NCBI RefSeq assembly: GCF_000519085.1
Contig: NZ_KI912577.1
Coordinates: 2,898,632 to 2,962,631, forward strand
Length of the DNA stretch: 64,000 nt
Origin: Methylobacterium sp. 10
Lineage (GTDB): Bacteria; Pseudomonadota; Alphaproteobacteria; Rhizobiales; Beijerinckiaceae
Direction of reading: 5' to 3'
Shown here in pieces: positions 1 to 64,000 of this stretch. Position 1 is the stretch's first letter. Every line of letters starts with the position of its first letter. The translations under genes and the position numbers were made by a program. The notes below the pieces were generated by a model. The model was not told the origin of the DNA and did no database searches. It saw only the letters and a list, made by a program, of their open reading frames with translations.

Positions 1-111
1 TCGTGAGGGAGCGGAAGACGGGTGCTGCCGTTTACACTGGGCGGGCGTCTCGGTATCACCCGCGTTCACACGCCGAACCCCACACCTTCGCACCACGAGC
101 CGAAACACCAG

Positions 112-1240
112 ATGCGCGCCGAGATCGAACAACTCTCGGATGCCGCCAAGCAGTCGATCGGACTGCTGAGGAGGCATCTTTGACTGGGATACCGTCGAGA
201 AACGCCTCGCGGAGCTGAACGCAGCCTCCGAGGATCCCAACCTGTGGAACGACGCCGAGGCGGCGCAAAAGGTCATGCGCGAGCGCGGCGCCCTCGAAGA
301 CGCCGCGGGCGCGATCAAGAAGCTCAGCCAGGATCTCGATGACGCCGCGACGCTCATCGAGCTCGGTGAGATGGAAGGCGATCAGGACACCATCCTCGAG
401 GGCGAGAACGGCATTCGCGCCGTTGAGAAGGAGGCCGCGCGCCGCCAGATCGAGACCCTCCTGTCCGGCGAGGCCGACGGGCTCGACACCTATGTCGAAG
501 TCCATGCCGGGGCCGGCGGCACCGAGAGCCAGGACTGGGCCAATATGCTCCAGCGCATGTACGGCCGCTGGGCCGAACGGCGGAAGTACAAGGTCGACAT
601 CGTCGAGTGGTCGGATGGCGACGAGGCCGGGATCAAGGGCGCGACGCTCATGGTCAAGGGCCACAACGCCTATGGCTGGCTCAAGACCGAATCCGGCGTC
701 CACCGTCTCGTGCGGATCTCGCCCTACGATTCGAGCGCGCGGCGGCATACCAGTTTCGCCAGCGTCCGGGTCTATCCGGTGATCGACGACCGCATCGTCA
801 TCGAGATCAAGGAATCGGACTGCCGCATCGACACCTATCGCTCGTCCGGTGCCGGTGGCCAGCACGTGAACACGACCGATTCGGCGGTGCGCATCACTCA
901 CAATCCCACCGGGATCGTGGTGGCGTGCCAGCAGGAGCGATCCCAGCACAAGAACCGGGCCACCGCCTGGAACATGCTGCGCGCCCGGATGTACGAGGCC
1001 GAGCTCAAGAAGCGCGAAGAGAAGGCCAATGCCGAGAACGCGGCCAAGACCGATATCGGCTGGGGCCACCAGATCCGGTCCTACGTGCTGCAGCCGTATC
1101 AGCTGGTGAAGGACCTGCGCACGGGCACCCAGTCCACCGATCCCGACGAAGTGTTGGACGGCGCACTCGATCCCTTCATGGAAGCGTCCCTGGCCCAGCG
1201 CGTCTATGGCGGCGCCGGCGAGGTCGAGGACATCGAATAG
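112..1240 (+). CDS. prfB: Peptide chain release factor 2 (RF2), programmed +1 frameshift
   Basis: RF2 reads UGA and UAA stops and triggers peptidyl-tRNA hydrolysis on the ribosome. The coding sequence is split. A zero frame from ATG 112 runs 23 codons to TGA at 181-183. The protein then continues in the +1 frame from GAC at 182, giving about 375 aa (family about 365). The GGQ hydrolysis motif is near residues 248-250. The stop-recognition tripeptide is SPY (about 203-205) where E. coli has SPF. An in-frame GTG at 22 could extend the start, but the ATG gives the family-typical N-terminus. The gene lies tail to tail with the M23 peptidase. Annotation pipelines may call only the downstream part, for example from 275. 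Confidence 0.96.
169..184 (+). promoter_or_regulatory. prfB programmed +1 frameshift site
   Basis: An internal Shine-Dalgarno-like AGGAGG (169-174) lies just upstream of the slippery CTT TGA C (178-184). This is the classical arrangement by which RF2 autoregulates its own synthesis: when RF2 is scarce, the ribosome pauses at UGA and slips +1 on CUU U. The spacing (CAT between AGGAGG and CTT) matches the canonical site. Confidence 0.95.
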
Positions 1241-1279
1241 TCCTCGATGACGGCCGGATCGCGCGGGAGGGTGAGATCC

Positions 1280-2563
1280 CTAGCGGGCGTCCAGGAACTT
1301 CGCGTCCGATTCGCTGAGGACGCGCAGGAAGCGCTGCGGGTCCACGGGCTCGCCGTCGATGCGGGTCTCGTAATGCAGGTGGCTTCCCGTGGAGCGTCCG
1401 CTCGACCCGACGCGGCCTATGGACGCCCCGGCATCGACCCACTGTCCGGCGCCCACCGCGATGGAGGAGAGATGGGCGTAGCGGGTGACGAGCCCGTTGC
1501 CATGATCGACCTCCACCATGTTGCCGTAGCCGCCGTTGTAATCGGCGACCGTTACCCGCCCGGCCGCCGTGGCGCGGGCGCTTTCCCCGAACTCGGCCTT
1601 CATGTCGAGGCCGGTATGCAAAGCGAGCCCGCGCGTGAAGGGATCGAGGCGAGGGCCGAACCCGCTCGATAGGCTGTAATCCCCGGACAGGGGCCGCCGG
1701 AGGGGGAGGGCGGAGGCGATCCGTCGGAGATGCGCTTCCTCGCCCAGAGCCCGCTGGACCTGTCCCACCGCGAGGCCGAACGGATCGGTGGCGAGCGGCA
1801 CGAGCGGCCCGCCGATCCCCGCATCGCGCTGCCGTTCAAAACGCTGCGGGTCGAGACCGACCCGGATGACGATGTCGCGCAGGCGCTGGGAGCCACGGAT
1901 CGCGCGCACACCCAACCCGTCGAGGGTCTGGATCTGGTGCGCGCCCAGACGATCGAGGCGCTGTTCCAGCCCTGCCAGAACCTGCTCGGTCTCTCGCATG
2001 GATTGGCGGCCGGGCGCGCCGTCGCGTGAGCGCAGTTCGAAAGCGTCAGGCGTCGGAAAGGGTTTTGGCGCCGGCTTGGCTGGAGTTTTGGCGACCGAAT
2101 CAGTGATTGGGCTCGCGTAACCGAGCGCCCCGGTCTCGGCGAGATCGTCCGCCGCGATCCTGTCGGCCATCGCGGCGGGGCGCCCCGCCTCGCCCGCGAG
2201 GAGCGAAAGCTGGGTCTGTCGCTTCTCCATCGCGGCCTGGCGCTGGGACAGATCGGCCATCCGTGCGGCCAATCCCTCGCGCGTGGCGAGATGCTCCATC
2301 GTCGCCCGGTCGAGCTGCAGCCGGAGGGCTCCGATCCGCTCCTCGTAGGCATATTGCAGGGCAGTCTGCTGGGATACGAAGCGGGCCAGGACCTCGTCGT
2401 GGAACACGAGGTACCATGTGGCGGCACCGGCCCAGAGCGTGGCGATCGCAAGGCCACAGATAAGGGCCGGAACGAGGCGCCGTCCGACGTTCGGCAGGCG
2501 CATCCCTCCAGCGATGGGAAACGAGAGACGCATCCGGGCCAACCCCACTCCAACTCCCGCCAT
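1280..2563 (-). CDS. M23-family metallopeptidase with coiled-coil region
   Basis: Predicted peptidoglycan endopeptidase or division/elongation factor of the M23 (LytM) family, anchored in the inner membrane and facing the periplasm. The layout is a short cytoplasmic N-terminus, one membrane segment around residues 30-50, a coiled-coil stretch about 60-120, a linker rich in Pro/Ala, and a C-terminal M23 domain from about 285. The zinc-binding pattern is present: HTGLD (His316, Asp320) and HLH (395-397). The active-site set looks complete, so it may be a true hydrolase. The start is uncertain; ATGs at 2533 and 2503 are also possible and none has a convincing ribosome site. Confidence 0.85.
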   Translation of the reverse strand: MAGVGVGLARMRLSFPIAGGMRLPNVGRRLVPALICGLAIATLWAGAATWYLVFHDEVLARFVSQQTALQYAYEERIGALRLQLDRATMEHLATREGLAARMADLSQRQAAMEKRQTQLSLLAGEAGRPAAMADRIAADDLAETGALGYASPITDSVAKTPAKPAPKPFPTPDAFELRSRDGAPGRQSMRETEQVLAGLEQRLDRLGAHQIQTLDGLGVRAIRGSQRLRDIVIRVGLDPQRFERQRDAGIGGPLVPLATDPFGLAVGQVQRALGEEAHLRRIASALPLRRPLSGDYSLSSGFGPRLDPFTRGLALHTGLDMKAEFGESARATAAGRVTVADYNGGYGNMVEVDHGNGLVTRYAHLSSIAVGAGQWVDAGASIGRVGSSGRSTGSHLHYETRIDGEPVDPQRFLRVLSESDAKFLDAR

Positions 2564-2625
2564 TGGAGGGGATCAGGGTTAACGAAGCGCAAAATCCGAT
2601 GCGCGAGACGCGTGCGGCAGCGGCC

Positions 2626-3093
<468 letters not shown>

Positions 3094-3262
3094 GGTGCCT
3101 TCCTTTCGGCCGATTGATAGTGTGCCACAAGAGGCGTTGATCGAGGGGTGCAGGTAACCCCTCGGCTGAGGACCGAAAGATTGCCGGGTCAAGGCAACCC
3201 CGAATCCCGGACACCCGCTCGATAGCGTGAGCGGCCCGTCCGATCCAGCGGCTCAAGGATCG

Positions 3263-6200
3263 ATGAATCAGGACACGGCCACAGGTTTGCGACGGGGCAG
3301 GTCGCCCCGGCGGCGGCGCCCGCTGCTATGGTGCTCGCTCGTTCTCGTGGTCGCCCTGATGCTCGCCGTGTCCGGCGTGGTCTGGCGTCTGACCAACGGT
3401 CCCTTGCGCATCGACGGCATGTCCGAGCGCGTGGCCTCGGCCATCGCTGGCAGTATCGGGCCCGGCTGGCGGGTGGACCTGCGCGACAGCACCATCGAGC
3501 TTGATTCCGAGAATTCCCTGGCGCTTCAGGTCGCCGGTCTCGACATCCACAATCCAGACGGTGCCCTCGTCCTGCGTGCTCCCATGGCGGTGGTGAGCCT
3601 GGATACCTGGGGACTGCTGCGCCTCGCGGTACAGCCGAGGGCCATCGAGTTCCGCGACCTGCAGATGACCGCACTCGTCCACCGGGACGGGTCCATCGCC
3701 TTCGCCGGTTCCGATCCGGCCCATGCCGCGGCGGAACCCCACACCCTGCCCAGCGTCGACAGCGCCCGGGGAACCTCGTCGCCGATCTCGGCCGCCGTCG
3801 CCTCGATCTTCGGCATCGTCCTCGATCCCGCCGGCGTGGTCGGAGCCCTCGACCGGGCACGGATCACCAATGGCCGCTTGACCCTGATCGACGACGACGC
3901 GCGCCAGCGCGGCGTGTTCGAGCATGTGAACGGGCTGTTCCGACGTGACGCGGTGCGGGATTCCCGCGTGTTCGAACTGCGTATCAACGGACCCCACGGG
4001 GAATGGCGCTTCGGCGGTGACCTGCACGAGGGCGGGGAGGGAAAGCGCAACGGCATCATCACCCTGGACGACCTGCCGGTCACCGATCTGCTTCTCCTCT
4101 CCGGCCAATCGAAACTGCCGATCGAGACCGACCTGAAGGTGTCGGCCAAGGCGGAGGTCGGCCTCGACAACGGCCGGGTCGAGACCCTGAAAGCGACGGT
4201 GAAGACCAGCGACGGCAATTTCCTCATCGAGGAAAAGGACTTCAACCCGGTCACCATCGAGAGCCTGACCGCCTCGGTCAGTTGGGACGAGGCAAGGCGG
4301 GTCCTGAATCTCGACAGCATCGATTATCTCGGAGCCGGCAACGCGGTTCATCTCGCCGGTGTCTGGACCGCGAGCCCGGTAGGCGGTCCCACGGCCTGGA
4401 CCCTAGCCCTCGCGGGCAAAGACGCGATCCTGCGGGGTGCAGCCAGATCGGACAAACCGGTCAAGCTCGACGCCCTTTCGGCCCATGTCACGGGGCGCGA
4501 CGGCGGCTTGTCCATCGACGAGTTCACCGTCGCCGGTGCCGGGGGAGCCACCGGCCGGGTCACGGGCACGGTGGACACGAACGCAGATGAGGGCGGCCTG
4601 ACCCTCAACATCACCGCGGCCCATACCGACGGGCGGATGGCCCTGCGCCTGTGGCCGGAACATATCGCTCCTCCCGCCCGCGAGTATCTGGTGGACAACC
4701 TCCAGGGCGGCCTCGTGGACAAGGTCGACATCACCGTCGACATGAGCGGCAGCGAGCTCGCCGCCGCCACGCGCGGCGAGCCGATGCCGGATAGCGCCAT
4801 CCATATCGACTTCGCCGTCTCCAATGCGACGCTGGTGGTGAGCGACGGCGCTCCGCCCTTGAGCCGCGGCCGTGTGACGGGGACCATCACCGGCCTCACC
4901 ACCAACATCCGTGGCGTCACCGCCGACGTCCGGATGCCAGACGACCGAACGCTGTTCATCACGGACGGATCCTTCGTGATCCCGAAGATCACGCCGGACA
5001 CCGTCATCGCCCAGATCGGCCTCAAGCTCGGCGGCGGGGCGGATGCTCTCGTCGCCCTGCTTCAGACCAAGATGTTCAAGAACCTCACCGGGGTCGAGAT
5101 CGACCCGGCCTCGGTCAAGGGGAATGCCGACCTGCGGATCGACTTCCCGCTCAACCTCAAGCGCATTCCCGACCTTCCCGACCTGCCCGTAAGCCTCACG
5201 GGAACCCTGAGCGACCTCGCCGTCGAGAAGGCCTTCGGCAAGGAGAAGCTGGAGAGCGGCCGCTTTGCCGTCGCCTACGAGCGCGGCGGCTTCACTCTCA
5301 AGGGTGACGGGCGGGTACTCGGCTCGCCGCTCACCCTCGACCTGCGCCAGCCGAAAGCGGGCGCGCCGGGCGAGGTCAACGCGACGCTCCTCCTCGACGA
5401 GGCCCTGCGGGCGAGGCGAGGCCTGCCGGTGGCGCCGCAACTCGCCGGGCCGATCCCGTTGAAGATCAACCTCGCCATCGGAAAGGGAAGCCCGGCCCGC
5501 TCCCCCATCCGCATGGAAGCGGACCTGACCCGGGCCTCCATCGACGGCCTGATCCCCGGCTTCGTCAAACCCGCCGGCAAGCCTGGGCGCGTGGGCTTCG
5601 TCATGACCGAGGTCAGCCCCGGCGGGGCGATGGACCTGCGCGACATCGTCCTCGACGCCGGCACCGCCAGCGCGCGCGGCACGGCGGCCATCAACGGGGA
5701 CGGACAGTTCGACCGGGCCGACCTCTCGAGCTTCAAGCTCTCGCCCGGCGACGACATGCGCATCCAGATCGACCGCAGCGGCAACCTCTACAAGGTGGGC
5801 GTGAAGGGAGCCGTGGCCGATGCGCGACCCTTCCTGAAATCGCTTGGGGGACCGGAGGGCAAGGCTGCGAAGGAGAGCGGCCGCGACCCATCCAAGGAGA
5901 TCGAGGCCGATATCAGCTTGGGCATCATCACCGGTTTCAACGGCGAGGCGCTGACCGGCGCCAGCGCGAAGCTCTCGATGAAGGGCAAGGACTTCCGCTC
6001 GGGACGTCTCCAGGGCCGCTTCAACGGAGCCGGGTTCTCGGCGGTGGTGTCCCGCTCGGGGCGGGGCGATCCCTCGATCAACATCGAGACCACCGATGCC
6101 GGCGCGACCCTGCGCTTCGTCGACATCTACAAGCGCATGTATGGCGGACGGCTCGTCCTCGGCAGCACCCTCGGCGACGGGCCCCAGACCGGCGTGGTTC

Positions 6201-6718
6201 AGATCCGCGACTTCGTGCTGCGCAACGAGCCGGCCCTGTCGAGCATCATGGCGCAGGGTCCGGCGACCAGCGAGGTCGTGGATGCCAAGGGCCGCAAGCA
6301 GATCATCCAGAACGCCGGCAACGATGTGAGCTTCGACCGCCTGCGGGCGAACTTCACCCGCATCGGCAGCCGCGTCGACTTCACCGACGCCGCCATCTCC
6401 AACGCCGCCATGGGCTTCACCATGAGCGGCTATCTCGACACGGCCAAGGAACGGGCCGACATCAACGGCACCTTCGTCCCCCTCTACGGCCTCAACAACG
6501 TCGTCTCGCGACTGCCGCTGTTCGGGCAGCTTCTCGGAGGGGGCAACAACGAAGGCCTGTTCGCCCTGAATTTCCGGGTCTCGGGGCGATTGTCGAAGCC
6601 GGACGTGAGCGTGAACCCGCTCTCCGTCCTGGCGCCCGGCATCCTGCGCCGGCTGTTCAGCGCTGGTGGCAATGACGGCCTGCCTAGCGCTACGTCCGCC
6701 GGAGAGACAGAACGCTGA
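3263..6718 (+). CDS. AsmA/YhdP-like (DUF3971) envelope protein
   Basis: Very long protein (about 1150 aa) with one N-terminal membrane segment (about residues 20-42, after an Arg-rich stretch). A large periplasmic beta-rich body follows, with the repeated patterns of the DUF3971 / AsmA C-terminal family. The relatives YhdP, TamB and AsmA are bridge-like proteins involved in phospholipid transport to the outer membrane. That role here is inference from the family. The chosen ATG follows AAGGA at 3255-3259; an upstream reading start at 3227 is less likely. The C-terminal region contains the conserved NNVVSRLPLFGQLLGG segment typical of this family. Confidence 0.88.
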   Translation: MNQDTATGLRRGRSPRRRRPLLWCSLVLVVALMLAVSGVVWRLTNGPLRIDGMSERVASAIAGSIGPGWRVDLRDSTIELDSENSLALQVAGLDIHNPDGALVLRAPMAVVSLDTWGLLRLAVQPRAIEFRDLQMTALVHRDGSIAFAGSDPAHAAAEPHTLPSVDSARGTSSPISAAVASIFGIVLDPAGVVGALDRARITNGRLTLIDDDARQRGVFEHVNGLFRRDAVRDSRVFELRINGPHGEWRFGGDLHEGGEGKRNGIITLDDLPVTDLLLLSGQSKLPIETDLKVSAKAEVGLDNGRVETLKATVKTSDGNFLIEEKDFNPVTIESLTASVSWDEARRVLNLDSIDYLGAGNAVHLAGVWTASPVGGPTAWTLALAGKDAILRGAARSDKPVKLDALSAHVTGRDGGLSIDEFTVAGAGGATGRVTGTVDTNADEGGLTLNITAAHTDGRMALRLWPEHIAPPAREYLVDNLQGGLVDKVDITVDMSGSELAAATRGEPMPDSAIHIDFAVSNATLVVSDGAPPLSRGRVTGTITGLTTNIRGVTADVRMPDDRTLFITDGSFVIPKITPDTVIAQIGLKLGGGADALVALLQTKMFKNLTGVEIDPASVKGNADLRIDFPLNLKRIPDLPDLPVSLTGTLSDLAVEKAFGKEKLESGRFAVAYERGGFTLKGDGRVLGSPLTLDLRQPKAGAPGEVNATLLLDEALRARRGLPVAPQLAGPIPLKINLAIGKGSPARSPIRMEADLTRASIDGLIPGFVKPAGKPGRVGFVMTEVSPGGAMDLRDIVLDAGTASARGTAAINGDGQFDRADLSSFKLSPGDDMRIQIDRSGNLYKVGVKGAVADARPFLKSLGGPEGKAAKESGRDPSKEIEADISLGIITGFNGEALTGASAKLSMKGKDFRSGRLQGRFNGAGFSAVVSRSGRGDPSINIETTDAGATLRFVDIYKRMYGGRLVLGSTLGDGPQTGVVQIRDFVLRNEPALSSIMAQGPATSEVVDAKGRKQIIQNAGNDVSFDRLRANFTRIGSRVDFTDAAISNAAMGFTMSGYLDTAKERADINGTFVPLYGLNNVVSRLPLFGQLLGGGNNEGLFALNFRVSGRLSKPDVSVNPLSVLAPGILRRLFSAGGNDGLPSATSAGETER

Positions 6719-7048
6719 AGTGGCCGGCCACTTCACTCACTCTGCGGGCTGCTGAATTCACACATCTCCTGGGCGGCTGTTCCCATACGCTCGAGCGTTC
6801 GAGATGAGGCGCGACGGGCTCCCTCTCCTTCCAGGAGAGGGAGCCCGAGCAGCCCGTGAGATGTGGGAATGCCGTAGCTCTGCGGAGCAGGCGGGAGAGG
6901 GGCTGCCTCTCCAAACAACGCAGGGGGCCCCTCATCCGACCCGCTTCGCGGGCCACCTTCCCCCGCAGAGGGCGACGGAGACACGCTACGCTTTCGAAAC
7001 CCGTGATCGGCAATCCCCGATCGAGGTTCCGCTCCCCCAGCCGTCGCC
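6719..7048. other. Gene-free convergent intergenic region
   Basis: No credible gene. It lies between the converging AsmA-like gene and tyrS. It holds a palindromic repeat element (6817-6983, listed separately) and a small GATCGG/CCGATC hairpin (7005-7022) just beyond the tyrS stop. Confidence 0.7.
6817..6983. repeat. Palindromic intergenic repeat, copy 1
   Basis: Begins with a perfect 14-bp inverted repeat (6817-6830 against 6834-6847, loop TCC). It continues with a block containing CTGCGGAGCAGGCGGGAG (inside 6881-6901), a CCTCATCCGACCC motif and CCCCCGCAGAGG. The 21-bp core and the later blocks recur at 43619-43748. The family looks like the dispersed REP-like repeats of alphaproteobacterial genomes. 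Confidence 0.7.
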
Positions 7049-8338
7049 TCACCCGACCCTGAGAAGGACGTGCTTCTTGCGGCCGAAGGACAGCTTCACC
7101 ACGCCATCCTGGGTGAGGTCGGCCGGCGTCAGCAGCGCTTTCTCGTCGGTGATCTGCACGTCGTTGACACGCAACCCGCCGCTCTTGATCTGGCGCCGTG
7201 CCTCGCTGGTGGAGGGAACGAGCCTGGCATGGTCGGGGCCGAAGGCCGAAAGCACGCCGAGACCGGCTTCCAGGATGGAGCGGGCGACGGTGACGCTCGG
7301 CAGGTCCTGCGCCACGGCGCCTTCCACGAAGGTCTTGCGCGCGGTCTCGGAGGCCGCGTCGGCCGCCTCGCGTCCGTGCATGAGGGCGGTCGCCTCGGTG
7401 GCGAGCACCTTCTTGGCCTCGTTGATCTCGGCGCCCTGCAACGCCTGGAGCCGGGCGATCTCGTCCATGGGCAGCAGGGTGAACAGCTTGAGGAAGCGCG
7501 CCACGTCGGCATCCTCGGTGTTGCGCCAGAACTGCCAGTAATCGTACGGGCTCAGCATCCCGGCATCGAGCCAGACCGCGCCCGCCGCTGTCTTGCCCAT
7601 CTTCGCGCCGGACGCCGTGGTGAGCAGGGGACAGGTTAGGCCGTAGAGCTGCGGCGTGCCCATCCGTCGGCCGAGATCGATGCCGTTGACGATGTTGCCC
7701 CACTGGTCCGACCCGCCCATCTGCAGCACGCAGCCGTAGCGCCGGTTGAGCTCGACGAAGTCGTAGGATTGCAGGATCATGTAGTTGAATTCGAGGAACG
7801 ACAGTTCCTGGTCGCGCTCCAGCCGCATCCGCACGCTGTCCATCGACATCATGCGGTTGACCGAGAAATGCCGGCCGATATCGCGCAGCATCTCGATGTA
7901 GTTGAGCTTGGTCAGCCATTCGGCGTTGTCGACCATGGTCGCGCCGTTCCCGCCGCCCCCGAAGGTCAGGAACCGCGAAAACGTCTTCTGGATGCCGGCC
8001 TTGTTCTCCTCGATCTGCTCCAGCGTCAGGATCTTTCGCGACTCGTCCCGGCCGGACGGGTCGCCGACGCGGGTGGTGCCGCCGCCCATCAGGGTGATCG
8101 GCGTGCCCCCCGTGGCCTGGAGCCAGTGCAGCATCATGATCGAGAGGAGATGGCCCACATGAAGCGACGCCGCCGTGCAATCGTAGCCGACATAGGTCGT
8201 CAGGCGGCCTTCCAGCGCCGCCGCGTCGATCCCGGCAAGGTCCGATCCCTGGTGGATGTAGCCACGCTCGGACAGAACCCGCACGAAGTCGGATTTGGGC
8301 GCGAAGGTCTCGGGCTGGTTCGGCGTGGCGGTGGACAT
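7049..8338 (-). CDS. tyrS: Tyrosyl-tRNA synthetase
   Basis: Charges tRNA-Tyr with tyrosine in the cytoplasm. The 429-aa class I synthetase has the HIGH-like HVGHL at 60-64, a KMSKS-like KMGKT at 246-250, and a C-terminal S4 RNA-binding domain. The start at ATG 8338 gives the usual TyrRS N-terminus; an upstream TTG at 8407 would add 23 atypical residues. It is divergent from anmK, a neighbour pair common in Proteobacteria. Confidence 0.97.
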
Positions 8339-8461
8339 GCGGGGTTCCGGATTCGACTGGTCGCGGCGCGGGACAGGAGAAACGCCGGCGTGATAGCAGC
8401 AGGTCAAGTGATGCGCGGCTCTTAGCAGGGCTCACCGCGGAAGGCACGGGGCGTAAACGGC

Positions 8462-9601
8462 ATGACCATGATGCGGGCGATCGGCCTGATGAGCGGCACC
8501 TCCCTCGACGGAGTCGATGTCGCCCTGATCGAGACCGACGGCGAGGACGTGAAGGTCGTCCGCAGCCATAACGGCTATCTCGAACCCCTCGGCCCCACCG
8601 GCTATCGCGGCTACACCGACGAGGATCGCGAGTTGCTCCGCCGGGCATTGTCCGATTCCGAGGCCGTCGTCGCCCGCGAGGACCGGCCCGGCTGCCTGCC
8701 CGAGGCCGAGGCCTTCGTCACCGCGGCCCATGCGGAGGCGGTGGAGGCCTTCCTTGCCGCCAGCGGCCTGAGCGCCGCTGACATCGACGTGATCGGCTTC
8801 CATGGGCAGACCGTGGTCCATCGCCCCGACCAGCGCATGAGCGTGCAGATCGGCGACGGCGCCGCGCTGAGCCGCCGTCTCGGGATTCCGGTGGTGTCGG
8901 ACCTGCGTCACGCCGACATCGCTGCGGGCGGGCAGGGCGCGCCCCTGGTGCCGGTCTTCCACAAGGCGCTCGCCAAGGCCGCCGGGTTCGAGGGAGCGCT
9001 GGGCATCCTCAACATAGGCGGGGTCGCCAACGCCACCCTCATCGCCTCGAACGGCGACGTCATCGCCTTCGATACCGGGCCGGGCAACGCCCTCATCGAC
9101 GACTGGATGCGCGAGCGCACCGGCCGCCCCCTGGACGATGGCGGACGCACGGCGGCGAGGGGACGGCCGGACGAGCCGCTCCTCGCCTGGCTGCTGACGC
9201 ACCCGTTCTTCTTCCGCCGACCGCCGAAATCGCTGGACCGCAACTGGTTCTCGCACAAGCTCGCCGGCCAGCTCTCCACCGAGGACGGGGCGGCGACGCT
9301 CACCGCCTTCACCGCACGCGCCGTGGCACGCGCCCTCGACCATGCGCCGGAGATCCCCACGCGCTGGATCGTGGCCGGCGGTGGCGCCCGCAACGGCGAG
9401 CTGGTGCGGCTTCTGAACTACCACCTGCGTGCCGAGATCACGACGGCCGACGCCATCGGCTGGTCCTCGGCCTATCTCGAAGCCCAGGCCTTCGCGCATC
9501 TCGCCGTGCGCTCGTTGAAGGGCCTGCCGATCACCTTCCCGTCGACCACGGGCGTGCGGGAGGCGATGACCGGCGGGGTGCTAGCGCGGCCGGACGCTTG
9601 A
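8462..9601 (+). CDS. anmK: Anhydro-N-acetylmuramic acid kinase
   Basis: Phosphorylates and opens 1,6-anhydro-MurNAc to MurNAc-6-phosphate during cell-wall recycling. The N-terminal phosphate-binding motif [12 protein letters not shown] and the later [12 protein letters not shown] and GGGARN segments are typical. Length (379 aa) fits the family. It is divergent from tyrS with about 120 bp between the start codons, and aroC follows 49 bp downstream. Confidence 0.96.
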
Positions 9602-9650
9602 GCCCGGTGCTTTGCCCTCAGCCGAAACCCGCGCTAGAGCGTCCCACACC

Positions 9651-10754
9651 ATGTCGCACAACACTTTCGGACATCTCTTCCGCGTGACCACCTTCGGCGA
9701 AAGCCACGGGGTGGCCCTCGGCTGCGTGGTGGATGGATGCCCGCCCGGGATTCCCATCGAGGCGGCGGACATCCAGGCGGAGCTCGACCGGCGCAAGCCC
9801 GGACAGTCGCGCTTCACCACCCAGCGCCGGGAGGCCGACCAGGTCCGCATCCTGTCGGGGGTGTTCGCCGACGACCGCACCGGCGGCGTCCAGCTGACCA
9901 CCGGCACGCCGATCGCCCTGGAGATCGAGAACACCGACCAGCGCTCGAAGGATTACTCCGAAATCCGCGACAGCTATCGGCCCGGCCACGCCGACTACGC
10001 CTACGACGCCAAATACGGCATCCGCGATTATCGGGGAGGCGGGCGCTCCTCGGCCCGCGAGACCGCCGCCCGTGTGGCGGCCGGGGCCATCGCGCGGCGA
10101 GTCCTGCCGGCCGACATCGTCATCCGGGCCGCCCTGGTGCAGATGGGACCGCATGCGGTCGACCGGTCGCGGTGGGATTGGGACGAGGTGGCACGCAACC
10201 CGTTCTTCTGCCCCGATGCCGAGACGGCCAAATTCTACGAAGCGTATCTCGACGGTATCCGCAAGGACGGCTCGTCCATAGGCGCCGTCATCGAAGTGGT
10301 CGCCGAAGGCGTGCCGCCGGGCCTCGGAGCGCCGATCTACGGCAAGCTCGACGCGGATCTCGCGGCCGCAATGATGTCGATCAACGCGGTGAAGGGCGTC
10401 GAGATCGGCGACGGCTTCGCCTCGGCGGCTTTGCGCGGCGAGGAGAATGCCGACGAGATGCGCTCCGGCAATGCCGGCGCACCGACCTTCCTCGCCAACC
10501 ATGCGGGCGGCGTCCTCGGCGGCATCTCCACCGGCCAGCCGCTGATCTGCCGCTTCGCGGTCAAGCCGACCTCCTCGATCCTGACGCCGCGCATGAGCGT
10601 GACGGCCGACAACCGCGACGTCGACCTCGTCACCAAGGGCCGCCACGATCCCTGCGTCGGCATCCGCGCCGTCCCCGTCGCCGAGGCGATGATGGCGTGT
10701 GTGCTCGCCGATCACTATCTGCGTCATCGGGGGCAGGTCGGGACGCGGGGGTGA
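9651..10754 (+). CDS. aroC: Chorismate synthase
   Basis: Last shikimate-pathway step: EPSP to chorismate using reduced FMN. The 367-aa protein starts with the conserved [20 protein letters not shown] region. It carries the family signatures [18 protein letters not shown] and RHDPCVG. The ATG at 9651 is favoured over an upstream TTG because it gives the family N-terminus. ribB follows at 10803 in the same direction and could be cotranscribed. Confidence 0.97.
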
Positions 10755-10802
10755 CCCGGCGCGCCGCAGCCCATCCGCCCAGCGAATTCCAAGAGATATC
10801 CC

Positions 10803-11879
10803 GTGCCCCATACCCACGTCACGCAGGCCATCGAGGCCTATGCCCGCGGCGAGATCGTCGTCGTCACCGATGACGACGATCGCGAGAACGAGGGCGACCT
10901 CGTCGTCGCGGCCTCCCTCTGCACGCCGGAAAAGATGGCCTTCATCGTCCGCAACACCTGCGGCATCGTCTGCGCGCCACTGACCCGCGCCGAGGCGCGG
11001 CGCCTGCGCCTCGACCCGATGGTCGCCTCCAACGATGCGCCCCTGGGCACCGCCTTCACCGTCACGGTAGACGTGAAGCATGGGCTGACCACCGGCATTT
11101 CGGCCGAGCAGCGCTGCAACACGGTGCGGGCGCTCGCCAACGGCAATATGGGCGAATCCGATTTCGTCCGCCCCGGCCACGTCTTCCCGCTCATCGCCAA
11201 GGATGGTGGTGTCCTCATGCGTTCCGGGCACACGGAAGCGGCCGTCGACCTGTGCAAGCTTGCCGGGCTGCCGCCCGTGGGCGTCATCTGCGAACTCGCC
11301 AACGATGACGGCACGGTGATGAAGGGGCCGCAGATCACGGCCTTCTCGGAGTTGCACGGGCTGAAGCGGGTGTCGGTGGCCGACCTCATTGCCTACCGTC
11401 AGGCCCGCGAGAAGCTGGTCGAGCGGGTCGGGACCTTCCCGGTGAAGTCGGAGTTCGGCGACCTCACCGGCTTTGCCTACACGACCCCGTTCGAGACGGT
11501 GCAGCAATTCGCCTTCGTTCACGGTGATATCGGCGACGGGCGCGACGTGCTGGTGCGCCTGCATCGCTCCAACGTGGTGGCCGACGTGATCGGCGGCGGC
11601 AAGTCGATCGATTGTGTGCTGCGGCGCTTCGCCAAGGAGGGACGCGGCGTCCTCGTCTACCTGCGCGACGGCACCGCCGGCGTGCCGCTCTCCTCCTATG
11701 CGGAGGAGGGGGCGGAAGCTCAGCGCGTGCGGCAATGGCGCGAGGTCGGGCTCGGCGCCCAGATCCTGCGCGACCTCGACATCGTTTCGATCCGCAATCT
11801 CGCGACCTCGTCTCGCTCCTATGTGGGGCTATCGGGCTTCGGCATCGATCTGCTGGGCGACGTGCCGCTGGACGTGTGA
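10803..11879 (+). CDS. ribB: 3,4-dihydroxy-2-butanone-4-phosphate synthase with degenerate RibA-like domain
   Basis: The N-terminal half (about residues 1-205) is a DHBP synthase with the DDDDRENEGDL acidic loop and RPGHVFPL. It makes the four-carbon precursor of riboflavin from ribulose-5-phosphate. The C-terminal half resembles GTP cyclohydrolase II but lacks the three zinc cysteines: where RibA has S-E-C-L-T-G and R-C-D-C-G, this protein has R-S-N-V-V-A and G-G-K-S-I. The second domain is therefore probably inactive as a cyclohydrolase. The start is GTG at 10803, with a weak AAGAGA upstream. Confidence 0.92.
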   Translation: MPHTHVTQAIEAYARGEIVVVTDDDDRENEGDLVVAASLCTPEKMAFIVRNTCGIVCAPLTRAEARRLRLDPMVASNDAPLGTAFTVTVDVKHGLTTGISAEQRCNTVRALANGNMGESDFVRPGHVFPLIAKDGGVLMRSGHTEAAVDLCKLAGLPPVGVICELANDDGTVMKGPQITAFSELHGLKRVSVADLIAYRQAREKLVERVGTFPVKSEFGDLTGFAYTTPFETVQQFAFVHGDIGDGRDVLVRLHRSNVVADVIGGGKSIDCVLRRFAKEGRGVLVYLRDGTAGVPLSSYAEEGAEAQRVRQWREVGLGAQILRDLDIVSIRNLATSSRSYVGLSGFGIDLLGDVPLDV

Positions 11880-11886
11880 GGCATCC

Positions 11887-12822
11887 TCACCGCCCCGTCA
11901 GCGCATCCATATGGGCGGTCACGGAGCGGGCGAGACCGTCAAGGCTGTAGCCGCCCTCCAGTACCGAGACGATCCGGCCGCCGGCATGCTTGTCGGCGAT
12001 GTCCATGAGCTTCCGGGTGGCCCAGCCGAAATCGGCCTCGTCGAGTTCCACGCTGGCCAGCGGATCGAGGCGGTGGGCGTCGAAGCCCGCCGAGATCACG
12101 ATAAGATCCGGAGCGAAGGCGGAGACACGGGAGAGAACCCCCTTCTCGAACTTCTCGCGGAAGATCCCGCTGTCGTCGCCCGCCCGCAACGGCACGTTGA
12201 CGATGGTATCGTGGGTGCCGCGCTCGCCCACCGCGCCCGTTCCGGGAAACAGCGGCATCTCGTGGGTCGAGGCATACATCACCGCTGCATCGTCCCAGAA
12301 GATGTCCTGCGAGCCGTTTCCGTGGTGGACGTCCCAATCGACCAGCGCCACGCGGCTGGCTCCGTGGCGTTCCCTGGCATGGCGAACGGCGATGGCAGCG
12401 GAATTGAACAGGCAGAAGCCCATCGCCTGAATGCGCTCGGCATGGTGGCCCGGCGGCCGCATGGCAACGAAGGCGTTGGAGCACGCCCCGCTCATCACCG
12501 CGTCCACGGCATGGACCGCGCCGCCGACACCGCGCAGGGCCGCGTCGAGGGTGCCCGGCGACATCAGCGTATCCGAATCGATCTGGACGTAGCCGGATCG
12601 CGGGGAGGCCGCGATGATCGCTTCCACATACGGAACGGGATGGGCCAGGGCGACGGTCTCCGTCTCCGCACGGGGCGCCGATTCGCGCAGTAGACCAGAG
12701 AACCGCTCCTTCTCCAGAGCGGCCTCCACGGCCCGGATTCGGTCCGCCCGCTCCGGGTGCCCCTCGGGCATCTGGTGATCCAGAGCGGAGGGGTGGCTTA
12801 CGTACAGGGTCGTCACGCTCAT
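11887..12822 (-). CDS. Histone deacetylase-like (class II) amidohydrolase
   Basis: Zinc-dependent deacetylase of the HDAC / AcuC / acetylpolyamine amidohydrolase superfamily, 311 aa. Visible motifs are RPPGHHAE (the His-His dyad), the metal ligands DWDVHHGNG, and the GFDAH segment. In bacteria such proteins deacetylate small molecules (polyamines, acetoin-related) or proteins; the substrate cannot be told here. The start at ATG 12822 is directly behind CGGAGG. It is convergent with ribB, only 7 bp from its stop. Confidence 0.92.
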   Translation of the reverse strand: MSVTTLYVSHPSALDHQMPEGHPERADRIRAVEAALEKERFSGLLRESAPRAETETVALAHPVPYVEAIIAASPRSGYVQIDSDTLMSPGTLDAALRGVGGAVHAVDAVMSGACSNAFVAMRPPGHHAERIQAMGFCLFNSAAIAVRHARERHGASRVALVDWDVHHGNGSQDIFWDDAAVMYASTHEMPLFPGTGAVGERGTHDTIVNVPLRAGDDSGIFREKFEKGVLSRVSAFAPDLIVISAGFDAHRLDPLASVELDEADFGWATRKLMDIADKHAGGRIVSVLEGGYSLDGLARSVTAHMDALTGR

Positions 12823-13006
12823 CCCTCCGAACGATCTTCGTCGTCCCACCCGACCCGACTGTGCTTTGAGCACAACATACGATGCAAATGCGCCACGGTT
12901 CAGAGCGGCGAGATTACGCGCGGGCGGGTCTGCGAGTTAGATGGCGACATAATCCATCAACCACATTCTTCGAAGCCCTCCGGCCTCGAGACAGGCACAA
13001 TATCCC

Positions 13007-13705
13007 ATGTCGTCCATGCCTTGGTCATCCACGCCCTGGTCGTTCAGCCCGTCCGGTCGGAACATACTGCGCCGCTCCCTCGGCGGCGCGACAATCCTGT
13101 CCGCCCTCGCCCTCGGCGCCTGCAACACGCAGACGGCGAATGCCCCCCAGAACCCGCCGACCGCGCATGCGGCGCTCACCCAGCCCGCCGCCCTGACCGG
13201 GGAGGCCCGCGACAAGGAATGGCTGAAACAGGCGCCACAGGGCACGGTCGATCCGAAGATCGCGCGGGCGACCGTGGACTACAGGACGAACGAGCCGCCC
13301 GGCACGGTCATCGTGGTGACGAAAGAGCGCCGCCTCTATTACGTTCTGCCGGACGGCAAGGCGATGCGCTACCCCGTGGCCGTGGGCCATGCAGGCATGG
13401 CCTGGGCCGGTACCGCGAATGTCGACCGCAAGGGCGAGTGGCCGGACTGGAACCCGCCGCCGGAGATGATCGCCCGCCGGCCGGAACTACCCAAGCGCCT
13501 GGAAGGCGGCCCCACCAGCCCGATCGGAGCTCGTGCGCTCTACCTCGCAGAGGGCAAGAAGGACACGCTGTTCCGCATCCATGGCACCAACGAGCCGGAG
13601 AAGATCGGTCAGGCCGTGTCCTCGGGCTGCATCCGCATGCTCAACGCGGACGTGGTCGATCTCTACGAGCGCGTTCCGATCGGCGCCAAAGTCGTAGTCC
13701 GCTGA
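13007..13705 (+). CDS. L,D-transpeptidase (YkuD) lipoprotein
   Basis: Predicted periplasmic L,D-transpeptidase forming 3-3 crosslinks or attaching proteins to peptidoglycan. It has an N-terminal signal region with a lipobox-like LGAC (Cys about 39) and a YkuD domain from about residue 98. The catalytic signature HGTNEP...SSGCIRM carries the active-site Cys. At 232 aa it is typical of compact Rhizobiales Ldts. The upstream 180 bp holds no gene. Confidence 0.92.
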   Translation: MSSMPWSSTPWSFSPSGRNILRRSLGGATILSALALGACNTQTANAPQNPPTAHAALTQPAALTGEARDKEWLKQAPQGTVDPKIARATVDYRTNEPPGTVIVVTKERRLYYVLPDGKAMRYPVAVGHAGMAWAGTANVDRKGEWPDWNPPPEMIARRPELPKRLEGGPTSPIGARALYLAEGKKDTLFRIHGTNEPEKIGQAVSSGCIRMLNADVVDLYERVPIGAKVVVR

Positions 13706-13910
13706 AGCGGCACCAGGTTCCCGGCTCCGCCGTCGAAACGACGGAGCCGAAGTCCAGTGATACGTTTCGGAAAGGCTCATTCGTGAGTAGGCTTTAACCT
13801 GAACGTTGATTCAGATTTGGCCGTTAACTTCTTGAACGGGTGCCTCCTGCATAGTCATCGACATGCAGAAACACAGACCGGCGCAAATAAAGCCGGGGAG
13901 GCATCAACCA

Positions 13911-14363
13911 ATGATCAACCGTTCGCTTCAGCTTTTCTGTAACCGTGTCGTCGCCGCCGGACGCATCACCGCCGCGGACGTGGAGATCCTCGGCCGCGAC
14001 GTGCTCCCGGACGGCATCTCGCACGCGGACGAAGCCGACATGCTCATCGCCCTCGACCGGGCGGTGCCGCGGAGCGCCCCCTCCTATGCCGATCTGGTCA
14101 GCGCCGCGGTGGTGAACTTCGCCGTCTGGGGCGAGCGCCCCACCGGCTACGTCGATATCGAGATCGCCCGCTGGCTCGTCGGCTCCCTGCGCAGCGATGC
14201 CGGACCGACCCCCCTCGCTGCCCGCATCGCCTTCGAGATCGTGCGTGAGGCCGAGACCAGCCACGAGATCCTCGTGGCCTTCGCCATCGGCAGCGCGCAC
14301 CGGCGCGTCCATGCGGAGGATTCCACCTCGGCCCCCGTCGCCGAACTGCTCGACGCGGCCTGA
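13911..14363 (+). CDS. Conserved hypothetical protein
   Basis: 150-aa cytoplasmic protein, mostly helical, with no motif I can assign. The start at ATG 13911 has a good ribosome site (GGGGAGG at 13894-13900); an earlier ATG at 13863 lacks one. It stands alone between an L,D-transpeptidase and pccA. The codon pattern (GC-rich third positions) fits a real gene. Confidence 0.75.
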   Translation: MINRSLQLFCNRVVAAGRITAADVEILGRDVLPDGISHADEADMLIALDRAVPRSAPSYADLVSAAVVNFAVWGERPTGYVDIEIARWLVGSLRSDAGPTPLAARIAFEIVREAETSHEILVAFAIGSAHRRVHAEDSTSAPVAELLDAA

Positions 14364-14613
14364 AATGGGCCTTTCGGAACGGGTCCGCCGGGCCAACGAC
14401 TCGCTCTATCGGCCCAAGGCGGACCGGCGCGACCGCTGCGCCGCCGTGTGGTCACCATCCCCCATGATTTTGAATACACATGCGCCCCGGCGCAGCGCAT
14501 GAACAATCCTTCATTGGCCCAGCTTTGCGAAGCCGCACAACTGCTTTAACGGGAACGAGCTTGAGCGCGACGGCGCTCGTGACCTTTCCTGCTTCACCAG
14601 AGTGCCTGGACAG

Positions 14614-16617
<2,004 letters not shown>

Positions 16618-16630
16618 GAGCGTTGTCGTC

Positions 16631-16670
16631 CGGACCCACGGGGTGGGCATCGTTTCACCCCGCGGGCCCG
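16631..16670 (+). terminator. Imperfect GC hairpin after pccA
   Basis: A 15-bp stem with two mismatches (16631-16645 with 16656-16670) about 14 bp past the pccA stop. There is no U tract, so intrinsic termination is only possible. Confidence 0.35.
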
Positions 16671-16815
16671 AGAGCTTCTTGGCTCCCTCGGCCGGACCAA
16701 TCCGGGCTCCGCAGCCGCTTCACCGTTCCGGGGCGGGGCATTGGAGGAGGGGCGCCCGGTCGAGGGTGAAGGAGCGCCCCGGACGCTCGATCACTCCCAT
16801 CCGGTCATCCAGCCC

Positions 16816-17247
16816 ATGCCCCTCTACTTTTCCTACGGCGCCAACATGGATGCCGCCGCGATGGCGGCGCGCTGCCCCGGCTCGACCTGCCTCGGCACGG
16901 CCCGGCTGAACCGGCATCGCTTCATCATCATGCGGGAGGGCTATGCCTCGGTGGTGCGGGCACCCGCCTCCACCGTCTGGGGCGTCTTGTGGGATCTGGC
17001 CCTTGCCGACGTGCCGGCCCTCGACCGCTACGAGGGGGTCGCCGGGCGGCTCTACACCAAGGCCTACCAGCCGGTGACGACCTCGACCGGGGTGAAACGC
17101 GCCCTGATCTATCTTGGGTGCAGCGCCGTTCCGGGTGCTCCGAGGCCCGATTATCTTCAGCCGGTGCTGGCGGCTGCAGAAGCCGCCTCGCTACCGCCCG
17201 CCTACATCGCGGAGATGCGCCGCTGGCTGCGGACGACGCGGAATTGA
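16816..17247 (+). CDS. Gamma-glutamylcyclotransferase-fold protein
   Basis: 143-aa protein of the GGCT/AIG2-like superfamily, which cleaves gamma-glutamyl compounds to 5-oxoproline or acts on related amines. The N-terminal YFSYGANMD is the family's substrate-loop signature. The acidic residue after LDRYEGV corresponds to the catalytic Glu. The start at ATG 16816 gives the usual MPLYFSYG opening. An acylphosphatase follows about 60 bp downstream. Confidence 0.88.
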   Translation: MPLYFSYGANMDAAAMAARCPGSTCLGTARLNRHRFIIMREGYASVVRAPASTVWGVLWDLALADVPALDRYEGVAGRLYTKAYQPVTTSTGVKRALIYLGCSAVPGAPRPDYLQPVLAAAEAASLPPAYIAEMRRWLRTTRN

Positions 17248-17309
17248 GGCGAGCGAAGGTTTGAAACGATGCCGCGCCGCTCGCGGCGCTTCGTACGAGG
17301 AGTGTTGCC

Positions 17310-17591
17310 CTGGATACGATCCGAACCGTCGATGTCGTCATACGTGGCCGGGTGCAGGGCGTCGGCTACCGGTATTGGACCTCGCGAGAAGCGGAACGTC
17401 GCGGCCTGAACGGGCATGTCCGCAACCGCGCGGATGGCGGTGTGGAAGCCCGGTTCAGCGGACCGTCCGACGCCGTTGCCGCCATGATCGAAGTTTGCCG
17501 GCTGGGTCCCGCCGATGCCGTCGTGTCTTCGGTCGAGGCGGTCGACGCGGCCAATCCTCCCGATGCGGGATTTCGCATCCTGCGAACGTGA
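17310..17591 (+). CDS. acyP: Acylphosphatase, apparent CTG start
   Basis: Small enzyme (93 aa from CTG) that hydrolyses acyl phosphates. The motif GRVQGVGYRYWTSREA carries the catalytic Arg, and NRADGGVEARF carries the Asn region. The frame is open from 17265, but upstream of the active-site loop it has no ATG, GTG or TTG. Starting at GTG 17352 would delete the first strand and the catalytic Arg. A CTG at 17310 gives a protein beginning xDTIRTVDVVIRGRVQG and follows GAGGAG (17297-17302) at good spacing. The gene follows the cyclotransferase. Confidence 0.88.
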   Translation: MDTIRTVDVVIRGRVQGVGYRYWTSREAERRGLNGHVRNRADGGVEARFSGPSDAVAAMIEVCRLGPADAVVSSVEAVDAANPPDAGFRILRT

Positions 17592-17759
17592 TCACCTTCT
17601 ACCGACGGCTGCGACAACGGATTTCTCCGATCCTTCGTCGTCAGAGATTCGTTTCCCAAGGATCGGGCCGATGCCCTATGGTCCGCGCCGCAGGCGGGAC
17701 GGCGCCGGACCGGTGAGACCGGGTTCCGGTCGGCCACAGCCGGGAAGCGATCAGAGCCC

Positions 17760-18497
17760 ATGCAGCACCCGTTCACCCTCGCCGATTTCTCGCCGCTCGA
17801 CATTGCCGGCCTTCTCTACTTCGTCACCGCCTGGGCCGGCTACGGCATAGCGGTGGCGCGGATGCGCGGTCGGCGCACGAGTCTGAGCCAGATCATGAAC
17901 CGCCAGCGGGAGGAATGGTCGCGCCAGCTCACCGTCCGCGACAACCGGGTGGTCGACACCACGATCAACGCCTCGCTCCAGAACGGAACGGCCTTCTTCG
18001 CCTCGACCTCGCTCATCGCGCTCGGCGGCGTGCTGACCCTGTCCCGCTCCGGCGACGACGTGCTCACCCTGTTCGGCGCGCTGCCCTTCGGCGCCATCGC
18101 CACGCGCGTCACTTGGGAGATCAAGGTGGCGGGCCTCGCCATGGTCTTCGTCTACGCGTTCTTCAAATTCGCCTGGGCCTACCGTCTGTTCAATTACGGC
18201 GCGATCCTCATCGGCGCAGTGCCTCCCAAGGGCACCGGCGCCCCGAAAAGCGACATGGACCGTGCCGCAAGGCGGGCCGCCGCCATGAACATCGCCGCCG
18301 GCAGCCATTTCGCGAAAGGACAGCGCGCCTTCCTCTTCGCGCTGGCCTATCTCGGCTGGTTCGTGAATGCCTGGTTCCTGATCATCGCCACCACGGCCGT
18401 CATCTGCGTCATGTGGCGCCGGCAATTCACCTCCGACATCCGCGCCATCCTCCTCAACGAGGACGACGAGGCCACCCTGCAGGACACCGAGTCATGA
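17760..18497 (+). CDS. DUF599 membrane protein
   Basis: 245-aa integral membrane protein of the DUF599 family, with about four hydrophobic segments (about 13-33, 78-98, 120-145, 196-222) and a conserved NRQREEW loop. The function is unknown. Its stop overlaps the start of the next gene by ATGA, so the two are translationally coupled. Confidence 0.88.
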   Translation: MQHPFTLADFSPLDIAGLLYFVTAWAGYGIAVARMRGRRTSLSQIMNRQREEWSRQLTVRDNRVVDTTINASLQNGTAFFASTSLIALGGVLTLSRSGDDVLTLFGALPFGAIATRVTWEIKVAGLAMVFVYAFFKFAWAYRLFNYGAILIGAVPPKGTGAPKSDMDRAARRAAAMNIAAGSHFAKGQRAFLFALAYLGWFVNAWFLIIATTAVICVMWRRQFTSDIRAILLNEDDEATLQDTES

Positions 18498-18790
18498 GCA
18501 CAGAGCGCAAATCCGTAAGCGAGGAGGAGATCGGCGAATCGATCCTCCGCCTCGTCGCCGAGCGGGGCGAGGGCAAGACCGTCTGCCCATCGGAAGTCGC
18601 GCGTCATCTCGGCGGGCCGCATCCGGATGGTTGGAGCCCGCTGATGCAGCCGGTTCGCCGCATGGCCGTGCGCCTCACCAAGGAGGGCCGCATCGCCATC
18701 CTGCGCAAGGGCAGGCCCGTGGCCGACCCGGACGACTTTCGCGGGATCTACCGCCTCGGAATGCCCCCCCAGGCCACCGGGGAAGCCTGA
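18494..18790 (+). CDS. DUF3253 family protein
   Basis: 98-aa winged-helix-like protein. Features include SEVARHLGG, RRMAVRLTKEGRIAILRKG and DFRGIYRL, which are typical of DUF3253 proteins. A nucleic-acid-binding fold is plausible but unproven. The ATG overlaps the DUF599 stop (ATGA), so it is a two-gene operon. Confidence 0.85.
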   Translation: MSTERKSVSEEEIGESILRLVAERGEGKTVCPSEVARHLGGPHPDGWSPLMQPVRRMAVRLTKEGRIAILRKGRPVADPDDFRGIYRLGMPPQATGEA

Positions 18791-18810
18791 GCCGCGCCGC
18801 CGCGAAGGGA

Positions 18811-19623
18811 TCAGTCGGTCGTCGTATGCGGCGCCGGCAGCACCGCATCGGTGTAGCCGGCGAGCCGATAGACGATCAGCCCGATCCATTCCTTGACCAC
18901 GAGATCGAGGACCAGCAGTCCGTCGGATGCAAAGCTTTTCAGCTTCCAGGCGTCGCCCCATCCCATCGTGCGGTAATCGACGGGATAGGCCGTCACGTCG
19001 AAACCGGCCTGCCGGAAACAGCCCATGGCGCGGGGCATGTGCCAGGCGGACGTGACCAGCAGCCAGCGTTCGCCCGCCACCGGCTTGACCAGATCGGCCG
19101 AGAAACGTGCGTTCTCGTGAGTGTTGCGCGAGCGGTCCTCCAAGATCATCCGCGTGCGCGGCAGCCCGAGCGTATCGGCGAAGCGGCTGACGATCTCGGC
19201 CTCCGACGTCCCGTCGGTGCCGAGCAAGCCACTGCCCCCGGAGAAGAGGAGCCGCGCTTGCGGGTAGCGGCGCGCGAGATCCGCGAAGGCGATCTGGCGC
19301 TCGCCGGCATCGTTGACCGAGAGCTGGCCTCGCGCCAGCGTCGTCTGGGTCTCGACCGCGCCACCGAGCACGATCACGCCCGTGACTGGTGCGCCGTCGT
19401 CCGCGAAGCGCGGAAACCGGTTCTCGAGGGGCAGGGTGATCCAGGCAGCGAGGGGCAGGAGACCACCGAGAAAGAGCCCGGCGAAACCGAGGAGGACCAG
19501 CCCGCGCCCGAGGCGCGGCGTCCACCCACCGAACATCAGGACGCAGCCGACGAGCCCGATCAGGATGAAGAAGTTCGACGGCGTGATCACGAAATAGATC
19601 AGTTTCGAGAGCGGAAAGAACAT
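18811..19623 (-). CDS. YdcF/ElyC-like (DUF218) membrane protein
   Basis: 270-aa protein with two N-terminal membrane segments (about 8-28 and 38-60), followed by a DUF218 domain. VIVLGG, FSGGSG, EDRSRNTHENA and TSAWHMPRA are the signature motifs. Relatives (ElyC, SanA) affect envelope and lipid-carrier homeostasis. The start is ATG 19623; an extension to 19833 would run over the epmB 3' end. It lies 50 bp downstream of epmB on the same strand. Confidence 0.88.
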   Translation of the reverse strand: MFFPLSKLIYFVITPSNFFILIGLVGCVLMFGGWTPRLGRGLVLLGFAGLFLGGLLPLAAWITLPLENRFPRFADDGAPVTGVIVLGGAVETQTTLARGQLSVNDAGERQIAFADLARRYPQARLLFSGGSGLLGTDGTSEAEIVSRFADTLGLPRTRMILEDRSRNTHENARFSADLVKPVAGERWLLVTSAWHMPRAMGCFRQAGFDVTAYPVDYRTMGWGDAWKLKSFASDGLLVLDLVVKEWIGLIVYRLAGYTDAVLPAPHTTTD

Positions 19624-19672
19624 GTCTGGACCCTGAAGCCTCGTATGTACCGGACGATTCCCCGCGCGCGGG

Positions 19673-20758
19673 TCAATCTCGGTCCGGTCCGTCCGCATCC
19701 GGCGGGTAGGGGTGCTCCAGCCCCTGCGGGTCGGTGACCCGCCAGCCGGATTCGTCGGCTGCGAGATAGGACGGCCCCACCGGCACCTTGCCGTGGCCAC
19801 CGGGAATGTCGAGGACGTAGAGCGGCTGGGCAAGGCCGGACAAGCGTCCGCGCAGGCGTCCCATCAGGTCGCGCCCCGCCGCCAATCCGGTGCGCAGATG
19901 GCCGGTGCCCGGCGCTAGATCGCCTTGATGAAGATAGTAGGGTTTCACCCGGTTCTCGACGAAGCCCCGCATCAGGCTCGCGAGGGTCTCCGGGTCGTCG
20001 TTGATTCCGGCGAGCAGCACCGTCTGGCTCACCATCGGGATGCCGGCATCGACGAGGCGGGCGATGGCGCCTCTCGCGGCCGGCGTGAACTCGCGCGGAT
20101 GATTGGCATGGAGCGCGACGAAGACCGCGCCGCCGAAGCGCTTCAGGGCCGCGACGAGATCGTCGTCCACGCGGGCGGGCTCGACCACCGGCACGCGGGT
20201 ATGGATGCGCAGCACCTTGACGTGCGGAATGGCGGCAAGGGTCTCGGCAATCTGCCCGAGCCGGCGGACCGAGAGCGCGAACGGATCGCCGCCGGTGAGG
20301 ATCACCTCCCAGATCTCCGGCCGGTCGGCGATGTAGGCGAAAGCGGCGGAGAGTTCGTCCTCGCTCAAGGTGCCGAGTCCCTCCGGCCCCACCATCTCGC
20401 GGCGGAAGCAGAAGCGGCAATAGACCGGGCAGATGTGGAGCGGCTTCAGCAGCACCCGGTCGGGATAACGATGGACGAGACCCGGCAGCGGCGAATGCGC
20501 CGCATCGCCGATAGGATCCGAATCCTCCTCCGGACGCGTCGCCAGTTCCTCCACGCGGGGCAGGAACTGGCGGGCGATGGGGTCGGTGGGATCGGACGGG
20601 TCGATGAGTTCGGCCATGTCCGGCGTCACCGCAACCGCGTAGCGCGCCGCTACCGCCTTCAGGGCGGGAAGGTCGGAGACCGAGACGAGCCCGGCTTCGG
20701 CGAGCTGCGTGGGGTTCCGCAGGGAGCGGGGAAGAGAACGGGGAAGCGGCCGGTTCAC
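19673..20758 (-). CDS. epmB: EF-P (R)-beta-lysine aminomutase, EpmB (KamA family)
   Basis: Radical-SAM/PLP enzyme converting L-lysine to (R)-beta-lysine for EF-P modification. The [4Fe-4S] motif CPVYCRFCF has cysteines at 110, 114 and 117. The PLP lysine is expected in IPGGHGKVP near the C-terminus. The length (361 aa) is that of YjeK/EpmB rather than catabolic lysine 2,3-aminomutase (over 400 aa). It overlaps the end of epmA by 4 bp, and efp lies just beyond epmA. That context supports EpmB over generic KamA. Confidence 0.93.
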   Translation of the reverse strand: MNRPLPRSLPRSLRNPTQLAEAGLVSVSDLPALKAVAARYAVAVTPDMAELIDPSDPTDPIARQFLPRVEELATRPEEDSDPIGDAAHSPLPGLVHRYPDRVLLKPLHICPVYCRFCFRREMVGPEGLGTLSEDELSAAFAYIADRPEIWEVILTGGDPFALSVRRLGQIAETLAAIPHVKVLRIHTRVPVVEPARVDDDLVAALKRFGGAVFVALHANHPREFTPAARGAIARLVDAGIPMVSQTVLLAGINDDPETLASLMRGFVENRVKPYYLHQGDLAPGTGHLRTGLAAGRDLMGRLRGRLSGLAQPLYVLDIPGGHGKVPVGPSYLAADESGWRVTDPQGLEHPYPPDADGPDRD

Positions 20759-21828
20759 GCGTTGCCATCCCTCGCCGCCGGCGTCTCCGCCACGGGCGTC
20801 CAGATCACGTCGTCGATGCGCGGCGCACCCACCGCGAGCATGACGAGCCTGTCGAGGCCCAGCGCGATGCCGCTCGCCTCCGGCATGATGGCCAGGGCCG
20901 AGAGGAAATCCTCGTCGATCGGGTAGGTCTCACCGTAGATCCGTGCCTTCTCCGCCATCTCGATCTTGAACCGGCGCCGCTGCTCGTGCGGGTCGGTGAG
21001 TTCGCCGAAGGCGTTGGCGAGTTCGACGCCGCAGGCGTAGAGTTCGAACCGTTCCGCGACCCGGGGGTCGCGGGCGCTGGGGCGGGCCAGGGCCGCCTCG
21101 CTCACGGGATATTCGTAGAGCAGGGTCGGCCGCCCGTCGCCGAGCTTCGGCTCGATGAGGGCGACGAGGACGCGGCTGAACAGGTCGGCCCAGGAATCGT
21201 CTTCCGCCACACGCAGGCCGCATGCGGCCACCGCTGCGGCGAGACCGTTCCTGTCCGTGCCGCCGCCGGGCTCGATCGTCGCCAGCAGGTCGATACCCGC
21301 ATGGCGCTCGAACGCCTCGGCAAGGGTGAGACGCTCGAAGGCCGCGAAGGGATCGGATTCCCGTCCGCGAAAGCGAAAGGAGCGGACCTTCGCCTCGTCG
21401 GCCGCCAGCGCCAGGATGTCGGCGCAGTCGCGCATCAACACCTCGTAGTCCTCGCCGGCCCGGTACCATTCGAGCATGGTGAATTCCGGATGGTGCAGGG
21501 GGCCGCGCTCGCGGTTGCGGAAGACTCGCGCCAGACTGAACAGCCGCGTCTCACCCGCGGCCAGCAGCTTCTTGCAGGCGAATTCCGGCGAGGTGTGGAG
21601 ATAGAGCGGGGAGGCGGCACCGTCATGGCCGATGGCAGAGGTGGCGAAGGCCGAGAGGTGGGCCTCGTTGCCGGGTGAGACCTGTAGCGCGGCGGCTTCG
21701 ACCTCGACGAAATCGTGAGCCGCGAAATGCCTGCGCAGGGCCGCGACGATGCGGTTTCGGGCAAGGAGGGCAGGGCGGCGGTCGGCATGGCGGTGCGGTG
21801 CCCACCAGGGCGAGGGAGAACCTCTCAC
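20755..21828 (-). CDS. epmA: EF-P lysine ligase EpmA (PoxA/GenX)
   Basis: Class II lysyl-tRNA-synthetase-like enzyme without an anticodon domain. It attaches (R)-beta-lysine to EF-P. Catalytic-core motifs are visible: RVFRNRERGPLHHPEFTMLEWY (motif 2 region) and ASGIALGLDRLVMLAVG (motif 3). Length from GTG 21828 is 357 aa, close to the usual 325-350. The frame is open to 22044, but those residues look non-coding and run into the efp leader. The start codon is therefore inferred and may be slightly off. The gene is divergent from efp. Confidence 0.92.
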   Translation of the reverse strand: MRGSPSPWWAPHRHADRRPALLARNRIVAALRRHFAAHDFVEVEAAALQVSPGNEAHLSAFATSAIGHDGAASPLYLHTSPEFACKKLLAAGETRLFSLARVFRNRERGPLHHPEFTMLEWYRAGEDYEVLMRDCADILALAADEAKVRSFRFRGRESDPFAAFERLTLAEAFERHAGIDLLATIEPGGGTDRNGLAAAVAACGLRVAEDDSWADLFSRVLVALIEPKLGDGRPTLLYEYPVSEAALARPSARDPRVAERFELYACGVELANAFGELTDPHEQRRRFKIEMAEKARIYGETYPIDEDFLSALAIMPEASGIALGLDRLVMLAVGAPRIDDVIWTPVAETPAARDGNA

Positions 21829-21988
21829 GCCCGCGCGTCCCGTAGCCGGCACGTCAAATGCGCGTGCGGGCGCCGTGCTGCTGGCAACAGGCCGCCGGAT
21901 AGGATAGTGGCGGGACACAAATGTCGCTCCCGTGGGCCGAATCCGCGCCGGAGCATCGCATGTATTGTCTCGAACAGGATCTGACCCC

Positions 21989-22555
21989 GTGAAGGTGATC
22001 GCCTCTACGCTCCGCAAGGGCAACGTCGTCGACAAGGACGGCAAGCTCTACGTCATCCTGACGGTGGAGAACATCCACCCCGGCAAGGGCACTCCCGTAA
22101 CGCAGCTCGACATGCGCCGCATCACCGACGGAGTGAAGGTGTCCGAGCGCTACCGCACCACCGAATCGGTGGAACGCGCCTTCGTGGAGGACCGTGAGCA
22201 CACCTTCCTGTACGAGGATGGTGAGGGCTACCACTTCATGAACCCCGAGAACTACGATCAGGTCGCGGTGCCCAAGGACGTCGTCGGCAGCGCCGCGCCC
22301 TACCTGCAGGAGGGCATGAAGGTGATGCTGGCCTCGCATAACGACGTGCCGCTCACGATCGAACTGCCCCAGCGCGTCACCCTCGAGATCACCGAGACCG
22401 AGCCGGCGATGAAGGGCCAGACGGCCTCCTCCTCCTACAAGCCGGCGATCCTGTCCAACGGCGTGCGCACCGCCGTGCCGCCGCATGTGGCGGTGGGCAC
22501 CCGCGTGGTCATCCTGACGGAAGACGGTTCCTACGTGGAACGCGCCAAGGATTGA
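21989..22555 (+). CDS. efp: Translation elongation factor P
   Basis: Relieves ribosome stalling at polyproline. The 188-aa three-domain protein has the exact E. coli length. The modified loop HPGKGTP carries Lys33, equivalent to E. coli Lys34, the EpmA target. The GTG start at 21989 sits about 9 nt after CAGGAT; no better ATG gives the family N-terminus. EpmA and EpmB are adjacent and divergent. An intrinsic terminator follows. Confidence 0.97.
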
Positions 22556-22610
22556 GATTCGGGGATCATTGAGCTTGTTAGTTGATCGAGGCTCATGGAT
22601 CGAAAGCTTG

Positions 22611-22647
22611 GGCACCCGCTTCCCTGGTGAGGCGGGTGCCTTTCGTT
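22611..22647 (+). terminator. Intrinsic terminator after efp
   Basis: Perfect 9-bp stem GGCACCCGC / GCGGGTGCC (22611-22619, 22632-22640), followed by TTTCGTT. It lies 55 bp past the efp stop and also separates the convergent DUF1624 gene. Confidence 0.85.
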
Positions 22648-22657
22648 CAAGACGACC

Positions 22658-23695
22658 TCACGGTGATACAGCTGGACCGTCGGCCGTGTCGTAACAAGAT
22701 TGGGACAGAGCCTGGGCCTTCGCCCGCTCCTCCACGGTAAAGCCCCGCCCCTTGATCGCCCACAGATTTTCGCGTTGGAGGGCATCGGCGACGCAGCGGG
22801 CGGCCACCCGACATGTCTGCGCATTGCCCCCGGTCGCCTCGCACTGCGTGCGGTAATCCTGACGGAAGGCGACGAGACCGGCCTTCGGATGCGGACCGGT
22901 CACGGTCACGACGCCCGTCAGCAGAGCGAGCAGAAGCGGCTGGTGCACGAGATACACCGCGAGGCTGTGGCGCCCGGCCAGGGCCAGCCCCCGCGAGGCG
23001 AGCGATCCCGGCCGCCACTGCGACAGACCACTGCGCAGGAAGGCCGGCAGCCCGAGCCGCGCTGATGCGAGCCCCAAGAGAACCAGCCCGAACCAGGGAA
23101 ACAGCGGCACGTAATCGTTGGTGCGGGGCGGCAGCGTGCCGAGGCCGAGGAAACTCAGGATTGGGTCGTCGAAGACGGCGAGGTGATAATCCGGGTTCGC
23201 CATCACGGCCGGCGTGGCCAGGACGACGATGCCGACCACCAGAGCCGCCACCGGCGAGACCCGCAGGAACGGCACGGCGAGCACGCTCGATACGGCGATG
23301 CAGTGCAGGATGCCGAAGAAGATATAGCTGTCCGGAAAGGCATAGAGCGTCGCCGCCGTGATGAGGAGGGCGGCGATGCCGATCCGCGCGAGCCGCAGGA
23401 GGAACGCGCGGGGCCGGAGGCCATCCCGATTCATCAGGACGAGGCCGATGCCGACGAGCACGAGGAACGAGCCGGCGATGAGATGGGCCGCGACCTTGCC
23501 CAGCGGCGCCAGGGCGTAGTTCTCTGGCGTGAGCGCCAGATATCCGAGATCCCAGGTGGTGTGGTAGGCGGCCATCGCCACGAGGGCGACGCCGCGCGCC
23601 ACATCGATGAGGTCGAACCGCCGTGTCTCGCGGAATCGGGCGGCGGATTGTGGCGCTTCGGAACCGGCGACGGGGCTCGCCGTCGAAGCGCTCAT
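22658..23695 (-). CDS. DUF1624 / heparan-alpha-glucosaminide acetyltransferase-like membrane protein
   Basis: 345-aa polytopic protein with about 8 hydrophobic segments. The N-terminal RFDLIDVARGVALVAMAAYH pattern is typical of DUF1624 and acyltransferase-like membrane proteins. The conserved His near residue 45 and GRHSLAVYLVHQP near the C-terminal helices fit the family. A soluble Cys-containing tail of about 70 residues follows the last helix. The function is unknown; transmembrane O- or N-acetylation of sugars is the family hypothesis. Confidence 0.85.
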   Translation of the reverse strand: MSASTASPVAGSEAPQSAARFRETRRFDLIDVARGVALVAMAAYHTTWDLGYLALTPENYALAPLGKVAAHLIAGSFLVLVGIGLVLMNRDGLRPRAFLLRLARIGIAALLITAATLYAFPDSYIFFGILHCIAVSSVLAVPFLRVSPVAALVVGIVVLATPAVMANPDYHLAVFDDPILSFLGLGTLPPRTNDYVPLFPWFGLVLLGLASARLGLPAFLRSGLSQWRPGSLASRGLALAGRHSLAVYLVHQPLLLALLTGVVTVTGPHPKAGLVAFRQDYRTQCEATGGNAQTCRVAARCVADALQRENLWAIKGRGFTVEERAKAQALSQSCYDTADGPAVSP

Positions 23696-24116
23696 GCGCC
23701 CGGCCTCGGATGGGGGGGCCGTTTGAACCGGTGCGAGGAGCGCGGGCGGAGCGAAGGCCCGACCCCGGAAAGGACTGTCTGGATCATCCGCGTTGGCTAT
23801 CGCCGGTCACGAGCCCGACGCAAGGGCACTGCCAATCGCGGCATCATCCGTTCGCTTCGGCGCGGTGAACACATGCAGGGCTTTTCCCGAAGGTGATGAC
23901 GACCGATCGTGATCGGCCGGAACACGATCCGGCCCTTGGCCCAGAGAGGATTCAGCCCCGGCGCCACCTCCAGGACGGTTTGTTGCGCCCAAGCCGATAT
24001 GCTGAAGAATGTATCAATCGCCGCAGTCGATGTCGGTCAAACGGGCTTCCGCCGGGTTGTGACTTTGTTAATCTGTGGTGCGGATCGCGAGGCGTGATTC
24101 GGTGTGGGTTGCTTAC
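23696..24116. other. 421-bp region without a gene
   Basis: Between the divergent DUF1624 and cold-shock genes. Short open frames here have poor coding character. The last 150 bp is less GC-rich and may be a long leader of the cold-shock gene, as is common in that family. I see no clear promoter box. Confidence 0.5.
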
Positions 24117-24734
24117 ATGTCGGACGATGTCGGATCAGGCCCGCATGGGCTTCACGCCTCGGGAGAATCGGTCAACGGCCGAAGCACCGATCTCGCCGAC
24201 GGAGAGGTGCTGCGCCCCCTCGACCTCGTGGAGGTTTCGGGACGCATCAAGTGGTTCGACGTCTCGAAAGGGTTCGGCTTCATCCTGCCGGACGATGGCT
24301 CCGCCGACGTGCTGGTTCACATCACCTGCCTTCGTCGCGATGGATATCAGGCAGCGAGCGAGGGCGCACGGATCGTGGTGGAAGCCACCGAGCGGCCGCG
24401 GGGCTGGCAGGCTTTCCGGGTGATCTCCCTCGACCAGTCGACGGCGACGCATCCGTCCGAACTCCCGATGCCCCGCACCCATGTGAGCGTCACGGCGACG
24501 AGCGGGCTCGAGACGGCCGTGGTGAAGTGGTTCAACCGCCTGCGCGGGTTCGGCTTCCTCAGCCGTGGCGACGGCTCTCCCGACATCTTCGTCCATATGG
24601 AGACGTTGCGTCGCTATGGAATCGCCGAACTGAAGCCCGGCGAGACCGTTCTCGTTCGGTACGGCGACGGTTCGAAGGGCAAGATGGCGGCCGAGGTTCG
24701 GCTTCTGGACGGCGCGCCGCCTGCCTCCCACTGA
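24117..24734 (+). CDS. Tandem cold-shock-domain protein
   Basis: 205-aa protein with two cold-shock domains. CSD1 (about 42-105) contains [13 protein letters not shown] and VLVHI; CSD2 (about 135-200) contains [13 protein letters not shown] and IFVHM. These are the RNP1 and RNP2 RNA-binding motifs. A low-complexity N-terminus and a roughly 30-residue linker join them. Double-CSD proteins are typical of Rhizobiales and bind single-stranded nucleic acid. The DUF192 gene follows 12 bp downstream, probably cotranscribed. Confidence 0.9.
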
Positions 24735-24746
24735 CGGAATGACCAC

Positions 24747-25232
24747 GTGACACCGTTCCACGACGCTCGCTCGTTGGCGCCTCTGCGCGCGCTCCTGATC
24801 CTGGTGACGATCTTGGCCGGCCTCGGTGCCGCCACGGCCCAGGAGCTTCTTGTGACGGAGCCACTGGAGATCACCGGCAGGGGCGCACGGCACAGTTTCT
24901 CCGTCGAGGTGATGCGCGACGACGAATCGCGCTCGCGCGGCCTGATGTTCCGTCGCTCGATGCCGCCCGAACACGGCATGCTGTTTGACTTCCAGAAAGT
25001 CGAACGTGTCGCCATGTGGATGAAGAACACCTACCTGCCCCTCGACATGCTCTTCATCCGGCCCGACGGAAGCATCGCCCGGGTTGCTACGAATACCGAA
25101 CCCTTGTCGACCAAGGTCATCACTTCGGGCGAACCTGTGCTGGCGGTGCTGGAACTCAATGCCGGCACGACGGCGAAGCTTGGCATCAAAGCAGGGGACC
25201 GGGTCGAGCATAGGATGTTCGGATCGCGCTGA
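24747..25232 (+). CDS. Secreted DUF192 protein
   Basis: 161-aa protein with a signal peptide (hydrophobic about 15-30, cleavage near AQE) and a DUF192 domain. RGLMFRRSMP, HGMLFDF, VAMWMKNTYLPLDMLFI and the C-terminal GIKAGDRV are the family signatures. The function is unknown. The GTG start at 24747 lies 12 bp after the cold-shock gene. Confidence 0.9.
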   Translation: MTPFHDARSLAPLRALLILVTILAGLGAATAQELLVTEPLEITGRGARHSFSVEVMRDDESRSRGLMFRRSMPPEHGMLFDFQKVERVAMWMKNTYLPLDMLFIRPDGSIARVATNTEPLSTKVITSGEPVLAVLELNAGTTAKLGIKAGDRVEHRMFGSR

Positions 25233-25293
25233 ACCTAGCGAATCGGCCCTCCTTAACCGCTGGCCTGACGCGAACACAGCGTGAACAAGTGGC

Positions 25294-25322
25294 TTGACGT
25301 CAGTTCCGTTTCCTACCTATGT
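25294..25322 (+). promoter_or_regulatory. Sigma70-type promoter
   Basis: TTGACG (25294-25299), 17-bp spacer, CTATGT (25317-25322). This is the clearest housekeeping promoter in the window, predicting a leader of about 60 nt before the ATG at 25390. Confidence 0.65.
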
Positions 25323-25389
25323 TCCCTCATTGTTCCAGACGCGAGCGAGCCTGAATCGGCGCGCTCCTCCACGATGGCAGGGGAACCGG

Positions 25390-25851
25390 ATGATTGACCT
25401 CAATGCGTCAGGCGACGATGTGGTCCTGTTCGAGAACGCCGACTGGCGCGTGATCGCGGATGGTCTGGAGCATCGCGAGACCGGATATTTCATCGCGCGC
25501 GACGGTCTGGGTCGGAGCTCCGAGACCGGCCTGTGGGAATGGCCGCTCCATCTCGCGGAGAAGAGCTGGTGCTCCCTGCGCCCGTTCCGTGAGGCGTTCC
25601 TGGCAGCCGCCGATCTGTTCGACGTGGCGCGCGACGAGGCGCTGGTACAATCCTTCGTCACCGGCTTCGGTCTCCGGATGGGGCAGGGCGGTCAGCCCGG
25701 CGGCGAGAGCTTCACCAAGCTGGCGGAACTGGTGCGTCCGAAATCCATCGCCCGGCGGCGGCATGCCCCGACGGATAACCGTCCGTCCCCGCATCGCAAG
25801 GGCGCCGGACGGAAGGACGAGGCCGAGATGGTGCGCGCGGCCCTGTCCTGA
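25390..25851 (+). CDS. Conserved hypothetical protein
   Basis: 153-aa protein without recognised domains. The N-terminal part looks beta-rich, with aromatic residues (WRVIADGLEHRETGYFI, LWEWPLHLAEKSW). The C-terminal 30 residues are basic and likely disordered (SIARRRHAPTDNRPSPHRKG). The start at ATG 25390 sits behind a clear sigma70-like promoter. A DNA- or RNA-binding tail is possible but speculative. Confidence 0.72.
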   Translation: MIDLNASGDDVVLFENADWRVIADGLEHRETGYFIARDGLGRSSETGLWEWPLHLAEKSWCSLRPFREAFLAAADLFDVARDEALVQSFVTGFGLRMGQGGQPGGESFTKLAELVRPKSIARRRHAPTDNRPSPHRKGAGRKDEAEMVRAALS

Positions 25852-25921
25852 CGTGACCTCTCCCTGTGACGCCCTAGTTCCCTGAAGGCGCTTCGTACGG
25901 CGCCGGGCAGGAGAGCATCCC

Positions 25922-26821
25922 ATGGGCGATCACGAGACGGACAAGGACCAGCGGAACAGGGGCTTGGGCGGCCTCGATGGGCTCGTGGTCCCGCCCTTCT
26001 CGCGGCGGGGCTTCGTCATGACGAGCCTCATCGCCGGGTTCACCCTGGCCGAGGCGAATGCGCAGGCGCAGGTGGTCACGACGGATGCGGCAGGTCTCGT
26101 AGCCGGCGAGGTGAAGATCCCGGCCGCCGACGGGCCGATGCCGGGTTACCGGGCGATGCCCGAGGGAGCGGGTCCGTTTCCCCTGATCCTCGTTATCGAA
26201 GAGATCTTCGGGGTTCACGAATACATCAAGGACGTCTGCCGCCGTCTGGCCAAGGCCGGCTATTGTGCGGTCGCGCCCGAACTCTACGCGCGGCAGGACG
26301 ATCTCTCGGCGATGACGGACGTGAAGGCGATCGTCCGCGACGTCATCCTGAAGACGCCGGATGCACAGTGGATTGCGGATCTCGACGCCGCAGCTTCCTG
26401 GGCCGTTGCCGATTCGAAGGCCGACGCGGGGCGGATCGGTACGATGGGGTGGTGCCGCGGAGGACGCGGGGCGTGGCTCTACGCGGCGCACAGACGCGAC
26501 CTGAAGGCAGCGGTGGCGTGGTACGGCCCCCTTGGCGGCGACCGCACGGACCTTCAGCCCAAAACGGCGGGGGACGTGGCCACCGATCTCCATGCACCGC
26601 TCCTTGCCATCTACGGCGGCGCCGATACGGGCATCCCCGTGGCCAGTGTCGAGGAAGCCCGTGACCGGGCGAACGCCGCAGGGCGCAGCGTCGAACTCGT
26701 CATCTTCCCGGAAGCACCGCACGGGTTTCACGCCGATTACCGGCCGAGCTATCGCAAGGACAGCGCCGAGCAGGGTTGGAACCGCGCGCTGGCGTTCCTC
26801 AAAAGCCACGGGGTCGAGTAA
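25922..26821 (+). CDS. Tat-exported dienelactone hydrolase family protein
   Basis: 299-aa alpha/beta hydrolase. Cys178 in GWCRGG is the nucleophile typical of dienelactone hydrolases, with Asp235 (YGGAD) and His267 (PHGFH) completing the triad. A long N-terminus contains SRRGFVMTSLIAG (residues 27-39), a twin-arginine signal, so export of the folded enzyme is predicted. Typical relatives hydrolyse cyclic esters; the true substrate is unknown. Confidence 0.9.
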   Translation: MGDHETDKDQRNRGLGGLDGLVVPPFSRRGFVMTSLIAGFTLAEANAQAQVVTTDAAGLVAGEVKIPAADGPMPGYRAMPEGAGPFPLILVIEEIFGVHEYIKDVCRRLAKAGYCAVAPELYARQDDLSAMTDVKAIVRDVILKTPDAQWIADLDAAASWAVADSKADAGRIGTMGWCRGGRGAWLYAAHRRDLKAAVAWYGPLGGDRTDLQPKTAGDVATDLHAPLLAIYGGADTGIPVASVEEARDRANAAGRSVELVIFPEAPHGFHADYRPSYRKDSAEQGWNRALAFLKSHGVE

Positions 26822-27057
26822 ATCGTACCGCGGTGTGCCGGCGCGAAGAACGGCTCGACAGGGCTATCCGGCATCTCCCATGAATGCGTTCCCTCTGCTA
26901 GAATTGAGAAACCCGTACATTGATCATAATTCCGCGGCGCAAACCCGTCGAAATTCATGATCCGAGCGCTGGATCGACACATTGACGGGCATGACAACAT
27001 AGCGTTGCTGAGGTGGCGGCCGATGCGGCCGCCAGCCCTGAAGAGCGTTCCGGACCC

Positions 27058-27492
27058 ATGAGTGCTGTGAATCCATCCGGCGCGAAACCAGTGATCCTCG
27101 TCGTCGAGGACGAGCCCGACGAGCGGTTCCTCGCGGCCGCGTTACTGGAAGAGACCGGCTTCAGCGTCATCGAGGCGGAAACCGCCGAGCGAGCCTTGGC
27201 GATCTTGAACGAGAAGGACGGCGCGGTGAGCGTGGTCTTTTCCGATGTGCGCACCCCCGGTCCCATCGGCGGTTTCGAGCTCGCCCGGATCATCGGCGTC
27301 ACCTGGCCCCGCGTGCGGGTTCTGCTGACCTCCGGCGATGCCGGCGATCAGCCGAGCGACCTGCGGGTTTCCGCGACCTTCATCCCGAAGCCGTGGCGGG
27401 CATCGGACATTCTGGCCTGGGTCGAGGAGGCTTCAGGCCGCACGCCCGAGCAAGGTCCAGGCATCGACAGGATCGGCGGCAACACCCCCTGA
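27058..27492 (+). CDS. Single-domain response regulator
   Basis: 144-aa receiver domain without an output domain. Acidic pocket Glu17-Asp18, phospho-acceptor Asp63 (FSDVRTPG), a TSG switch residue near 91, and Lys111 (IPKPW) are all present. It likely relays phosphate or binds a partner protein, like CheY or FixJ-N types. The next gene encodes a NepR-like small protein. The ATG at 27058 is chosen; a GTG at 27013 would add 15 residues. Confidence 0.9.
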   Translation: MSAVNPSGAKPVILVVEDEPDERFLAAALLEETGFSVIEAETAERALAILNEKDGAVSVVFSDVRTPGPIGGFELARIIGVTWPRVRVLLTSGDAGDQPSDLRVSATFIPKPWRASDILAWVEEASGRTPEQGPGIDRIGGNTP

Positions 27493-27532
27493 TGGGTGTT
27501 CGGTCGGTGACCAAAATTATCATATTTTAAAA

Positions 27533-27557
27533 GGAAACTTCTTCGGCTCCAGCCGTT
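27533..27557 (+). promoter_or_regulatory. EcfG-like (general stress response) promoter candidate
   Basis: GGAAA (27533-27537), 16-bp spacer, CGTT (27554-27557). The alphaproteobacterial general-stress consensus is GGAAC-N16/17-CGTT, so this is one mismatch away. It lies 46 bp before the NepR-like start, in an AT-rich stretch. Confidence 0.45.
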
Positions 27558-27603
27558 GGTCCATCGGTCCATGATTGATGGAACCTGACTGCACGAGCTT
27601 CAA

Positions 27604-27813
27604 ATGAGCACCGCCGCTACTATGACCATGGCCAATATTAGTCGATCCGGCCAATCGTATACAGTCTACTCAGAGTCGAGGATGATGCAGAATGTCGGCG
27701 ACAATCTGCGCACGCTGTACAGTGAGATCATCGACAATTCCATGCCCGAGGAACTGCTTCGTCTGGCAGCCGTCATCGATGACAGGCGCAATGCCGGGGC
27801 CGCGACGCGATAG
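27604..27813 (+). CDS. Small NepR-like anti-sigma factor homologue
   Basis: 69-aa protein. Residues 31-59 (VGDNLRTLYSEI then SMPEELLRLAAVID) match the NepR pattern G-x-x-L-R-x-x-Y-x-x-I ... P-x-x-L-x-x-L. The canonical EPVPDRF is changed to NSMPEEL. NepR sequesters sigma-EcfG and is itself titrated by phosphorylated PhyR. Methylobacteria carry several NepR-like paralogues. No EcfG or PhyR gene is adjacent. The assignment rests on this short motif. Confidence 0.55.
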   Translation: MSTAATMTMANISRSGQSYTVYSESRMMQNVGDNLRTLYSEIIDNSMPEELLRLAAVIDDRRNAGAATR

Positions 27814-27971
27814 GGCGAAGCTTCTCTCGTTGTGATCCGGATCGTACCATTGGTGCGGCCTGAATGACGCAATCCGTCAGGACTTGGTGGGAGACCGGGA
27901 TCGCCTCGCCTTCATCGCCCAAAACCTGATATTCCGGACGCGCCCCTCCGGATCGATCTGACGAGCCCGTC

Positions 27972-29153
27972 ATGCGTTTGAAAGCCTGCCTCGTTCTCGG
28001 CGCGTCGCTTGTCGTCGCGTCGTTGTGCGAACCGGTCCTCGGCGCGACACCGCCCAATCAGCCCGCCGAAGGCCCGGGCGGGGTCGGAGACCGCTCCGTT
28101 TCCATCGTGAAGCGGGCGCTCGGGCGACCCAGTGCGGCAACCTTCGTATTTCACGCGGCCGGCGCGGCGCCAGCGGAAGGGCGACCCGTCGTCGTTTTCC
28201 TCCACGCCTGGGGTTCGCCCAACCCGCAGCCTTATGGGGCATGGATCGATCACCTCGCCAGAGCCGGGTATCTCGTCGTGTTTCCCCGCTTCCAGGAGAT
28301 CAACCGGACGAGGCCGGCGGATGCCACCGGCAATGCCGAGAAGCTGGTGAAGGCCGCCCTCGCGGATCTCGGGACCGACCCCGATGCCAAGCCCGACGTG
28401 AAGCGCGTCGCCTTGATCGGCCACCTCGCGGGCGCACCGATCGCGGCCAACCTCGCCGCCGATGCCGGGGATGCAGGCCTGCCGGTGCCTCGCCTCGTCT
28501 TCGCCATCATGCCGGGCGGGATCGCGAGCGATGCCAAATCCAGGGGCGTCGTTTTGCGCGACCTGTCGAAGATCGATCCCGAAACCCTGGTCGTCACCGT
28601 CATCGGCGACCGGGATGCCCGCGCCGCCGACCTTGCTGCCAGACGCCTCCTGCGCGAAGCGAGTGCCGTGGCGCCCGAGCGCAAGCTTTTCATCCGCGCG
28701 CTCTCCGACGATCACGGCTTCCCTTCGCTTACGGCGACATTGACCTCGCCGGGTGCCGTAGACACCGCCTATGACGGGGGTGCCATCAAGCTGCCACCGG
28801 AGCCCCCGAAGGACCCCAAGCAGCCGCCGGCCCCATTCAAATGGTCGGCCGACATGTCGTTGACCGGCGAACAGACGACGCTGCTGGCTCAGCTCAACAA
28901 TTCCCGTGCGGACAGCCTCGACTATCTCGCCTACTGGAAGACGTTCGATCTGGCAGCGGCCGCAGCGTTCGGCGGGGATCCGACCAGCCTCAAGGCCAAT
29001 CCGCGTCTTAGCGACATGGAGCGCTGGAGCGACGGCTGGCCGGTGAAACGTCTCGCCGTGGAAACGCCCCGCGCCGCGCGAGTGGCCGCGCCGGCCGCCC
29101 CTGTGCCTGCTTCCGGCGCACAGCCCAAGCCGAAGCCCGCGCGCCGCCCCTGA
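27972..29153 (+). CDS. Secreted alpha/beta-hydrolase-like protein with altered nucleophile
   Basis: 393-aa protein with a signal peptide (cleavage near LGA-TP). The hydrolase-like core (about 45-260) has VVVFLHAWG as the oxyanion strand and VALIGHLAGAPIAANLA at the nucleophile elbow. The elbow reads G-H-L-A-G, so the expected Ser, Cys or Asp is Leu. The DDHGF segment may hold the former catalytic His. A Pro/Ala-rich C-terminus follows. It is probably a non-catalytic or repurposed fold. It stands alone, with no obvious operon. Confidence 0.75.
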   Translation: MRLKACLVLGASLVVASLCEPVLGATPPNQPAEGPGGVGDRSVSIVKRALGRPSAATFVFHAAGAAPAEGRPVVVFLHAWGSPNPQPYGAWIDHLARAGYLVVFPRFQEINRTRPADATGNAEKLVKAALADLGTDPDAKPDVKRVALIGHLAGAPIAANLAADAGDAGLPVPRLVFAIMPGGIASDAKSRGVVLRDLSKIDPETLVVTVIGDRDARAADLAARRLLREASAVAPERKLFIRALSDDHGFPSLTATLTSPGAVDTAYDGGAIKLPPEPPKDPKQPPAPFKWSADMSLTGEQTTLLAQLNNSRADSLDYLAYWKTFDLAAAAAFGGDPTSLKANPRLSDMERWSDGWPVKRLAVETPRAARVAAPAAPVPASGAQPKPKPARRP

Positions 29154-29267
29154 TCTCCGTTCCTTCTTGGACGATCGGGCGTTCGCCGGGGCTTGCCTTC
29201 GCGGCGGCTTTTGCCGAAAGCGGGCCGGCTCCCCCTCACGCCTATGATCCGAGCCCGGAAGGTCCCG

Positions 29268-29879
29268 ATGAAGCTGTTCCATTCGCACGTCTCGCCCTTC
29301 GCGCGGAAGGTCATGGCCTGCGCTCATGTCCTGGGCATCGTCGACCGTATCGAGTTGCTGCCGAGCGCCGCGCATCCGGTGAATCGCGACGGCACCATCC
29401 TCGCCCATCACCCCCTGGCGCAGGTGCCGACCCTCCTCGATGACGAGGGTCATGCCCTGGCCGACAGCCGGGTGATCTGCGAATATCTCGATGCCCGCGC
29501 CGGGGGAGGGCTGTTCCCCCCGGCCGGCCCCGCCCGTTGGGCATCGCTCAATGAGCAATCCATCGCCGACGGCATCCTCGATGCGGCCCTGCTGATCCGC
29601 TACGAACTCACGGCCCGCGACGCCTCCGAACGCTCCGTCGCCTGGATGGACGGCCAGGAGGCCAAGATACGAACCGCGCTGGCGACCCTCGACGAACAGG
29701 CGGAAAGCTTCGCGGACCGGGTCGATATCGGGACGATCAGTGTCGCCTGCGCCCTCGGATATCTCGATCTGCGCTTCGCCGAGCTCGGCTGGACGCAGGA
29801 GCATCCGGATCTGGTGGCCTGGTTCATGAGCTTTGCCGCGCACCCCGCCATGGAGGCGACGAAGCCGCCGGCGGCCTGA
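29268..29879 (+). CDS. Glutathione S-transferase
   Basis: 203-aa GST with a thioredoxin-like N-domain (MKLFHSHVSPFARKV, with Ser at the usual catalytic position, and QVPTLLDDEG plus ADSRVICEYLD for glutathione binding). A helical C-domain follows. The class and substrate are unknown. The start ATG 29268 follows GGAAGG. Upstream residues in the open frame are not part of the fold. Confidence 0.92.
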   Translation: MKLFHSHVSPFARKVMACAHVLGIVDRIELLPSAAHPVNRDGTILAHHPLAQVPTLLDDEGHALADSRVICEYLDARAGGGLFPPAGPARWASLNEQSIADGILDAALLIRYELTARDASERSVAWMDGQEAKIRTALATLDEQAESFADRVDIGTISVACALGYLDLRFAELGWTQEHPDLVAWFMSFAAHPAMEATKPPAA

Positions 29880-29953
29880 ACCGGGGATCGTTCGTCGAGG
29901 AAAGCTGGCGCGCGCCTTGCTAGTTCGAAATCCGGTTCTCCGGAGGTCGTGCC

Positions 29954-30187
29954 ATGCCCGATTTCGTCGCCGCCCTGATCACCGCCGCCGCCTTCTGCGC
30001 CGGACTCATGCTACTCAATGTCCTGACGCGTTGGGCGCTTCAGGCACAGATCGCGCCGACGGACCTCGCCGAGAACGGGCTTCTGCAATACGGGCTCGCC
30101 CTCGTGCTCGCCGGATTCACATGGCGACGGGCACTCTCTACGCCGCGGGTCCCGGACGGAAGAGTCCGAACCCGTATCGCCGGGTGA
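29954..30187 (+). CDS. Small membrane protein
   Basis: 77-aa protein with one or two hydrophobic helices (about 5-28 and 45-58) and a basic tail. A strong ribosome site (CGGAGGT) lies 5-7 nt before ATG 29954, which is the main reason to accept it. No family was recognised. Confidence 0.6.
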   Translation: MPDFVAALITAAAFCAGLMLLNVLTRWALQAQIAPTDLAENGLLQYGLALVLAGFTWRRALSTPRVPDGRVRTRIAG

Positions 30188-30224
30188 AACAGCGGCCCGG
30201 ACAGCCCGTTTCGGGCGTTGATCC

Positions 30225-31124
30225 CTAGAACCAAGGTTGCGTGACAAAGCTGTAATTCACCTTCACGCCGAACGTGTATTGGTTCTGCGATCCGAACTGG
30301 CGGCGTACCAACGGGCTGTCGGCGGATGAACCGACGATGCGGTTGTAGCCGATGTACCCTGTCGCGGCCCACCGCTCGTCGAACGTGTAGGTCGCAGCGC
30401 CCAATGCGCCGACCGTGACGTAGCTGTCGGGCCGGAACGGGGTCAGCGTCCCGTTCAGTGCCGCCTCGAACGGCTGAACACCGAAATAGCGCCGGGCGAA
30501 GCTGGCATCGCCGAAGTTGAAGCGCGGCCCGACGGAGACCTGCCAGCGGTCGAAGGGCTGGATCACGTCCGCGCCGAGCGAGCCGACGAAGCCGTGATGC
30601 CCGAAGATTCCATGGCGCAACTCGGCCCGGCCCCGCAGCCATTGCGTTGGGTAATACTCGACGAAGACACCCGGCTCGATGGCGAATTGGGCATCGCGCA
30701 AACCGAACAGGTCACGCCGGTTGTCGCCGTAATAGCGGCCGGGGACGTATTCCGCCGTCAGACCGGCATTGAAGAGCGGCGAATCGTAGAGCGTGAAGCT
30801 GATCCCGTCATCGGGCGACGAGAACCGGCGCGGCGTACCGGCCTTGGCGATGCTGATCGTCGGGTAGCCGATCGCGGTATACTCGCTCGACCCCGGAAAG
30901 CTCGGCGTCGCCTGAACGGTGGCCGTCACCGTCACCACCCAGAGGTTCTCATCCAGGGCGAGAAACGTCGGTGGCCGCTGGATCTCCATGAGGTCGGCGG
31001 CTCCGGCGCTCCCCGCCGCCATGATCGAGCCCGCAAGGGCCAGGGTCGCCATGGCGGCAAGCCTCGTCCTTAAAGCAGGGCGCGAGGATGAGTTGAGAAA
31101 CATCGTGTCCATGAACCATGTCAT
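30225..31124 (-). CDS. MipA/OmpV-family outer membrane protein
   Basis: About 299 aa with a signal peptide ending near SAGAAD. The beta-rich body matches the MipA/OmpV pattern: early VTVTATVQATPSFPGS, GRFNFGDASFARRYFGV-like segment, a late WAATGYIGYNRIVG strand and a terminal aromatic residue. It is predicted to be an outer-membrane beta-barrel or scaffold. The start is inferred as ATG 31124, with GTG 31130 and ATG 31112/31103 as alternatives. It lies downstream of the amidinotransferase but is separated by a terminator, so it is probably an independent unit. Confidence 0.82.
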   Translation of the reverse strand: MTWFMDTMFLNSSSRPALRTRLAAMATLALAGSIMAAGSAGAADLMEIQRPPTFLALDENLWVVTVTATVQATPSFPGSSEYTAIGYPTISIAKAGTPRRFSSPDDGISFTLYDSPLFNAGLTAEYVPGRYYGDNRRDLFGLRDAQFAIEPGVFVEYYPTQWLRGRAELRHGIFGHHGFVGSLGADVIQPFDRWQVSVGPRFNFGDASFARRYFGVQPFEAALNGTLTPFRPDSYVTVGALGAATYTFDERWAATGYIGYNRIVGSSADSPLVRRQFGSQNQYTFGVKVNYSFVTQPWF

Positions 31125-31190
31125 AGACACAAATCCCTAACGCATCACGACAAACCCATCGTGGCGGTAGACCTATGTTGGCACCGACAG

Positions 31191-31224
31191 AAAAACGCCT
31201 CGACGCGCAGGGCGCGCCGAAGCG
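31191..31224 (-). terminator. Intrinsic terminator after the amidinotransferase
   Basis: On the minus strand, a 12-bp stem with two G-U pairs (31213-31224 with 31196-31207), a 5-nt loop and a run of five U (31195-31191). It lies 10 bp past the amidinotransferase stop, so that gene appears monocistronic. Confidence 0.7.
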
Positions 31225-31233
31225 CTTCCCAGA

Positions 31234-32418
31234 CTAGAAGTAAGACTTCAATGCACCGCGCCGGCGCACATCGAGCGTGGCGCAGTGGAACGAGCCGCCG
31301 AACGGCCCGTAGGACAGGAACGGCGCCGGGATCGGATCGAAGCCCCAATCCTTGAGGGCCTTGATCAAGGTCGGTTGGCTCGCATCGACGACGATCTTCT
31401 TCTCGTCGATGGCGAGCACGTTGATCGAGGTCCAAGGCGAGCACATCGAGATCTTGCTCATGAAGCCTTCCACCGGATCGGGACGGGGCGCGATCAGCAC
31501 GTCCCACTTCTTCAGCACGGCGGGGAGCTTCTCGACGTCGATGTAATCCGGGTTGACCAGCACCTTGCCCGGCGCCAGCGGCATGAAGGACGAGTCGATA
31601 TGCATCGGCTGCGGGCAACGGCTCTCGATCTCGTGGACGCGAAAGCCGGAACCGAGATGGCGGCGCAGCCACTCGATGCCCATGAGGTTCGTCACGTTGG
31701 AGCGGGTGACGAAAAGGTCACGGCCACAACGGACGAAATCGGCCGCGTCGAAGACCGGCTCGAACTCGTTGACCGTGAACTGCATCGGCTCGCCGGCCTT
31801 CAGGTTCGGCACGCGGTAGTCGTAATTGTAGAGTTCGTCCGTCAATTGCGGCCGCGGCGCCGAGGTCCAACGCGCGCCGTTACGAAAATATTCCTTGAAT
31901 AGCGAGCGGTAGGCATCCCCCTCGAAGTAGCGCGAACGCCAGCACATCGGGCTCTCGATGATCTCGTCGCCGATGACGAGGTATGGGTCGCGCGGGCAGG
32001 CGACGCAGAAGCCGCGGGATGACCAGCGCGGTGCGTTGTACTTGCGCGAAAAGTCCACCGTATCGGGACGGCGCACCTTCACGCCCTCGCCGGCGAGGAT
32101 CGAGATGAAGTTGTCGAGCTCGGCCTGGGCCAGCTTCTTCATGAACTTCGGATAGCGGAAACCCGCGGCGAACCGATAGAACGGCTGGGCGGCACGCGGC
32201 AGGTTGAAGATCACCGTGAGGTGGTGGGAGGGGATGGTCGCGCCGTCGAGGCTGCCGACGATCACCTCTTCCAGAGGGTCCCACTCGTTCCATGCCATGA
32301 CCGGCGATTTCGGCACGGGGGTGCCGCGATAATCGGCCGGGGCGGTGTCGTAAGCATCGATCTGCGCGTCGGCGAGCACGGCATCCCGGGCCGTGGTGAA
32401 AGCTTCGCGGTCCATCAT
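31234..32418 (-). CDS. Amidinotransferase, candidate for guanidinylation of hopanoid cyclitol ether
   Basis: 394-aa enzyme of the glycine / inosamine-phosphate amidinotransferase family, which transfers an amidino group from arginine to a primary amine. The triad is intact: Asp224 (FDAADF), His273 (PMHID), Cys379 (GGSFHCATLDVRR). The spacing matches human AGAT Asp254/His303/Cys407, and the Cys region is near-identical. The gene is divergent from hpnL, 209 bp apart with a perfect dyad between, and has its own terminator. Family members include StrB1, which acts on aminocyclitol phosphates. The neighbouring HpnI/HpnK/HpnJ make an amino-cyclitol ether hopanoid, so I infer that this is its acceptor. 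Starts ATG 32418 and 32415 are both possible. Confidence 0.9.
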   Translation of the reverse strand: MMDREAFTTARDAVLADAQIDAYDTAPADYRGTPVPKSPVMAWNEWDPLEEVIVGSLDGATIPSHHLTVIFNLPRAAQPFYRFAAGFRYPKFMKKLAQAELDNFISILAGEGVKVRRPDTVDFSRKYNAPRWSSRGFCVACPRDPYLVIGDEIIESPMCWRSRYFEGDAYRSLFKEYFRNGARWTSAPRPQLTDELYNYDYRVPNLKAGEPMQFTVNEFEPVFDAADFVRCGRDLFVTRSNVTNLMGIEWLRRHLGSGFRVHEIESRCPQPMHIDSSFMPLAPGKVLVNPDYIDVEKLPAVLKKWDVLIAPRPDPVEGFMSKISMCSPWTSINVLAIDEKKIVVDASQPTLIKALKDWGFDPIPAPFLSYGPFGGSFHCATLDVRRRGALKSYF

Positions 32419-32492
32419 TCGTCCCTTGGTGGCGCCTTTGTTGCGGCTGTTTCTTCGAGGCTCAGGCCTCATCGCCGCTTTGGCCCGCACTG

Positions 32493-32512
32493 TGTCTATC
32501 GGGTGATAGACA
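32493..32512. promoter_or_regulatory. Perfect dyad in the amidinotransferase-hpnL divergent promoter
   Basis: TGTCTATC-GGGT-GATAGACA, 8-bp perfect arms. On the minus strand a TTGCAG lies 15-16 nt upstream of the TCTATC part, so the dyad may overlap the -10 box of the amidinotransferase. It is a candidate repressor operator. A related CATAGACA half-site is at 31122-31129, at the OmpV-type gene start. Confidence 0.5.
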
Positions 32513-32627
32513 ACGAAATCCAAAGCTGCAACTTCCGATGATGCCAACGTTTTCCGGAAGGTTTTTCGTCCGGGGGGTCGGTGAATTTCTCTAAAAAATC
32601 GTCCGCGCCGACGGTCGAAGGGGGATC

Positions 32628-33779
32628 ATGAAGCGTCTGACGACATTGGCCCTCATCGTCGGCCTCTGCACGGTTGCAGGCCTGTTCTTGTCATCGGGAC
32701 TGGATGATGTCGCCGCCGCGGTGGTGAGCGCCGGCTGGGGCGCCGCCATCGTCGTGGCGGCACGCGCCGTGGCCGTGGGCTGGGCCGGCCTCGGCTGGTT
32801 CGCCGTGTTCCCGCGGGCCGAACGCCCGAGCCTCTGGAACTGCGTCTCCCTGCGTTTCGTCCGCGAGGGCATCAACACGCTCCTTCCCGTGGCCCAGGTC
32901 GGCGGCGACTTCGTCGGCGCACGGCTCCTGGCACAGCGTGGCGTCTCGGGCGGCCTTGCCGGCGCCAGCATGTTCGTCGACCTGATGACGCAGGCCGTCA
33001 CCCAGTTCCTGTTCACGGTCGGCGGTGTAGCCATCCTCGCCTGGCTGCATGGCGATGGTCCGGTCGTGCGCACCGTCGCGGGCGGTCTCGCCATCGCGGC
33101 GCCGGCCCTCGGCGCTTTCTTCCTGATCCAGCGCCGCAGCGGTCACCGGGTTATCCAGGCCATGCTGAACCGCTTCGCCGCCGCCCGCGAATGGCGCGCT
33201 CTCGGCGCGGTCGACGTGCTCTACGACGGCCTGCGCAGACTTTATTCCTCGCCCAAGCGGGTCATCGGCGCCATGGGCGTGCACATGATCGGTTGGATCG
33301 TCGGAGCGGCCGAGGTCTACGTGGCTCTGCATTTCATGGGCTATCCAGTCAGCATCGCCGAGGCCATCGTCATCGAGAGTCTGGCCCAGGCGGTCCGCGG
33401 CGCGGCCTTCGCGGTGCCGGGGGCGCTCGGCGCCCAGGAAGGCGGCCTCATCGCCCTCTGCGCGATCTTCGACATCCCAGCCGAGGCTGCCCTGGCGCTT
33501 TCCCTGGTGAAGCGTCTGGCCGATCTCATGGTCGGCGTGCCCGGTCTGGTGGCCTGGCACTTCATGGAGGGCAAGAAGGACGCGGCGGACACGGAGGACC
33601 GGACGTCTCCGGACCAGGTGTCCGTGCAGCAGGGGACGGCGAGAGCCGGGGGCGACATCGCCCGGGCGGTGAGCCTGGAGGCCATGCCGGTGTCGCGGGT
33701 GCCCGCCAACCTCGTGGGAAACCACACCGTGCTGCGGTCGATGGAGAGCGATATGGGGACGCTGCGGAAATGCGCGTGA
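32628..33779 (+). CDS. hpnL: Hopanoid-associated membrane protein HpnL
   Basis: 383-aa polytopic protein (about 8 hydrophobic segments) of the lysylphosphatidylglycerol-synthase/flippase-like family found in hopanoid loci. The conserved GGDFVGARLLAQRG and VPGALGAQEGG segments are visible. A hydrophilic C-terminal tail of about 70 residues follows. The role in hopanoid or lipid transport is inferred from the family. hpnM starts within its last codons (TGC-GCG-TGA / ATG at 33770), indicating coupling. Confidence 0.92.
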   Translation: MKRLTTLALIVGLCTVAGLFLSSGLDDVAAAVVSAGWGAAIVVAARAVAVGWAGLGWFAVFPRAERPSLWNCVSLRFVREGINTLLPVAQVGGDFVGARLLAQRGVSGGLAGASMFVDLMTQAVTQFLFTVGGVAILAWLHGDGPVVRTVAGGLAIAAPALGAFFLIQRRSGHRVIQAMLNRFAAAREWRALGAVDVLYDGLRRLYSSPKRVIGAMGVHMIGWIVGAAEVYVALHFMGYPVSIAEAIVIESLAQAVRGAAFAVPGALGAQEGGLIALCAIFDIPAEAALALSLVKRLADLMVGVPGLVAWHFMEGKKDAADTEDRTSPDQVSVQQGTARAGGDIARAVSLEAMPVSRVPANLVGNHTVLRSMESDMGTLRKCA

Positions 33780-34393
33780 GCGGCTTCGCATCGGGGCTCG
33801 CCGCCTCGACCCTCCTTACCGTCACCCTCCTGTCGGGAACGGCCGTACGCGCCGCCGAGGATTCCGCGGTGCAGACCGTGCGCGGGCTCTATGCCAGCTT
33901 CGAGGGCGCGCTCAAGGCGCCAGAGGCCGACGTGAAGAGCCGGGCGCTCGTCATCGGACCGGTCCTCGACCAGAGCATGGACTTCGCCGCCATGGCGCGG
34001 GTCGCCGTGGGCGCGAAATGGAAGGGCTTCACGCCCGAGCAGCAGGGCGCCCTGACGGAAGCCTTCAAACAATACTTCACCGCGACCTATGCCACCCGCC
34101 TTTCCCAGGCCGCCGGCGGCAAGTTCGACATCAAGCCCGAGAGCGAGGCGCGCGGGCAGAACCGCGTGGTCCAGACCGAGGTCGCCAACGCGGAGGGCGA
34201 CGCTTCACAGATCGATTACCTCGTCGGCTCGGGCAACCGCATCCAGGACGTCTATCTCAACGGCAACGTCAGCGAGATCGCCGCCATGCGCGGCAGCTTC
34301 GCCGATCCGCTGAAGGGCGGCGGCGCGGAGAGCCTGCTGAAATTCCTTCGCGATCGGACGGCAGCGATGCTCGCCGCCAAACCAAAGCCTTAG
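33770..34393 (+). CDS. hpnM: Hopanoid-associated MlaC-like periplasmic protein HpnM
   Basis: 207-aa protein with a signal peptide (cleavage near VRAAE) and a Ttg2D/MlaC-like phospholipid-binding fold (MDFAAMARVAVGAKW, FKQYFTATYATRL). It probably binds and shuttles a lipid in the periplasm. The start overlaps the end of hpnL. hpnI follows after about 106 bp. Confidence 0.92.
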   Translation: MRVSGFASGLAASTLLTVTLLSGTAVRAAEDSAVQTVRGLYASFEGALKAPEADVKSRALVIGPVLDQSMDFAAMARVAVGAKWKGFTPEQQGALTEAFKQYFTATYATRLSQAAGGKFDIKPESEARGQNRVVQTEVANAEGDASQIDYLVGSGNRIQDVYLNGNVSEIAAMRGSFADPLKGGGAESLLKFLRDRTAAMLAAKPKP

Positions 34394-34499
34394 ACGCAGG
34401 CCAGATGCCCGTCGCCGGGCCTGGCCCAACGACCCCACCCGTGCCGTTTTCCCGACCCTGCGGCACCCTCATCCAAACCGTGACCGAGCCTCACCCATC

Positions 34500-35714
34500 A
34501 TGGACCTCACCTTGACGGATCTGCCTTCGGCGAGCCTGAGCTGGCTCTCACTCGTGTTCCAGCTCATGGCCCTGGCCGGCTGCGTCTACGGGTTGACGGC
34601 CGCCTTCCTGGCGGGCCGCTACGCGCGCCGCGCCGTTCCGGTCTTGCCGGCGAACGCCGCGCGTCCCTCGGTCACCATCCTGAAGCCGCTCTGCGGCATG
34701 GAGCCCAATCTCTACGAGAACCTCGAGACCTTCTGCCGTCAGGATTACGCCGGACCGGTTCAGGTGGTGTTCGGCGTCCAGAACGCCACGGATCCGGCAA
34801 TCGCCGTGGTGCGCCGCCTGACCGAGGCCTATCCGGCCCTCAGGCTCGATCTCGTCATCGACGCGCGCCAGCACGGTTCGAACCGCAAGGTCTCCAACCT
34901 CATCAACATGTCGGCCCAGATCGCCCACGACGTGATCGTGCTGGCTGACAGCGACATGGTGGCGAGGCCCGATTACCTCGAACGGATCGTCGCCGAACTC
35001 GGGCAGCCGGGCGTGAACGGCGTCACCTGCCTCTATCACGGCGTGCCGGCCCATCGCGGAGTCTGGGCCCATCTCTCGGCGCTGGCCATTGATGTGCAGT
35101 TCCTGCCGAACGTGGTGATGGGCACCTCGCTCGGCCTCGCCAAGCCCTGCTTCGGCTCGACCATCGCGTTCACCACCACGGCCTTGGCCGAAATGGGCGG
35201 CTTCGAGGCCTTCCGCGACGATCTCGCAGACGACTACGCCGTGGGCGAGGCCCTCCGCGCGAAGGGCGGCCTCGTGGCGATCCCGACCTTCACCATCGGG
35301 CATACCTGCGTCGACACCGATCTCGCCGGCCTGTGGAAGCACGAGCTGCGCTGGAACCGGACCATCCGCAACGTCGATCCGGCGGGCTATGCCGGCTCCA
35401 TCGTCACCCACGCCTTCCCGCTGGCCCTCATCGGCGCCCTGATCCCCGGCGCCGACACGAGCGGCCTCGTGGTGGCAGCCCTGGCGCTCGCCTGCCGCAT
35501 CATCCTCTGCGTCCGCCTGGAGCGCGCCTTCGGCCTCGCTCCGCACCCCTACTGGCTGTTGCCGATTCGCGACATCCTCTCCTTCATGAACTTCTCCTGG
35601 AGCTTCGTCTCGGGGGCGGTGACATGGAAAGGTCACGATTATCGGGTGGTTGCAGATGGCACACTGATCCCCGAGCGAAGCCTCGGCCACGATGCTGGTG
35701 CATCCTCGCTCTGA
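34500..35714 (+). CDS. hpnI: Hopanoid glycosyltransferase HpnI
   Basis: 404-aa membrane glycosyltransferase related to ceramide glucosyltransferase (GT21-like). It has an N-terminal helix (about 14-36), a GT2-type domain with the DSDMV metal motif, a ...LRWNRT acceptor motif, and C-terminal helices. In Burkholderia work HpnI adds N-acetylglucosamine to bacteriohopanetetrol, the first step towards the cyclitol ether. It is followed by hpnJ. Confidence 0.94.
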   Translation: MDLTLTDLPSASLSWLSLVFQLMALAGCVYGLTAAFLAGRYARRAVPVLPANAARPSVTILKPLCGMEPNLYENLETFCRQDYAGPVQVVFGVQNATDPAIAVVRRLTEAYPALRLDLVIDARQHGSNRKVSNLINMSAQIAHDVIVLADSDMVARPDYLERIVAELGQPGVNGVTCLYHGVPAHRGVWAHLSALAIDVQFLPNVVMGTSLGLAKPCFGSTIAFTTTALAEMGGFEAFRDDLADDYAVGEALRAKGGLVAIPTFTIGHTCVDTDLAGLWKHELRWNRTIRNVDPAGYAGSIVTHAFPLALIGALIPGADTSGLVVAALALACRIILCVRLERAFGLAPHPYWLLPIRDILSFMNFSWSFVSGAVTWKGHDYRVVADGTLIPERSLGHDAGASSL

Positions 35715-35772
35715 TCTTCGCTTTTAGCGTCCTGCCCGCCCTTTTTCCTTTCTCGCTGAGGCCTTGAACCCC

Positions 35773-37206
35773 ATGCGCACGCTTTTCCTCCAGGCTCCTA
35801 CCTTCGACGGTTTCGACGGCGGCGCGGGCTCCCGCTACCAGGCCAAGCGCGAGATCAAGTCGTTCTGGTACCCGACCTGGCTCGCCCAGCCGGCGGCCCT
35901 GGTGCCGAACTCGAAGCTGATCGACGCGCCCCCGCACAACATCAAGCTCGCCGAGATCGTGGCCCAGGCCCATGATTTCGACCTCGTGGTGCTCCACACC
36001 TCGGTGCCCTCGTTCAAGTCCGACGTGAAGACCGTCGAGGCGCTCAAGGCCGCCAACCCCAAGCTCATCGCCGGGCTCATCGGCGCCAAGGTCGCGGTCG
36101 ACGCGGCCGGCGCCATGGCCCAGGCCCCGTGCATCGATTTCTGCGCCCGCAACGAGTTCGACTTCACCGTCAAGGAAGTCGCCGACGGCACCCCGATGTC
36201 CGAGATCAAGGGCCTGTCCTACCGGGACGCCAACGGTGTCGTGATCCACAACGTGGATCGCGAGATCATGACCGACATGGACCAGCTTCCGTTCGTCACG
36301 AGCGTCTACAAGCGCGATCTCCAGATGGAGAAGTACTTCATCGGGTATCTCAAGCACCCCTACATTTCGTTCTATTCCGGCCGCGGCTGCAAGAGCCGCT
36401 GCACCTTCTGCCTCTGGCCCCAGACGGTCGGCGGTCACACCTACCGCACCCGCTCGGTCGCGCACGTGATCGAAGAGATCAAGTACTGCCTGAAGGAGTT
36501 CCCGCAGACGAAGGAGTTCTTCTTCGACGACGACACCTTCACCGACAACCTGCCGCGTGCCGAGGAGATCGCACGCGAACTCGGCAAGCTCGGCGTCACC
36601 TGGTCGTGCAACGCCAAGGCGAACGTCCCACGTGATACGCTGAAGGTGCTCAAGGAGAACGGCCTGCGCCTGCTCCTCGTCGGCTACGAATCCGGCAACC
36701 AGCAGATCCTCAACAACATCAAGAAGGGTATGCGCGTCGAGGTGGCCGAGCGGTTCACCAAGGATTGCCACGACCTCGGCATCGCCATCCACGGCACCTT
36801 CATCGTCGGCCTGCCCGGCGAGACCCGTGAGACGATCCAGGAGACGATCGCCTTCGCCAAGCGCATCAACCCGCATACGATTCAGGCATCGCTGGCTGCG
36901 CCCTATCCGGGCACCTTCCTCTACAAGCAGGCCGTGGAGAACGGCTGGCTCGACATCGCGAACGCCGAGCTCGTCGACGAGAACGGCGTGCAGATCGCTC
37001 CGCTGCACTACCCGCACCTGTCGCATTCCGAGATCTTCGCGGCGGTGGAGGAGTTCTACCGGAAGTTCTATTTCCGTGCCCCGAAGATCGCCTCCATCGT
37101 CTCCGAGATGGTCCGCTCGCCCGACATGATGAAGCGCCGTCTGCGCGAGGGCGTGGAGTTCTACCGCTTCCTCAAGGAGCGCCAGGGCACCGCCAAGGCC
37201 GCCTGA
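35773..37206 (+). CDS. hpnJ: Hopanoid radical-SAM protein HpnJ (cyclitol ether formation)
   Basis: 477-aa B12-binding-type radical SAM protein. It has an N-terminal cobalamin-like domain and a radical SAM core with CKSRCTFC (Cys206, 210, 213). HpnJ converts the glucosamine head group of bacteriohopanetetrol to the cyclitol ether in reported pathways. ATG 35773 is preferred to the TTG at 35764. A strong terminator follows, so hpnL-M-I-J may be one transcript. Confidence 0.95.
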   Translation: MRTLFLQAPTFDGFDGGAGSRYQAKREIKSFWYPTWLAQPAALVPNSKLIDAPPHNIKLAEIVAQAHDFDLVVLHTSVPSFKSDVKTVEALKAANPKLIAGLIGAKVAVDAAGAMAQAPCIDFCARNEFDFTVKEVADGTPMSEIKGLSYRDANGVVIHNVDREIMTDMDQLPFVTSVYKRDLQMEKYFIGYLKHPYISFYSGRGCKSRCTFCLWPQTVGGHTYRTRSVAHVIEEIKYCLKEFPQTKEFFFDDDTFTDNLPRAEEIARELGKLGVTWSCNAKANVPRDTLKVLKENGLRLLLVGYESGNQQILNNIKKGMRVEVAERFTKDCHDLGIAIHGTFIVGLPGETRETIQETIAFAKRINPHTIQASLAAPYPGTFLYKQAVENGWLDIANAELVDENGVQIAPLHYPHLSHSEIFAAVEEFYRKFYFRAPKIASIVSEMVRSPDMMKRRLREGVEFYRFLKERQGTAKAA

Positions 37207-37227
37207 GCGTCCGTTTGCATGGACCAC

Positions 37228-37259
37228 AACGGCCGGGCTCGCTGCCCGGCCGTTTTCGT
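37228..37259 (+). terminator. Intrinsic terminator after hpnJ
   Basis: Perfect 11-bp stem AACGGCCGGGC / GCCCGGCCGTT (37228-37238, 37244-37254), loop TCGCT, then TTCGTTT. Confidence 0.85.
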
Positions 37260-37330
37260 TTGCAGATCGTCCTTCACTCTTGGGCCAATTTGGTCCGAAT
37301 GCTGAAGGTACAGCTGTAACTCATGAATCA

Positions 37331-37347
37331 GCGCCTGCTCCAGGCGC
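37331..37347. other. Tight hairpin upstream of hpnK
   Basis: GCGCCTG-CTC-CAGGCGC, 7-bp perfect arms with a 3-nt loop, about 100 bp before the hpnK start. A TTGACG (37350-37355) lies right after it. It could be a leader hairpin or an operator, with no further support. Confidence 0.3.
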
Positions 37348-37445
37348 GCTTGACGTCGGGCGGAGCGACCCTGGTTGCTCGGCCGCGAAGCCCTTGCCGC
37401 ATCGACGTCCGGTGGCGATACGGCTTACCCTGACGAGGACTGAGC

Positions 37446-38294
37446 GTGGCCCATAAGAAACGCCTGATCGTCACCGCCGACGATTTCGGTCTGAGTTTGG
37501 CGGTCAACGAGGCGGTGGAGCAGGCCCATCGCGGGGGTATCCTCACGGCCGCCAGCCTGATGGTGGGCGCGCCTGCCACCGCGGACGCGGTCGCTCGTGC
37601 CCGACGCATGCCGTCCCTCCGCGTCGGCCTTCACCTCGTCATGGTGGAGGCGTGGCCGACCCTGTCCGCGGCCGACCTGCCCGACCTCGTCGGACCGGAT
37701 GGCCTCATCCGCAGCGACATGGGCCGCCTCGGCCTCGACCTCGCCGTGAAGCCGTCCGCGCGCCGTCAGCTCTCGGCGGAGATCACGGCGCAGTTCGAGG
37801 CGTACAAGGCGACGGGCCTCCCCCTCGACCACGTCAACGCCCACAAGCATTTCCACGTGCATCCGCTCATCGCCGGCCGCGTCCTGGCGATCGGCCGCGG
37901 CTACGGCATGAGGGCGATCCGGGTGCCGCGCGAGCCTCGCGCCGTGCTGCGCGCCGCCGAGCCGGGGGCTCATCCGAAGCCCGCCCTCGACATCGCCCCC
38001 TGGGCCGGCCTGCTCGCCGTCCGTGCCCGTCAGGGGGGCCTCCTGATCCCGGATCGCACGTTGGGGCTGGCATGGTCCGGCGCGATGACGCCGCGGCGGA
38101 TGGCGGGGCTCCTGCGCCACCTGCCCGATGGCCTGACCGAGCTCTATACCCATCCCGCCACCGGCGGCGGCTTTCCGGGCGAGGCGCCGGGCTATGCCTA
38201 TGCTGCCGAGCGCGACGCTCTGATCGCCCCGGAAACGATCGCGGCCATGGTGGAATCGGGGGCCATGACGGGCGGGTTTTCGGACTTCCCGTAG
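37446..38294 (+). CDS. hpnK: Hopanoid-associated deacetylase HpnK
   Basis: 282-aa YdjC-like deacetylase. The TADDFGLS motif (Thr10-Asp13) and the HKHFHVHP histidine cluster are the metal site. HpnK removes the N-acetyl group from GlcNAc-bacteriohopanetetrol, giving the free amine that HpnJ then rearranges. A GTG start at 37446 gives the family N-terminus. A bidirectional-looking terminator separates it from hpnN. Confidence 0.94.
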   Translation: MAHKKRLIVTADDFGLSLAVNEAVEQAHRGGILTAASLMVGAPATADAVARARRMPSLRVGLHLVMVEAWPTLSAADLPDLVGPDGLIRSDMGRLGLDLAVKPSARRQLSAEITAQFEAYKATGLPLDHVNAHKHFHVHPLIAGRVLAIGRGYGMRAIRVPREPRAVLRAAEPGAHPKPALDIAPWAGLLAVRARQGGLLIPDRTLGLAWSGAMTPRRMAGLLRHLPDGLTELYTHPATGGGFPGEAPGYAYAAERDALIAPETIAAMVESGAMTGGFSDFP

Positions 38295-38330
38295 GCGCCT
38301 ACGACCAAAACCTCATCCCCATCAAAGGAA

Positions 38331-38368
38331 AGGCGGCCGTCGCATGAAGCGACGGCCGCCTTTTTTTG
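38331..38368. terminator. Strong terminator between convergent hpnK and hpnN
   Basis: Perfect 13-bp stem (38331-38343 with 38349-38361), loop ATGAA, then seven T (38361-38367) on the plus strand. It is best for hpnK; on the minus strand the U tract is poor. Confidence 0.85.
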
Positions 38369-38386
38369 GGGAAACGGTCCCTGGCC

Positions 38387-41053
38387 CTACTTCACCGCCA
38401 CGGGCTCGGGCTTTGCCGCCCTGAGACCTGACACGGCATCCTCGCCCTCGGGACGCTTCGGGTCCGGCCTCTTCGGCGGCGGACCGAGGAACGCCGGGAC
38501 CACGAAGAACGCGGCGATGAGGGTGAAAAACAGCGACAGGGCGAGGAGCTTGCCCATGCTGGCCGTGCCGGGATGGCTCGACAGGACCAGGGAGCCGAAG
38601 GCCGTGCCGGTGGTCAGGGCGGAGAAGAAGATCGCCCGCGTCAGGCTGGAGGCCAGCATGTCGGTGACGCCGGCCCGCCAGGCGATGACGTAGTAGATGT
38701 GGAAGGCCACGCCTACCGCGAGCATCAGCGGCAGAGCGATGATGTTGGCGAAGTTCAGCGGCATCCCGACCACATGCAGCGCCATCAGCGTCCAGAGGGT
38801 GGCGAGGACCAGCGGGCCGAGGGTCATCGCCACGTCCCAGGGCTTCCGCAAAGCCACCGACAGGATGATGAAGATCGCCACCAGTGCCGTCAGCGCGGCC
38901 TGCACGAAGGCGCCGAGGATGGTGTAGCTCGACGAAGTCGTCGCCACCGGCGCGCCGGTCGCGTGCGGGGCCACGGTCTGCACCTCCTTGGCGAAGCGGC
39001 GCAGCACGACGTTGTCGTTGGCGTCGCCGCTCGGATGCACCTCGATCCGGGCGCGGCCGTCGGCGGCGATCCATTCGGCCTTCAGCTTCGGCGGGATGTT
39101 GGCGAGGGTGACCTTCTCGGGTGACAGCAAGCCGCGCAGGCGGCTGAGCAGGGCGGTAAGATCGGTGGTGACCGCCACGTTGGCGGACTGACGCAGCTGC
39201 GGCGTAGCCGCGGCGAGGGAATCCAGCGTGCCCGAGAGCGCGCCGGCGGCCTTGGCTCCGCCGGATTCACCGGTGGCAATACCCTTGAGCGCGGTGGCCG
39301 CCTCCTTCAACGCCTTCACCGTGTCGGCATCGGTGGGCGGCGGCGGCTTCCTCGCCGGATTGAGGATGGGTCCGAGGAGTTCGGCCGTCTCGGCGATGGT
39401 CGCGAGCTTCTGATCCTGATCCGGGGGGACGAACGTGTCGATGTCGATCACGCGGGCGACCGAGGGCAGGGCCCTCAGCTTGGCCGCGAGCTCGGGCACC
39501 GCCTGCACGTTCGGCGCGATCACGTCGATGAGGTTGGGGCTCGTCTCCGGGTCCTTGATCAGGTCGAGATAGGTGGAGATCGACTCCACCTTGGTGCTGC
39601 GCAGGTGCATCGGGTTGGAGTCGAAGGGCAGCTTGAACAGCAGCGGGATGCCCGCGACCGTGATCACGCCGACGATGATGAGCACGATCTTACGGTTTTC
39701 GATGATCCAATGGTCGACTCCAGCGAGCCATGTCGTCTCCACCGCCCGCGCCTCGCCCTTCGGCTTGAACACCGCGATGAGGGCGGGAAGCAGGGTGAGC
39801 GAGAAGAGATAGGCGACGATCATGCCGACGCCGGCGATGAGACCGAGCTCGGACACGCCGCGGAACGCCGTGGGCAGGAAGGCGAAGAACCCCGCCACCA
39901 GGGAGATCGCGGCGAGACTCAAGGACCAGCCGACGCCTCGTGCGGCGGCGCGGATGGCGCTCGACAGGTCAGGCTGCTCGAACCGGTCGGCCCGGTAGCG
40001 CACTGCGAACTGAATCCCGAAATCGATCCCGAGCCCTACGAAGAGGGCGGCGAAGGCGACAGAGATCGGGTTCAACTCGCCCACCATCAGGAGGCCGAGG
40101 GCCGCGGTGACGATGAGGCCTGCGAAGGTGGTGATCAGGACCGCGCCGACGAGGGAGGCCGAACGCAGGGCCAGCCAGACGAACAGGATGATGGCACCGG
40201 CCGTGACGCTATAGTTGAGGAACGCGTCCTCGGCGAGGGTGGCGAACTCGTCGTCGGCCACGGCCACCGGGCCGGTCAGGCGCATGCGTGGGTTGTCTGC
40301 TCCGTCGAGGCCGCCGAGCGTGTTGATCTTCAGGTCGGTGGCGATGCGCCGGACCAGGGCGGAGGCCTCTGCGCCCGGCTGGAGCGCCGCGTAATCCAGC
40401 TTCGGCTGGATCATGATGAACTTGCGGAGTTCCGTACCCTGGGCCTTGCCGTTGGAGAGGAGCAGCTGCCAGGACAGGCGGGCCGGCTCTCCCGCCAGAA
40501 CCTTGCGCAGCACCTCGTCGATCCGGGTCATCGGACCTTCGAGGTCCTCGAGCTTGGCGTCGCCGCTCTTGATGCCACGTGCACCGAGGCCGAGCACCCG
40601 CATGAGGCCGCGGAGGGACGGGTCGGCGGCAAGCGGACCGAGCAGCCCCTGCTGCTGGACGAGCTGATCCATGGTCTTGGTCAGCTCTTCCTGCGGCATC
40701 AGCAGGAAGCCGTTCTTGTCGTAGAACGGACCGCCATCCGGGCGGTAGACCGTCTCGATCTGATTCGGGTGGTCGAGGAGGGCCTTGGCAAATGTGGCCG
40801 CGGCCTGTTCGGCGACCTCGGGCGTCTTGCCGTCGATGACGGCGACGAGGGTTCCCGTCCGTTGCGGAAACGCCTTCTCGTAGTTGATCTCGTCCTGGCG
40901 CCAGGGCACATCCGTGTCGATGAGACGCTCGACATCGGTGTTGATGCGGAAGAGATGGGCGGCAAGCGCCGCGCTTCCGACGGTGAGGAGCGCCACCAGG
41001 CCGATGACCAACCAGCGGCGTTGGACGGAAAACGCAACGAGACGTTCGATCAC
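38387..41053 (-). CDS. hpnN: Hopanoid transporter HpnN (MMPL/RND family)
   Basis: 888-aa RND/MMPL-type transporter with two repeats of a periplasmic loop and a membrane bundle (segments near 15-35, about 275-440 and about 735-860). HpnN moves hopanoids to the outer membrane in Rhodopseudomonas. The first-domain GLGIDFGIQFAVRYR and the second-domain arrangement are typical. It is divergent from hpnH across a 600-bp gap. Confidence 0.94.
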   Translation of the reverse strand: MIERLVAFSVQRRWLVIGLVALLTVGSAALAAHLFRINTDVERLIDTDVPWRQDEINYEKAFPQRTGTLVAVIDGKTPEVAEQAAATFAKALLDHPNQIETVYRPDGGPFYDKNGFLLMPQEELTKTMDQLVQQQGLLGPLAADPSLRGLMRVLGLGARGIKSGDAKLEDLEGPMTRIDEVLRKVLAGEPARLSWQLLLSNGKAQGTELRKFIMIQPKLDYAALQPGAEASALVRRIATDLKINTLGGLDGADNPRMRLTGPVAVADDEFATLAEDAFLNYSVTAGAIILFVWLALRSASLVGAVLITTFAGLIVTAALGLLMVGELNPISVAFAALFVGLGIDFGIQFAVRYRADRFEQPDLSSAIRAAARGVGWSLSLAAISLVAGFFAFLPTAFRGVSELGLIAGVGMIVAYLFSLTLLPALIAVFKPKGEARAVETTWLAGVDHWIIENRKIVLIIVGVITVAGIPLLFKLPFDSNPMHLRSTKVESISTYLDLIKDPETSPNLIDVIAPNVQAVPELAAKLRALPSVARVIDIDTFVPPDQDQKLATIAETAELLGPILNPARKPPPPTDADTVKALKEAATALKGIATGESGGAKAAGALSGTLDSLAAATPQLRQSANVAVTTDLTALLSRLRGLLSPEKVTLANIPPKLKAEWIAADGRARIEVHPSGDANDNVVLRRFAKEVQTVAPHATGAPVATTSSSYTILGAFVQAALTALVAIFIILSVALRKPWDVAMTLGPLVLATLWTLMALHVVGMPLNFANIIALPLMLAVGVAFHIYYVIAWRAGVTDMLASSLTRAIFFSALTTGTAFGSLVLSSHPGTASMGKLLALSLFFTLIAAFFVVPAFLGPPPKRPDPKRPEGEDAVSGLRAAKPEPVAVK

Positions 41054-41657
41054 AAGTATCCTGCCTGACTAGCGACGCGTGTCCCGCCCGAACGAAACCG
41101 GCCGGTCTCGCGAATGCGAGGGACAGGCGAGAATCTCGGCACAGGACCGGTCTTGGTCCAAGGGTCGGTTACCACCTGTCGAGGCAATCCACGAGTCCCG
41201 GTGGTATATCGAGACGTGTCATGCCTCTGCGACGGCCAGCCTCGAACGAGGGTGTCCGTACTCATCGGCAGGCGGAAATGCAACGCGGCCTCATCCTCTC
41301 GTCCTGCGGTCGAAGCCATGTGCGCCCGCGCACCGCACCATTCCGCCGCCTCGACGGAACGTCGTCCAAGGCCGTGGGCGGGACACCCGTCGCATTGAGG
41401 TCGCGCAGTTCTGACATTCGCTGGCCGAATAGGAAAAAGCACCACGGTTCGACATAAGGACAGGATATCGCCAGTATCGGAAGCCCGACCACATGCGCTT
41501 CCCCTGTGGCCGTATTGCCCCATCACCGCTCAATCACGCATCGTGCGCTGGCCGCGTGAGCGGATCAAGATCTGTTCCAGCCTAGTACGCTGGAATTTCG
41601 CCGCTTTTCGCGGTAATGCACCGGTTCATATCGGGGCCAAAAACAAGGAGCCGCGTC
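41054..41657. other. 604-bp region without a gene
   Basis: Divergent region between hpnN and hpnH. Short open frames on both strands lack convincing starts or composition, and parts are less GC-rich than the flanks. It contains the palindromic ACCGGCCGGT near 41096 and an inverted repeat at 41575-41595. It probably holds both promoters and a long hpnH leader. Confidence 0.5.
41575..41595. promoter_or_regulatory. Inverted repeat upstream of hpnH
   Basis: TTCCAGC-CTAGTAC-GCTGGAA, 7-bp perfect arms, ending 62 bp before the hpnH start. Candidate operator or RNA hairpin. Confidence 0.4.
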
Positions 41658-42821
41658 TTGGGTATTCCCCTCCGTTACGTCGCGAAGATTGGCGGCTACA
41701 TTCTCAAGCAGCACCTCACCGGTCGCAAGCGCTACCCGCTCGTGATGATGATGGAGCCGCTGTTCCGCTGCAATCTCGCCTGCGCCGGCTGCGGGAAGAT
41801 CGACTATCCGGACGAGATCCTGAACAAGCGCCTGCCGGTGGCCGACGCCCTCGAATCCGTCCGTGAGTGCGGCGCACCCATGGTCGTGATCGCCGGTGGC
41901 GAGCCGCTTCTGCACAAGGATCTGCCGCAGATCGTCGAGGGCATCATCGCGCAGAAGAAGTTCGCGATCGTGTGCACGAACGCTCTGCTGCTCGAGAAGA
42001 AGATCAAGGACTACAAGCCCAGCCCCTACTTCACCTGGTCGATCCATCTCGATGGCGACAAGGAGATGCACGACCAGTCGGTGTGCCAGCGCGGCGTCTA
42101 CGACAAGGCGGTCTCGGCCATCGCGAAGGCGAAGGAGATGGGCTTCCGCGTCACCATCAACTGCACCTTCTTCAACAATTCCTCGGCGGACAAGATCGCC
42201 GACTTCTTCGACACCGTGACGAAGCTCGGGATCGACGGCATCACCGTCTCCCCCGGCTACGCCTACGAGCGCGCGCCCGACCAGCAGCACTTCCTCAACC
42301 GCAAGGCGACGAAGGACCTGTTCCGCGGCGTGTTCCGGCACGGCAAGGAGAAGGGCCGCCAGAACTGGACCTTCCAGCAGTCGGGTCTGTTCCTCGACTT
42401 CCTGGCCGGCAACCAGACCTACCATTGCACCCCCTGGGGTAACCCGACCCGCACCGTGTTCGGCTGGCAGAAGCCCTGCTACCTGCTCGGCGAGGGCTAC
42501 GCGGCGACCTTCAAGGAACTGATGGAGGAGACCGACTGGGATTCCTACGGGACCGGCAACTACGAGAAGTGCGCCGACTGCATGGTCCATTCGGGCTACG
42601 AGGCATCCTCGGTGGTCGATTCCGTGAAGAAGCCCTGGAAGCCGCTGATCCACGCCATCCGCGGCATCAAGACCGAGGGTGAGATGGCTCCCGAGGTCAG
42701 CCTCGAGAACCAGCGCCCGGCCGAGTTCGTGTTCTCGCGCAACGTCGCTCAGAAGCTGTCCGAGATCAAAGCCTCGGGCGTCGACACCAAGCGCGAGGCG
42801 CGCAACCGCACGGCGGCCTGA
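41658..42821 (+). CDS. hpnH: Adenosylhopane synthase HpnH (radical SAM)
   Basis: 387-aa radical SAM enzyme that joins 5'-deoxyadenosine to diploptene to make adenosylhopane, the first C35 hopanoid. The cluster motif CNLACAGC (Cys38, 42, 45) is intact. A TTG at 41658 is the only start giving the family opening GIPLRYVAKIGGYILKQHL. It follows AAGGAG (41644-41649) at good spacing. A strong terminator follows. Confidence 0.96.
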   Translation: MGIPLRYVAKIGGYILKQHLTGRKRYPLVMMMEPLFRCNLACAGCGKIDYPDEILNKRLPVADALESVRECGAPMVVIAGGEPLLHKDLPQIVEGIIAQKKFAIVCTNALLLEKKIKDYKPSPYFTWSIHLDGDKEMHDQSVCQRGVYDKAVSAIAKAKEMGFRVTINCTFFNNSSADKIADFFDTVTKLGIDGITVSPGYAYERAPDQQHFLNRKATKDLFRGVFRHGKEKGRQNWTFQQSGLFLDFLAGNQTYHCTPWGNPTRTVFGWQKPCYLLGEGYAATFKELMEETDWDSYGTGNYEKCADCMVHSGYEASSVVDSVKKPWKPLIHAIRGIKTEGEMAPEVSLENQRPAEFVFSRNVAQKLSEIKASGVDTKREARNRTAA

Positions 42822-42851
42822 ACCCGCCGCACGCGATCCGTGCCTCAACCG

Positions 42852-42888
42852 AAAGCCCCGCGATGCCGATGCATCGCGGGGCTTTTTC
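42852..42888 (+). terminator. Intrinsic terminator after hpnH
   Basis: Perfect 14-bp stem (42852-42865 with 42872-42885), loop CCGATG, followed by TTTC on a T run. It lies 30 bp past the hpnH stop and can also serve the convergent hpnG transcript, because the left arm begins with AAA. Confidence 0.9.
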
Positions 42889-42916
42889 GTGTGCGCCGAG
42901 GTGACGTCCGGAAGCG

Positions 42917-43597
42917 TCAGAGGCTTGGCAGGCCGAAGCCGGTGCCGAGGGTGACCCGACACTGGGAGAGTGCCGCGAAGGCTCGCCCCGAATCGCGGGC
43001 GAGGCGGATCAGCGCCGGCAGGTGCGAGGGTCGCCGGGCGAGTGCCGCAAGAACGGCGAGAATGTCGGGATCGCCGTTCGGCTTCAACGCTGTGGCGACG
43101 AAGGCGGGCAGCGCGCGGTCGGCCGGGTCGCAGACCACCCGGATCGCCGCGAAGGGAATCCCATGTCGGGCCGCGAACTTTGCGGCGACATGGGATTCCA
43201 TATCGACCGCCATCGCGCCGGTGCGGGCGTGGAGACCGGCCTTCGCCTCGACGCTCATGATCGCGGCATCGACACCGGCGAGGTCGGCGGCCAAGACTTT
43301 TACTCCCCCCCGGGACAGGGCGGAGACGAGCGCGTCGCGGTAGCCGGGATCGGTCTCGCGACGCCCTGTCTCGGTGACGATGCCGGTGGCGATGACCACG
43401 TCACCGGCAACCAGGGCCGGAGCGAGCCCTCCGGCGATGCCGAAGCTGATCACGGCACGGCATCCGGGCTCCCTGCGGAGGTCGAGCAGGGCGCGCAAGC
43501 GCTGAGGAGATCCACCCGCTCCCACGGCCTCGACGCCGGGACCGGCGGCGAGCCGGGCTTCCTTGGAGAGGCCGGTGACGGCGAGGATGGGGAGCAT
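42917..43597 (-). CDS. hpnG: Adenosylhopane nucleosidase/phosphorylase HpnG
   Basis: 226-aa phosphorylase-superfamily protein that removes adenine from adenosylhopane. The product leads to ribosylhopane and then bacteriohopanetetrol. MLPILAVTGLSKEARLA, FGIAGGLAP and the AMAVDMESHVAAKFA region are typical. The start at ATG 43597 gives the family N-terminus; the frame upstream is repeat DNA. It lies downstream of shc on the same strand, with the repeat between. Confidence 0.93.
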   Translation of the reverse strand: MLPILAVTGLSKEARLAAGPGVEAVGAGGSPQRLRALLDLRREPGCRAVISFGIAGGLAPALVAGDVVIATGIVTETGRRETDPGYRDALVSALSRGGVKVLAADLAGVDAAIMSVEAKAGLHARTGAMAVDMESHVAAKFAARHGIPFAAIRVVCDPADRALPAFVATALKPNGDPDILAVLAALARRPSHLPALIRLARDSGRAFAALSQCRVTLGTGFGLPSL

Positions 43598-43618
43598 GCG
43601 ATGATCCGGAACGCGAAG

Positions 43619-43748
43619 TCCCTTCCTCTCTGCGGGGGAGGGTGCCTGCGGAGCAGGCGGGAGAGGAGACGACCTCTCTGGAGGTGGCACTCCCCTCGTC
43701 CGACCCAGCGCGTGGCCACCTTCTCCCGCAAAGGGGGGAGAAGGAGAC
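43619..43748. repeat. Palindromic intergenic repeat, copy 2
   Basis: Shares the 21-bp core (43646-43666) with copy 1 at 6881-6901, plus the CCTCGTCCGACCC and CACCTTCTCCCGC blocks. It lies between shc and hpnG. It lacks the 14-bp perfect hairpin that starts copy 1. Confidence 0.7.
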
Positions 43749-43767
43749 AGCCACGAAAGCTGGCCGA

Positions 43768-45765
43768 TCACATCCCGTATGCGACGGACCGCGTGTTGCT
43801 GCGCTTGAGGTTGCGGTAGCGGGCCATGGCCCAGAGCGGGAAGAACTTCGGGTAACCATGGTAGCGCAGGTAGAACACCCGCGGGAAACCGGTGGCCGTG
43901 TAGCGCTCCTCAGACCAGAACCCGTCGGCTCCCTGCGTGCGCGTGAGGTAGTTGATGCCCCGCGTCACGGCCGGATCGTCGGCCTCACCGGCTGCCATCA
44001 GCGCCAGAAGTGCCCAGGCGGTCTGGGAGGCGGTAGAGTAGCCGGGCTCGAAGGCCGGATCGATCTTGTAGGACGAGGCGTCCTCTCCCCAACCGCCATC
44101 CGGATTCTGGATGCGGATGAGCCAGGCCACCGACCGGCGGATCTCCGGTGAGGCCGGGTCGACGCCAGCGGCGTTGAGGGCGCACAGCACCGACCAAGTG
44201 CCGTAGATGAAGTTCATGCCCCACCGGCCGTACCAGGAGCCGTCCTCCTCCTGATCGTCGAGGAGGTATTTCACGCCGCGATCGAGAGCCTTCGAGGTCT
44301 CGCGGGTCTCGCCCAGTTGCGAGAGCATCGAGACGACGCGTGCCGTAACGTCGGCAGTTGGCGGATCGAGCAGAGCGCCGTGATCCGAGAACGGGATGTT
44401 GTTGAGATAATGGTGGTTGTTGTCGGCGTCGAAGGCCGCCCAGCCGCCATCGCTCGATTGCAGGCCCTCGACCCATTCGCGGGCGCGGGCGATGGAGACG
44501 GCGTAATCCGGCACGTCGGCGACGAGACCGTGCTGGCGCGTCGCCCGGTCCATGGCCATTACCACCACGGCGGTGTCGTCGAGGTCGGGAAAGTGCGGGT
44601 TGGCGTATTGGAATGCCCAGCCGCCGGGGCGGACATTGGGGCGTCCGGCCGCCCAGTCACCCTTGATGTCAAGCACCTGGAGCGGACGCAGCCAGTCGAG
44701 GCCGCGCCGTGCCTGATGCTCGGCATCGGGTCCACCGGCTTCCAGCAGGGCATGACCGGCCAGGGCCGTGTCCCAGACCGGCGAAAGACAGGGCTGGACG
44801 TAGGCCTCGTGCTCCTTGACCACGACGAGCTTCTCGACCGCCTCGCAGGCGATCCGCACCTGCGGATGATCGGCGGGATAGCCGAGCACCTCGTACATCA
44901 GCACGGTGTTGACCATGGCCGGGAAGATGGCGCCGAGGCCGTCCTCGCCGTTGAGCCGCTCGCTCGTCCAGGCCACGGCCTTGTCGATGCCGCGCTGACG
45001 CCGCTTCTTCGGGAAATAATCCTGCGTAACCTGCAGCAGCCGGTCGATGGCGCCGAAGATCGGCGTCCAGGGCCAGGTTGCATGCGGGCTGCCGGGCCAG
45101 GACCGGACGTGGTCCGGGGGCGTCACGAACAATTCGGCGACGCCGAGCCCGAGGGGGTTCTTGGCGAGGGGCTTCTTGGCCTGCAGCACCAGCAGGGGCA
45201 CGATCACGCAGCGCGCCCAGTAGGAGATCTTGTCGAGGTGGAAGGGAAACCACTTCGGCAGATGCATGATTTCGACGGGCATCACCGGCACGGCGCGCCA
45301 TGGCACCTCGCCGAACAAAGCCAGCAGGAAGCGCGTGAACACGTTGGAATTGGCGGCCCCACCGCGCGACAGGATGGCCTCGCGGGCGCGCCGCATATGC
45401 GGAGACTCGATGGAATCGCCGACGAATTTGAGCGCATAATACGCCTTCACGCTGGCGCTCATGTCGAACGGCCCGTCGTGGACCAGCGACCAGCCGCCAT
45501 GCTTGCCCTGCGTACGGCGCAGATAGTTTCCGATCTTGGCCATCAGGTCGGGCGGGATGGTCGTCGCCCGGAACTGGTGGAACATGATGTATTCGGACGG
45601 GATCGTCGCATCCGCCTCGAGCTCGAAGCACAGATGGCCGTCCGCGTGGACGAGTTTCGTCAGGGCCTGCGTCGCCCGCATGACTCCATGCTCGACGTCG
45701 TCCAGGGAAATTTCCTGGGTCTTGGGACGCTGGAGCGTCTCGACCTTCTTGAATGCCTCTCGCAT
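43768..45765 (-). CDS. shc: Squalene-hopene cyclase
   Basis: Cyclises squalene to hopene and diplopterol at the membrane. The 665-aa protein has the catalytic DLDD at 394-397 and several QW motifs (e.g. QSSDGGWAAFD, QNPDGGWGE, QGADGFWSEE). The usual family length is 630-730 aa. ATG 45765 follows GAGGCGAGG. It lies 38 bp downstream of hpnE, so it is probably in the same transcript. Confidence 0.97.
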   Translation of the reverse strand: MREAFKKVETLQRPKTQEISLDDVEHGVMRATQALTKLVHADGHLCFELEADATIPSEYIMFHQFRATTIPPDLMAKIGNYLRRTQGKHGGWSLVHDGPFDMSASVKAYYALKFVGDSIESPHMRRAREAILSRGGAANSNVFTRFLLALFGEVPWRAVPVMPVEIMHLPKWFPFHLDKISYWARCVIVPLLVLQAKKPLAKNPLGLGVAELFVTPPDHVRSWPGSPHATWPWTPIFGAIDRLLQVTQDYFPKKRRQRGIDKAVAWTSERLNGEDGLGAIFPAMVNTVLMYEVLGYPADHPQVRIACEAVEKLVVVKEHEAYVQPCLSPVWDTALAGHALLEAGGPDAEHQARRGLDWLRPLQVLDIKGDWAAGRPNVRPGGWAFQYANPHFPDLDDTAVVVMAMDRATRQHGLVADVPDYAVSIARAREWVEGLQSSDGGWAAFDADNNHHYLNNIPFSDHGALLDPPTADVTARVVSMLSQLGETRETSKALDRGVKYLLDDQEEDGSWYGRWGMNFIYGTWSVLCALNAAGVDPASPEIRRSVAWLIRIQNPDGGWGEDASSYKIDPAFEPGYSTASQTAWALLALMAAGEADDPAVTRGINYLTRTQGADGFWSEERYTATGFPRVFYLRYHGYPKFFPLWAMARYRNLKRSNTRSVAYGM

Positions 45766-45803
45766 CGTCCTCGCCTCAAGCGCCGCCTGACGCGGCCCCT
45801 CCC

Positions 45804-47120
45804 TCACGCCGCGCCGCGCGTCATAGCTTCACCGCGTCCATGCGCTCCCTTGAGAAGCGCCTGTGCGGCCGTCGTTCCCGAACGGATCGCCCCCTCGATC
45901 GTCGATGGCAGGCCGGTCGCGGTCCAGTCGCCTGCCAGGACGAGATTGTCGTGGGCCGTCACGGCGCTCGCGCGCCGTGCAGCCTCTTCGGGCGTCGCCG
46001 CGAAGGTCGCCCGTTTCTCCTTGACGATCTGCCAGCTTGGCAGTTCCGGTGCAAGTCCGGTCAAAGTCGAGAGCTCGGCCCAGATCCTTCTGGCCAAGTC
46101 TTCGCGCGGCACATCGAGCAGGCGATCGGCGCCGCTGATGGTCACCGACAGTCGGTCCGGATAGGCGAACAGCCATTCCGTCAGACCATTCACCACGCCG
46201 AGCAATAACGGCGAGCCCTGTGGAGGAAGGATCGCGAAGTGAGCATTGACGATCGATCGGTAGGATTGCGGAACGGCCAGGCCCGGCAGCAGATCGGACG
46301 CCACCCAGGGCGGCAAGGCCAGCACCACCGAATCGTCGGGGCCGAGCGTGATGGATTCGTCGCTGAACAGCAGGGTATCGACTCGACCGGCATCGGCACC
46401 CAGACCGCGCAGGCGCCGGCCGAAACGCATCTCGGCGCCGTGACGGGCCAGATAGGCAAGGGCAGGATCGATGAAGGCGACCGAAAGGCCGCCGACGGCG
46501 ATGAGCGGCCGGCAGGCGGCGCCGCCCGCGCCCAGGGTCTCGCGCAGGATCGTGGCGGCGAGGCCGACATCGCTCTCCTGCGGATCGGTGTTGAGGGCGG
46601 CGAGCAGCACCGGATGCCAGAGGCGCTCGTAGAGCGGCCCCGAGCATTCCATGCGTTCGCCGATCGTGCCGCCGCGACCCGGCGCCTTGCCCGAGGCTGC
46701 CCGGAGAATGCTCAGGGGCGCGAGGTAATCCATGGCCCGGCTGCCGGGCACGCGGCGCGAGGCCTGCAGCACCCACCACGGCACCCGTCCGGCATTCGGC
46801 CGCAGGGTCCAGCGTTCGCCGGTCTTCAGGTCGGCGAAGGGGAACTCTGCCTCGTCCGGCCCGGTCAGCGCATCGGCGGGGGCGCCCACGAGCTTCAGGA
46901 AGTCGAGGGACGAGCGGTTGCCCGACAGCAGCAGATGGTTGCCGTTGTCGATGGTCAGGCCGAGCGTCGGGTCGAAATAGGACCGGCAGCGCCCGCCCGC
47001 CTGCTTGGCGGCCTCGTGGACGATGACGTGGCGCCCCTGATCGACAAGCGACACGGCGGCCGACAGCCCCGCGAGCCCCGCGCCGACGACATGGACCGTT
47101 CCGGTCTGTATTCCCGTCAT
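45804..47120 (-). CDS. hpnE: Squalene-forming FAD oxidoreductase HpnE
   Basis: 438-aa amine-oxidase/phytoene-desaturase-like flavoprotein. The N-terminal FAD motif VHVVGAGLAGLSAAVSL and the C-terminal LVLAGDWTATGLPSTIEGAIRSG are clear. HpnE reduces hydroxysqualene to squalene. The start codon overlaps the hpnD stop (TGATG), indicating a tight operon. Confidence 0.95.
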   Translation of the reverse strand: MTGIQTGTVHVVGAGLAGLSAAVSLVDQGRHVIVHEAAKQAGGRCRSYFDPTLGLTIDNGNHLLLSGNRSSLDFLKLVGAPADALTGPDEAEFPFADLKTGERWTLRPNAGRVPWWVLQASRRVPGSRAMDYLAPLSILRAASGKAPGRGGTIGERMECSGPLYERLWHPVLLAALNTDPQESDVGLAATILRETLGAGGAACRPLIAVGGLSVAFIDPALAYLARHGAEMRFGRRLRGLGADAGRVDTLLFSDESITLGPDDSVVLALPPWVASDLLPGLAVPQSYRSIVNAHFAILPPQGSPLLLGVVNGLTEWLFAYPDRLSVTISGADRLLDVPREDLARRIWAELSTLTGLAPELPSWQIVKEKRATFAATPEEAARRASAVTAHDNLVLAGDWTATGLPSTIEGAIRSGTTAAQALLKGAHGRGEAMTRGAA

Positions 47121-47974
47121 CACAGGATCCCGTGACGAAGCGCAACGCCCAGAAGAGCGAGCTTCGAGGGTTTCACGCGGGCGCGGGGCATGGCCCAACC
47201 GCGCTTCAGCACCGCGTCGAGATAGAGCCGGTAAGCCGCCGCCATCAGGCGAGGGGCCTTCGTCTCCTTGCGCGGATTGCGGTCGATGATCGTCCAGGTC
47301 TCGCGGTAATGGTCTTGCGCCTCCCTCGCCACGGCGATGCAGACCTCGCCGATGCGGGGATGGGCGATGGCGGCCTGGGGCGTCGGATCGGCGAGGCCGA
47401 TGGCGGCAAGCTTCTCGCGGGGCAGGTAGAGGCGGCCGCGCTCGGCATCCTCATCGATGTCGCGCAGGATATTGGTGAGCTGCAGAGCGCGGCCCTCGTG
47501 ATGGGCGAGGCGGATGCCGTCGGCCTCCGGCAGGCCGAAGATTCGCACGGACAGTCGCCCGACCGCGCTGGCGACCCTGTCGCAATAGAGATCGAGGGTC
47601 GCCTCGTCAGGGGCGACGATGTCCTCGAACGCATCCATCGCCATGCCATCGATAACCGCCTGGAAATCTTCCCGCATGAGGCCATAGCGCTGGATGGGCA
47701 CCACGAGGTCGCGCACGCGCGCAGCCGGATTGCCGGCATAGAGGGCGTCGATATCGGCGCGCCAGCGGTCGAGTTCCGCCGCGCGGATGGCCGCGGGCCC
47801 ACCATCGTCGGCGACGTCGTCCACCGAGCGACAGAAGGCGTAGACCGCGTACATCGCCTCGCGGCGATCCTTCGGCAGCAGCCGCATGGCGGTGTAGAAC
47901 GAAGAGCCGGCCGCCGGCAGAGAGGCGTCCTGCGCCTCCGAGGCCGTGGAAGCGGGAGATGCGGTGGCGCTCAT
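47120..47974 (-). CDS. hpnD: Presqualene diphosphate synthase HpnD
   Basis: 284-aa trans-isoprenyl synthase that condenses two farnesyl diphosphates. Two acidic motifs are visible, SVDDVADD and a DIDEDAERGRLYLP segment. HpnC then converts the product to hydroxysqualene. It overlaps hpnC by 4 bp and hpnE by 1 bp. Confidence 0.95.
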   Translation of the reverse strand: MSATASPASTASEAQDASLPAAGSSFYTAMRLLPKDRREAMYAVYAFCRSVDDVADDGGPAAIRAAELDRWRADIDALYAGNPAARVRDLVVPIQRYGLMREDFQAVIDGMAMDAFEDIVAPDEATLDLYCDRVASAVGRLSVRIFGLPEADGIRLAHHEGRALQLTNILRDIDEDAERGRLYLPREKLAAIGLADPTPQAAIAHPRIGEVCIAVAREAQDHYRETWTIIDRNPRKETKAPRLMAAAYRLYLDAVLKRGWAMPRARVKPSKLALLGVALRHGIL

Positions 47975-48885
47975 GGCCGGGCTCCGTGGCTCGCGACACG
48001 CGTGGCTTGACGGCGGAGAATGCGCGAGCGAAGCGGACGCCGCGCAAGGGTCGCGGCGATCCCGCCGAGAGCGGTAAGGGCGAACCCCGCCTTGCCGTGA
48101 TGCACCTTCTCGGAGAGCGGGTCGCGGGTAAGCAGCCCCTTCGTGAGTACCACGGCGAGGCGGTGGATCGCCGCGATCTCGAGGCTCAGGCGCAGGTCGT
48201 CGATCAGGTCGGGCAGCACGGCGCCCTCGTCGAGGAGGACCATGGTCCGCTCGGCGAGTTCACGGATAACGGCGCGCAGGGCAGGGGATGCCTTGTCGGC
48301 GGCAAGCGCCTCCACGGAGACGCCGTGGCGTTCCAGCACGTCCCGCGGCAAGTAGACCCGGTCGTTGCGACGGTAATCCTTCGCGCAATCCTGGAGATGG
48401 TTGATGATCTGGAGCGCGGCGCAGATCGCATCCGACGGCCCCCAGACCACGGCCGGGTCCTCGCCATGGACGTCGAGAACGAAGCGCCCCACGGGCATGG
48501 CCGAGAGCCGGCAATAGGCGATGAGGTCGTCCCAATCCTCATACCGGTTCTTCCGCGCGTCGAGGCGGAAGGCGTCGAGCAGTTCGAGGGCATGCGTCGC
48601 CGGAAGGCCGCGCGCCGCGAGTTCCCGCTTCAGCGGCTCCGCCTCGCGGTCGGAGGGCCCCTTACCGGTCAAGGCGTCGGCGAGATCGTCGAGAAGCTCG
48701 ACCTTGCGCTCGGACGACAGTTCGGCATGGTCGGCGACGTCGTCGCCCGCACGCACGAAATCGTAGAACGCCAGGATGGCGCCGCGATTCTTCGGATGAA
48801 TCAGATGGGAGGCGACGGGGAAGTTCTCGTCCTTGTGCCCCTTGCCCGATCGCGCATCCGTCGCGGTGTCGAGATGGGCACTCAC
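47971..48885 (-). CDS. hpnC: Hydroxysqualene synthase HpnC
   Basis: 304-aa squalene/phytoene synthase-like enzyme that converts presqualene diphosphate to hydroxysqualene. The first acidic motif FVRAGDDVADH and the second HLQDCAKDYRR are present. It overlaps hpnA and hpnD by 4 bp each. Confidence 0.95.
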   Translation of the reverse strand: MSAHLDTATDARSGKGHKDENFPVASHLIHPKNRGAILAFYDFVRAGDDVADHAELSSERKVELLDDLADALTGKGPSDREAEPLKRELAARGLPATHALELLDAFRLDARKNRYEDWDDLIAYCRLSAMPVGRFVLDVHGEDPAVVWGPSDAICAALQIINHLQDCAKDYRRNDRVYLPRDVLERHGVSVEALAADKASPALRAVIRELAERTMVLLDEGAVLPDLIDDLRLSLEIAAIHRLAVVLTKGLLTRDPLSEKVHHGKAGFALTALGGIAATLARRPLRSRILRRQATRVASHGARP

Positions 48886-49922
48886 TTCACGTACCCCGAT
48901 TGGCGGAACCAGGCGAGGGCGTCCGACAGGCCCTCGCGATAGGGCCGCGCGGTGTAGCCGAGCTCGGCCCGTGCCTTGGCATCGGTGAAGAACATGCGGT
49001 AGCGCGACATCCTGATGCCGTCGATGGTGGCGAACGGAGCCTTGCCGGTGATCCGCGCGAGCTGCTCGGAGACGAACGCGATCGGATAGACCACGGCGCG
49101 CGGCAGGTTGATCGTCGGCGGCTTGCGGCCGACCATGCCGGCAATGTCGGCGAGCATCTGCGACAGGAGAACGTTCTCGCCGCCGAGGATGTAGCGTTCA
49201 CCGGTGCGGCCATGGCGCAGGGCGAGAAGATGGCCGTAGGCCACATCGTCCACATGGGCGAGGTTGAGGCCGGTATCGACGAAGGCCGGCATCCGCCCGA
49301 GGGCCGCTTCCACGATGATACGCCCGGTCGGCGTCGGCTTCACGTCGCGGGGGCCGATGGGCGTCGACGGGTTGACGATGACCACGGGCAGGCCGTTGCG
49401 GGCCGCCATCTCCTCGACCACACGTTCGGAGACGACCTTGCTGCGCTTGTAGGCGCCGATGGCCGTGCCGGGGGTGAGGGGCCGCGTCTCGTCGGCGGGC
49501 GTGCCGTCGTCATGCGGTTTTATGGTGGCGACGCTCGACGTATAGACGATCCGCTCGATACCCGCGCGGAGGGCCTCCTCCATAAGGATGACGGCGCCGT
49601 CGCGGTTGGTACGGACGATCTCTTCCGGGTCCGGCGCCCAGAGCCGATAATCGGCGGCGGCATGGACGAGGTAGCGCTGGCCAGCGAGCGCGGCGGCGAC
49701 CGATACGCGGTCGCGCATGTCGCCCTCGACGATCTCGACGTCGTTCCAGACGAGGTTGGTGCGCGGGGACGAGGCCCGCACCATGATCCGCACGGAGAAG
49801 CCGGCCTTGCGGAACACGTCCACGAGAGCGGCACCAAGGAACCCACTCGCTCCGGTAATGAGAACCGGGCCGGCATCGAAACGGCTCTCGTCGAACCTGC
49901 CGGGAGGGGGGGCCTCTGTCAT
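48882..49922 (-). CDS. hpnA: Hopanoid-associated sugar epimerase HpnA
   Basis: 346-aa extended short-chain dehydrogenase. The NAD-binding motif GASGFLG (near residue 24) and the active-site YKRSK are intact. HpnA is common in hopanoid loci, but its substrate is not settled. It is the first gene of hpnA-C-D-E-shc and overlaps hpnC by 4 bp. Confidence 0.94.
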   Translation of the reverse strand: MTEAPPPGRFDESRFDAGPVLITGASGFLGAALVDVFRKAGFSVRIMVRASSPRTNLVWNDVEIVEGDMRDRVSVAAALAGQRYLVHAAADYRLWAPDPEEIVRTNRDGAVILMEEALRAGIERIVYTSSVATIKPHDDGTPADETRPLTPGTAIGAYKRSKVVSERVVEEMAARNGLPVVIVNPSTPIGPRDVKPTPTGRIIVEAALGRMPAFVDTGLNLAHVDDVAYGHLLALRHGRTGERYILGGENVLLSQMLADIAGMVGRKPPTINLPRAVVYPIAFVSEQLARITGKAPFATIDGIRMSRYRMFFTDAKARAELGYTARPYREGLSDALAWFRQSGYVK

Positions 49923-49955
49923 GTCTCTCGTAAGGTCTGGGAATCGGATAGGAAT

Positions 49956-49974
49956 ACGTGCCGGATCGGCACGT
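49956..49974. promoter_or_regulatory. Dyad between dxs and hpnA
   Basis: ACGTGCCG-GAT-CGGCACGT, 8-bp perfect arms, 34 bp upstream of the hpnA start. It is a candidate operator or a hairpin ending dxs transcripts (no U tract). Confidence 0.4.
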
Positions 49975-50070
49975 CATGCCCGGCCTTTTCCCATCGAACG
50001 GGAAGGCGAACAAGCGCAGCGCTGCCACACACGGAGAGTTCCGTGCGCGGCCACACGCCCGGCAGGAGGG

Positions 50071-52044
50071 TCAGGCGAGACGCAGACGCCCGGCCTTCTG
50101 CTCGGGCAGCGCTGCCTGGACGGTCCTGACGATGCCGTCGGCGTCGAGGCCGGCCTCGGCGTACATCGCCTCCGGGCTGTTGTGGTCCTGGTAGGTGTCC
50201 GGCAGCGTCAGCGTCCGCACCCGCACCCGGCCCGTGTCGAGAGCGCCCTTCTCCGACAGGAGATGCAGCACCATGGCGCCGAAGCCGCCCACCGACCCCT
50301 CTTCCAGGGTGACCAGGACCTCGTGGCTCGCCGCCAGATCGAGGATCATCGCCTCGTCCAGGGGCTTGGCGAAGCGCGCATCCGCCACGCTCACGGCGAC
50401 CCCGGCGCTCTCGAGCAGGTCGGCGGCCTTCAGAGCCTCCGACAGGCGCGTGCCCAGGCTCAGCAGCGCCACCCGTGCATTCTCGGGGCGCTTGACGATC
50501 CGGCCCTTGCCGATGGGCAGGGCCTCGCCGCGCTCGGGCAGATCCACGCCCACCCCCTCGCCGCGCGGGTAGCGCAGGGCGATCGGGCCGGTATCGTGGG
50601 CATGCTGGGTCGCCACCATGTGCACCAGTTCGGCCTCGTCGGAGGCCGCCATCACGACCATGTTCGGCAGGCAGCACAGATAGGCGAGATCGAAGGCGCC
50701 GGCATGGGTCGCCCCGTCCGCGCCCACCAGTCCCGCCCGGTCGAGGCAGAACCGCACGGGCAGGTTCTGCAACGCCACGTCGTGAACGACCTGGTCGTAG
50801 GCCCGCTGAAGGAAGGTCGAGTAGATCGCCACGAACGGCTTGTAGCCCTCCGTCGCCAGACCGCCCGCGAACGTCACCGCATGCTGCTCGGCGATGCCCA
50901 CATCGAAGGTCCGGTCCGGATGCGCCTTGCCGAACAGGTCGATCCCGGTGCCGCCCGGCATCGCGGCGGTGATCGCCACGACCTTGTCGTCGGCATCCGC
51001 CGCCTTGATCAGGCTCTCGCCGAAGACGCGGGTATAGGCCGGCGCGTTCGGCTTGGCCTTGGCCTGCACCCCCGACAGCACGTCGAACTTCACCACCCCG
51101 TGGTAGCGGTCGGCGGAGGCCTCGGCCGGGGCGTAGCCCTTGCCCTTCTGCGTCACCACGTGGAGCAGGATCGGGCCCTGGTCCGAGTCGCGCACGTTCT
51201 TCAGGATCGGCAGCAGGTGGTCGAGGTTATGGCCGTCGACCGGGCCGACGTAATGGAACCCCATCTCCTCGAACATCGTGCCGCCGCCCACCACCAGGGA
51301 GCGGGCATATTCCTCGGCCGCCGCCGCGCGCTGGTAGATCGCCTTCGGAAGGAGCTTGCCGAGCTGCTTGGCGGTCTCGCGCAGGCCGCGATACGTGCCG
51401 CCCGAGGCCAGACGCGCGAAATAGGCCGACATCGCCCCCACCGGCGGGGCGATCGACATGTCGTTGTCGTTCAGGATCACGATCAGCCGCGAATGCAGCG
51501 CGCCGGCATTGTTCATCGCCTCGTAGGCCATGCCCGCCGACATCGAGCCGTCGCCGATCACCGCGATCATGTTGCGGCGCCTGGGCGCGGGCGCCCCCTT
51601 GGCCTTGGCCGACGCCTCGTCGAGGTCGCGCGCCACCGCCATGCCCAAAGCCGCCGAGATCGAGGTCGAGGAATGCGCCGCCCCGAACGGGTCGTAGACG
51701 CTCTCCGAGCGCTTGGTGAAGCCCGACAGCCCGCCCGGCTGGCGCAGGGTCCGGATCCGGTCGCGCCGCCCGGTCAGGATCTTGTGCGGATAGGCCTGAT
51801 GCCCGACATCCCACACGATCCGGTCGTCGGGCGTCTCGAACACGTGATGCAGGGCCACCGTCAGCTCGACCACGCCCAGGCCCGACCCGAGGTGACCGCC
51901 CGTCACCGACACCGCGTCGATCATCTCCTGACGCACCGCGTCCGCCACCGCCTGAAGCCGGCTCTCGGGAAGCGCCCGAAGAGCAGACGTCTCGTCAAGC
52001 CCGTCGAGGATCGAGGTTTCTATCCGTGACAATGGCTCACTCAC
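50071..52044 (-). CDS. dxs: 1-deoxy-D-xylulose-5-phosphate synthase
   Basis: Thiamine-diphosphate enzyme for the first MEP-pathway step (pyruvate + glyceraldehyde-3-phosphate). The 657-aa protein has [18 protein letters not shown] (cofactor motif), [12 protein letters not shown] and [10 protein letters not shown]. The GTG at 52044 gives the conserved opening xSEPLSRIE; the ribosome site is weak. It lies upstream of hpnA on the same strand (148 bp), so it may feed isoprenoid supply for hopanoids. Confidence 0.95.
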
Positions 52045-52330
52045 TTCTTTGAATCGGATAACGGATCGACAGGGCGCCCCACCTGCCGCTATCGGCTTCG
52101 GGCAGGGGCCCACGATCCTGACGATGACAACATTCCGCGCTGCGGCGCCGCCATGCCCGCTGCGCACTATAACGCCACTATCGGTCAATACCACGCCGAC
52201 GTTGCAGGTCCGCTGACCGCTTCCCAAGCTTTTGAGCGTTCGAATGGCCACGGGAGGTAGGGATTTGCGACCGATCGATCAATGTCGAAGAATGGCTTTT
52301 CCGCCATCGATGACTTCGCCGCGAGCCGAG

Positions 52331-52609
52331 ATGAACTGCTTTCGCCGCCTGTCCGCGCTGCTGTCGATGGGGCTTTCAGCCTGTGTGACGCTTTGTCCTG
52401 ACCCTTCGTCGGCCTCGCCGCTCTCGATCCCGGCGCCCGTCCTCGAATTGAGACTGCCCTGCGACAGGCTCGACGGCTGCCGGAACCACGGCTCGTCGCA
52501 GCAACCCGACCGCCGGGTCGAGCCTTTCGGCGGCACCCTCGGGCGGCCCTGCGCCTATCGCTGGCGACCGACGCCCTCTGGCACGCGCAAGGTGCGGATC
52601 TGCCATTGA
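52331..52609 (+). CDS. Small secreted cysteine-containing protein
   Basis: 92-aa protein. The signal peptide (hydrophobic about 8-25, cleavage near SSASP) is followed by a short body with four cysteines and a basic end resembling RPTPSGTRKVRICH. Similar short Cys proteins are common in Rhizobiales, but I cannot name a family. Its stop at 52607-52609 lies 8 bp before the ATG of the nuclease gene, so they are likely coupled. Confidence 0.55.
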   Translation: MNCFRRLSALLSMGLSACVTLCPDPSSASPLSIPAPVLELRLPCDRLDGCRNHGSSQQPDRRVEPFGGTLGRPCAYRWRPTPSGTRKVRICH

Positions 52610-52617
52610 CCCTCCCG

Positions 52618-53520
52618 ATGCGGCGGAACGGACGGCGTTCGGCTGCGGCGTGCTTTCTCCTCGTCTGCGTCGCGTGGCCGGCCAGCGAGGGTAGAGCGGA
52701 GTTTGCCTGCCCCTCCAGCTTCGCGAAGGGACAAGCCCCGGTTCTCGCCAACCGCAAGCTCGCCCGCGAGACGACGAGCCTTTGCTACGAAGCCTTCGCG
52801 GTGCTGCATTCGGGCATGTCGCGCACCCCCGTCTACGCCTCCGAACTCTTGACTCGGGCGAGCGTCGCCAGGGCGCGCACCGTCGACCGGACGGATTCCT
52901 TCCACGAGGAGGACCGTCTGTCGAAATCCGACCGTGCCCGGCTCGAGGACTACGTCCGGAGCGGCTTCGACCGGGGCCACATGGCACCGGCCGGAGATAT
53001 GCCAAGCGCGGCGGCGCAAGCCGAGTCGTTCAGCCTCGCCAACGTCGTGCCCCAGGATCGCACCCTGAACCGGGGCCTGTGGGCCGCGATCGAGGAGAGC
53101 GTCCGCCGCCTCGCTGTCGCGCGGGGGCGCCTCTTCGTCGTCACCGGGACGATCTATGCGGGCAGCACGATCGACTCCCTCGACGGCCGCGTCCTCGTGC
53201 CGACATCGCTGTTCAAGGCGGTCTACGATCCCGTGCGTCGGGAAGCGGCGGCCTATCTCGTGGCGAACCGCGCCGATGCGGAATGGCGGTCGGTCCCCCT
53301 CGACGAACTGACCACCCTGTCGGGCATCGATGTCTTTCCCGGCCTCGTCGCGACGGCGATGGACCTGCCCGAGCCGCGCACCTATTCCAGAGGCGCCACG
53401 GACGGCGACCGTCCGAAAGGGCGCGTGCGCGAGGAACCGGGTTTTAGCGAATGGGCACTCGCAGCGCTTCACCGCATCGCGCGGCGCCTACTCCGCGAAG
53501 TCCTGAGATCGATCCTCTGA
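52618..53520 (+). CDS. Secreted NucA-type DNA/RNA non-specific endonuclease
   Basis: 300-aa protein with a signal peptide (about 10-27). The catalytic DRGHMAPAGDM motif has its general-base His at 121. The Mg-binding Asn is expected in NVVPQDRTLNRG. Such enzymes are extracellular or periplasmic nucleases (DNA uptake, phosphate scavenging, defence). A small Cys protein precedes it and a short unknown gene follows 19 bp later. Confidence 0.92.
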   Translation: MRRNGRRSAAACFLLVCVAWPASEGRAEFACPSSFAKGQAPVLANRKLARETTSLCYEAFAVLHSGMSRTPVYASELLTRASVARARTVDRTDSFHEEDRLSKSDRARLEDYVRSGFDRGHMAPAGDMPSAAAQAESFSLANVVPQDRTLNRGLWAAIEESVRRLAVARGRLFVVTGTIYAGSTIDSLDGRVLVPTSLFKAVYDPVRREAAAYLVANRADAEWRSVPLDELTTLSGIDVFPGLVATAMDLPEPRTYSRGATDGDRPKGRVREEPGFSEWALAALHRIARRLLREVLRSIL

Positions 53521-53539
53521 TGATTCGTTGGAGACAGAG

Positions 53540-53824
53540 ATGAAGAGCACGGCCGAGACGAAGGCGCCCGCCCCGACCTTCACCCCCTTCGCGGACGACG
53601 CCACCGTCGAGACCATCGGGGGGCTCTCCGTGGAGAACGGGTCGGAGTCGATCGCCGTTCACGGCAGCCTCGACTTGCCGCGCGACAGGATGGGACTGGA
53701 TCGCGCGCGCAAGCTCAAGGCGGTCGCCGACGCGATCGTGGCCGCGCTCGAAGCCAGCGACCTGCCGGAAGAGGCGCCGCGCTCCGCATCAAACTCCCGG
53801 ACGGTCGAGAACCCGTTCGCGTGA
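53540..53824 (+). CDS. Small conserved hypothetical protein
   Basis: 94-aa acidic protein beginning MKSTAETKAPAPTFTPF. The middle contains ESIAVHGSLDLPRDRMGL then a helical AIVAALEASDLP, and the C-terminus is polar. It looks like a small regulator or helper, but no family is assigned. ATG 53540 follows GGAGACAGAG. It is in the same direction as the nuclease. Confidence 0.7.
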   Translation: MKSTAETKAPAPTFTPFADDATVETIGGLSVENGSESIAVHGSLDLPRDRMGLDRARKLKAVADAIVAALEASDLPEEAPRSASNSRTVENPFA

Positions 53825-54124
53825 TCCGACAACGGGGCGGGCTCGGAAAGACCGGCCGTCGCCCGCTCCCGCAGCATACCCGTTCTTGCCGCTGACCCGC
53901 CGCCCTGATACTTCCAGCCATCGTCCGACGCGGTGCGGTTTCGAGGACGGCTCGCCGCCGTCCGACGCCGCCGCACGCGGGACGGCCCGGGCAGACCGGA
54001 GCAACGCGCGCCGCTTTTCATGGCGCGCGACCTCCGCGGCAAGGCCCACCCACGCCATTCCCGGCGGCCGATCCAGCGCCCACGCGCCAAGCCGCCCAGC
54101 AACAGTCAAGGATACCGGACGCTC

Positions 54125-55777
54125 ATGGCGCGCGAATTCATCTACCATATGAAGGGTCTGACCAAGACCTATACCGGCGGCAAGAAGATCTTAGACAACG
54201 TCAATCTGTCGTTCTATCCGGACGCCAAGATCGGCGTGCTCGGCATCAACGGCTCGGGCAAGTCGACCCTGCTCAAGATCATGGCCGGCATCGACACGGA
54301 ATGGACCGGCGAAGGCTTCGTCGCCCAGGGCGCCCGCGTCGGCTACCTGCCGCAGGAGCCGCAGCTCGACCCGAACAAGTCGGTGCGCGAGAACGTGATG
54401 GAGGGCGTCGCCGAGAAGCAGGCGCTCCTCGACCGCTACAACGAACTCGCCATGAACTATTCCGAGGAGACGGCGGACGAAATGACCGCTCTCCAGGACC
54501 AGATCGAAGCCAAGGACCTGTGGGAGCTCGATTCCAAGGTCGATCAGGCCATGGAGGCCCTCGGCTGCCCCAGCGACGAGCAGCCCGTCGCCACCCTGTC
54601 GGGCGGCGAGCGCCGCCGCGTGGCGCTCTGCAAGCTGCTGCTCTGGGAGCCGGAACTGCTCCTCCTGGACGAGCCCACCAACCATCTCGACGCCGAGACG
54701 GTGAACTGGCTCGAAGGCCACCTGAAGCAGTATCCCGGCGCGATCCTGATCGTGACCCATGATCGCTACTTCCTCGACAACGTCACCGGCTGGATCCTCG
54801 AGCTCGACCGCACCCGCGGCTACCCCTACGAGGGCAACTACTCGGCCTGGCTCATCCAGAAGCAGAAGCGCCTCGCCCAGGAAGGCCGTGAGGACATGGC
54901 TCGCCAGCGCGCCATCAACCGCGAGCAGGAATGGATCTCGGCCTCGCCCAAGGCGCGCCAGTCGAAGTCGAAAGCCCGCATCACCCGCTACGACGAGCTG
55001 GTGGCCAAGCAGAACGACAAGATCGACGCTTCGGCCCAGATCGTCATCCCCATCGACGAGCGGCTCGGCAACAACGTCATCGAGTTCGACCACCTCAACA
55101 AGGCGTTCGGCGACCGGCTGCTCATCGAGGACCTGTCGTTCAAGCTGCCGCCCGGCGGCATCGTCGGCGTCATCGGCCCGAATGGCGCCGGTAAGACGAC
55201 GCTGTTCAAGATGATCACCGGCCAGGAGAAGCCCGACGGCGGCACCATCGCCGTCGGCGAGACCGTGCATCTCGGCTATGTCGACCAGTCCCGCGACGCC
55301 CTCGATCCCGGTGCCACGGTTTGGCAGGAGGTCTCGGGCGGCAACGACATCATCTATTTCAACAAGCGCGAGATCAATTCCCGCGCTTATTGCGCGGCCT
55401 TCGCCTTCAAGGGCTCCGACCAGCAGAAGAAGGTCGGCACCCTGTCGGGCGGTGAGCGCAACCGCGTGCATCTGGCCCGCACGCTCAAGGGCGGCGCCAA
55501 CGTGCTGCTCCTCGACGAGCCCACCAACGACCTCGACATGGAGACCCTGCGGGCCCTCGAAGAGGCACTGGAGGATTACGCCGGCTGCGCTGTCATCATC
55601 AGCCACGATCGCTGGTTCCTGAACCGTATCGCGACCCACATCCTCGCCTTCGAAGGCGAGAGCCACGTGGAATGGTTCGAGGGCAACTTCTCGGATTACG
55701 AGGAGGACAAGAAGCGCCGCCTCGGCGCCGACTCCCTGATGCCGAAGAAGATCAAGTACAAGAAGTTCTCGCGCTGA
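54125..55777 (+). CDS. ettA: ABC-F translational ATPase EttA
   Basis: 550-aa soluble ABC-F protein with two ATPase domains and no membrane domain. Walker A motifs GINGSGKST and GPNGAGKTT, two signature SGGE motifs, and two Walker B/linker motifs (LLLLDEPTNHLD, VLLLDEPTNDLD) are present. EttA gates the 70S ribosome in response to energy state. ATG 54125 gives the usual MAREFIYHMKGLTK opening. Confidence 0.96.
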   Translation: MAREFIYHMKGLTKTYTGGKKILDNVNLSFYPDAKIGVLGINGSGKSTLLKIMAGIDTEWTGEGFVAQGARVGYLPQEPQLDPNKSVRENVMEGVAEKQALLDRYNELAMNYSEETADEMTALQDQIEAKDLWELDSKVDQAMEALGCPSDEQPVATLSGGERRRVALCKLLLWEPELLLLDEPTNHLDAETVNWLEGHLKQYPGAILIVTHDRYFLDNVTGWILELDRTRGYPYEGNYSAWLIQKQKRLAQEGREDMARQRAINREQEWISASPKARQSKSKARITRYDELVAKQNDKIDASAQIVIPIDERLGNNVIEFDHLNKAFGDRLLIEDLSFKLPPGGIVGVIGPNGAGKTTLFKMITGQEKPDGGTIAVGETVHLGYVDQSRDALDPGATVWQEVSGGNDIIYFNKREINSRAYCAAFAFKGSDQQKKVGTLSGGERNRVHLARTLKGGANVLLLDEPTNDLDMETLRALEEALEDYAGCAVIISHDRWFLNRIATHILAFEGESHVEWFEGNFSDYEEDKKRRLGADSLMPKKIKYKKFSR

Positions 55778-55782
55778 CGACC

Positions 55783-55812
55783 CGGCCCGGTCCAGAACCG
55801 GGCCGTTATCGT
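55783..55812 (+). terminator. Possible terminator after ettA
   Basis: 9-bp stem CGGCCCGGT / ACCGGGCCG (55783-55791, 55797-55805) with a short T-containing tail (TTATCGT). The tail is weak. Confidence 0.5.
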
Positions 55813-56168
55813 ATGTTCGACTTGTGTGTCGGGCGGGAGGCTGAAGCAACGATGCCGCACCCTATCGCGCGAACAGCGGCATCGTTTTTGCTCCGACTTA
55901 TGAAATCGTTGTCCAGTCCTCGCACCGGCCGGCACGATCTCGGTAGAAGGCTCAGCGTTCAACCAAAGGTGATCGAAACGTTACCGGCCTAGATGTCTTC
56001 GGCCTTTCGCCATGTCGAACGGTATTTCTGACGGGCTGCGCAGCCGTATCGATGGAGATCGGCCGACGGCAGCCGTTTCTACGTCAGGGTGTGGCTCGCG
56101 GGTCATAGGCGAGCGGTGGGGGAGGGGCTAATTTGACCTCAAGGTCAGCCCCCACGGACATCCACATC
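55813..56168. other. 356-bp region without a gene
   Basis: Between ettA and the porin. No convincing open frame. It ends with the hairpin at 56116-56155 next to the porin start, and probably includes the porin promoter and leader. Confidence 0.5.
56116..56155 (+). promoter_or_regulatory. Hairpin adjoining the porin start
   Basis: Outer arms GTGGGGG / CCCCCAC (56116-56122, 56149-56155) enclose TGACC-TCAA-GGTCA (56134-56147). It ends 13 bp before the porin ATG and may occlude the ribosome site in the transcript. Confidence 0.35.
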
Positions 56169-57035
56169 ATGATCGCGAAGTTTCTTCTCGCCGGCACCGC
56201 CTCCGTTCTTCTGGCCGGCGCCGCTTCGGCCGCGGATCTTCCGCGCCGCGCCGCCCCCCCGGTGGTGTTCTCCCCCGTCCCGGTCTTCACCTGGACCGGC
56301 TTCTATCTCGGCACCCATAGCTCCTACGCCTGGAGCGACAACCAGACGATCCGCACCACCGGCAACGAATTCAACACGCGCGAGAACGTGCGCCTGGACC
56401 GTCGCCCCGGCACCTTCCGCTCCGAACAGGACGGCATCGGCAATGTCGGCGGCGGTATCGGCTACAACTACCAGCTCACCCCCGGTTCGGGCTTCGTCCT
56501 CGGCGTCAATGCCGACGTGACCTGGACCGACATCAGCAAGAGCTACGCCTATTTCGGCCCGAGCAGCACCCCCGGCGGCCCTCTCAACCCCGCTAACCTG
56601 CGCCAGCGCCTCGACTATCTCGGCACCGTCCAGGGCCGCATCGGCTACGCCTTCGACACGGTCCTCGTCTACGGCACCGGCGGCTTCGCCTACGGCAACG
56701 TCAATTACGGCGCCAACTTCTTCAACGGCGCCGGCGCTCTGGCCTATGCCGGCCGCTACAATGACATGGAGACCGGTTACGCCTATGGCGGCGGCATCGA
56801 GTGGGCGATCCCCACCGACAGCTTCCTCAACCGATTCAATTTCATCGGCAGCTTCATTGGCGCCAGCGCCATCACGTTGAAGGCGGAGTACCTGCATTAC
56901 GACCTCGGCAGCCGCAACGTGCTGGTGAACAACACGGGCCTCGGCGCTCCCTCCACCGGTTCCTACACCTCGCGCTTCAGCACCGAGGGCAACCTCATCA
57001 AGGCCGGCTTCAACTACAAGTTCGGCGGCCTCTGA
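56169..57035 (+). CDS. Outer membrane beta-barrel protein (Omp25/31-like)
   Basis: 288-aa protein with a signal peptide (cleavage near SAADLP). The WTGFYLGTH strand and the terminal FNYKFGG-x are typical of alphaproteobacterial Omp25/31/RopB-like barrels. It is probably abundant. ATG 56169 has no strong ribosome site and follows a hairpin. It is followed by a strong terminator. Confidence 0.9.
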   Translation: MIAKFLLAGTASVLLAGAASAADLPRRAAPPVVFSPVPVFTWTGFYLGTHSSYAWSDNQTIRTTGNEFNTRENVRLDRRPGTFRSEQDGIGNVGGGIGYNYQLTPGSGFVLGVNADVTWTDISKSYAYFGPSSTPGGPLNPANLRQRLDYLGTVQGRIGYAFDTVLVYGTGGFAYGNVNYGANFFNGAGALAYAGRYNDMETGYAYGGGIEWAIPTDSFLNRFNFIGSFIGASAITLKAEYLHYDLGSRNVLVNNTGLGAPSTGSYTSRFSTEGNLIKAGFNYKFGGL

Positions 57036-57095
57036 AGTCATCGTCTGCCGGAGCGGTTCTCGCTTCGTCAGACCATGTCGGCGACGGTCATCAGA

Positions 57096-57130
57096 CGGCC
57101 CGGTCTCCAGGACCGGGCCGTTCTTTTTTG
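57096..57130 (+). terminator. Intrinsic terminator after the porin
   Basis: Perfect 10-bp stem CGGCCCGGTC / GACCGGGCCG (57096-57105, 57111-57120), loop TCCAG, then TTCTTTTTT. Confidence 0.9.
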
Positions 57131-57164
57131 GAAAGGATTCCGCTGCGCCGACCGGTCCGCGCCT

Positions 57165-58019
57165 TCAGGTCGCCGCGTTCACACTCAGCGCGGCGCGCAG
57201 GTCGGCGCCATCGACGAGCTTTCGGTTTCGCCTCGCGAGACCCGCCAGCAAGGCCCGGTCTGGAAACGGGCAATAGGGCAGTCTCTCGGCCACCACGCCC
57301 TCGCCGAGGGAACCGCAGGCGAGATCGCCGAGCACCCGGTCGAGGAGAATCCGACCCCGCTCATGCAACAGGATCGCGGCTCGGGTGGCGGTGGTGCCGG
57401 ACGGCAAGTCCAAGACTTCCTGGGCGAGGATCGCCCCCGCGTCGATGGCGGGCGTCAGGCGATGGATCGTGACGCCGAAGGCGGGATCCTCTTCAGCCAG
57501 AGCGTGGATCGTCGGTACCGGCCCGCGATGGCGCGGCAGCAGGCCGGGATGGACGTTCAGTCCCCCGAGCGGCGCCAGCGACAGGGTCGCAGCCGAAAAG
57601 ATCTGGTCGAAATGAAACGCGACGATGAGATCCGGCGCATGGGTCGCGAAGGCTTGGGCCACGTCCGACCCGTTGACGTCGTCGATGCGCAGGGTCGGAA
57701 TGCCCAGTGTCCGGCACGACGCCTTGAGCGGCGTCGCCGTGGCCGAATCTCCAGCTCCGGTCAGGCGCCGCAGCAGTCCCGAGGCCGGAGCCAACAGGTC
57801 GGGCAGGCCGAAATTCACCGCGAGATAGGGCAGGAAAGCCGGGCCTGAGCGGGCGAGATGGCGCCGGACCTGACCGGTGACACCGCCGGAGCTCGGACGC
57901 TCGGCATTCGACAAGCCGACGAAAGCGATCTCCCCTGCGTGGTCCCGCACGAAACGGCGCACTGCACGGGCATTCGGCAGGGCTTCGAGCACGAAGAGCG
58001 CGATGCGCGGGCGGATCAT
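57165..58019 (-). CDS. Formyltransferase-fold protein
   Basis: 284-aa protein with a formyl-transferase N-terminal-like core. LNVHPGLLPRHRGPVPTIHAL gives the Asn-His pair and AIDAGAIL gives the Asp of the N-x-H...D active site. It is shorter than and unlike housekeeping Fmt. A sugar-amine formyltransferase or an unusual relative is plausible given the SDR partner and the nearby capsule genes. It overlaps the SDR by 4 bp. Confidence 0.8.
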   Translation of the reverse strand: MIRPRIALFVLEALPNARAVRRFVRDHAGEIAFVGLSNAERPSSGGVTGQVRRHLARSGPAFLPYLAVNFGLPDLLAPASGLLRRLTGAGDSATATPLKASCRTLGIPTLRIDDVNGSDVAQAFATHAPDLIVAFHFDQIFSAATLSLAPLGGLNVHPGLLPRHRGPVPTIHALAEEDPAFGVTIHRLTPAIDAGAILAQEVLDLPSGTTATRAAILLHERGRILLDRVLGDLACGSLGEGVVAERLPYCPFPDRALLAGLARRNRKLVDGADLRAALSVNAAT

Positions 58020-58786
58020 CGCTTGCCGCGTCCGACCTTGAACCGGAAGCCGCGCATGGAGCGGCGGCGCAGGCCTTCCGGCAGCAGAGCCGACCCTCGC
58101 GCCAGGGAGGCGAGGGGCTCGGGAAAGGCGATGATGTCGAGGTCGCGCGCGAGGCCGCGCGCGATGCGGGAGGCCGCCTCCTCGGCGCTCATCTCCATCG
58201 GGCGCCAGCCCTCGTAATCCCCGCCCATGGTGGTCTTCACATAGCCGGGTGTCACGACGTTCATCTTGATGCCGCGGGGGGCGAGCTTGGCGCGCAAAGC
58301 CAGTCCATGCGCGAGCAGCGCCGCCTTGGTGCCGCTGTAGGCCGGCGCGTCGGGCAGGGGTGCGAAGGCGGCGAGAGACGAGATCAGGGCGATCTGGCCG
58401 CTCCCGCGCGCCAGCATCAGGGTGACGCAGGGCAGGGCGACGTTCAGGGCGCCGTTGAGGTTCACGTCCACGGTCTCGAAGGCCATGGCCTCGGTCTCGA
58501 TCTCACCGCCGGGATGGCCGCCATTGATGCCGGCATTGACGATGACGAGATCGAGGGGCGACGCCGCATGCGTCTGGCGCAGCCAATCGGCCACGGCCGG
58601 CCTGTCGCGCACGTCGAGGGACCGGGTCGCCACGGTTGCACCGAGGGCTTGGCACGCGGCGGCGACGGCATTCAGCCTCTCGATGCCGCGCGCATTGAGG
58701 ACGAGGTGTGTGCCGGGCGCGGCGTAATGCCGGGCAAGGGCCGCGCCGATACCGCTCGACGCACCAGTGATGAGAATGACGGGCAT
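58016..58786 (-). CDS. Short-chain dehydrogenase/reductase
   Basis: 256-aa SDR with TGASSGIG (7-14), NAGI, catalytic SSL...YSGTK (Tyr about 155, Lys about 159), and a basic C-terminus. The substrate is unknown. It is translationally coupled to the following formyltransferase-fold gene, and a MITE-like element lies right upstream of its start. Confidence 0.92.
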   Translation of the reverse strand: MPVILITGASSGIGAALARHYAAPGTHLVLNARGIERLNAVAAACQALGATVATRSLDVRDRPAVADWLRQTHAASPLDLVIVNAGINGGHPGGEIETEAMAFETVDVNLNGALNVALPCVTLMLARGSGQIALISSLAAFAPLPDAPAYSGTKAALLAHGLALRAKLAPRGIKMNVVTPGYVKTTMGGDYEGWRPMEMSAEEAASRIARGLARDLDIIAFPEPLASLARGSALLPEGLRRRSMRGFRFKVGRGKR

Positions 58787-58795
58787 GGGGCCTGT

Positions 58796-58906
58796 TCTAA
58801 GCAGGTTTTAGCAAAAGTGGTCACCGGTTTTGCGTCCCAAAACCTGCGGCACTTCAAAGGCCTAAGCGAGGTGAAGCGTTGGTTTGCCAATGCGAACCTG
58901 CTTAGG
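58796..58906. mobile_element. 111-bp MITE/REP-like palindromic element
   Basis: Framed by 12-bp inverted ends, TCTAAGCAGGTT (58796-58807) and AACCTGCTTAGG (58895-58906), matching at 11 of 12. Inside are two hairpins. One is 58801-58847 (GCAGGTTTT / AAAACCTGC, plus GCAAAA / TTTTGC). The other is 58861-58906 (CCTAAGC, AGGT, GCGTTGG nested with their complements around TTTG). It carries no gene. A GCAAAAGTGG-T-CACCGGTTTTGCG-like core resembles repeats widespread in Rhizobiales. Confidence 0.7.
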
Positions 58907-59008
58907 GCATCGTTCCGGCACGCGGGAACCCGGTCTCGGACAAGTTCATGCCGCGCCGATAACGTGACGCAGCGGCCTGCCGGGAACGAACCGAGGCTCG
59001 GCACTCGG

Positions 59009-60316
59009 TCAATAGACGGGGGCGAGTTCCGGGGTTCTCGTCGAGTGTTCGCGGATCGCTTGAGCTGCAGCCAGGGCCGGCGCGGGAAGGCGGGATTCCA
59101 GTCGCAGGACGCTGCCAGCCACAGCCCGGTCGATGGACGGGCGAGAGAAGAAGCCGCCATTCACCTGGGTCCGGTGGAGGACGACCCGGCGGAAATCCGC
59201 CATCAGCGCCATGTCCGGGGCTTCGGGCTTCGTCCAGAACGTGTCGAGGCCGGCCTGGTGGGTCAGGCCGGGCAGATTGTAGATCGCCTCGCCCGCAGCG
59301 GCGGTCGGACGTCCGAGCTCGAGGGACAGCATCCCCACGGTGCTGTTCACGAGCACCACGCCCCTGCTGCCGGCGATGAGGTTGGGCAGGTCGCCGCCAT
59401 CGATGAAATCGAGCCGCTCGTCCACGCCGTGCCGCCTGGCGGAGTTACGGGCATGCTTGCGCCAGTTCACCAGACCGCTGTCGAGCGGGTGGAGCTTGAT
59501 CAGCAGCCTCGACCTTTCCGATGCGTGGGCGGCAAAGGACGCGATGACACGATCCATGAACCCTTCCACCCCGAGGAAGGGCGAGTGGACGCGGATCTGA
59601 TAGTCGCTGTCGAGTTGCAGCGGCAGCAGGAAATAGTCCTCCTTGCGCGCCGCATAGATCTCGTTGAGCTCCCGTGCCTGGCGCCGTGTGCGGCTCCGGC
59701 CGGCGAACTTCTTGATCCAGCCCACATACTCGGCCGCGACATGGATCGGCCGATGGCTGCGAAAATGCGGGAAGAAGTAGGGAAACCCGATATTGGCGAT
59801 GTTGTAGGCCACGTCCCACAGGCTGCGGCGGGCCATGTCGCCGCTGGCCGGCATCGCGCGTCCGGGCCGCGGCAGGCGGCGGGCAATGGCGCGGATCTCG
59901 TCCGGGCAGCGGGGTAACGAGGAATGGCCGTTGACGCCGCCGAGTTCACACGTGACCCAGTTCGGCCGCAGGTAGCCCTCTTCGAACACGTGGATGCGGA
60001 TGCCGAGAGGCTCGGCGGCTTCGCGCGCGGCAACATGATAGGGCCGGCAGTCGCCGAACAGGACGATATCCGTCACGCCGTGCTCGACCATGTAGCCGCC
60101 GACGTAGGCGTCCCAACCCTCGCGGGGGCCGCGATAATTGTCCGAGCCGAGTCGCCAGAACAACCAGTCGCCTGAAGAGAAGTTGATACGTCGCACCTGA
60201 TGGCCGCGCTTGAGCAGCGCACGGCCCAGATCGGCGAAGAACGGCGAGGCGATCCCCTGCAGAAACAGGAAGGTCGCAGGCCTGTCGCGTGTGGTGTCTA
60301 CGCGTTTCGGCAACAT
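59009..60316 (-). CDS. Capsule polysaccharide modification/export protein, KpsS-like
   Basis: 435-aa protein of the KpsS/LipB family, beta-Kdo transferases that build the lipid-linked Kdo primer of group 2 capsules. Visible segments are FLFLQGIASPFFADL, VFEEGYLRPNWVTCE and LLIKLHPLDSG, near VLVNSTVGMLSLELG. The start at ATG 60316 gives the family opening. It is divergent from the KpsC-like gene, with a dyad-rich region between. Confidence 0.85.
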   Translation of the reverse strand: MLPKRVDTTRDRPATFLFLQGIASPFFADLGRALLKRGHQVRRINFSSGDWLFWRLGSDNYRGPREGWDAYVGGYMVEHGVTDIVLFGDCRPYHVAAREAAEPLGIRIHVFEEGYLRPNWVTCELGGVNGHSSLPRCPDEIRAIARRLPRPGRAMPASGDMARRSLWDVAYNIANIGFPYFFPHFRSHRPIHVAAEYVGWIKKFAGRSRTRRQARELNEIYAARKEDYFLLPLQLDSDYQIRVHSPFLGVEGFMDRVIASFAAHASERSRLLIKLHPLDSGLVNWRKHARNSARRHGVDERLDFIDGGDLPNLIAGSRGVVLVNSTVGMLSLELGRPTAAAGEAIYNLPGLTHQAGLDTFWTKPEAPDMALMADFRRVVLHRTQVNGGFFSRPSIDRAVAGSVLRLESRLPAPALAAAQAIREHSTRTPELAPVY

Positions 60317-60402
60317 GCGGAAGTGCTTGCTCCTGCGCCCGGGAAGGGCGTGTCGAATGGGCACGTACACTGCCCTGATCGCACGAATTGGTGCATCGCG
60401 GC

Positions 60403-60433
60403 AATTCCGTAGCACGGCCTTGTTAACGGAATT
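60403..60433. promoter_or_regulatory. Dyad A in the divergent capsule promoter
   Basis: AATTCCGT-N15-ACGGAATT, 8-bp perfect arms, between the KpsS-like and KpsC-like starts. Confidence 0.4.
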
Positions 60434-60454
60434 CCTGGGGGCGTGATGTGTCGG

Positions 60455-60472
60455 CAACAAGGCACCTTGTTG
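60455..60472. promoter_or_regulatory. Dyad B in the divergent capsule promoter
   Basis: CAACAAGG-CA-CCTTGTTG, an 18-bp near-continuous palindrome with 8-bp perfect arms. Candidate operator for both capsule genes. Confidence 0.5.
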
Positions 60473-60582
60473 GCCCCTTCGAAACCCCACCCCGATCGTC
60501 CCTCGGAAGACGAGATCGAATCGCCTGACGGCACGGATCGTCGTATGGCTGAAGCTTCCCCGAACCGGATCAGCGAGCGCCG

Positions 60583-62112
60583 TTGCCCATCCTTTCGACG
60601 CCATCTCCCTCGGCCGCATCCATCGCCACACGATCGCTGCTCGCCACGAGCCGGCCCGTCCGAGCCCTGCGAGCGGAGATCGAAGCCGTCACGGGCCTCG
60701 GTTTTGGCTCGGCTTGGAAGCCGGGGACGATCGGAGTGGTCTGGGGGCGGGGCGGCCTTGCCGCATCGAGCCTGCGCTTGGCCGGTCGCACGATCCTGAC
60801 CGTCGACCCCGGGCCGCTGCTCAGCCCCTACGATTCGCCGGCGACGGGCCTATCGACCCTGCGTCTCACCCTCGACGGCGCCCCGTTCGGTGGGGAGGCC
60901 GGGATCCACGCGTTCGACCCGTGGACGCGGCGGCCAATCCCGTTCGAGGAATGCCGGGACAAGGTAGCATGGCTGGAAGGCCGGTTCCGGGACAACCACC
61001 GCCCCACCGTCCTCGTCGGCATCTCCCGCTGGAAACGGCCGGCCCTCGATGTCTTCGTCGGCGGCCCATCCGGCAAGCCTGTCCATGCCATGAACGCCGA
61101 AGATGCCGTGGCGAAGGCTAGGACCGGTCATGCTCGCATCCTCGCCTGGGCGACGCGGATGCCTGAACGACTGCCGGCGCTCTGTACGGAACAGGGCATT
61201 CCCCTTGCGCGGATCGAGGACGGGTTCCTGCGCTCGGTCGGCCTCGGGGCGAGCCTGCAGCCGGGCGCTTCCATCGTGGTGGACGATAGCGGCATCTATT
61301 ACGACCCGCGCACCGATAGCCGCCTCGCCCGCATCCTCAAGAGCGAGGATTTCTCGCCCGAACTCGTGGCCCGGGCTGCCGTCCTGCGCCGGCTCGTGGT
61401 CGAACGGCGCCTGACGAAATACAATGTCGGACTTGCGGGAGACGCATCGGGCTGGCCCGAGGACCGGCGCATCGTGCTGGTGCCGGGCCAGGTCGAGGAC
61501 GATGCCTCGGTGCGGTACGGCTCACCGCATGTCCGCTCGAATCTCGAACTCCTGCGCGCGGCCCGAGCCCGCAATCCGAGAGGCTTCCTCCTCTACAAAC
61601 CGCATCCCGACGTGGAGGCCGGGTTCCGGCCCGGCGCGATCCCGGATGCCGAGGTTCTGGACCTGGCCGACAGGATCGTGGCCGGCCTCTCCATCGTGGA
61701 TCTCCTCGACCGGGCGCATCATGTGGAGACGATGACCTCGCTCGCGGGGTTCGAGGCCCTGATCCGGGGCCTGAGCGTGGCGGTCCACGGCCGTCCCTTC
61801 TATGCGGGTTGGGGGCTGACCGAAGATCTCGCACCCGGCGCCGACAGGGGGCGGCGGCTCGCCCTCGACGAACTCGTGGCAGGCGCACTCCTCGTCTACC
61901 CGCTCTATCTCGACCCCGTGGCGATGAAACCCTGCACGCCCGAACAGCTCCTCGACCGGCTGAGCGAGAGCCGCGAGGCCGCGTCACCATCGAAACTCGC
62001 CCTTAGCCGCCGGGCACAGATCATCATGCGAATGCGCTACGCCGTGCTGAACCCCATCGTCCGCCTGATCCGGGCGCGACGGGGGATCGGACGAGGAGGC
62101 GACAAGGCATGA
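60583..62112 (+). CDS. Capsule polysaccharide Kdo transferase, KpsC-like
   Basis: 509-aa protein with one KpsC-type transferase domain. ARIEDGFLRSVGLGA, VVDDSGIYYDPRTDSRL, LLYKPHPDVEAG and HHVETMTSLAGFEAL then HGRPFYAGWGLTED are the signatures. Full KpsC carries two such domains in about 670 aa, so this is a single-domain or N-truncated form. The first 150 residues are divergent. A TTG start at 60583 is inferred. The gene overlaps the next by ATGA. Confidence 0.82.
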   Translation: MPILSTPSPSAASIATRSLLATSRPVRALRAEIEAVTGLGFGSAWKPGTIGVVWGRGGLAASSLRLAGRTILTVDPGPLLSPYDSPATGLSTLRLTLDGAPFGGEAGIHAFDPWTRRPIPFEECRDKVAWLEGRFRDNHRPTVLVGISRWKRPALDVFVGGPSGKPVHAMNAEDAVAKARTGHARILAWATRMPERLPALCTEQGIPLARIEDGFLRSVGLGASLQPGASIVVDDSGIYYDPRTDSRLARILKSEDFSPELVARAAVLRRLVVERRLTKYNVGLAGDASGWPEDRRIVLVPGQVEDDASVRYGSPHVRSNLELLRAARARNPRGFLLYKPHPDVEAGFRPGAIPDAEVLDLADRIVAGLSIVDLLDRAHHVETMTSLAGFEALIRGLSVAVHGRPFYAGWGLTEDLAPGADRGRRLALDELVAGALLVYPLYLDPVAMKPCTPEQLLDRLSESREAASPSKLALSRRAQIIMRMRYAVLNPIVRLIRARRGIGRGGDKA

Positions 62113-63602
62113 CGATCCTCATCGCTCTCGCCTCGGCACTGATCGGCTCCCTCGCCGTCGAGGCGTGGGACGGTGCGGATCGTCGGCCCATCGGACGCCG
62201 CCCTGCCGAGCTGGCCCTGCGCCTCGCCGGCTACGCGCTGCTCACGGTTTTCTGGTTCTGCTTCTCGTGGCGCCCCTGGCTCGCGGCCTTCTCCTGCCTT
62301 CTCACCGTCACGATCCTCGTCGTGGTCAGCCGGTTGAAGCAGGCAGTGATCGGCGAGCCGCTGGTGTTCAGTGATTTCGCCCTGCTGCGGCAGGTACCGC
62401 GCCATCCCGACCTCTACTATACGCGGCCCCTCACCGATCCGCGCATGGCCATCCCCCTCGGGACGAGCCTCGCCTTGGTCGCCCTCTGGTACTGGATCGA
62501 GCCCACCGCACTGCCCGAAGAGCCGAGCGTCGCCCTCGTCGCCCTCATCGGTTTGCCCTGCCTCCTCGTCGGGCTGGCTTCCGCCCTCAGCACCGGAAAT
62601 CTGGCGCCATGGCTCGCGGCCCGATTTCCCCGGCCCGATCTCGACGCGCATTGCGCCCGCTACGGGCTGCCGGCCACGATCATCGCCTATGCCCTGCGTT
62701 GGAGAAGCGAACCGCTGCCTGTGGAGACGGGCGACGACGTCTCGCTCGGCCGGTCTAGCCCGGCGCCGGTGGTGGTCGTCGTCCAGCTTGAATCCTTCAT
62801 CGACCCGACCCGGCTCGGCGGGCCGGCCCTGCCGCTGATGGAGACGATCCGGACCCGCGCCTCGCGCCACGGCCGGCTGACGGTCCCGGCCCACGGCGCC
62901 TACACGATGCGGACGGAACACGCGGTGCTCACCGGGAGAGAGCCGGAGAGCCTCGGTTTCGGACGCTACGATCCCTACCTCAGCAACGGCGGCGACGAGC
63001 CGGCGAGCATCGCCCGGCGGGCGGTGGCCGCGGGATACGCCACCGTGTTCGTCCATCCCTTCCATCGCGACTTCTTCCATCGCGCCGAGGTGATGCGGCG
63101 GTTCGGCTTCGCGCGCCTGGTAATGGAGGAGGATTTCGCCGGAGCTCCGCGCATCGGGCCGTATATCGGCGACGAGGCCCTGGCGGCGCGCATCCTCGCG
63201 GAGGTGGAGGCGGCACCGACACCCGTCTTGGTCTTCGCCGTGACGATGGAGAACCATGGCCCGTGGAAGCCCGGCCGGCTCGACGGCATCGACGATCCGC
63301 TGGCGCAATACCTTCACCACGTCTCCCATACCGGCCGGGCCATGGAGACCCTGATCGCCGGCCTAGAAGGGCGCGATGCAATCCTGTGCGTGTATGGCGA
63401 TCACGCCCCGTCCCTGCCCACCTGCCGGCCGGGCTTCGGCGACACGGCCACGGAATATGCGGTCTTCGGGTTCGGGACTTTCAGGGACGATCCCCACCGC
63501 ACCGATGCCGCCGCCTACGAGCTCGGTCGTTTCCTCCGATCAGTCGTCGCGGGGTGCTCGGTAGAACTGCCACGATCGGCTATCGGCTCACCATCGTGCT
63601 GA
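62109..63602 (+). CDS. LTA-synthase-like membrane sulfatase
   Basis: 497-aa protein with about four N-terminal membrane helices (to about residue 165) and an extracytoplasmic alkaline-phosphatase-fold domain. VVVVQLESF (metal Glu), AYTMRTEHAVLTG (the likely catalytic Thr) and VYGDHAPSLP (Asp-His metal ligands) are present. Relatives transfer glycerol-phosphate or phosphoethanolamine to glycans. Here it is coupled to the KpsC-like gene, so a phospho-decorated capsule or lipid is a reasonable guess. Confidence 0.88.
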   Translation: MTILIALASALIGSLAVEAWDGADRRPIGRRPAELALRLAGYALLTVFWFCFSWRPWLAAFSCLLTVTILVVVSRLKQAVIGEPLVFSDFALLRQVPRHPDLYYTRPLTDPRMAIPLGTSLALVALWYWIEPTALPEEPSVALVALIGLPCLLVGLASALSTGNLAPWLAARFPRPDLDAHCARYGLPATIIAYALRWRSEPLPVETGDDVSLGRSSPAPVVVVVQLESFIDPTRLGGPALPLMETIRTRASRHGRLTVPAHGAYTMRTEHAVLTGREPESLGFGRYDPYLSNGGDEPASIARRAVAAGYATVFVHPFHRDFFHRAEVMRRFGFARLVMEEDFAGAPRIGPYIGDEALAARILAEVEAAPTPVLVFAVTMENHGPWKPGRLDGIDDPLAQYLHHVSHTGRAMETLIAGLEGRDAILCVYGDHAPSLPTCRPGFGDTATEYAVFGFGTFRDDPHRTDAAAYELGRFLRSVVAGCSVELPRSAIGSPSC

Positions 63603-63836
63603 CACGAACGTGACCGAGGCGACCCCGCGCAACGTTCCGACAATGCGATAGTGGAACGATCGTTAAACGATCGAAGAGATTTGGCGCTATCAAGAGTGGA
63701 CCGTTCGTGACGACCGGTCGCGCACCGGCCGCCATGGCCGGCGACCGAGACCGGCGCTGACGGACGGTTCGTATCCGCCGACCGACACGTGATCCGACAA
63801 GACACTCGTCGTGGGGGCGGGTCTGAGGAGAGTTCG

Positions 63837-64000
63837 ATGTTTCCCAAAGCCACGCTGGCCATCGCCATCGCCGTCACGGTGTCCGGCTGCAACGCCTTCC
63901 TGCCCGCCGCCGGCCCGTCGACCTCGGCCGTGGTGGACGGCGCGGATCAGGCGACGAGCGAGGGGACCTTCGCCCGCTACGAATTCATCGACGTGAACTC
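63837..64000 (+). CDS. Polysaccharide export lipoprotein, Wza-like (partial, cut by window edge)
   Basis: Only the first 54 residues are visible. A strong ribosome site (GAGGAG, 63825-63830) precedes ATG 63837. The signal ends in the lipobox TVSGC (Cys18), followed by NAFLPAAGPSTSAV and a region opening RYEFIDVN. This is the usual opening of alphaproteobacterial Wza/ExoF-like export proteins. Frame and context support it, but the main domain lies beyond the window. Confidence 0.7.
   Translation, partial: MFPKATLAIAIAVTVSGCNAFLPAAGPSTSAVVDGADQATSEGTFARYEFIDVN

What the first reader, a model, noticed from the sequence alone, without database searches (positions are those of the whole stretch)
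31234..32418. Candidate enzyme for guanidinylated hopanoid head groups
Seen: an amidinotransferase with an intact Asp224/His273/Cys379 triad sits divergent from hpnL at the edge of a complete hopanoid locus, with its own terminator. Known: HpnI, HpnK and HpnJ make a cyclitol ether carrying a free amine, and family members such as StrB1 amidinate aminocyclitols. Methylobacterium strains are reported to contain a guanidine-substituted bacteriohopanetetrol cyclitol ether. Inference: this gene adds the guanidine group from arginine to the hopanoid amine. To my knowledge this step has no assigned gene.
Basis: partly seen in the sequence, partly recalled or inferred. Interest (0 to 1): 0.93.

Follow-up and report, generated by a model that had tools for sequence, protein, structure and literature searches.

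The report
Likely enzyme for guanidine-capped hopanoid lipids
A conserved Methylobacterium gene beside the hopanoid (bacterial sterol-like lipid) genes looks like the unassigned enzyme that puts a guanidine group on these lipids, a step for which the papers searched name no gene.

Summary
The gene is real. Window 31234-32418 (- strand) encodes a 394-aa amidinotransferase (AMT) with catalytic Asp224/His273/Cys379 and its own strong terminator hairpin, beside a hopanoid locus (hpnL-M-I-J-K and further hpn genes). It is not a chance neighbour: in 80 of 80 Methylobacteriaceae loci kept by the search it is divergent from hpnL (gap 205-314 nt), with hpnJ close by. These carry hpnJ (one 56%-complete genome only as fragments), and each family has an AMT copy directly beside an HpnL gene, twice away from the main hpn locus. 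Four nearest relatives outside the clade (53-61% identical) have no HpnJ over cut-off. The best reading is transfer of an amidino group, probably from arginine, to the amine of BHT cyclitol ether, giving the guanidine-substituted lipid reported from Methylobacterium. The acceptor is inferred, not shown. Against it: a 2025 lipid survey that grew four Methylobacterium/Methylorubrum strains mentions no guanidine form in its main text, and reported producers such as Geobacter and cyanobacteria could not be checked.

The parts
31234..32418 (-). amidinotransferase (AMT), 394 aa; proposed hopanoid head-group amidinotransferase
31186..31228 (-). intrinsic terminator hairpin with U-run directly after the AMT stop codon
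   Evidence: -28.4 kcal/mol, z -4.65, 0 of 200 shuffles fold as well; a stem before TTTT is also found downstream in 21 of 78 loci against 9 of 600 random pieces
32419..32627 (.). shared intergenic region between AMT and hpnL (gap 205-314 nt in 80 of 80 loci)
32493..32512 (.). conserved palindromic block TGTCTATCGGGTGATAGACA, promoter or operator; role not known
   Evidence: exact here; the other window match has 3 mismatches; 79 of 80 loci keep a match with 4 or fewer mismatches, against 25 such matches elsewhere in 1.52 Mb; best 6-7 mismatches in the four loci of other families tested
32628..33779 (+). hpnL, flippase-like membrane protein, proposed partner
   Evidence: TIGR03476 340 bits; PF03706
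33776..34393 (+). hpnM (MlaC-like; start codon inferred, overlaps the hpnL stop)
   Evidence: TIGR03481 99.3 bits, below its cut-off of 160.1; PF05494 MlaC
34500..35714 (+). hpnI, BHT glucosamine glycosyltransferase
   Evidence: TIGR03472 449 bits
35764..37206 (+). hpnJ, radical SAM cyclitol-ether enzyme
   Evidence: TIGR03471 808 bits
37446..38294 (+). hpnK, deacetylase
   Evidence: TIGR03473 338 bits
38387..41053 (-). hpnN, hopanoid transporter
   Evidence: TIGR03480 991 bits
41616..42821 (+). hpnH, adenosyl-hopene transferase
   Evidence: TIGR03470 533 bits
42917..43771 (-). hpnG, hopanoid-associated phosphorylase
   Evidence: TIGR03468 232 bits
43768..45807 (-). shc, squalene-hopene cyclase
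   Evidence: TIGR01507 752 bits
45804..47198 (-). hpnE, hydroxysqualene dehydroxylase
   Evidence: TIGR03467 396 bits
47120..47974 (-). hpnD, presqualene diphosphate synthase
   Evidence: TIGR03465 344 bits
47971..48885 (-). hpnC, squalene synthase
   Evidence: TIGR03464 273 bits
48882..49922 (-). hpnA, hopanoid-associated sugar epimerase
   Evidence: TIGR03466 464 bits

Best explanation
The gene encodes a hopanoid head-group amidinotransferase. HpnI, HpnK and HpnJ build BHT cyclitol ether with a free amine (published for other bacteria). This enzyme then takes an amidino group, probably from arginine, onto Cys379 and passes it to that amine, giving guanidine-substituted BHT cyclitol ether and ornithine. 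HpnL, its constant neighbour, is proposed to handle or flip the product. Shown here: enzyme family, intact catalytic residues, conserved pairing with HpnL, co-occurrence with HpnJ, a distinct clade. Inferred: acceptor, donor and the role of HpnL.
For: Divergent from hpnL in 80 of 80 loci, hpnI and hpnJ within the locus in 80 of 80 (the best 80 of 111 relatives, all Methylobacteriaceae). The clade is found in four further families, f2, f52, f108 and f116: G853 (79%), G052/G123 (76%), G304 (72%), G431 (64% and 63%). HpnJ is over cut-off in G853, G052, G304 and G431; G123, 56% complete, has two HpnJ end pieces. In each family an AMT copy lies directly beside a HpnL gene: divergent in G853 and G052/G123, HpnL then AMT on one strand in G304, AMT then HpnL in G431. 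The HpnLs of G853, G052, G304 and G431 are over the TIGR03476 cut-off (the cut-off HpnL of G123 was not tested). In G304 and G431 the pair is away from the main hpn locus. Tree: the clade without G431 has 100/99 support, with G431 94/95. Class sample: the 4 genomes with clade AMT are all among the 26 of 337 with HpnJ (Fisher 2.8e-5, or 0.005 without Methylobacterium). Outside relatives G238, G910, G828, G652: HpnJ over cut-off in 0 of 4. Guanidine-substituted BHT-CE is reported for M. extorquens AM1 and other methylotrophs (passages). AMT is nearly as conserved as HpnJ (median identity 90% against 95%; HpnL 70%).
Against: No activity or mutant data. A 2025 UHPLC-MS survey of 54 alphaproteobacteria grew M. 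soli, M. oxalidis, M. aquaticum and Methylorubrum rhodesianum; its main text has no word beginning 'guanid' and none of its five BHP groups is a guanidine group. Genomes of M. soli, M. oxalidis and M. rhodesianum carry the gene here (L024, L010, L042). The two named producers, M. extorquens and M. organophilum, are themselves not among the 80 records kept, so their gene was not seen directly. One of two copies in G431 (L168) is not next to HpnL or hpn genes. Zymomonas, Geobacter and cyanobacteria are reported producers but could not be searched; if they lack the gene, another enzyme makes the same lipid. 22 of 26 HpnJ genomes in the class sample have no AMT match at E<=1e-40, so it is an accessory step. 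HpnL is common in hpn loci without AMT too (10 of 13), and the AMT-side HpnLs do not form one clade. The 80 loci are one lineage, not 80 independent cases.
Confidence: 0.68

Rival explanations
1. The enzyme works in the hopanoid pathway but on another amine, for example BHT glucosamine before HpnJ, or another amino-hopanoid, and guanidine-BHT-CE arises secondarily or not at all.
For: Guanidine-substituted BHT glucosamine is reported in Dolichospermum BIR53 (a culture that was not axenic) and mentioned, as unpublished data, for a Nostoc (passage). Co-occurrence with HpnJ cannot tell HpnJ from HpnI and HpnK, which travel together with few exceptions (section).
Against: The lipid reported in Methylobacterium is the cyclitol ether form (passage).
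Confidence: 0.15
2. The enzyme amidinates a small soluble amine, or makes another guanidino metabolite, and sits beside hpnL for reasons unrelated to hopanoids.
For: The nearest non-hopanoid relatives pair with a SugE/Gdx-type small exporter in 3 of 4 loci. SxtG and GATM act on small amines (recalled). The 2025 survey does not mention guanidine hopanoids in Methylobacterium.
Against: Pairing with HpnL survives rearrangement in several families, and the genomes with clade members carry HpnJ.
Confidence: 0.1
3. It is a glycine amidinotransferase (guanidinoacetate or creatine type).
For: Same family, 47.5% identity to GATM.
Against: GATM falls in another part of the tree. GATM Arg322, recalled to bind the substrate carboxylate, is Tyr292 in 81 of 81 sequences. 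Hopanoid context.
Confidence: 0.03
4. The enzyme modifies another envelope amine (such as an aminolipid) whose export uses HpnL.
For: HpnL is a flippase-like family of unassigned function (passage), and one G431 copy stands alone.
Against: The genomes with clade members carry HpnJ.
Confidence: 0.04

Closest known systems
SxtG (PDB 6u1r)
   Same: Closest solved relative: 55.8% identity, same triad, and also without the GATM Arg322 (Phe there).
   Different: SxtG groups with another protein in the tree, outside the window's clade. The saxitoxin role of SxtG is recalled; here the neighbours are hopanoid genes.
L-arginine:glycine amidinotransferase, GATM (PDB 1jdx)
   Same: Same family by sequence, Asp/His/Cys triad, guanidine-binding Asp positions (roles recalled).
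   Different: 47.5% identity, other clade, Arg322 replaced by Tyr292, Asn300 by Gln270.
StrB1, inosamine-phosphate amidinotransferase (PDB 1bwd)
   Same: Same family; amidinates an aminocyclitol (recalled), the closest chemical analogy to BHT cyclitol ether.
   Different: More distant (E 1.7e-71; a StrB1-like plasmid protein is 37% identical); that protein keeps the Arg at the Arg322 position.
HsvA (PDB 5wpi)
   Same: Same family.
   Different: Lower score than SxtG and GATM; not placed in the tree.
Hopanoid genes HpnI/HpnK/HpnJ and HpnL
   Same: Neighbours and co-occurring genes of the AMT.
   Different: No paper found names an amidinotransferase for hopanoids; the 2025 survey reports no further candidate genes near hpn clusters (section 26).

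Membership tests
GATM/StrB1/SxtG amidinotransferase family | full-length similarity to solved members | tested here: met
   SxtG 3.5e-131, GATM 8.9e-105, HsvA 4.5e-92, StrB1 1.7e-71
GATM/StrB1/SxtG amidinotransferase family | catalytic Asp/His/Cys triad | tested here: met
   D224, H273, C379 aligned with GATM and SxtG and invariant in 81 of 81
GATM/StrB1/SxtG amidinotransferase family | amidino transfer activity with arginine as donor | not testable with these tools
   needs purified enzyme
Glycine amidinotransferase (GATM proper) | groups with GATM in the tree | tested here: not met
   GATM lies in a different group (100/99)
Glycine amidinotransferase (GATM proper) | Arg322 (substrate carboxylate; role recalled) | tested here: not met
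   Tyr292 in 81 of 81; Arg in GATM
SxtG | same clade as SxtG | tested here: not met
   SxtG pairs with G652 (88/85), outside the window's clade
Hopanoid biosynthesis genes | conserved position in or beside the hpn locus | tested here: met
   80 of 80 loci kept, all Methylobacteriaceae; an AMT copy beside HpnL in four further families; one of two G431 copies is not
Hopanoid biosynthesis genes | occurs with the cyclitol-ether gene hpnJ | tested here: met
   class sample 4 of 4; order sample of 392: clade AMT in 12 genomes, 11 with HpnJ over cut-off and G123 with two end pieces
Hopanoid biosynthesis genes | mutant loses or changes a hopanoid | not testable with these tools
   bench test proposed
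Hopanoid biosynthesis genes | present in all reported producers of the guanidine lipid | not tested

The most novel reading that the evidence does not exclude
A two-gene module, amidinotransferase plus HpnL, that puts guanidine caps on hopanoids and flips the capped lipid, kept together through rearrangement in hopanoid-making bacteria. A sister branch of the same enzyme is paired instead with a small SMR exporter of the SugE/Gdx type and makes a soluble guanidine compound. This would give the first gene for guanidine-hopanoids and a first function for HpnL.
Probability: 0.35. Interest if true: 0.8.

Novelty: new variant of a known kind. Interest (0 to 1): 0.66.

Why it matters
Guanidine-substituted hopanoids have been proposed as biomarkers (passage), yet no gene for the guanidine step was found in the papers searched, and a 2025 survey that looked for further genes near hpn clusters reports none evident (section 26). 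A named gene would let producers be predicted from genomes and would allow a mutant to show what a strongly cationic hopanoid does in the membrane. It would also be, to my knowledge, the first amidinotransferase of this family acting on a membrane lipid. The constant pairing with HpnL gives a testable idea for that protein's role.

Tried and rejected
Structure prediction from 16 close sequences gave mean pLDDT 41.7 and was not used; no fold search was run on it. A scan against defence-system models found nothing.

Chance neighbour: rejected. MipA as a constant partner: rejected, found in 9 of 80 loci; some loci end soon after the AMT, so this is a lower bound.

Role of GATM Arg322: a paper on this residue (PMC10092499, passages) discusses a disease variant and says nothing of substrate in the passages seen, so the role stays recalled. 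A paper search on SxtG was seen as a listing only.

Testing Zymomonas: four HpnJ-positive genomes of one family (G405, G502, G274, G579) were looked at because two are 2.0 Mb. The TGT protein of G405 matches the many solved TGT structures well but far from identically (that those are the Zymomonas enzyme is recalled), so G405 is not taken to be Z. mobilis. The others were not checked further. None of the four has an AMT match at E<=1e-40.

The two cyanobacterial plasmid hits listed (Dolichospermum H16, Planktothrix H27) are 38% and 32% identical and sit in other settings. A search for HpnJ on plasmids was run and not used.

HpnL tree: the AMT-side HpnLs do not form one clade. G853 joins Methylobacterium (100/99), but G052, G304 and G431 stay unresolved, so co-inheritance of AMT and HpnL as one unit is not shown. 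HpnL is also common in hpn loci without AMT: 10 of 13 such loci searched.

Full report
What is there. Window 31234-32418 on the minus strand is one open frame of 394 aa, the only match in its 4.98-Mb genome. The nearest named record is Methylobacterium bullatum, 99% identical at the protein. It has no Pfam match at E<=1e-3 but matches solved amidinotransferases over nearly its full length: SxtG 3.5e-131, GATM 8.9e-105, HsvA 4.5e-92, StrB1 1.7e-71. D224, H273 and C379 fall on the catalytic triad and are identical in all 81 sequences compared, the window plus 80 loci.

Neighbourhood. hpnL starts 209 nt away on the other strand, followed by hpnM, hpnI, hpnJ and hpnK. Beyond them lie hpnN, hpnH, hpnG, shc, hpnE, hpnD, hpnC and hpnA. 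hpnM scores below its curated cut-off. hpnB was not seen among the ORFs scanned, so 'complete' holds for the core genes.

Is the arrangement kept? The protein search of genome contigs confirmed 111 relatives and kept the best 80, all titled Methylobacterium or Methylorubrum except one titled only Methylobacteriaceae. M. extorquens and M. organophilum are not among the 80. In 80 of 80 the gene is divergent from hpnL with a gap of 205-314 nt (median 211); hpnI and hpnJ are within the locus in 80 of 80, hpnK in 79, hpnM in 78, MipA in 9. Median identity to the window is 90% for AMT, 95% for HpnJ, 70% for HpnL and 77% for HpnI, so the enzyme is under strong constraint. The shared intergenic region holds a palindromic block kept, with at most 4 mismatches, in 79 of 80. 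These loci are one lineage, so they count as one piece of evidence.

Independent lineages. Searches of whole genomes with the protein covered 249 and then 392 genomes of the order, 337 of the class, 299 of the phylum (samples that overlap), and 7 and 2 genomes around two hits (E limits 1e-3, 1e-80, then 1e-40 for the rest). Members of the same clade appeared in four other families: G853 (79% identity), G052 and G123 (76%), G304 (72%) and G431 (two copies, 64% and 63%). In the phylum sample the clade members among 13 hits were 6 genomes of the window's own genus. In G853 and G052/G123 the gene is divergent from an HpnL. In G304 a HpnL lies just upstream on the same strand, and in G431 one lies just downstream. 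In these last two genomes the pair is away from the main hpn locus, which has its own HpnL-like gene. The AMT-side HpnLs of G853, G052, G304 and G431 pass the TIGR03476 cut-off (287, 306, 265 and 230 bits; cut-off 195.65), while the one at G431's main locus does not (144 bits). So the pairing with HpnL persists in three different gene orders. The second G431 copy (L168) has no hpn gene near it in the stretch fetched.

Co-occurrence with HpnJ. HpnJ passes its cut-off in 9 of 249 genomes of the order sample and 26 of 337 of the class sample. In the class sample the clade AMT occurs in 4 genomes, all HpnJ-positive (Fisher 2.8e-5, or 0.005 without the two Methylobacterium genomes). In the 392-genome order sample the clade AMT occurs in 12 genomes; HpnJ is over cut-off in 11, and in the twelfth (G123, 56% complete) two end pieces of HpnJ are found. 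Counting G123 as lacking HpnJ, the 249-genome order sample without the genus gives only Fisher 0.03. The relatives outside the clade G238 (61%), G910 (58%), G828 (53%) and G652 (53%) have no HpnJ over cut-off, 0 of 4; G625 (39%) has a HpnJ-like match of 363 bits, under the cut-off of 578. Two Bradyrhizobium plasmid copies (60-61%) are not near hpn genes; their chromosomes were not searched. Conversely 22 of 26 HpnJ genomes in the class sample have no AMT match at E<=1e-40, as expected for an optional decoration.

Tree and residues. Methylobacterium, G052/G123, G853 and G304 form a clade with 100/99 support; adding G431 gives 94/95. SxtG pairs with G652 (88/85), GATM lies with others (99/99), and G238, Bradyrhizobium and G910 form a separate group (90/87). 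The window protein is 55.8% identical to SxtG and 47.5% to GATM. At the position of GATM Arg322, recalled to bind the substrate carboxylate, the clade has Tyr or Phe, SxtG has Phe, and GATM and a StrB1-like protein have Arg. The position of GATM Asn300 is Gln270 in the window and in the 80 loci. This speaks against a plain glycine enzyme but does not identify the acceptor.

Chemistry. The published pathway is BHT to BHT-N-acetylglucosamine (HpnI), to BHT-glucosamine (HpnK), to BHT cyclitol ether (HpnJ) (PMC12583986, introduction passage). M. [quoted passage not shown] PMC5642901 (passages) lists guanidine-substituted BHT-CE from methylotrophs (one cited title is on pink-pigmented ones), Zymomonas mobilis, Geobacter sulfurreducens, Dolichospermum, Aphanizomenon and a Gloeocapsa enrichment. 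I saw none of the primary papers it cites. The simplest step that fits is transfer of an amidino group from arginine to the cyclitol amine by this enzyme.

Against. The 2025 survey PMC12583986 (abstract, sections 14, 19, 20, 26 and 30, first part of section 16, and passages seen) grew M. soli, M. oxalidis, M. aquaticum and M. rhodesianum; its main text has no word beginning 'guanid', and its five BHP classes include no guanidine class. Genomes of M. soli, M. oxalidis and M. rhodesianum carry the gene here (L024, L010, L042). Its supplements could not be read. Either the lipid was not targeted, was not made under that growth, or the gene does something else. The same paper says that special attention was given to new genes near hpn clusters and that no obvious candidates were evident. 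The Zymomonas, Geobacter and cyanobacterial producers could not be tested for the gene.

A wider pattern. In the sister group that lacks hopanoid links, a SugE-like SMR gene sits beside the amidinotransferase in 3 of 4 loci: Bradyrhizobium CB82 (134 bits, over the SugE cut-off of 126), G910 (96 bits, below it) and G238 (51% identical to the CB82 protein over 83 residues, not run against the family model); not in Bradyrhizobium 195. None was found in the clade loci looked at (L001, L118, L167, L168, L169, L196). Gdx/SugE proteins export guanidinium (recalled). So each branch seems paired with its own membrane protein: HpnL where hopanoids are made, a small exporter where they are not. This fits a guanidino product that must cross or move within the membrane, and it also feeds the rival that the product is small and soluble.

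Prior art. Full-text searches found no paper holding 'amidinotransferase' with 'hopanoid'; two with 'Methylobacterium', neither on hopanoids by title or abstract start; two papers on guanidine hopanoids in Methylobacterium, without a gene in the passages seen; and none with 'hpnL', 'hopanoid' and 'flippase'. The wider search showed 20 of 727 papers, none of the 20 with 'hopanoid'. The library holds open-licence papers only.

Verdict. The hopanoid link is well supported by comparative genomics; the exact reaction is the best inference (0.68) and needs a mutant or an assay. In checking, two rival odds were lowered slightly (0.12 to 0.10 and 0.05 to 0.04) only so that the set sums to one.

Noticed in passing
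L120 10503-10751, L197 10975-11334, L164 13112-13423: A SugE/Gdx-like SMR gene lies beside the amidinotransferase in 3 of 4 members of the sister clade that has no hopanoid link.
   Followed up: partly
window 32493-32512: Conserved palindrome TGTCTATCGGGTGATAGACA between the amidinotransferase and hpnL, kept in 79 of 80 loci with at most 4 mismatches; regulator unknown.
   Followed up: partly
window 31103-31132: A second hairpin or palindrome with a similar half-site (TGTGTCTAT) lies at the start of the MipA-like gene; it may bind the same regulator.
   Followed up: no
L167 10744-11769 and L170 9145-10122: One genome (G304) has two HpnL genes, one paired with the amidinotransferase and one in the main hpn locus.
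   Followed up: partly
window 31234-32418: No Pfam or NCBIfam model names this amidinotransferase properly: no Pfam hit at E<=1e-3, and only a weak NF045660 hit far below cut-off.
   Followed up: no
L211 6001-6648: A Streptomyces plasmid carries a partial or broken amidinotransferase, 76% identical to the Bradyrhizobium CB82 one over 216 residues; the record has no gene table there.
   Followed up: no
L010 11242-12072: In Methylobacterium oxalidis hpnK matches on the other side of the amidinotransferase.
   Followed up: no
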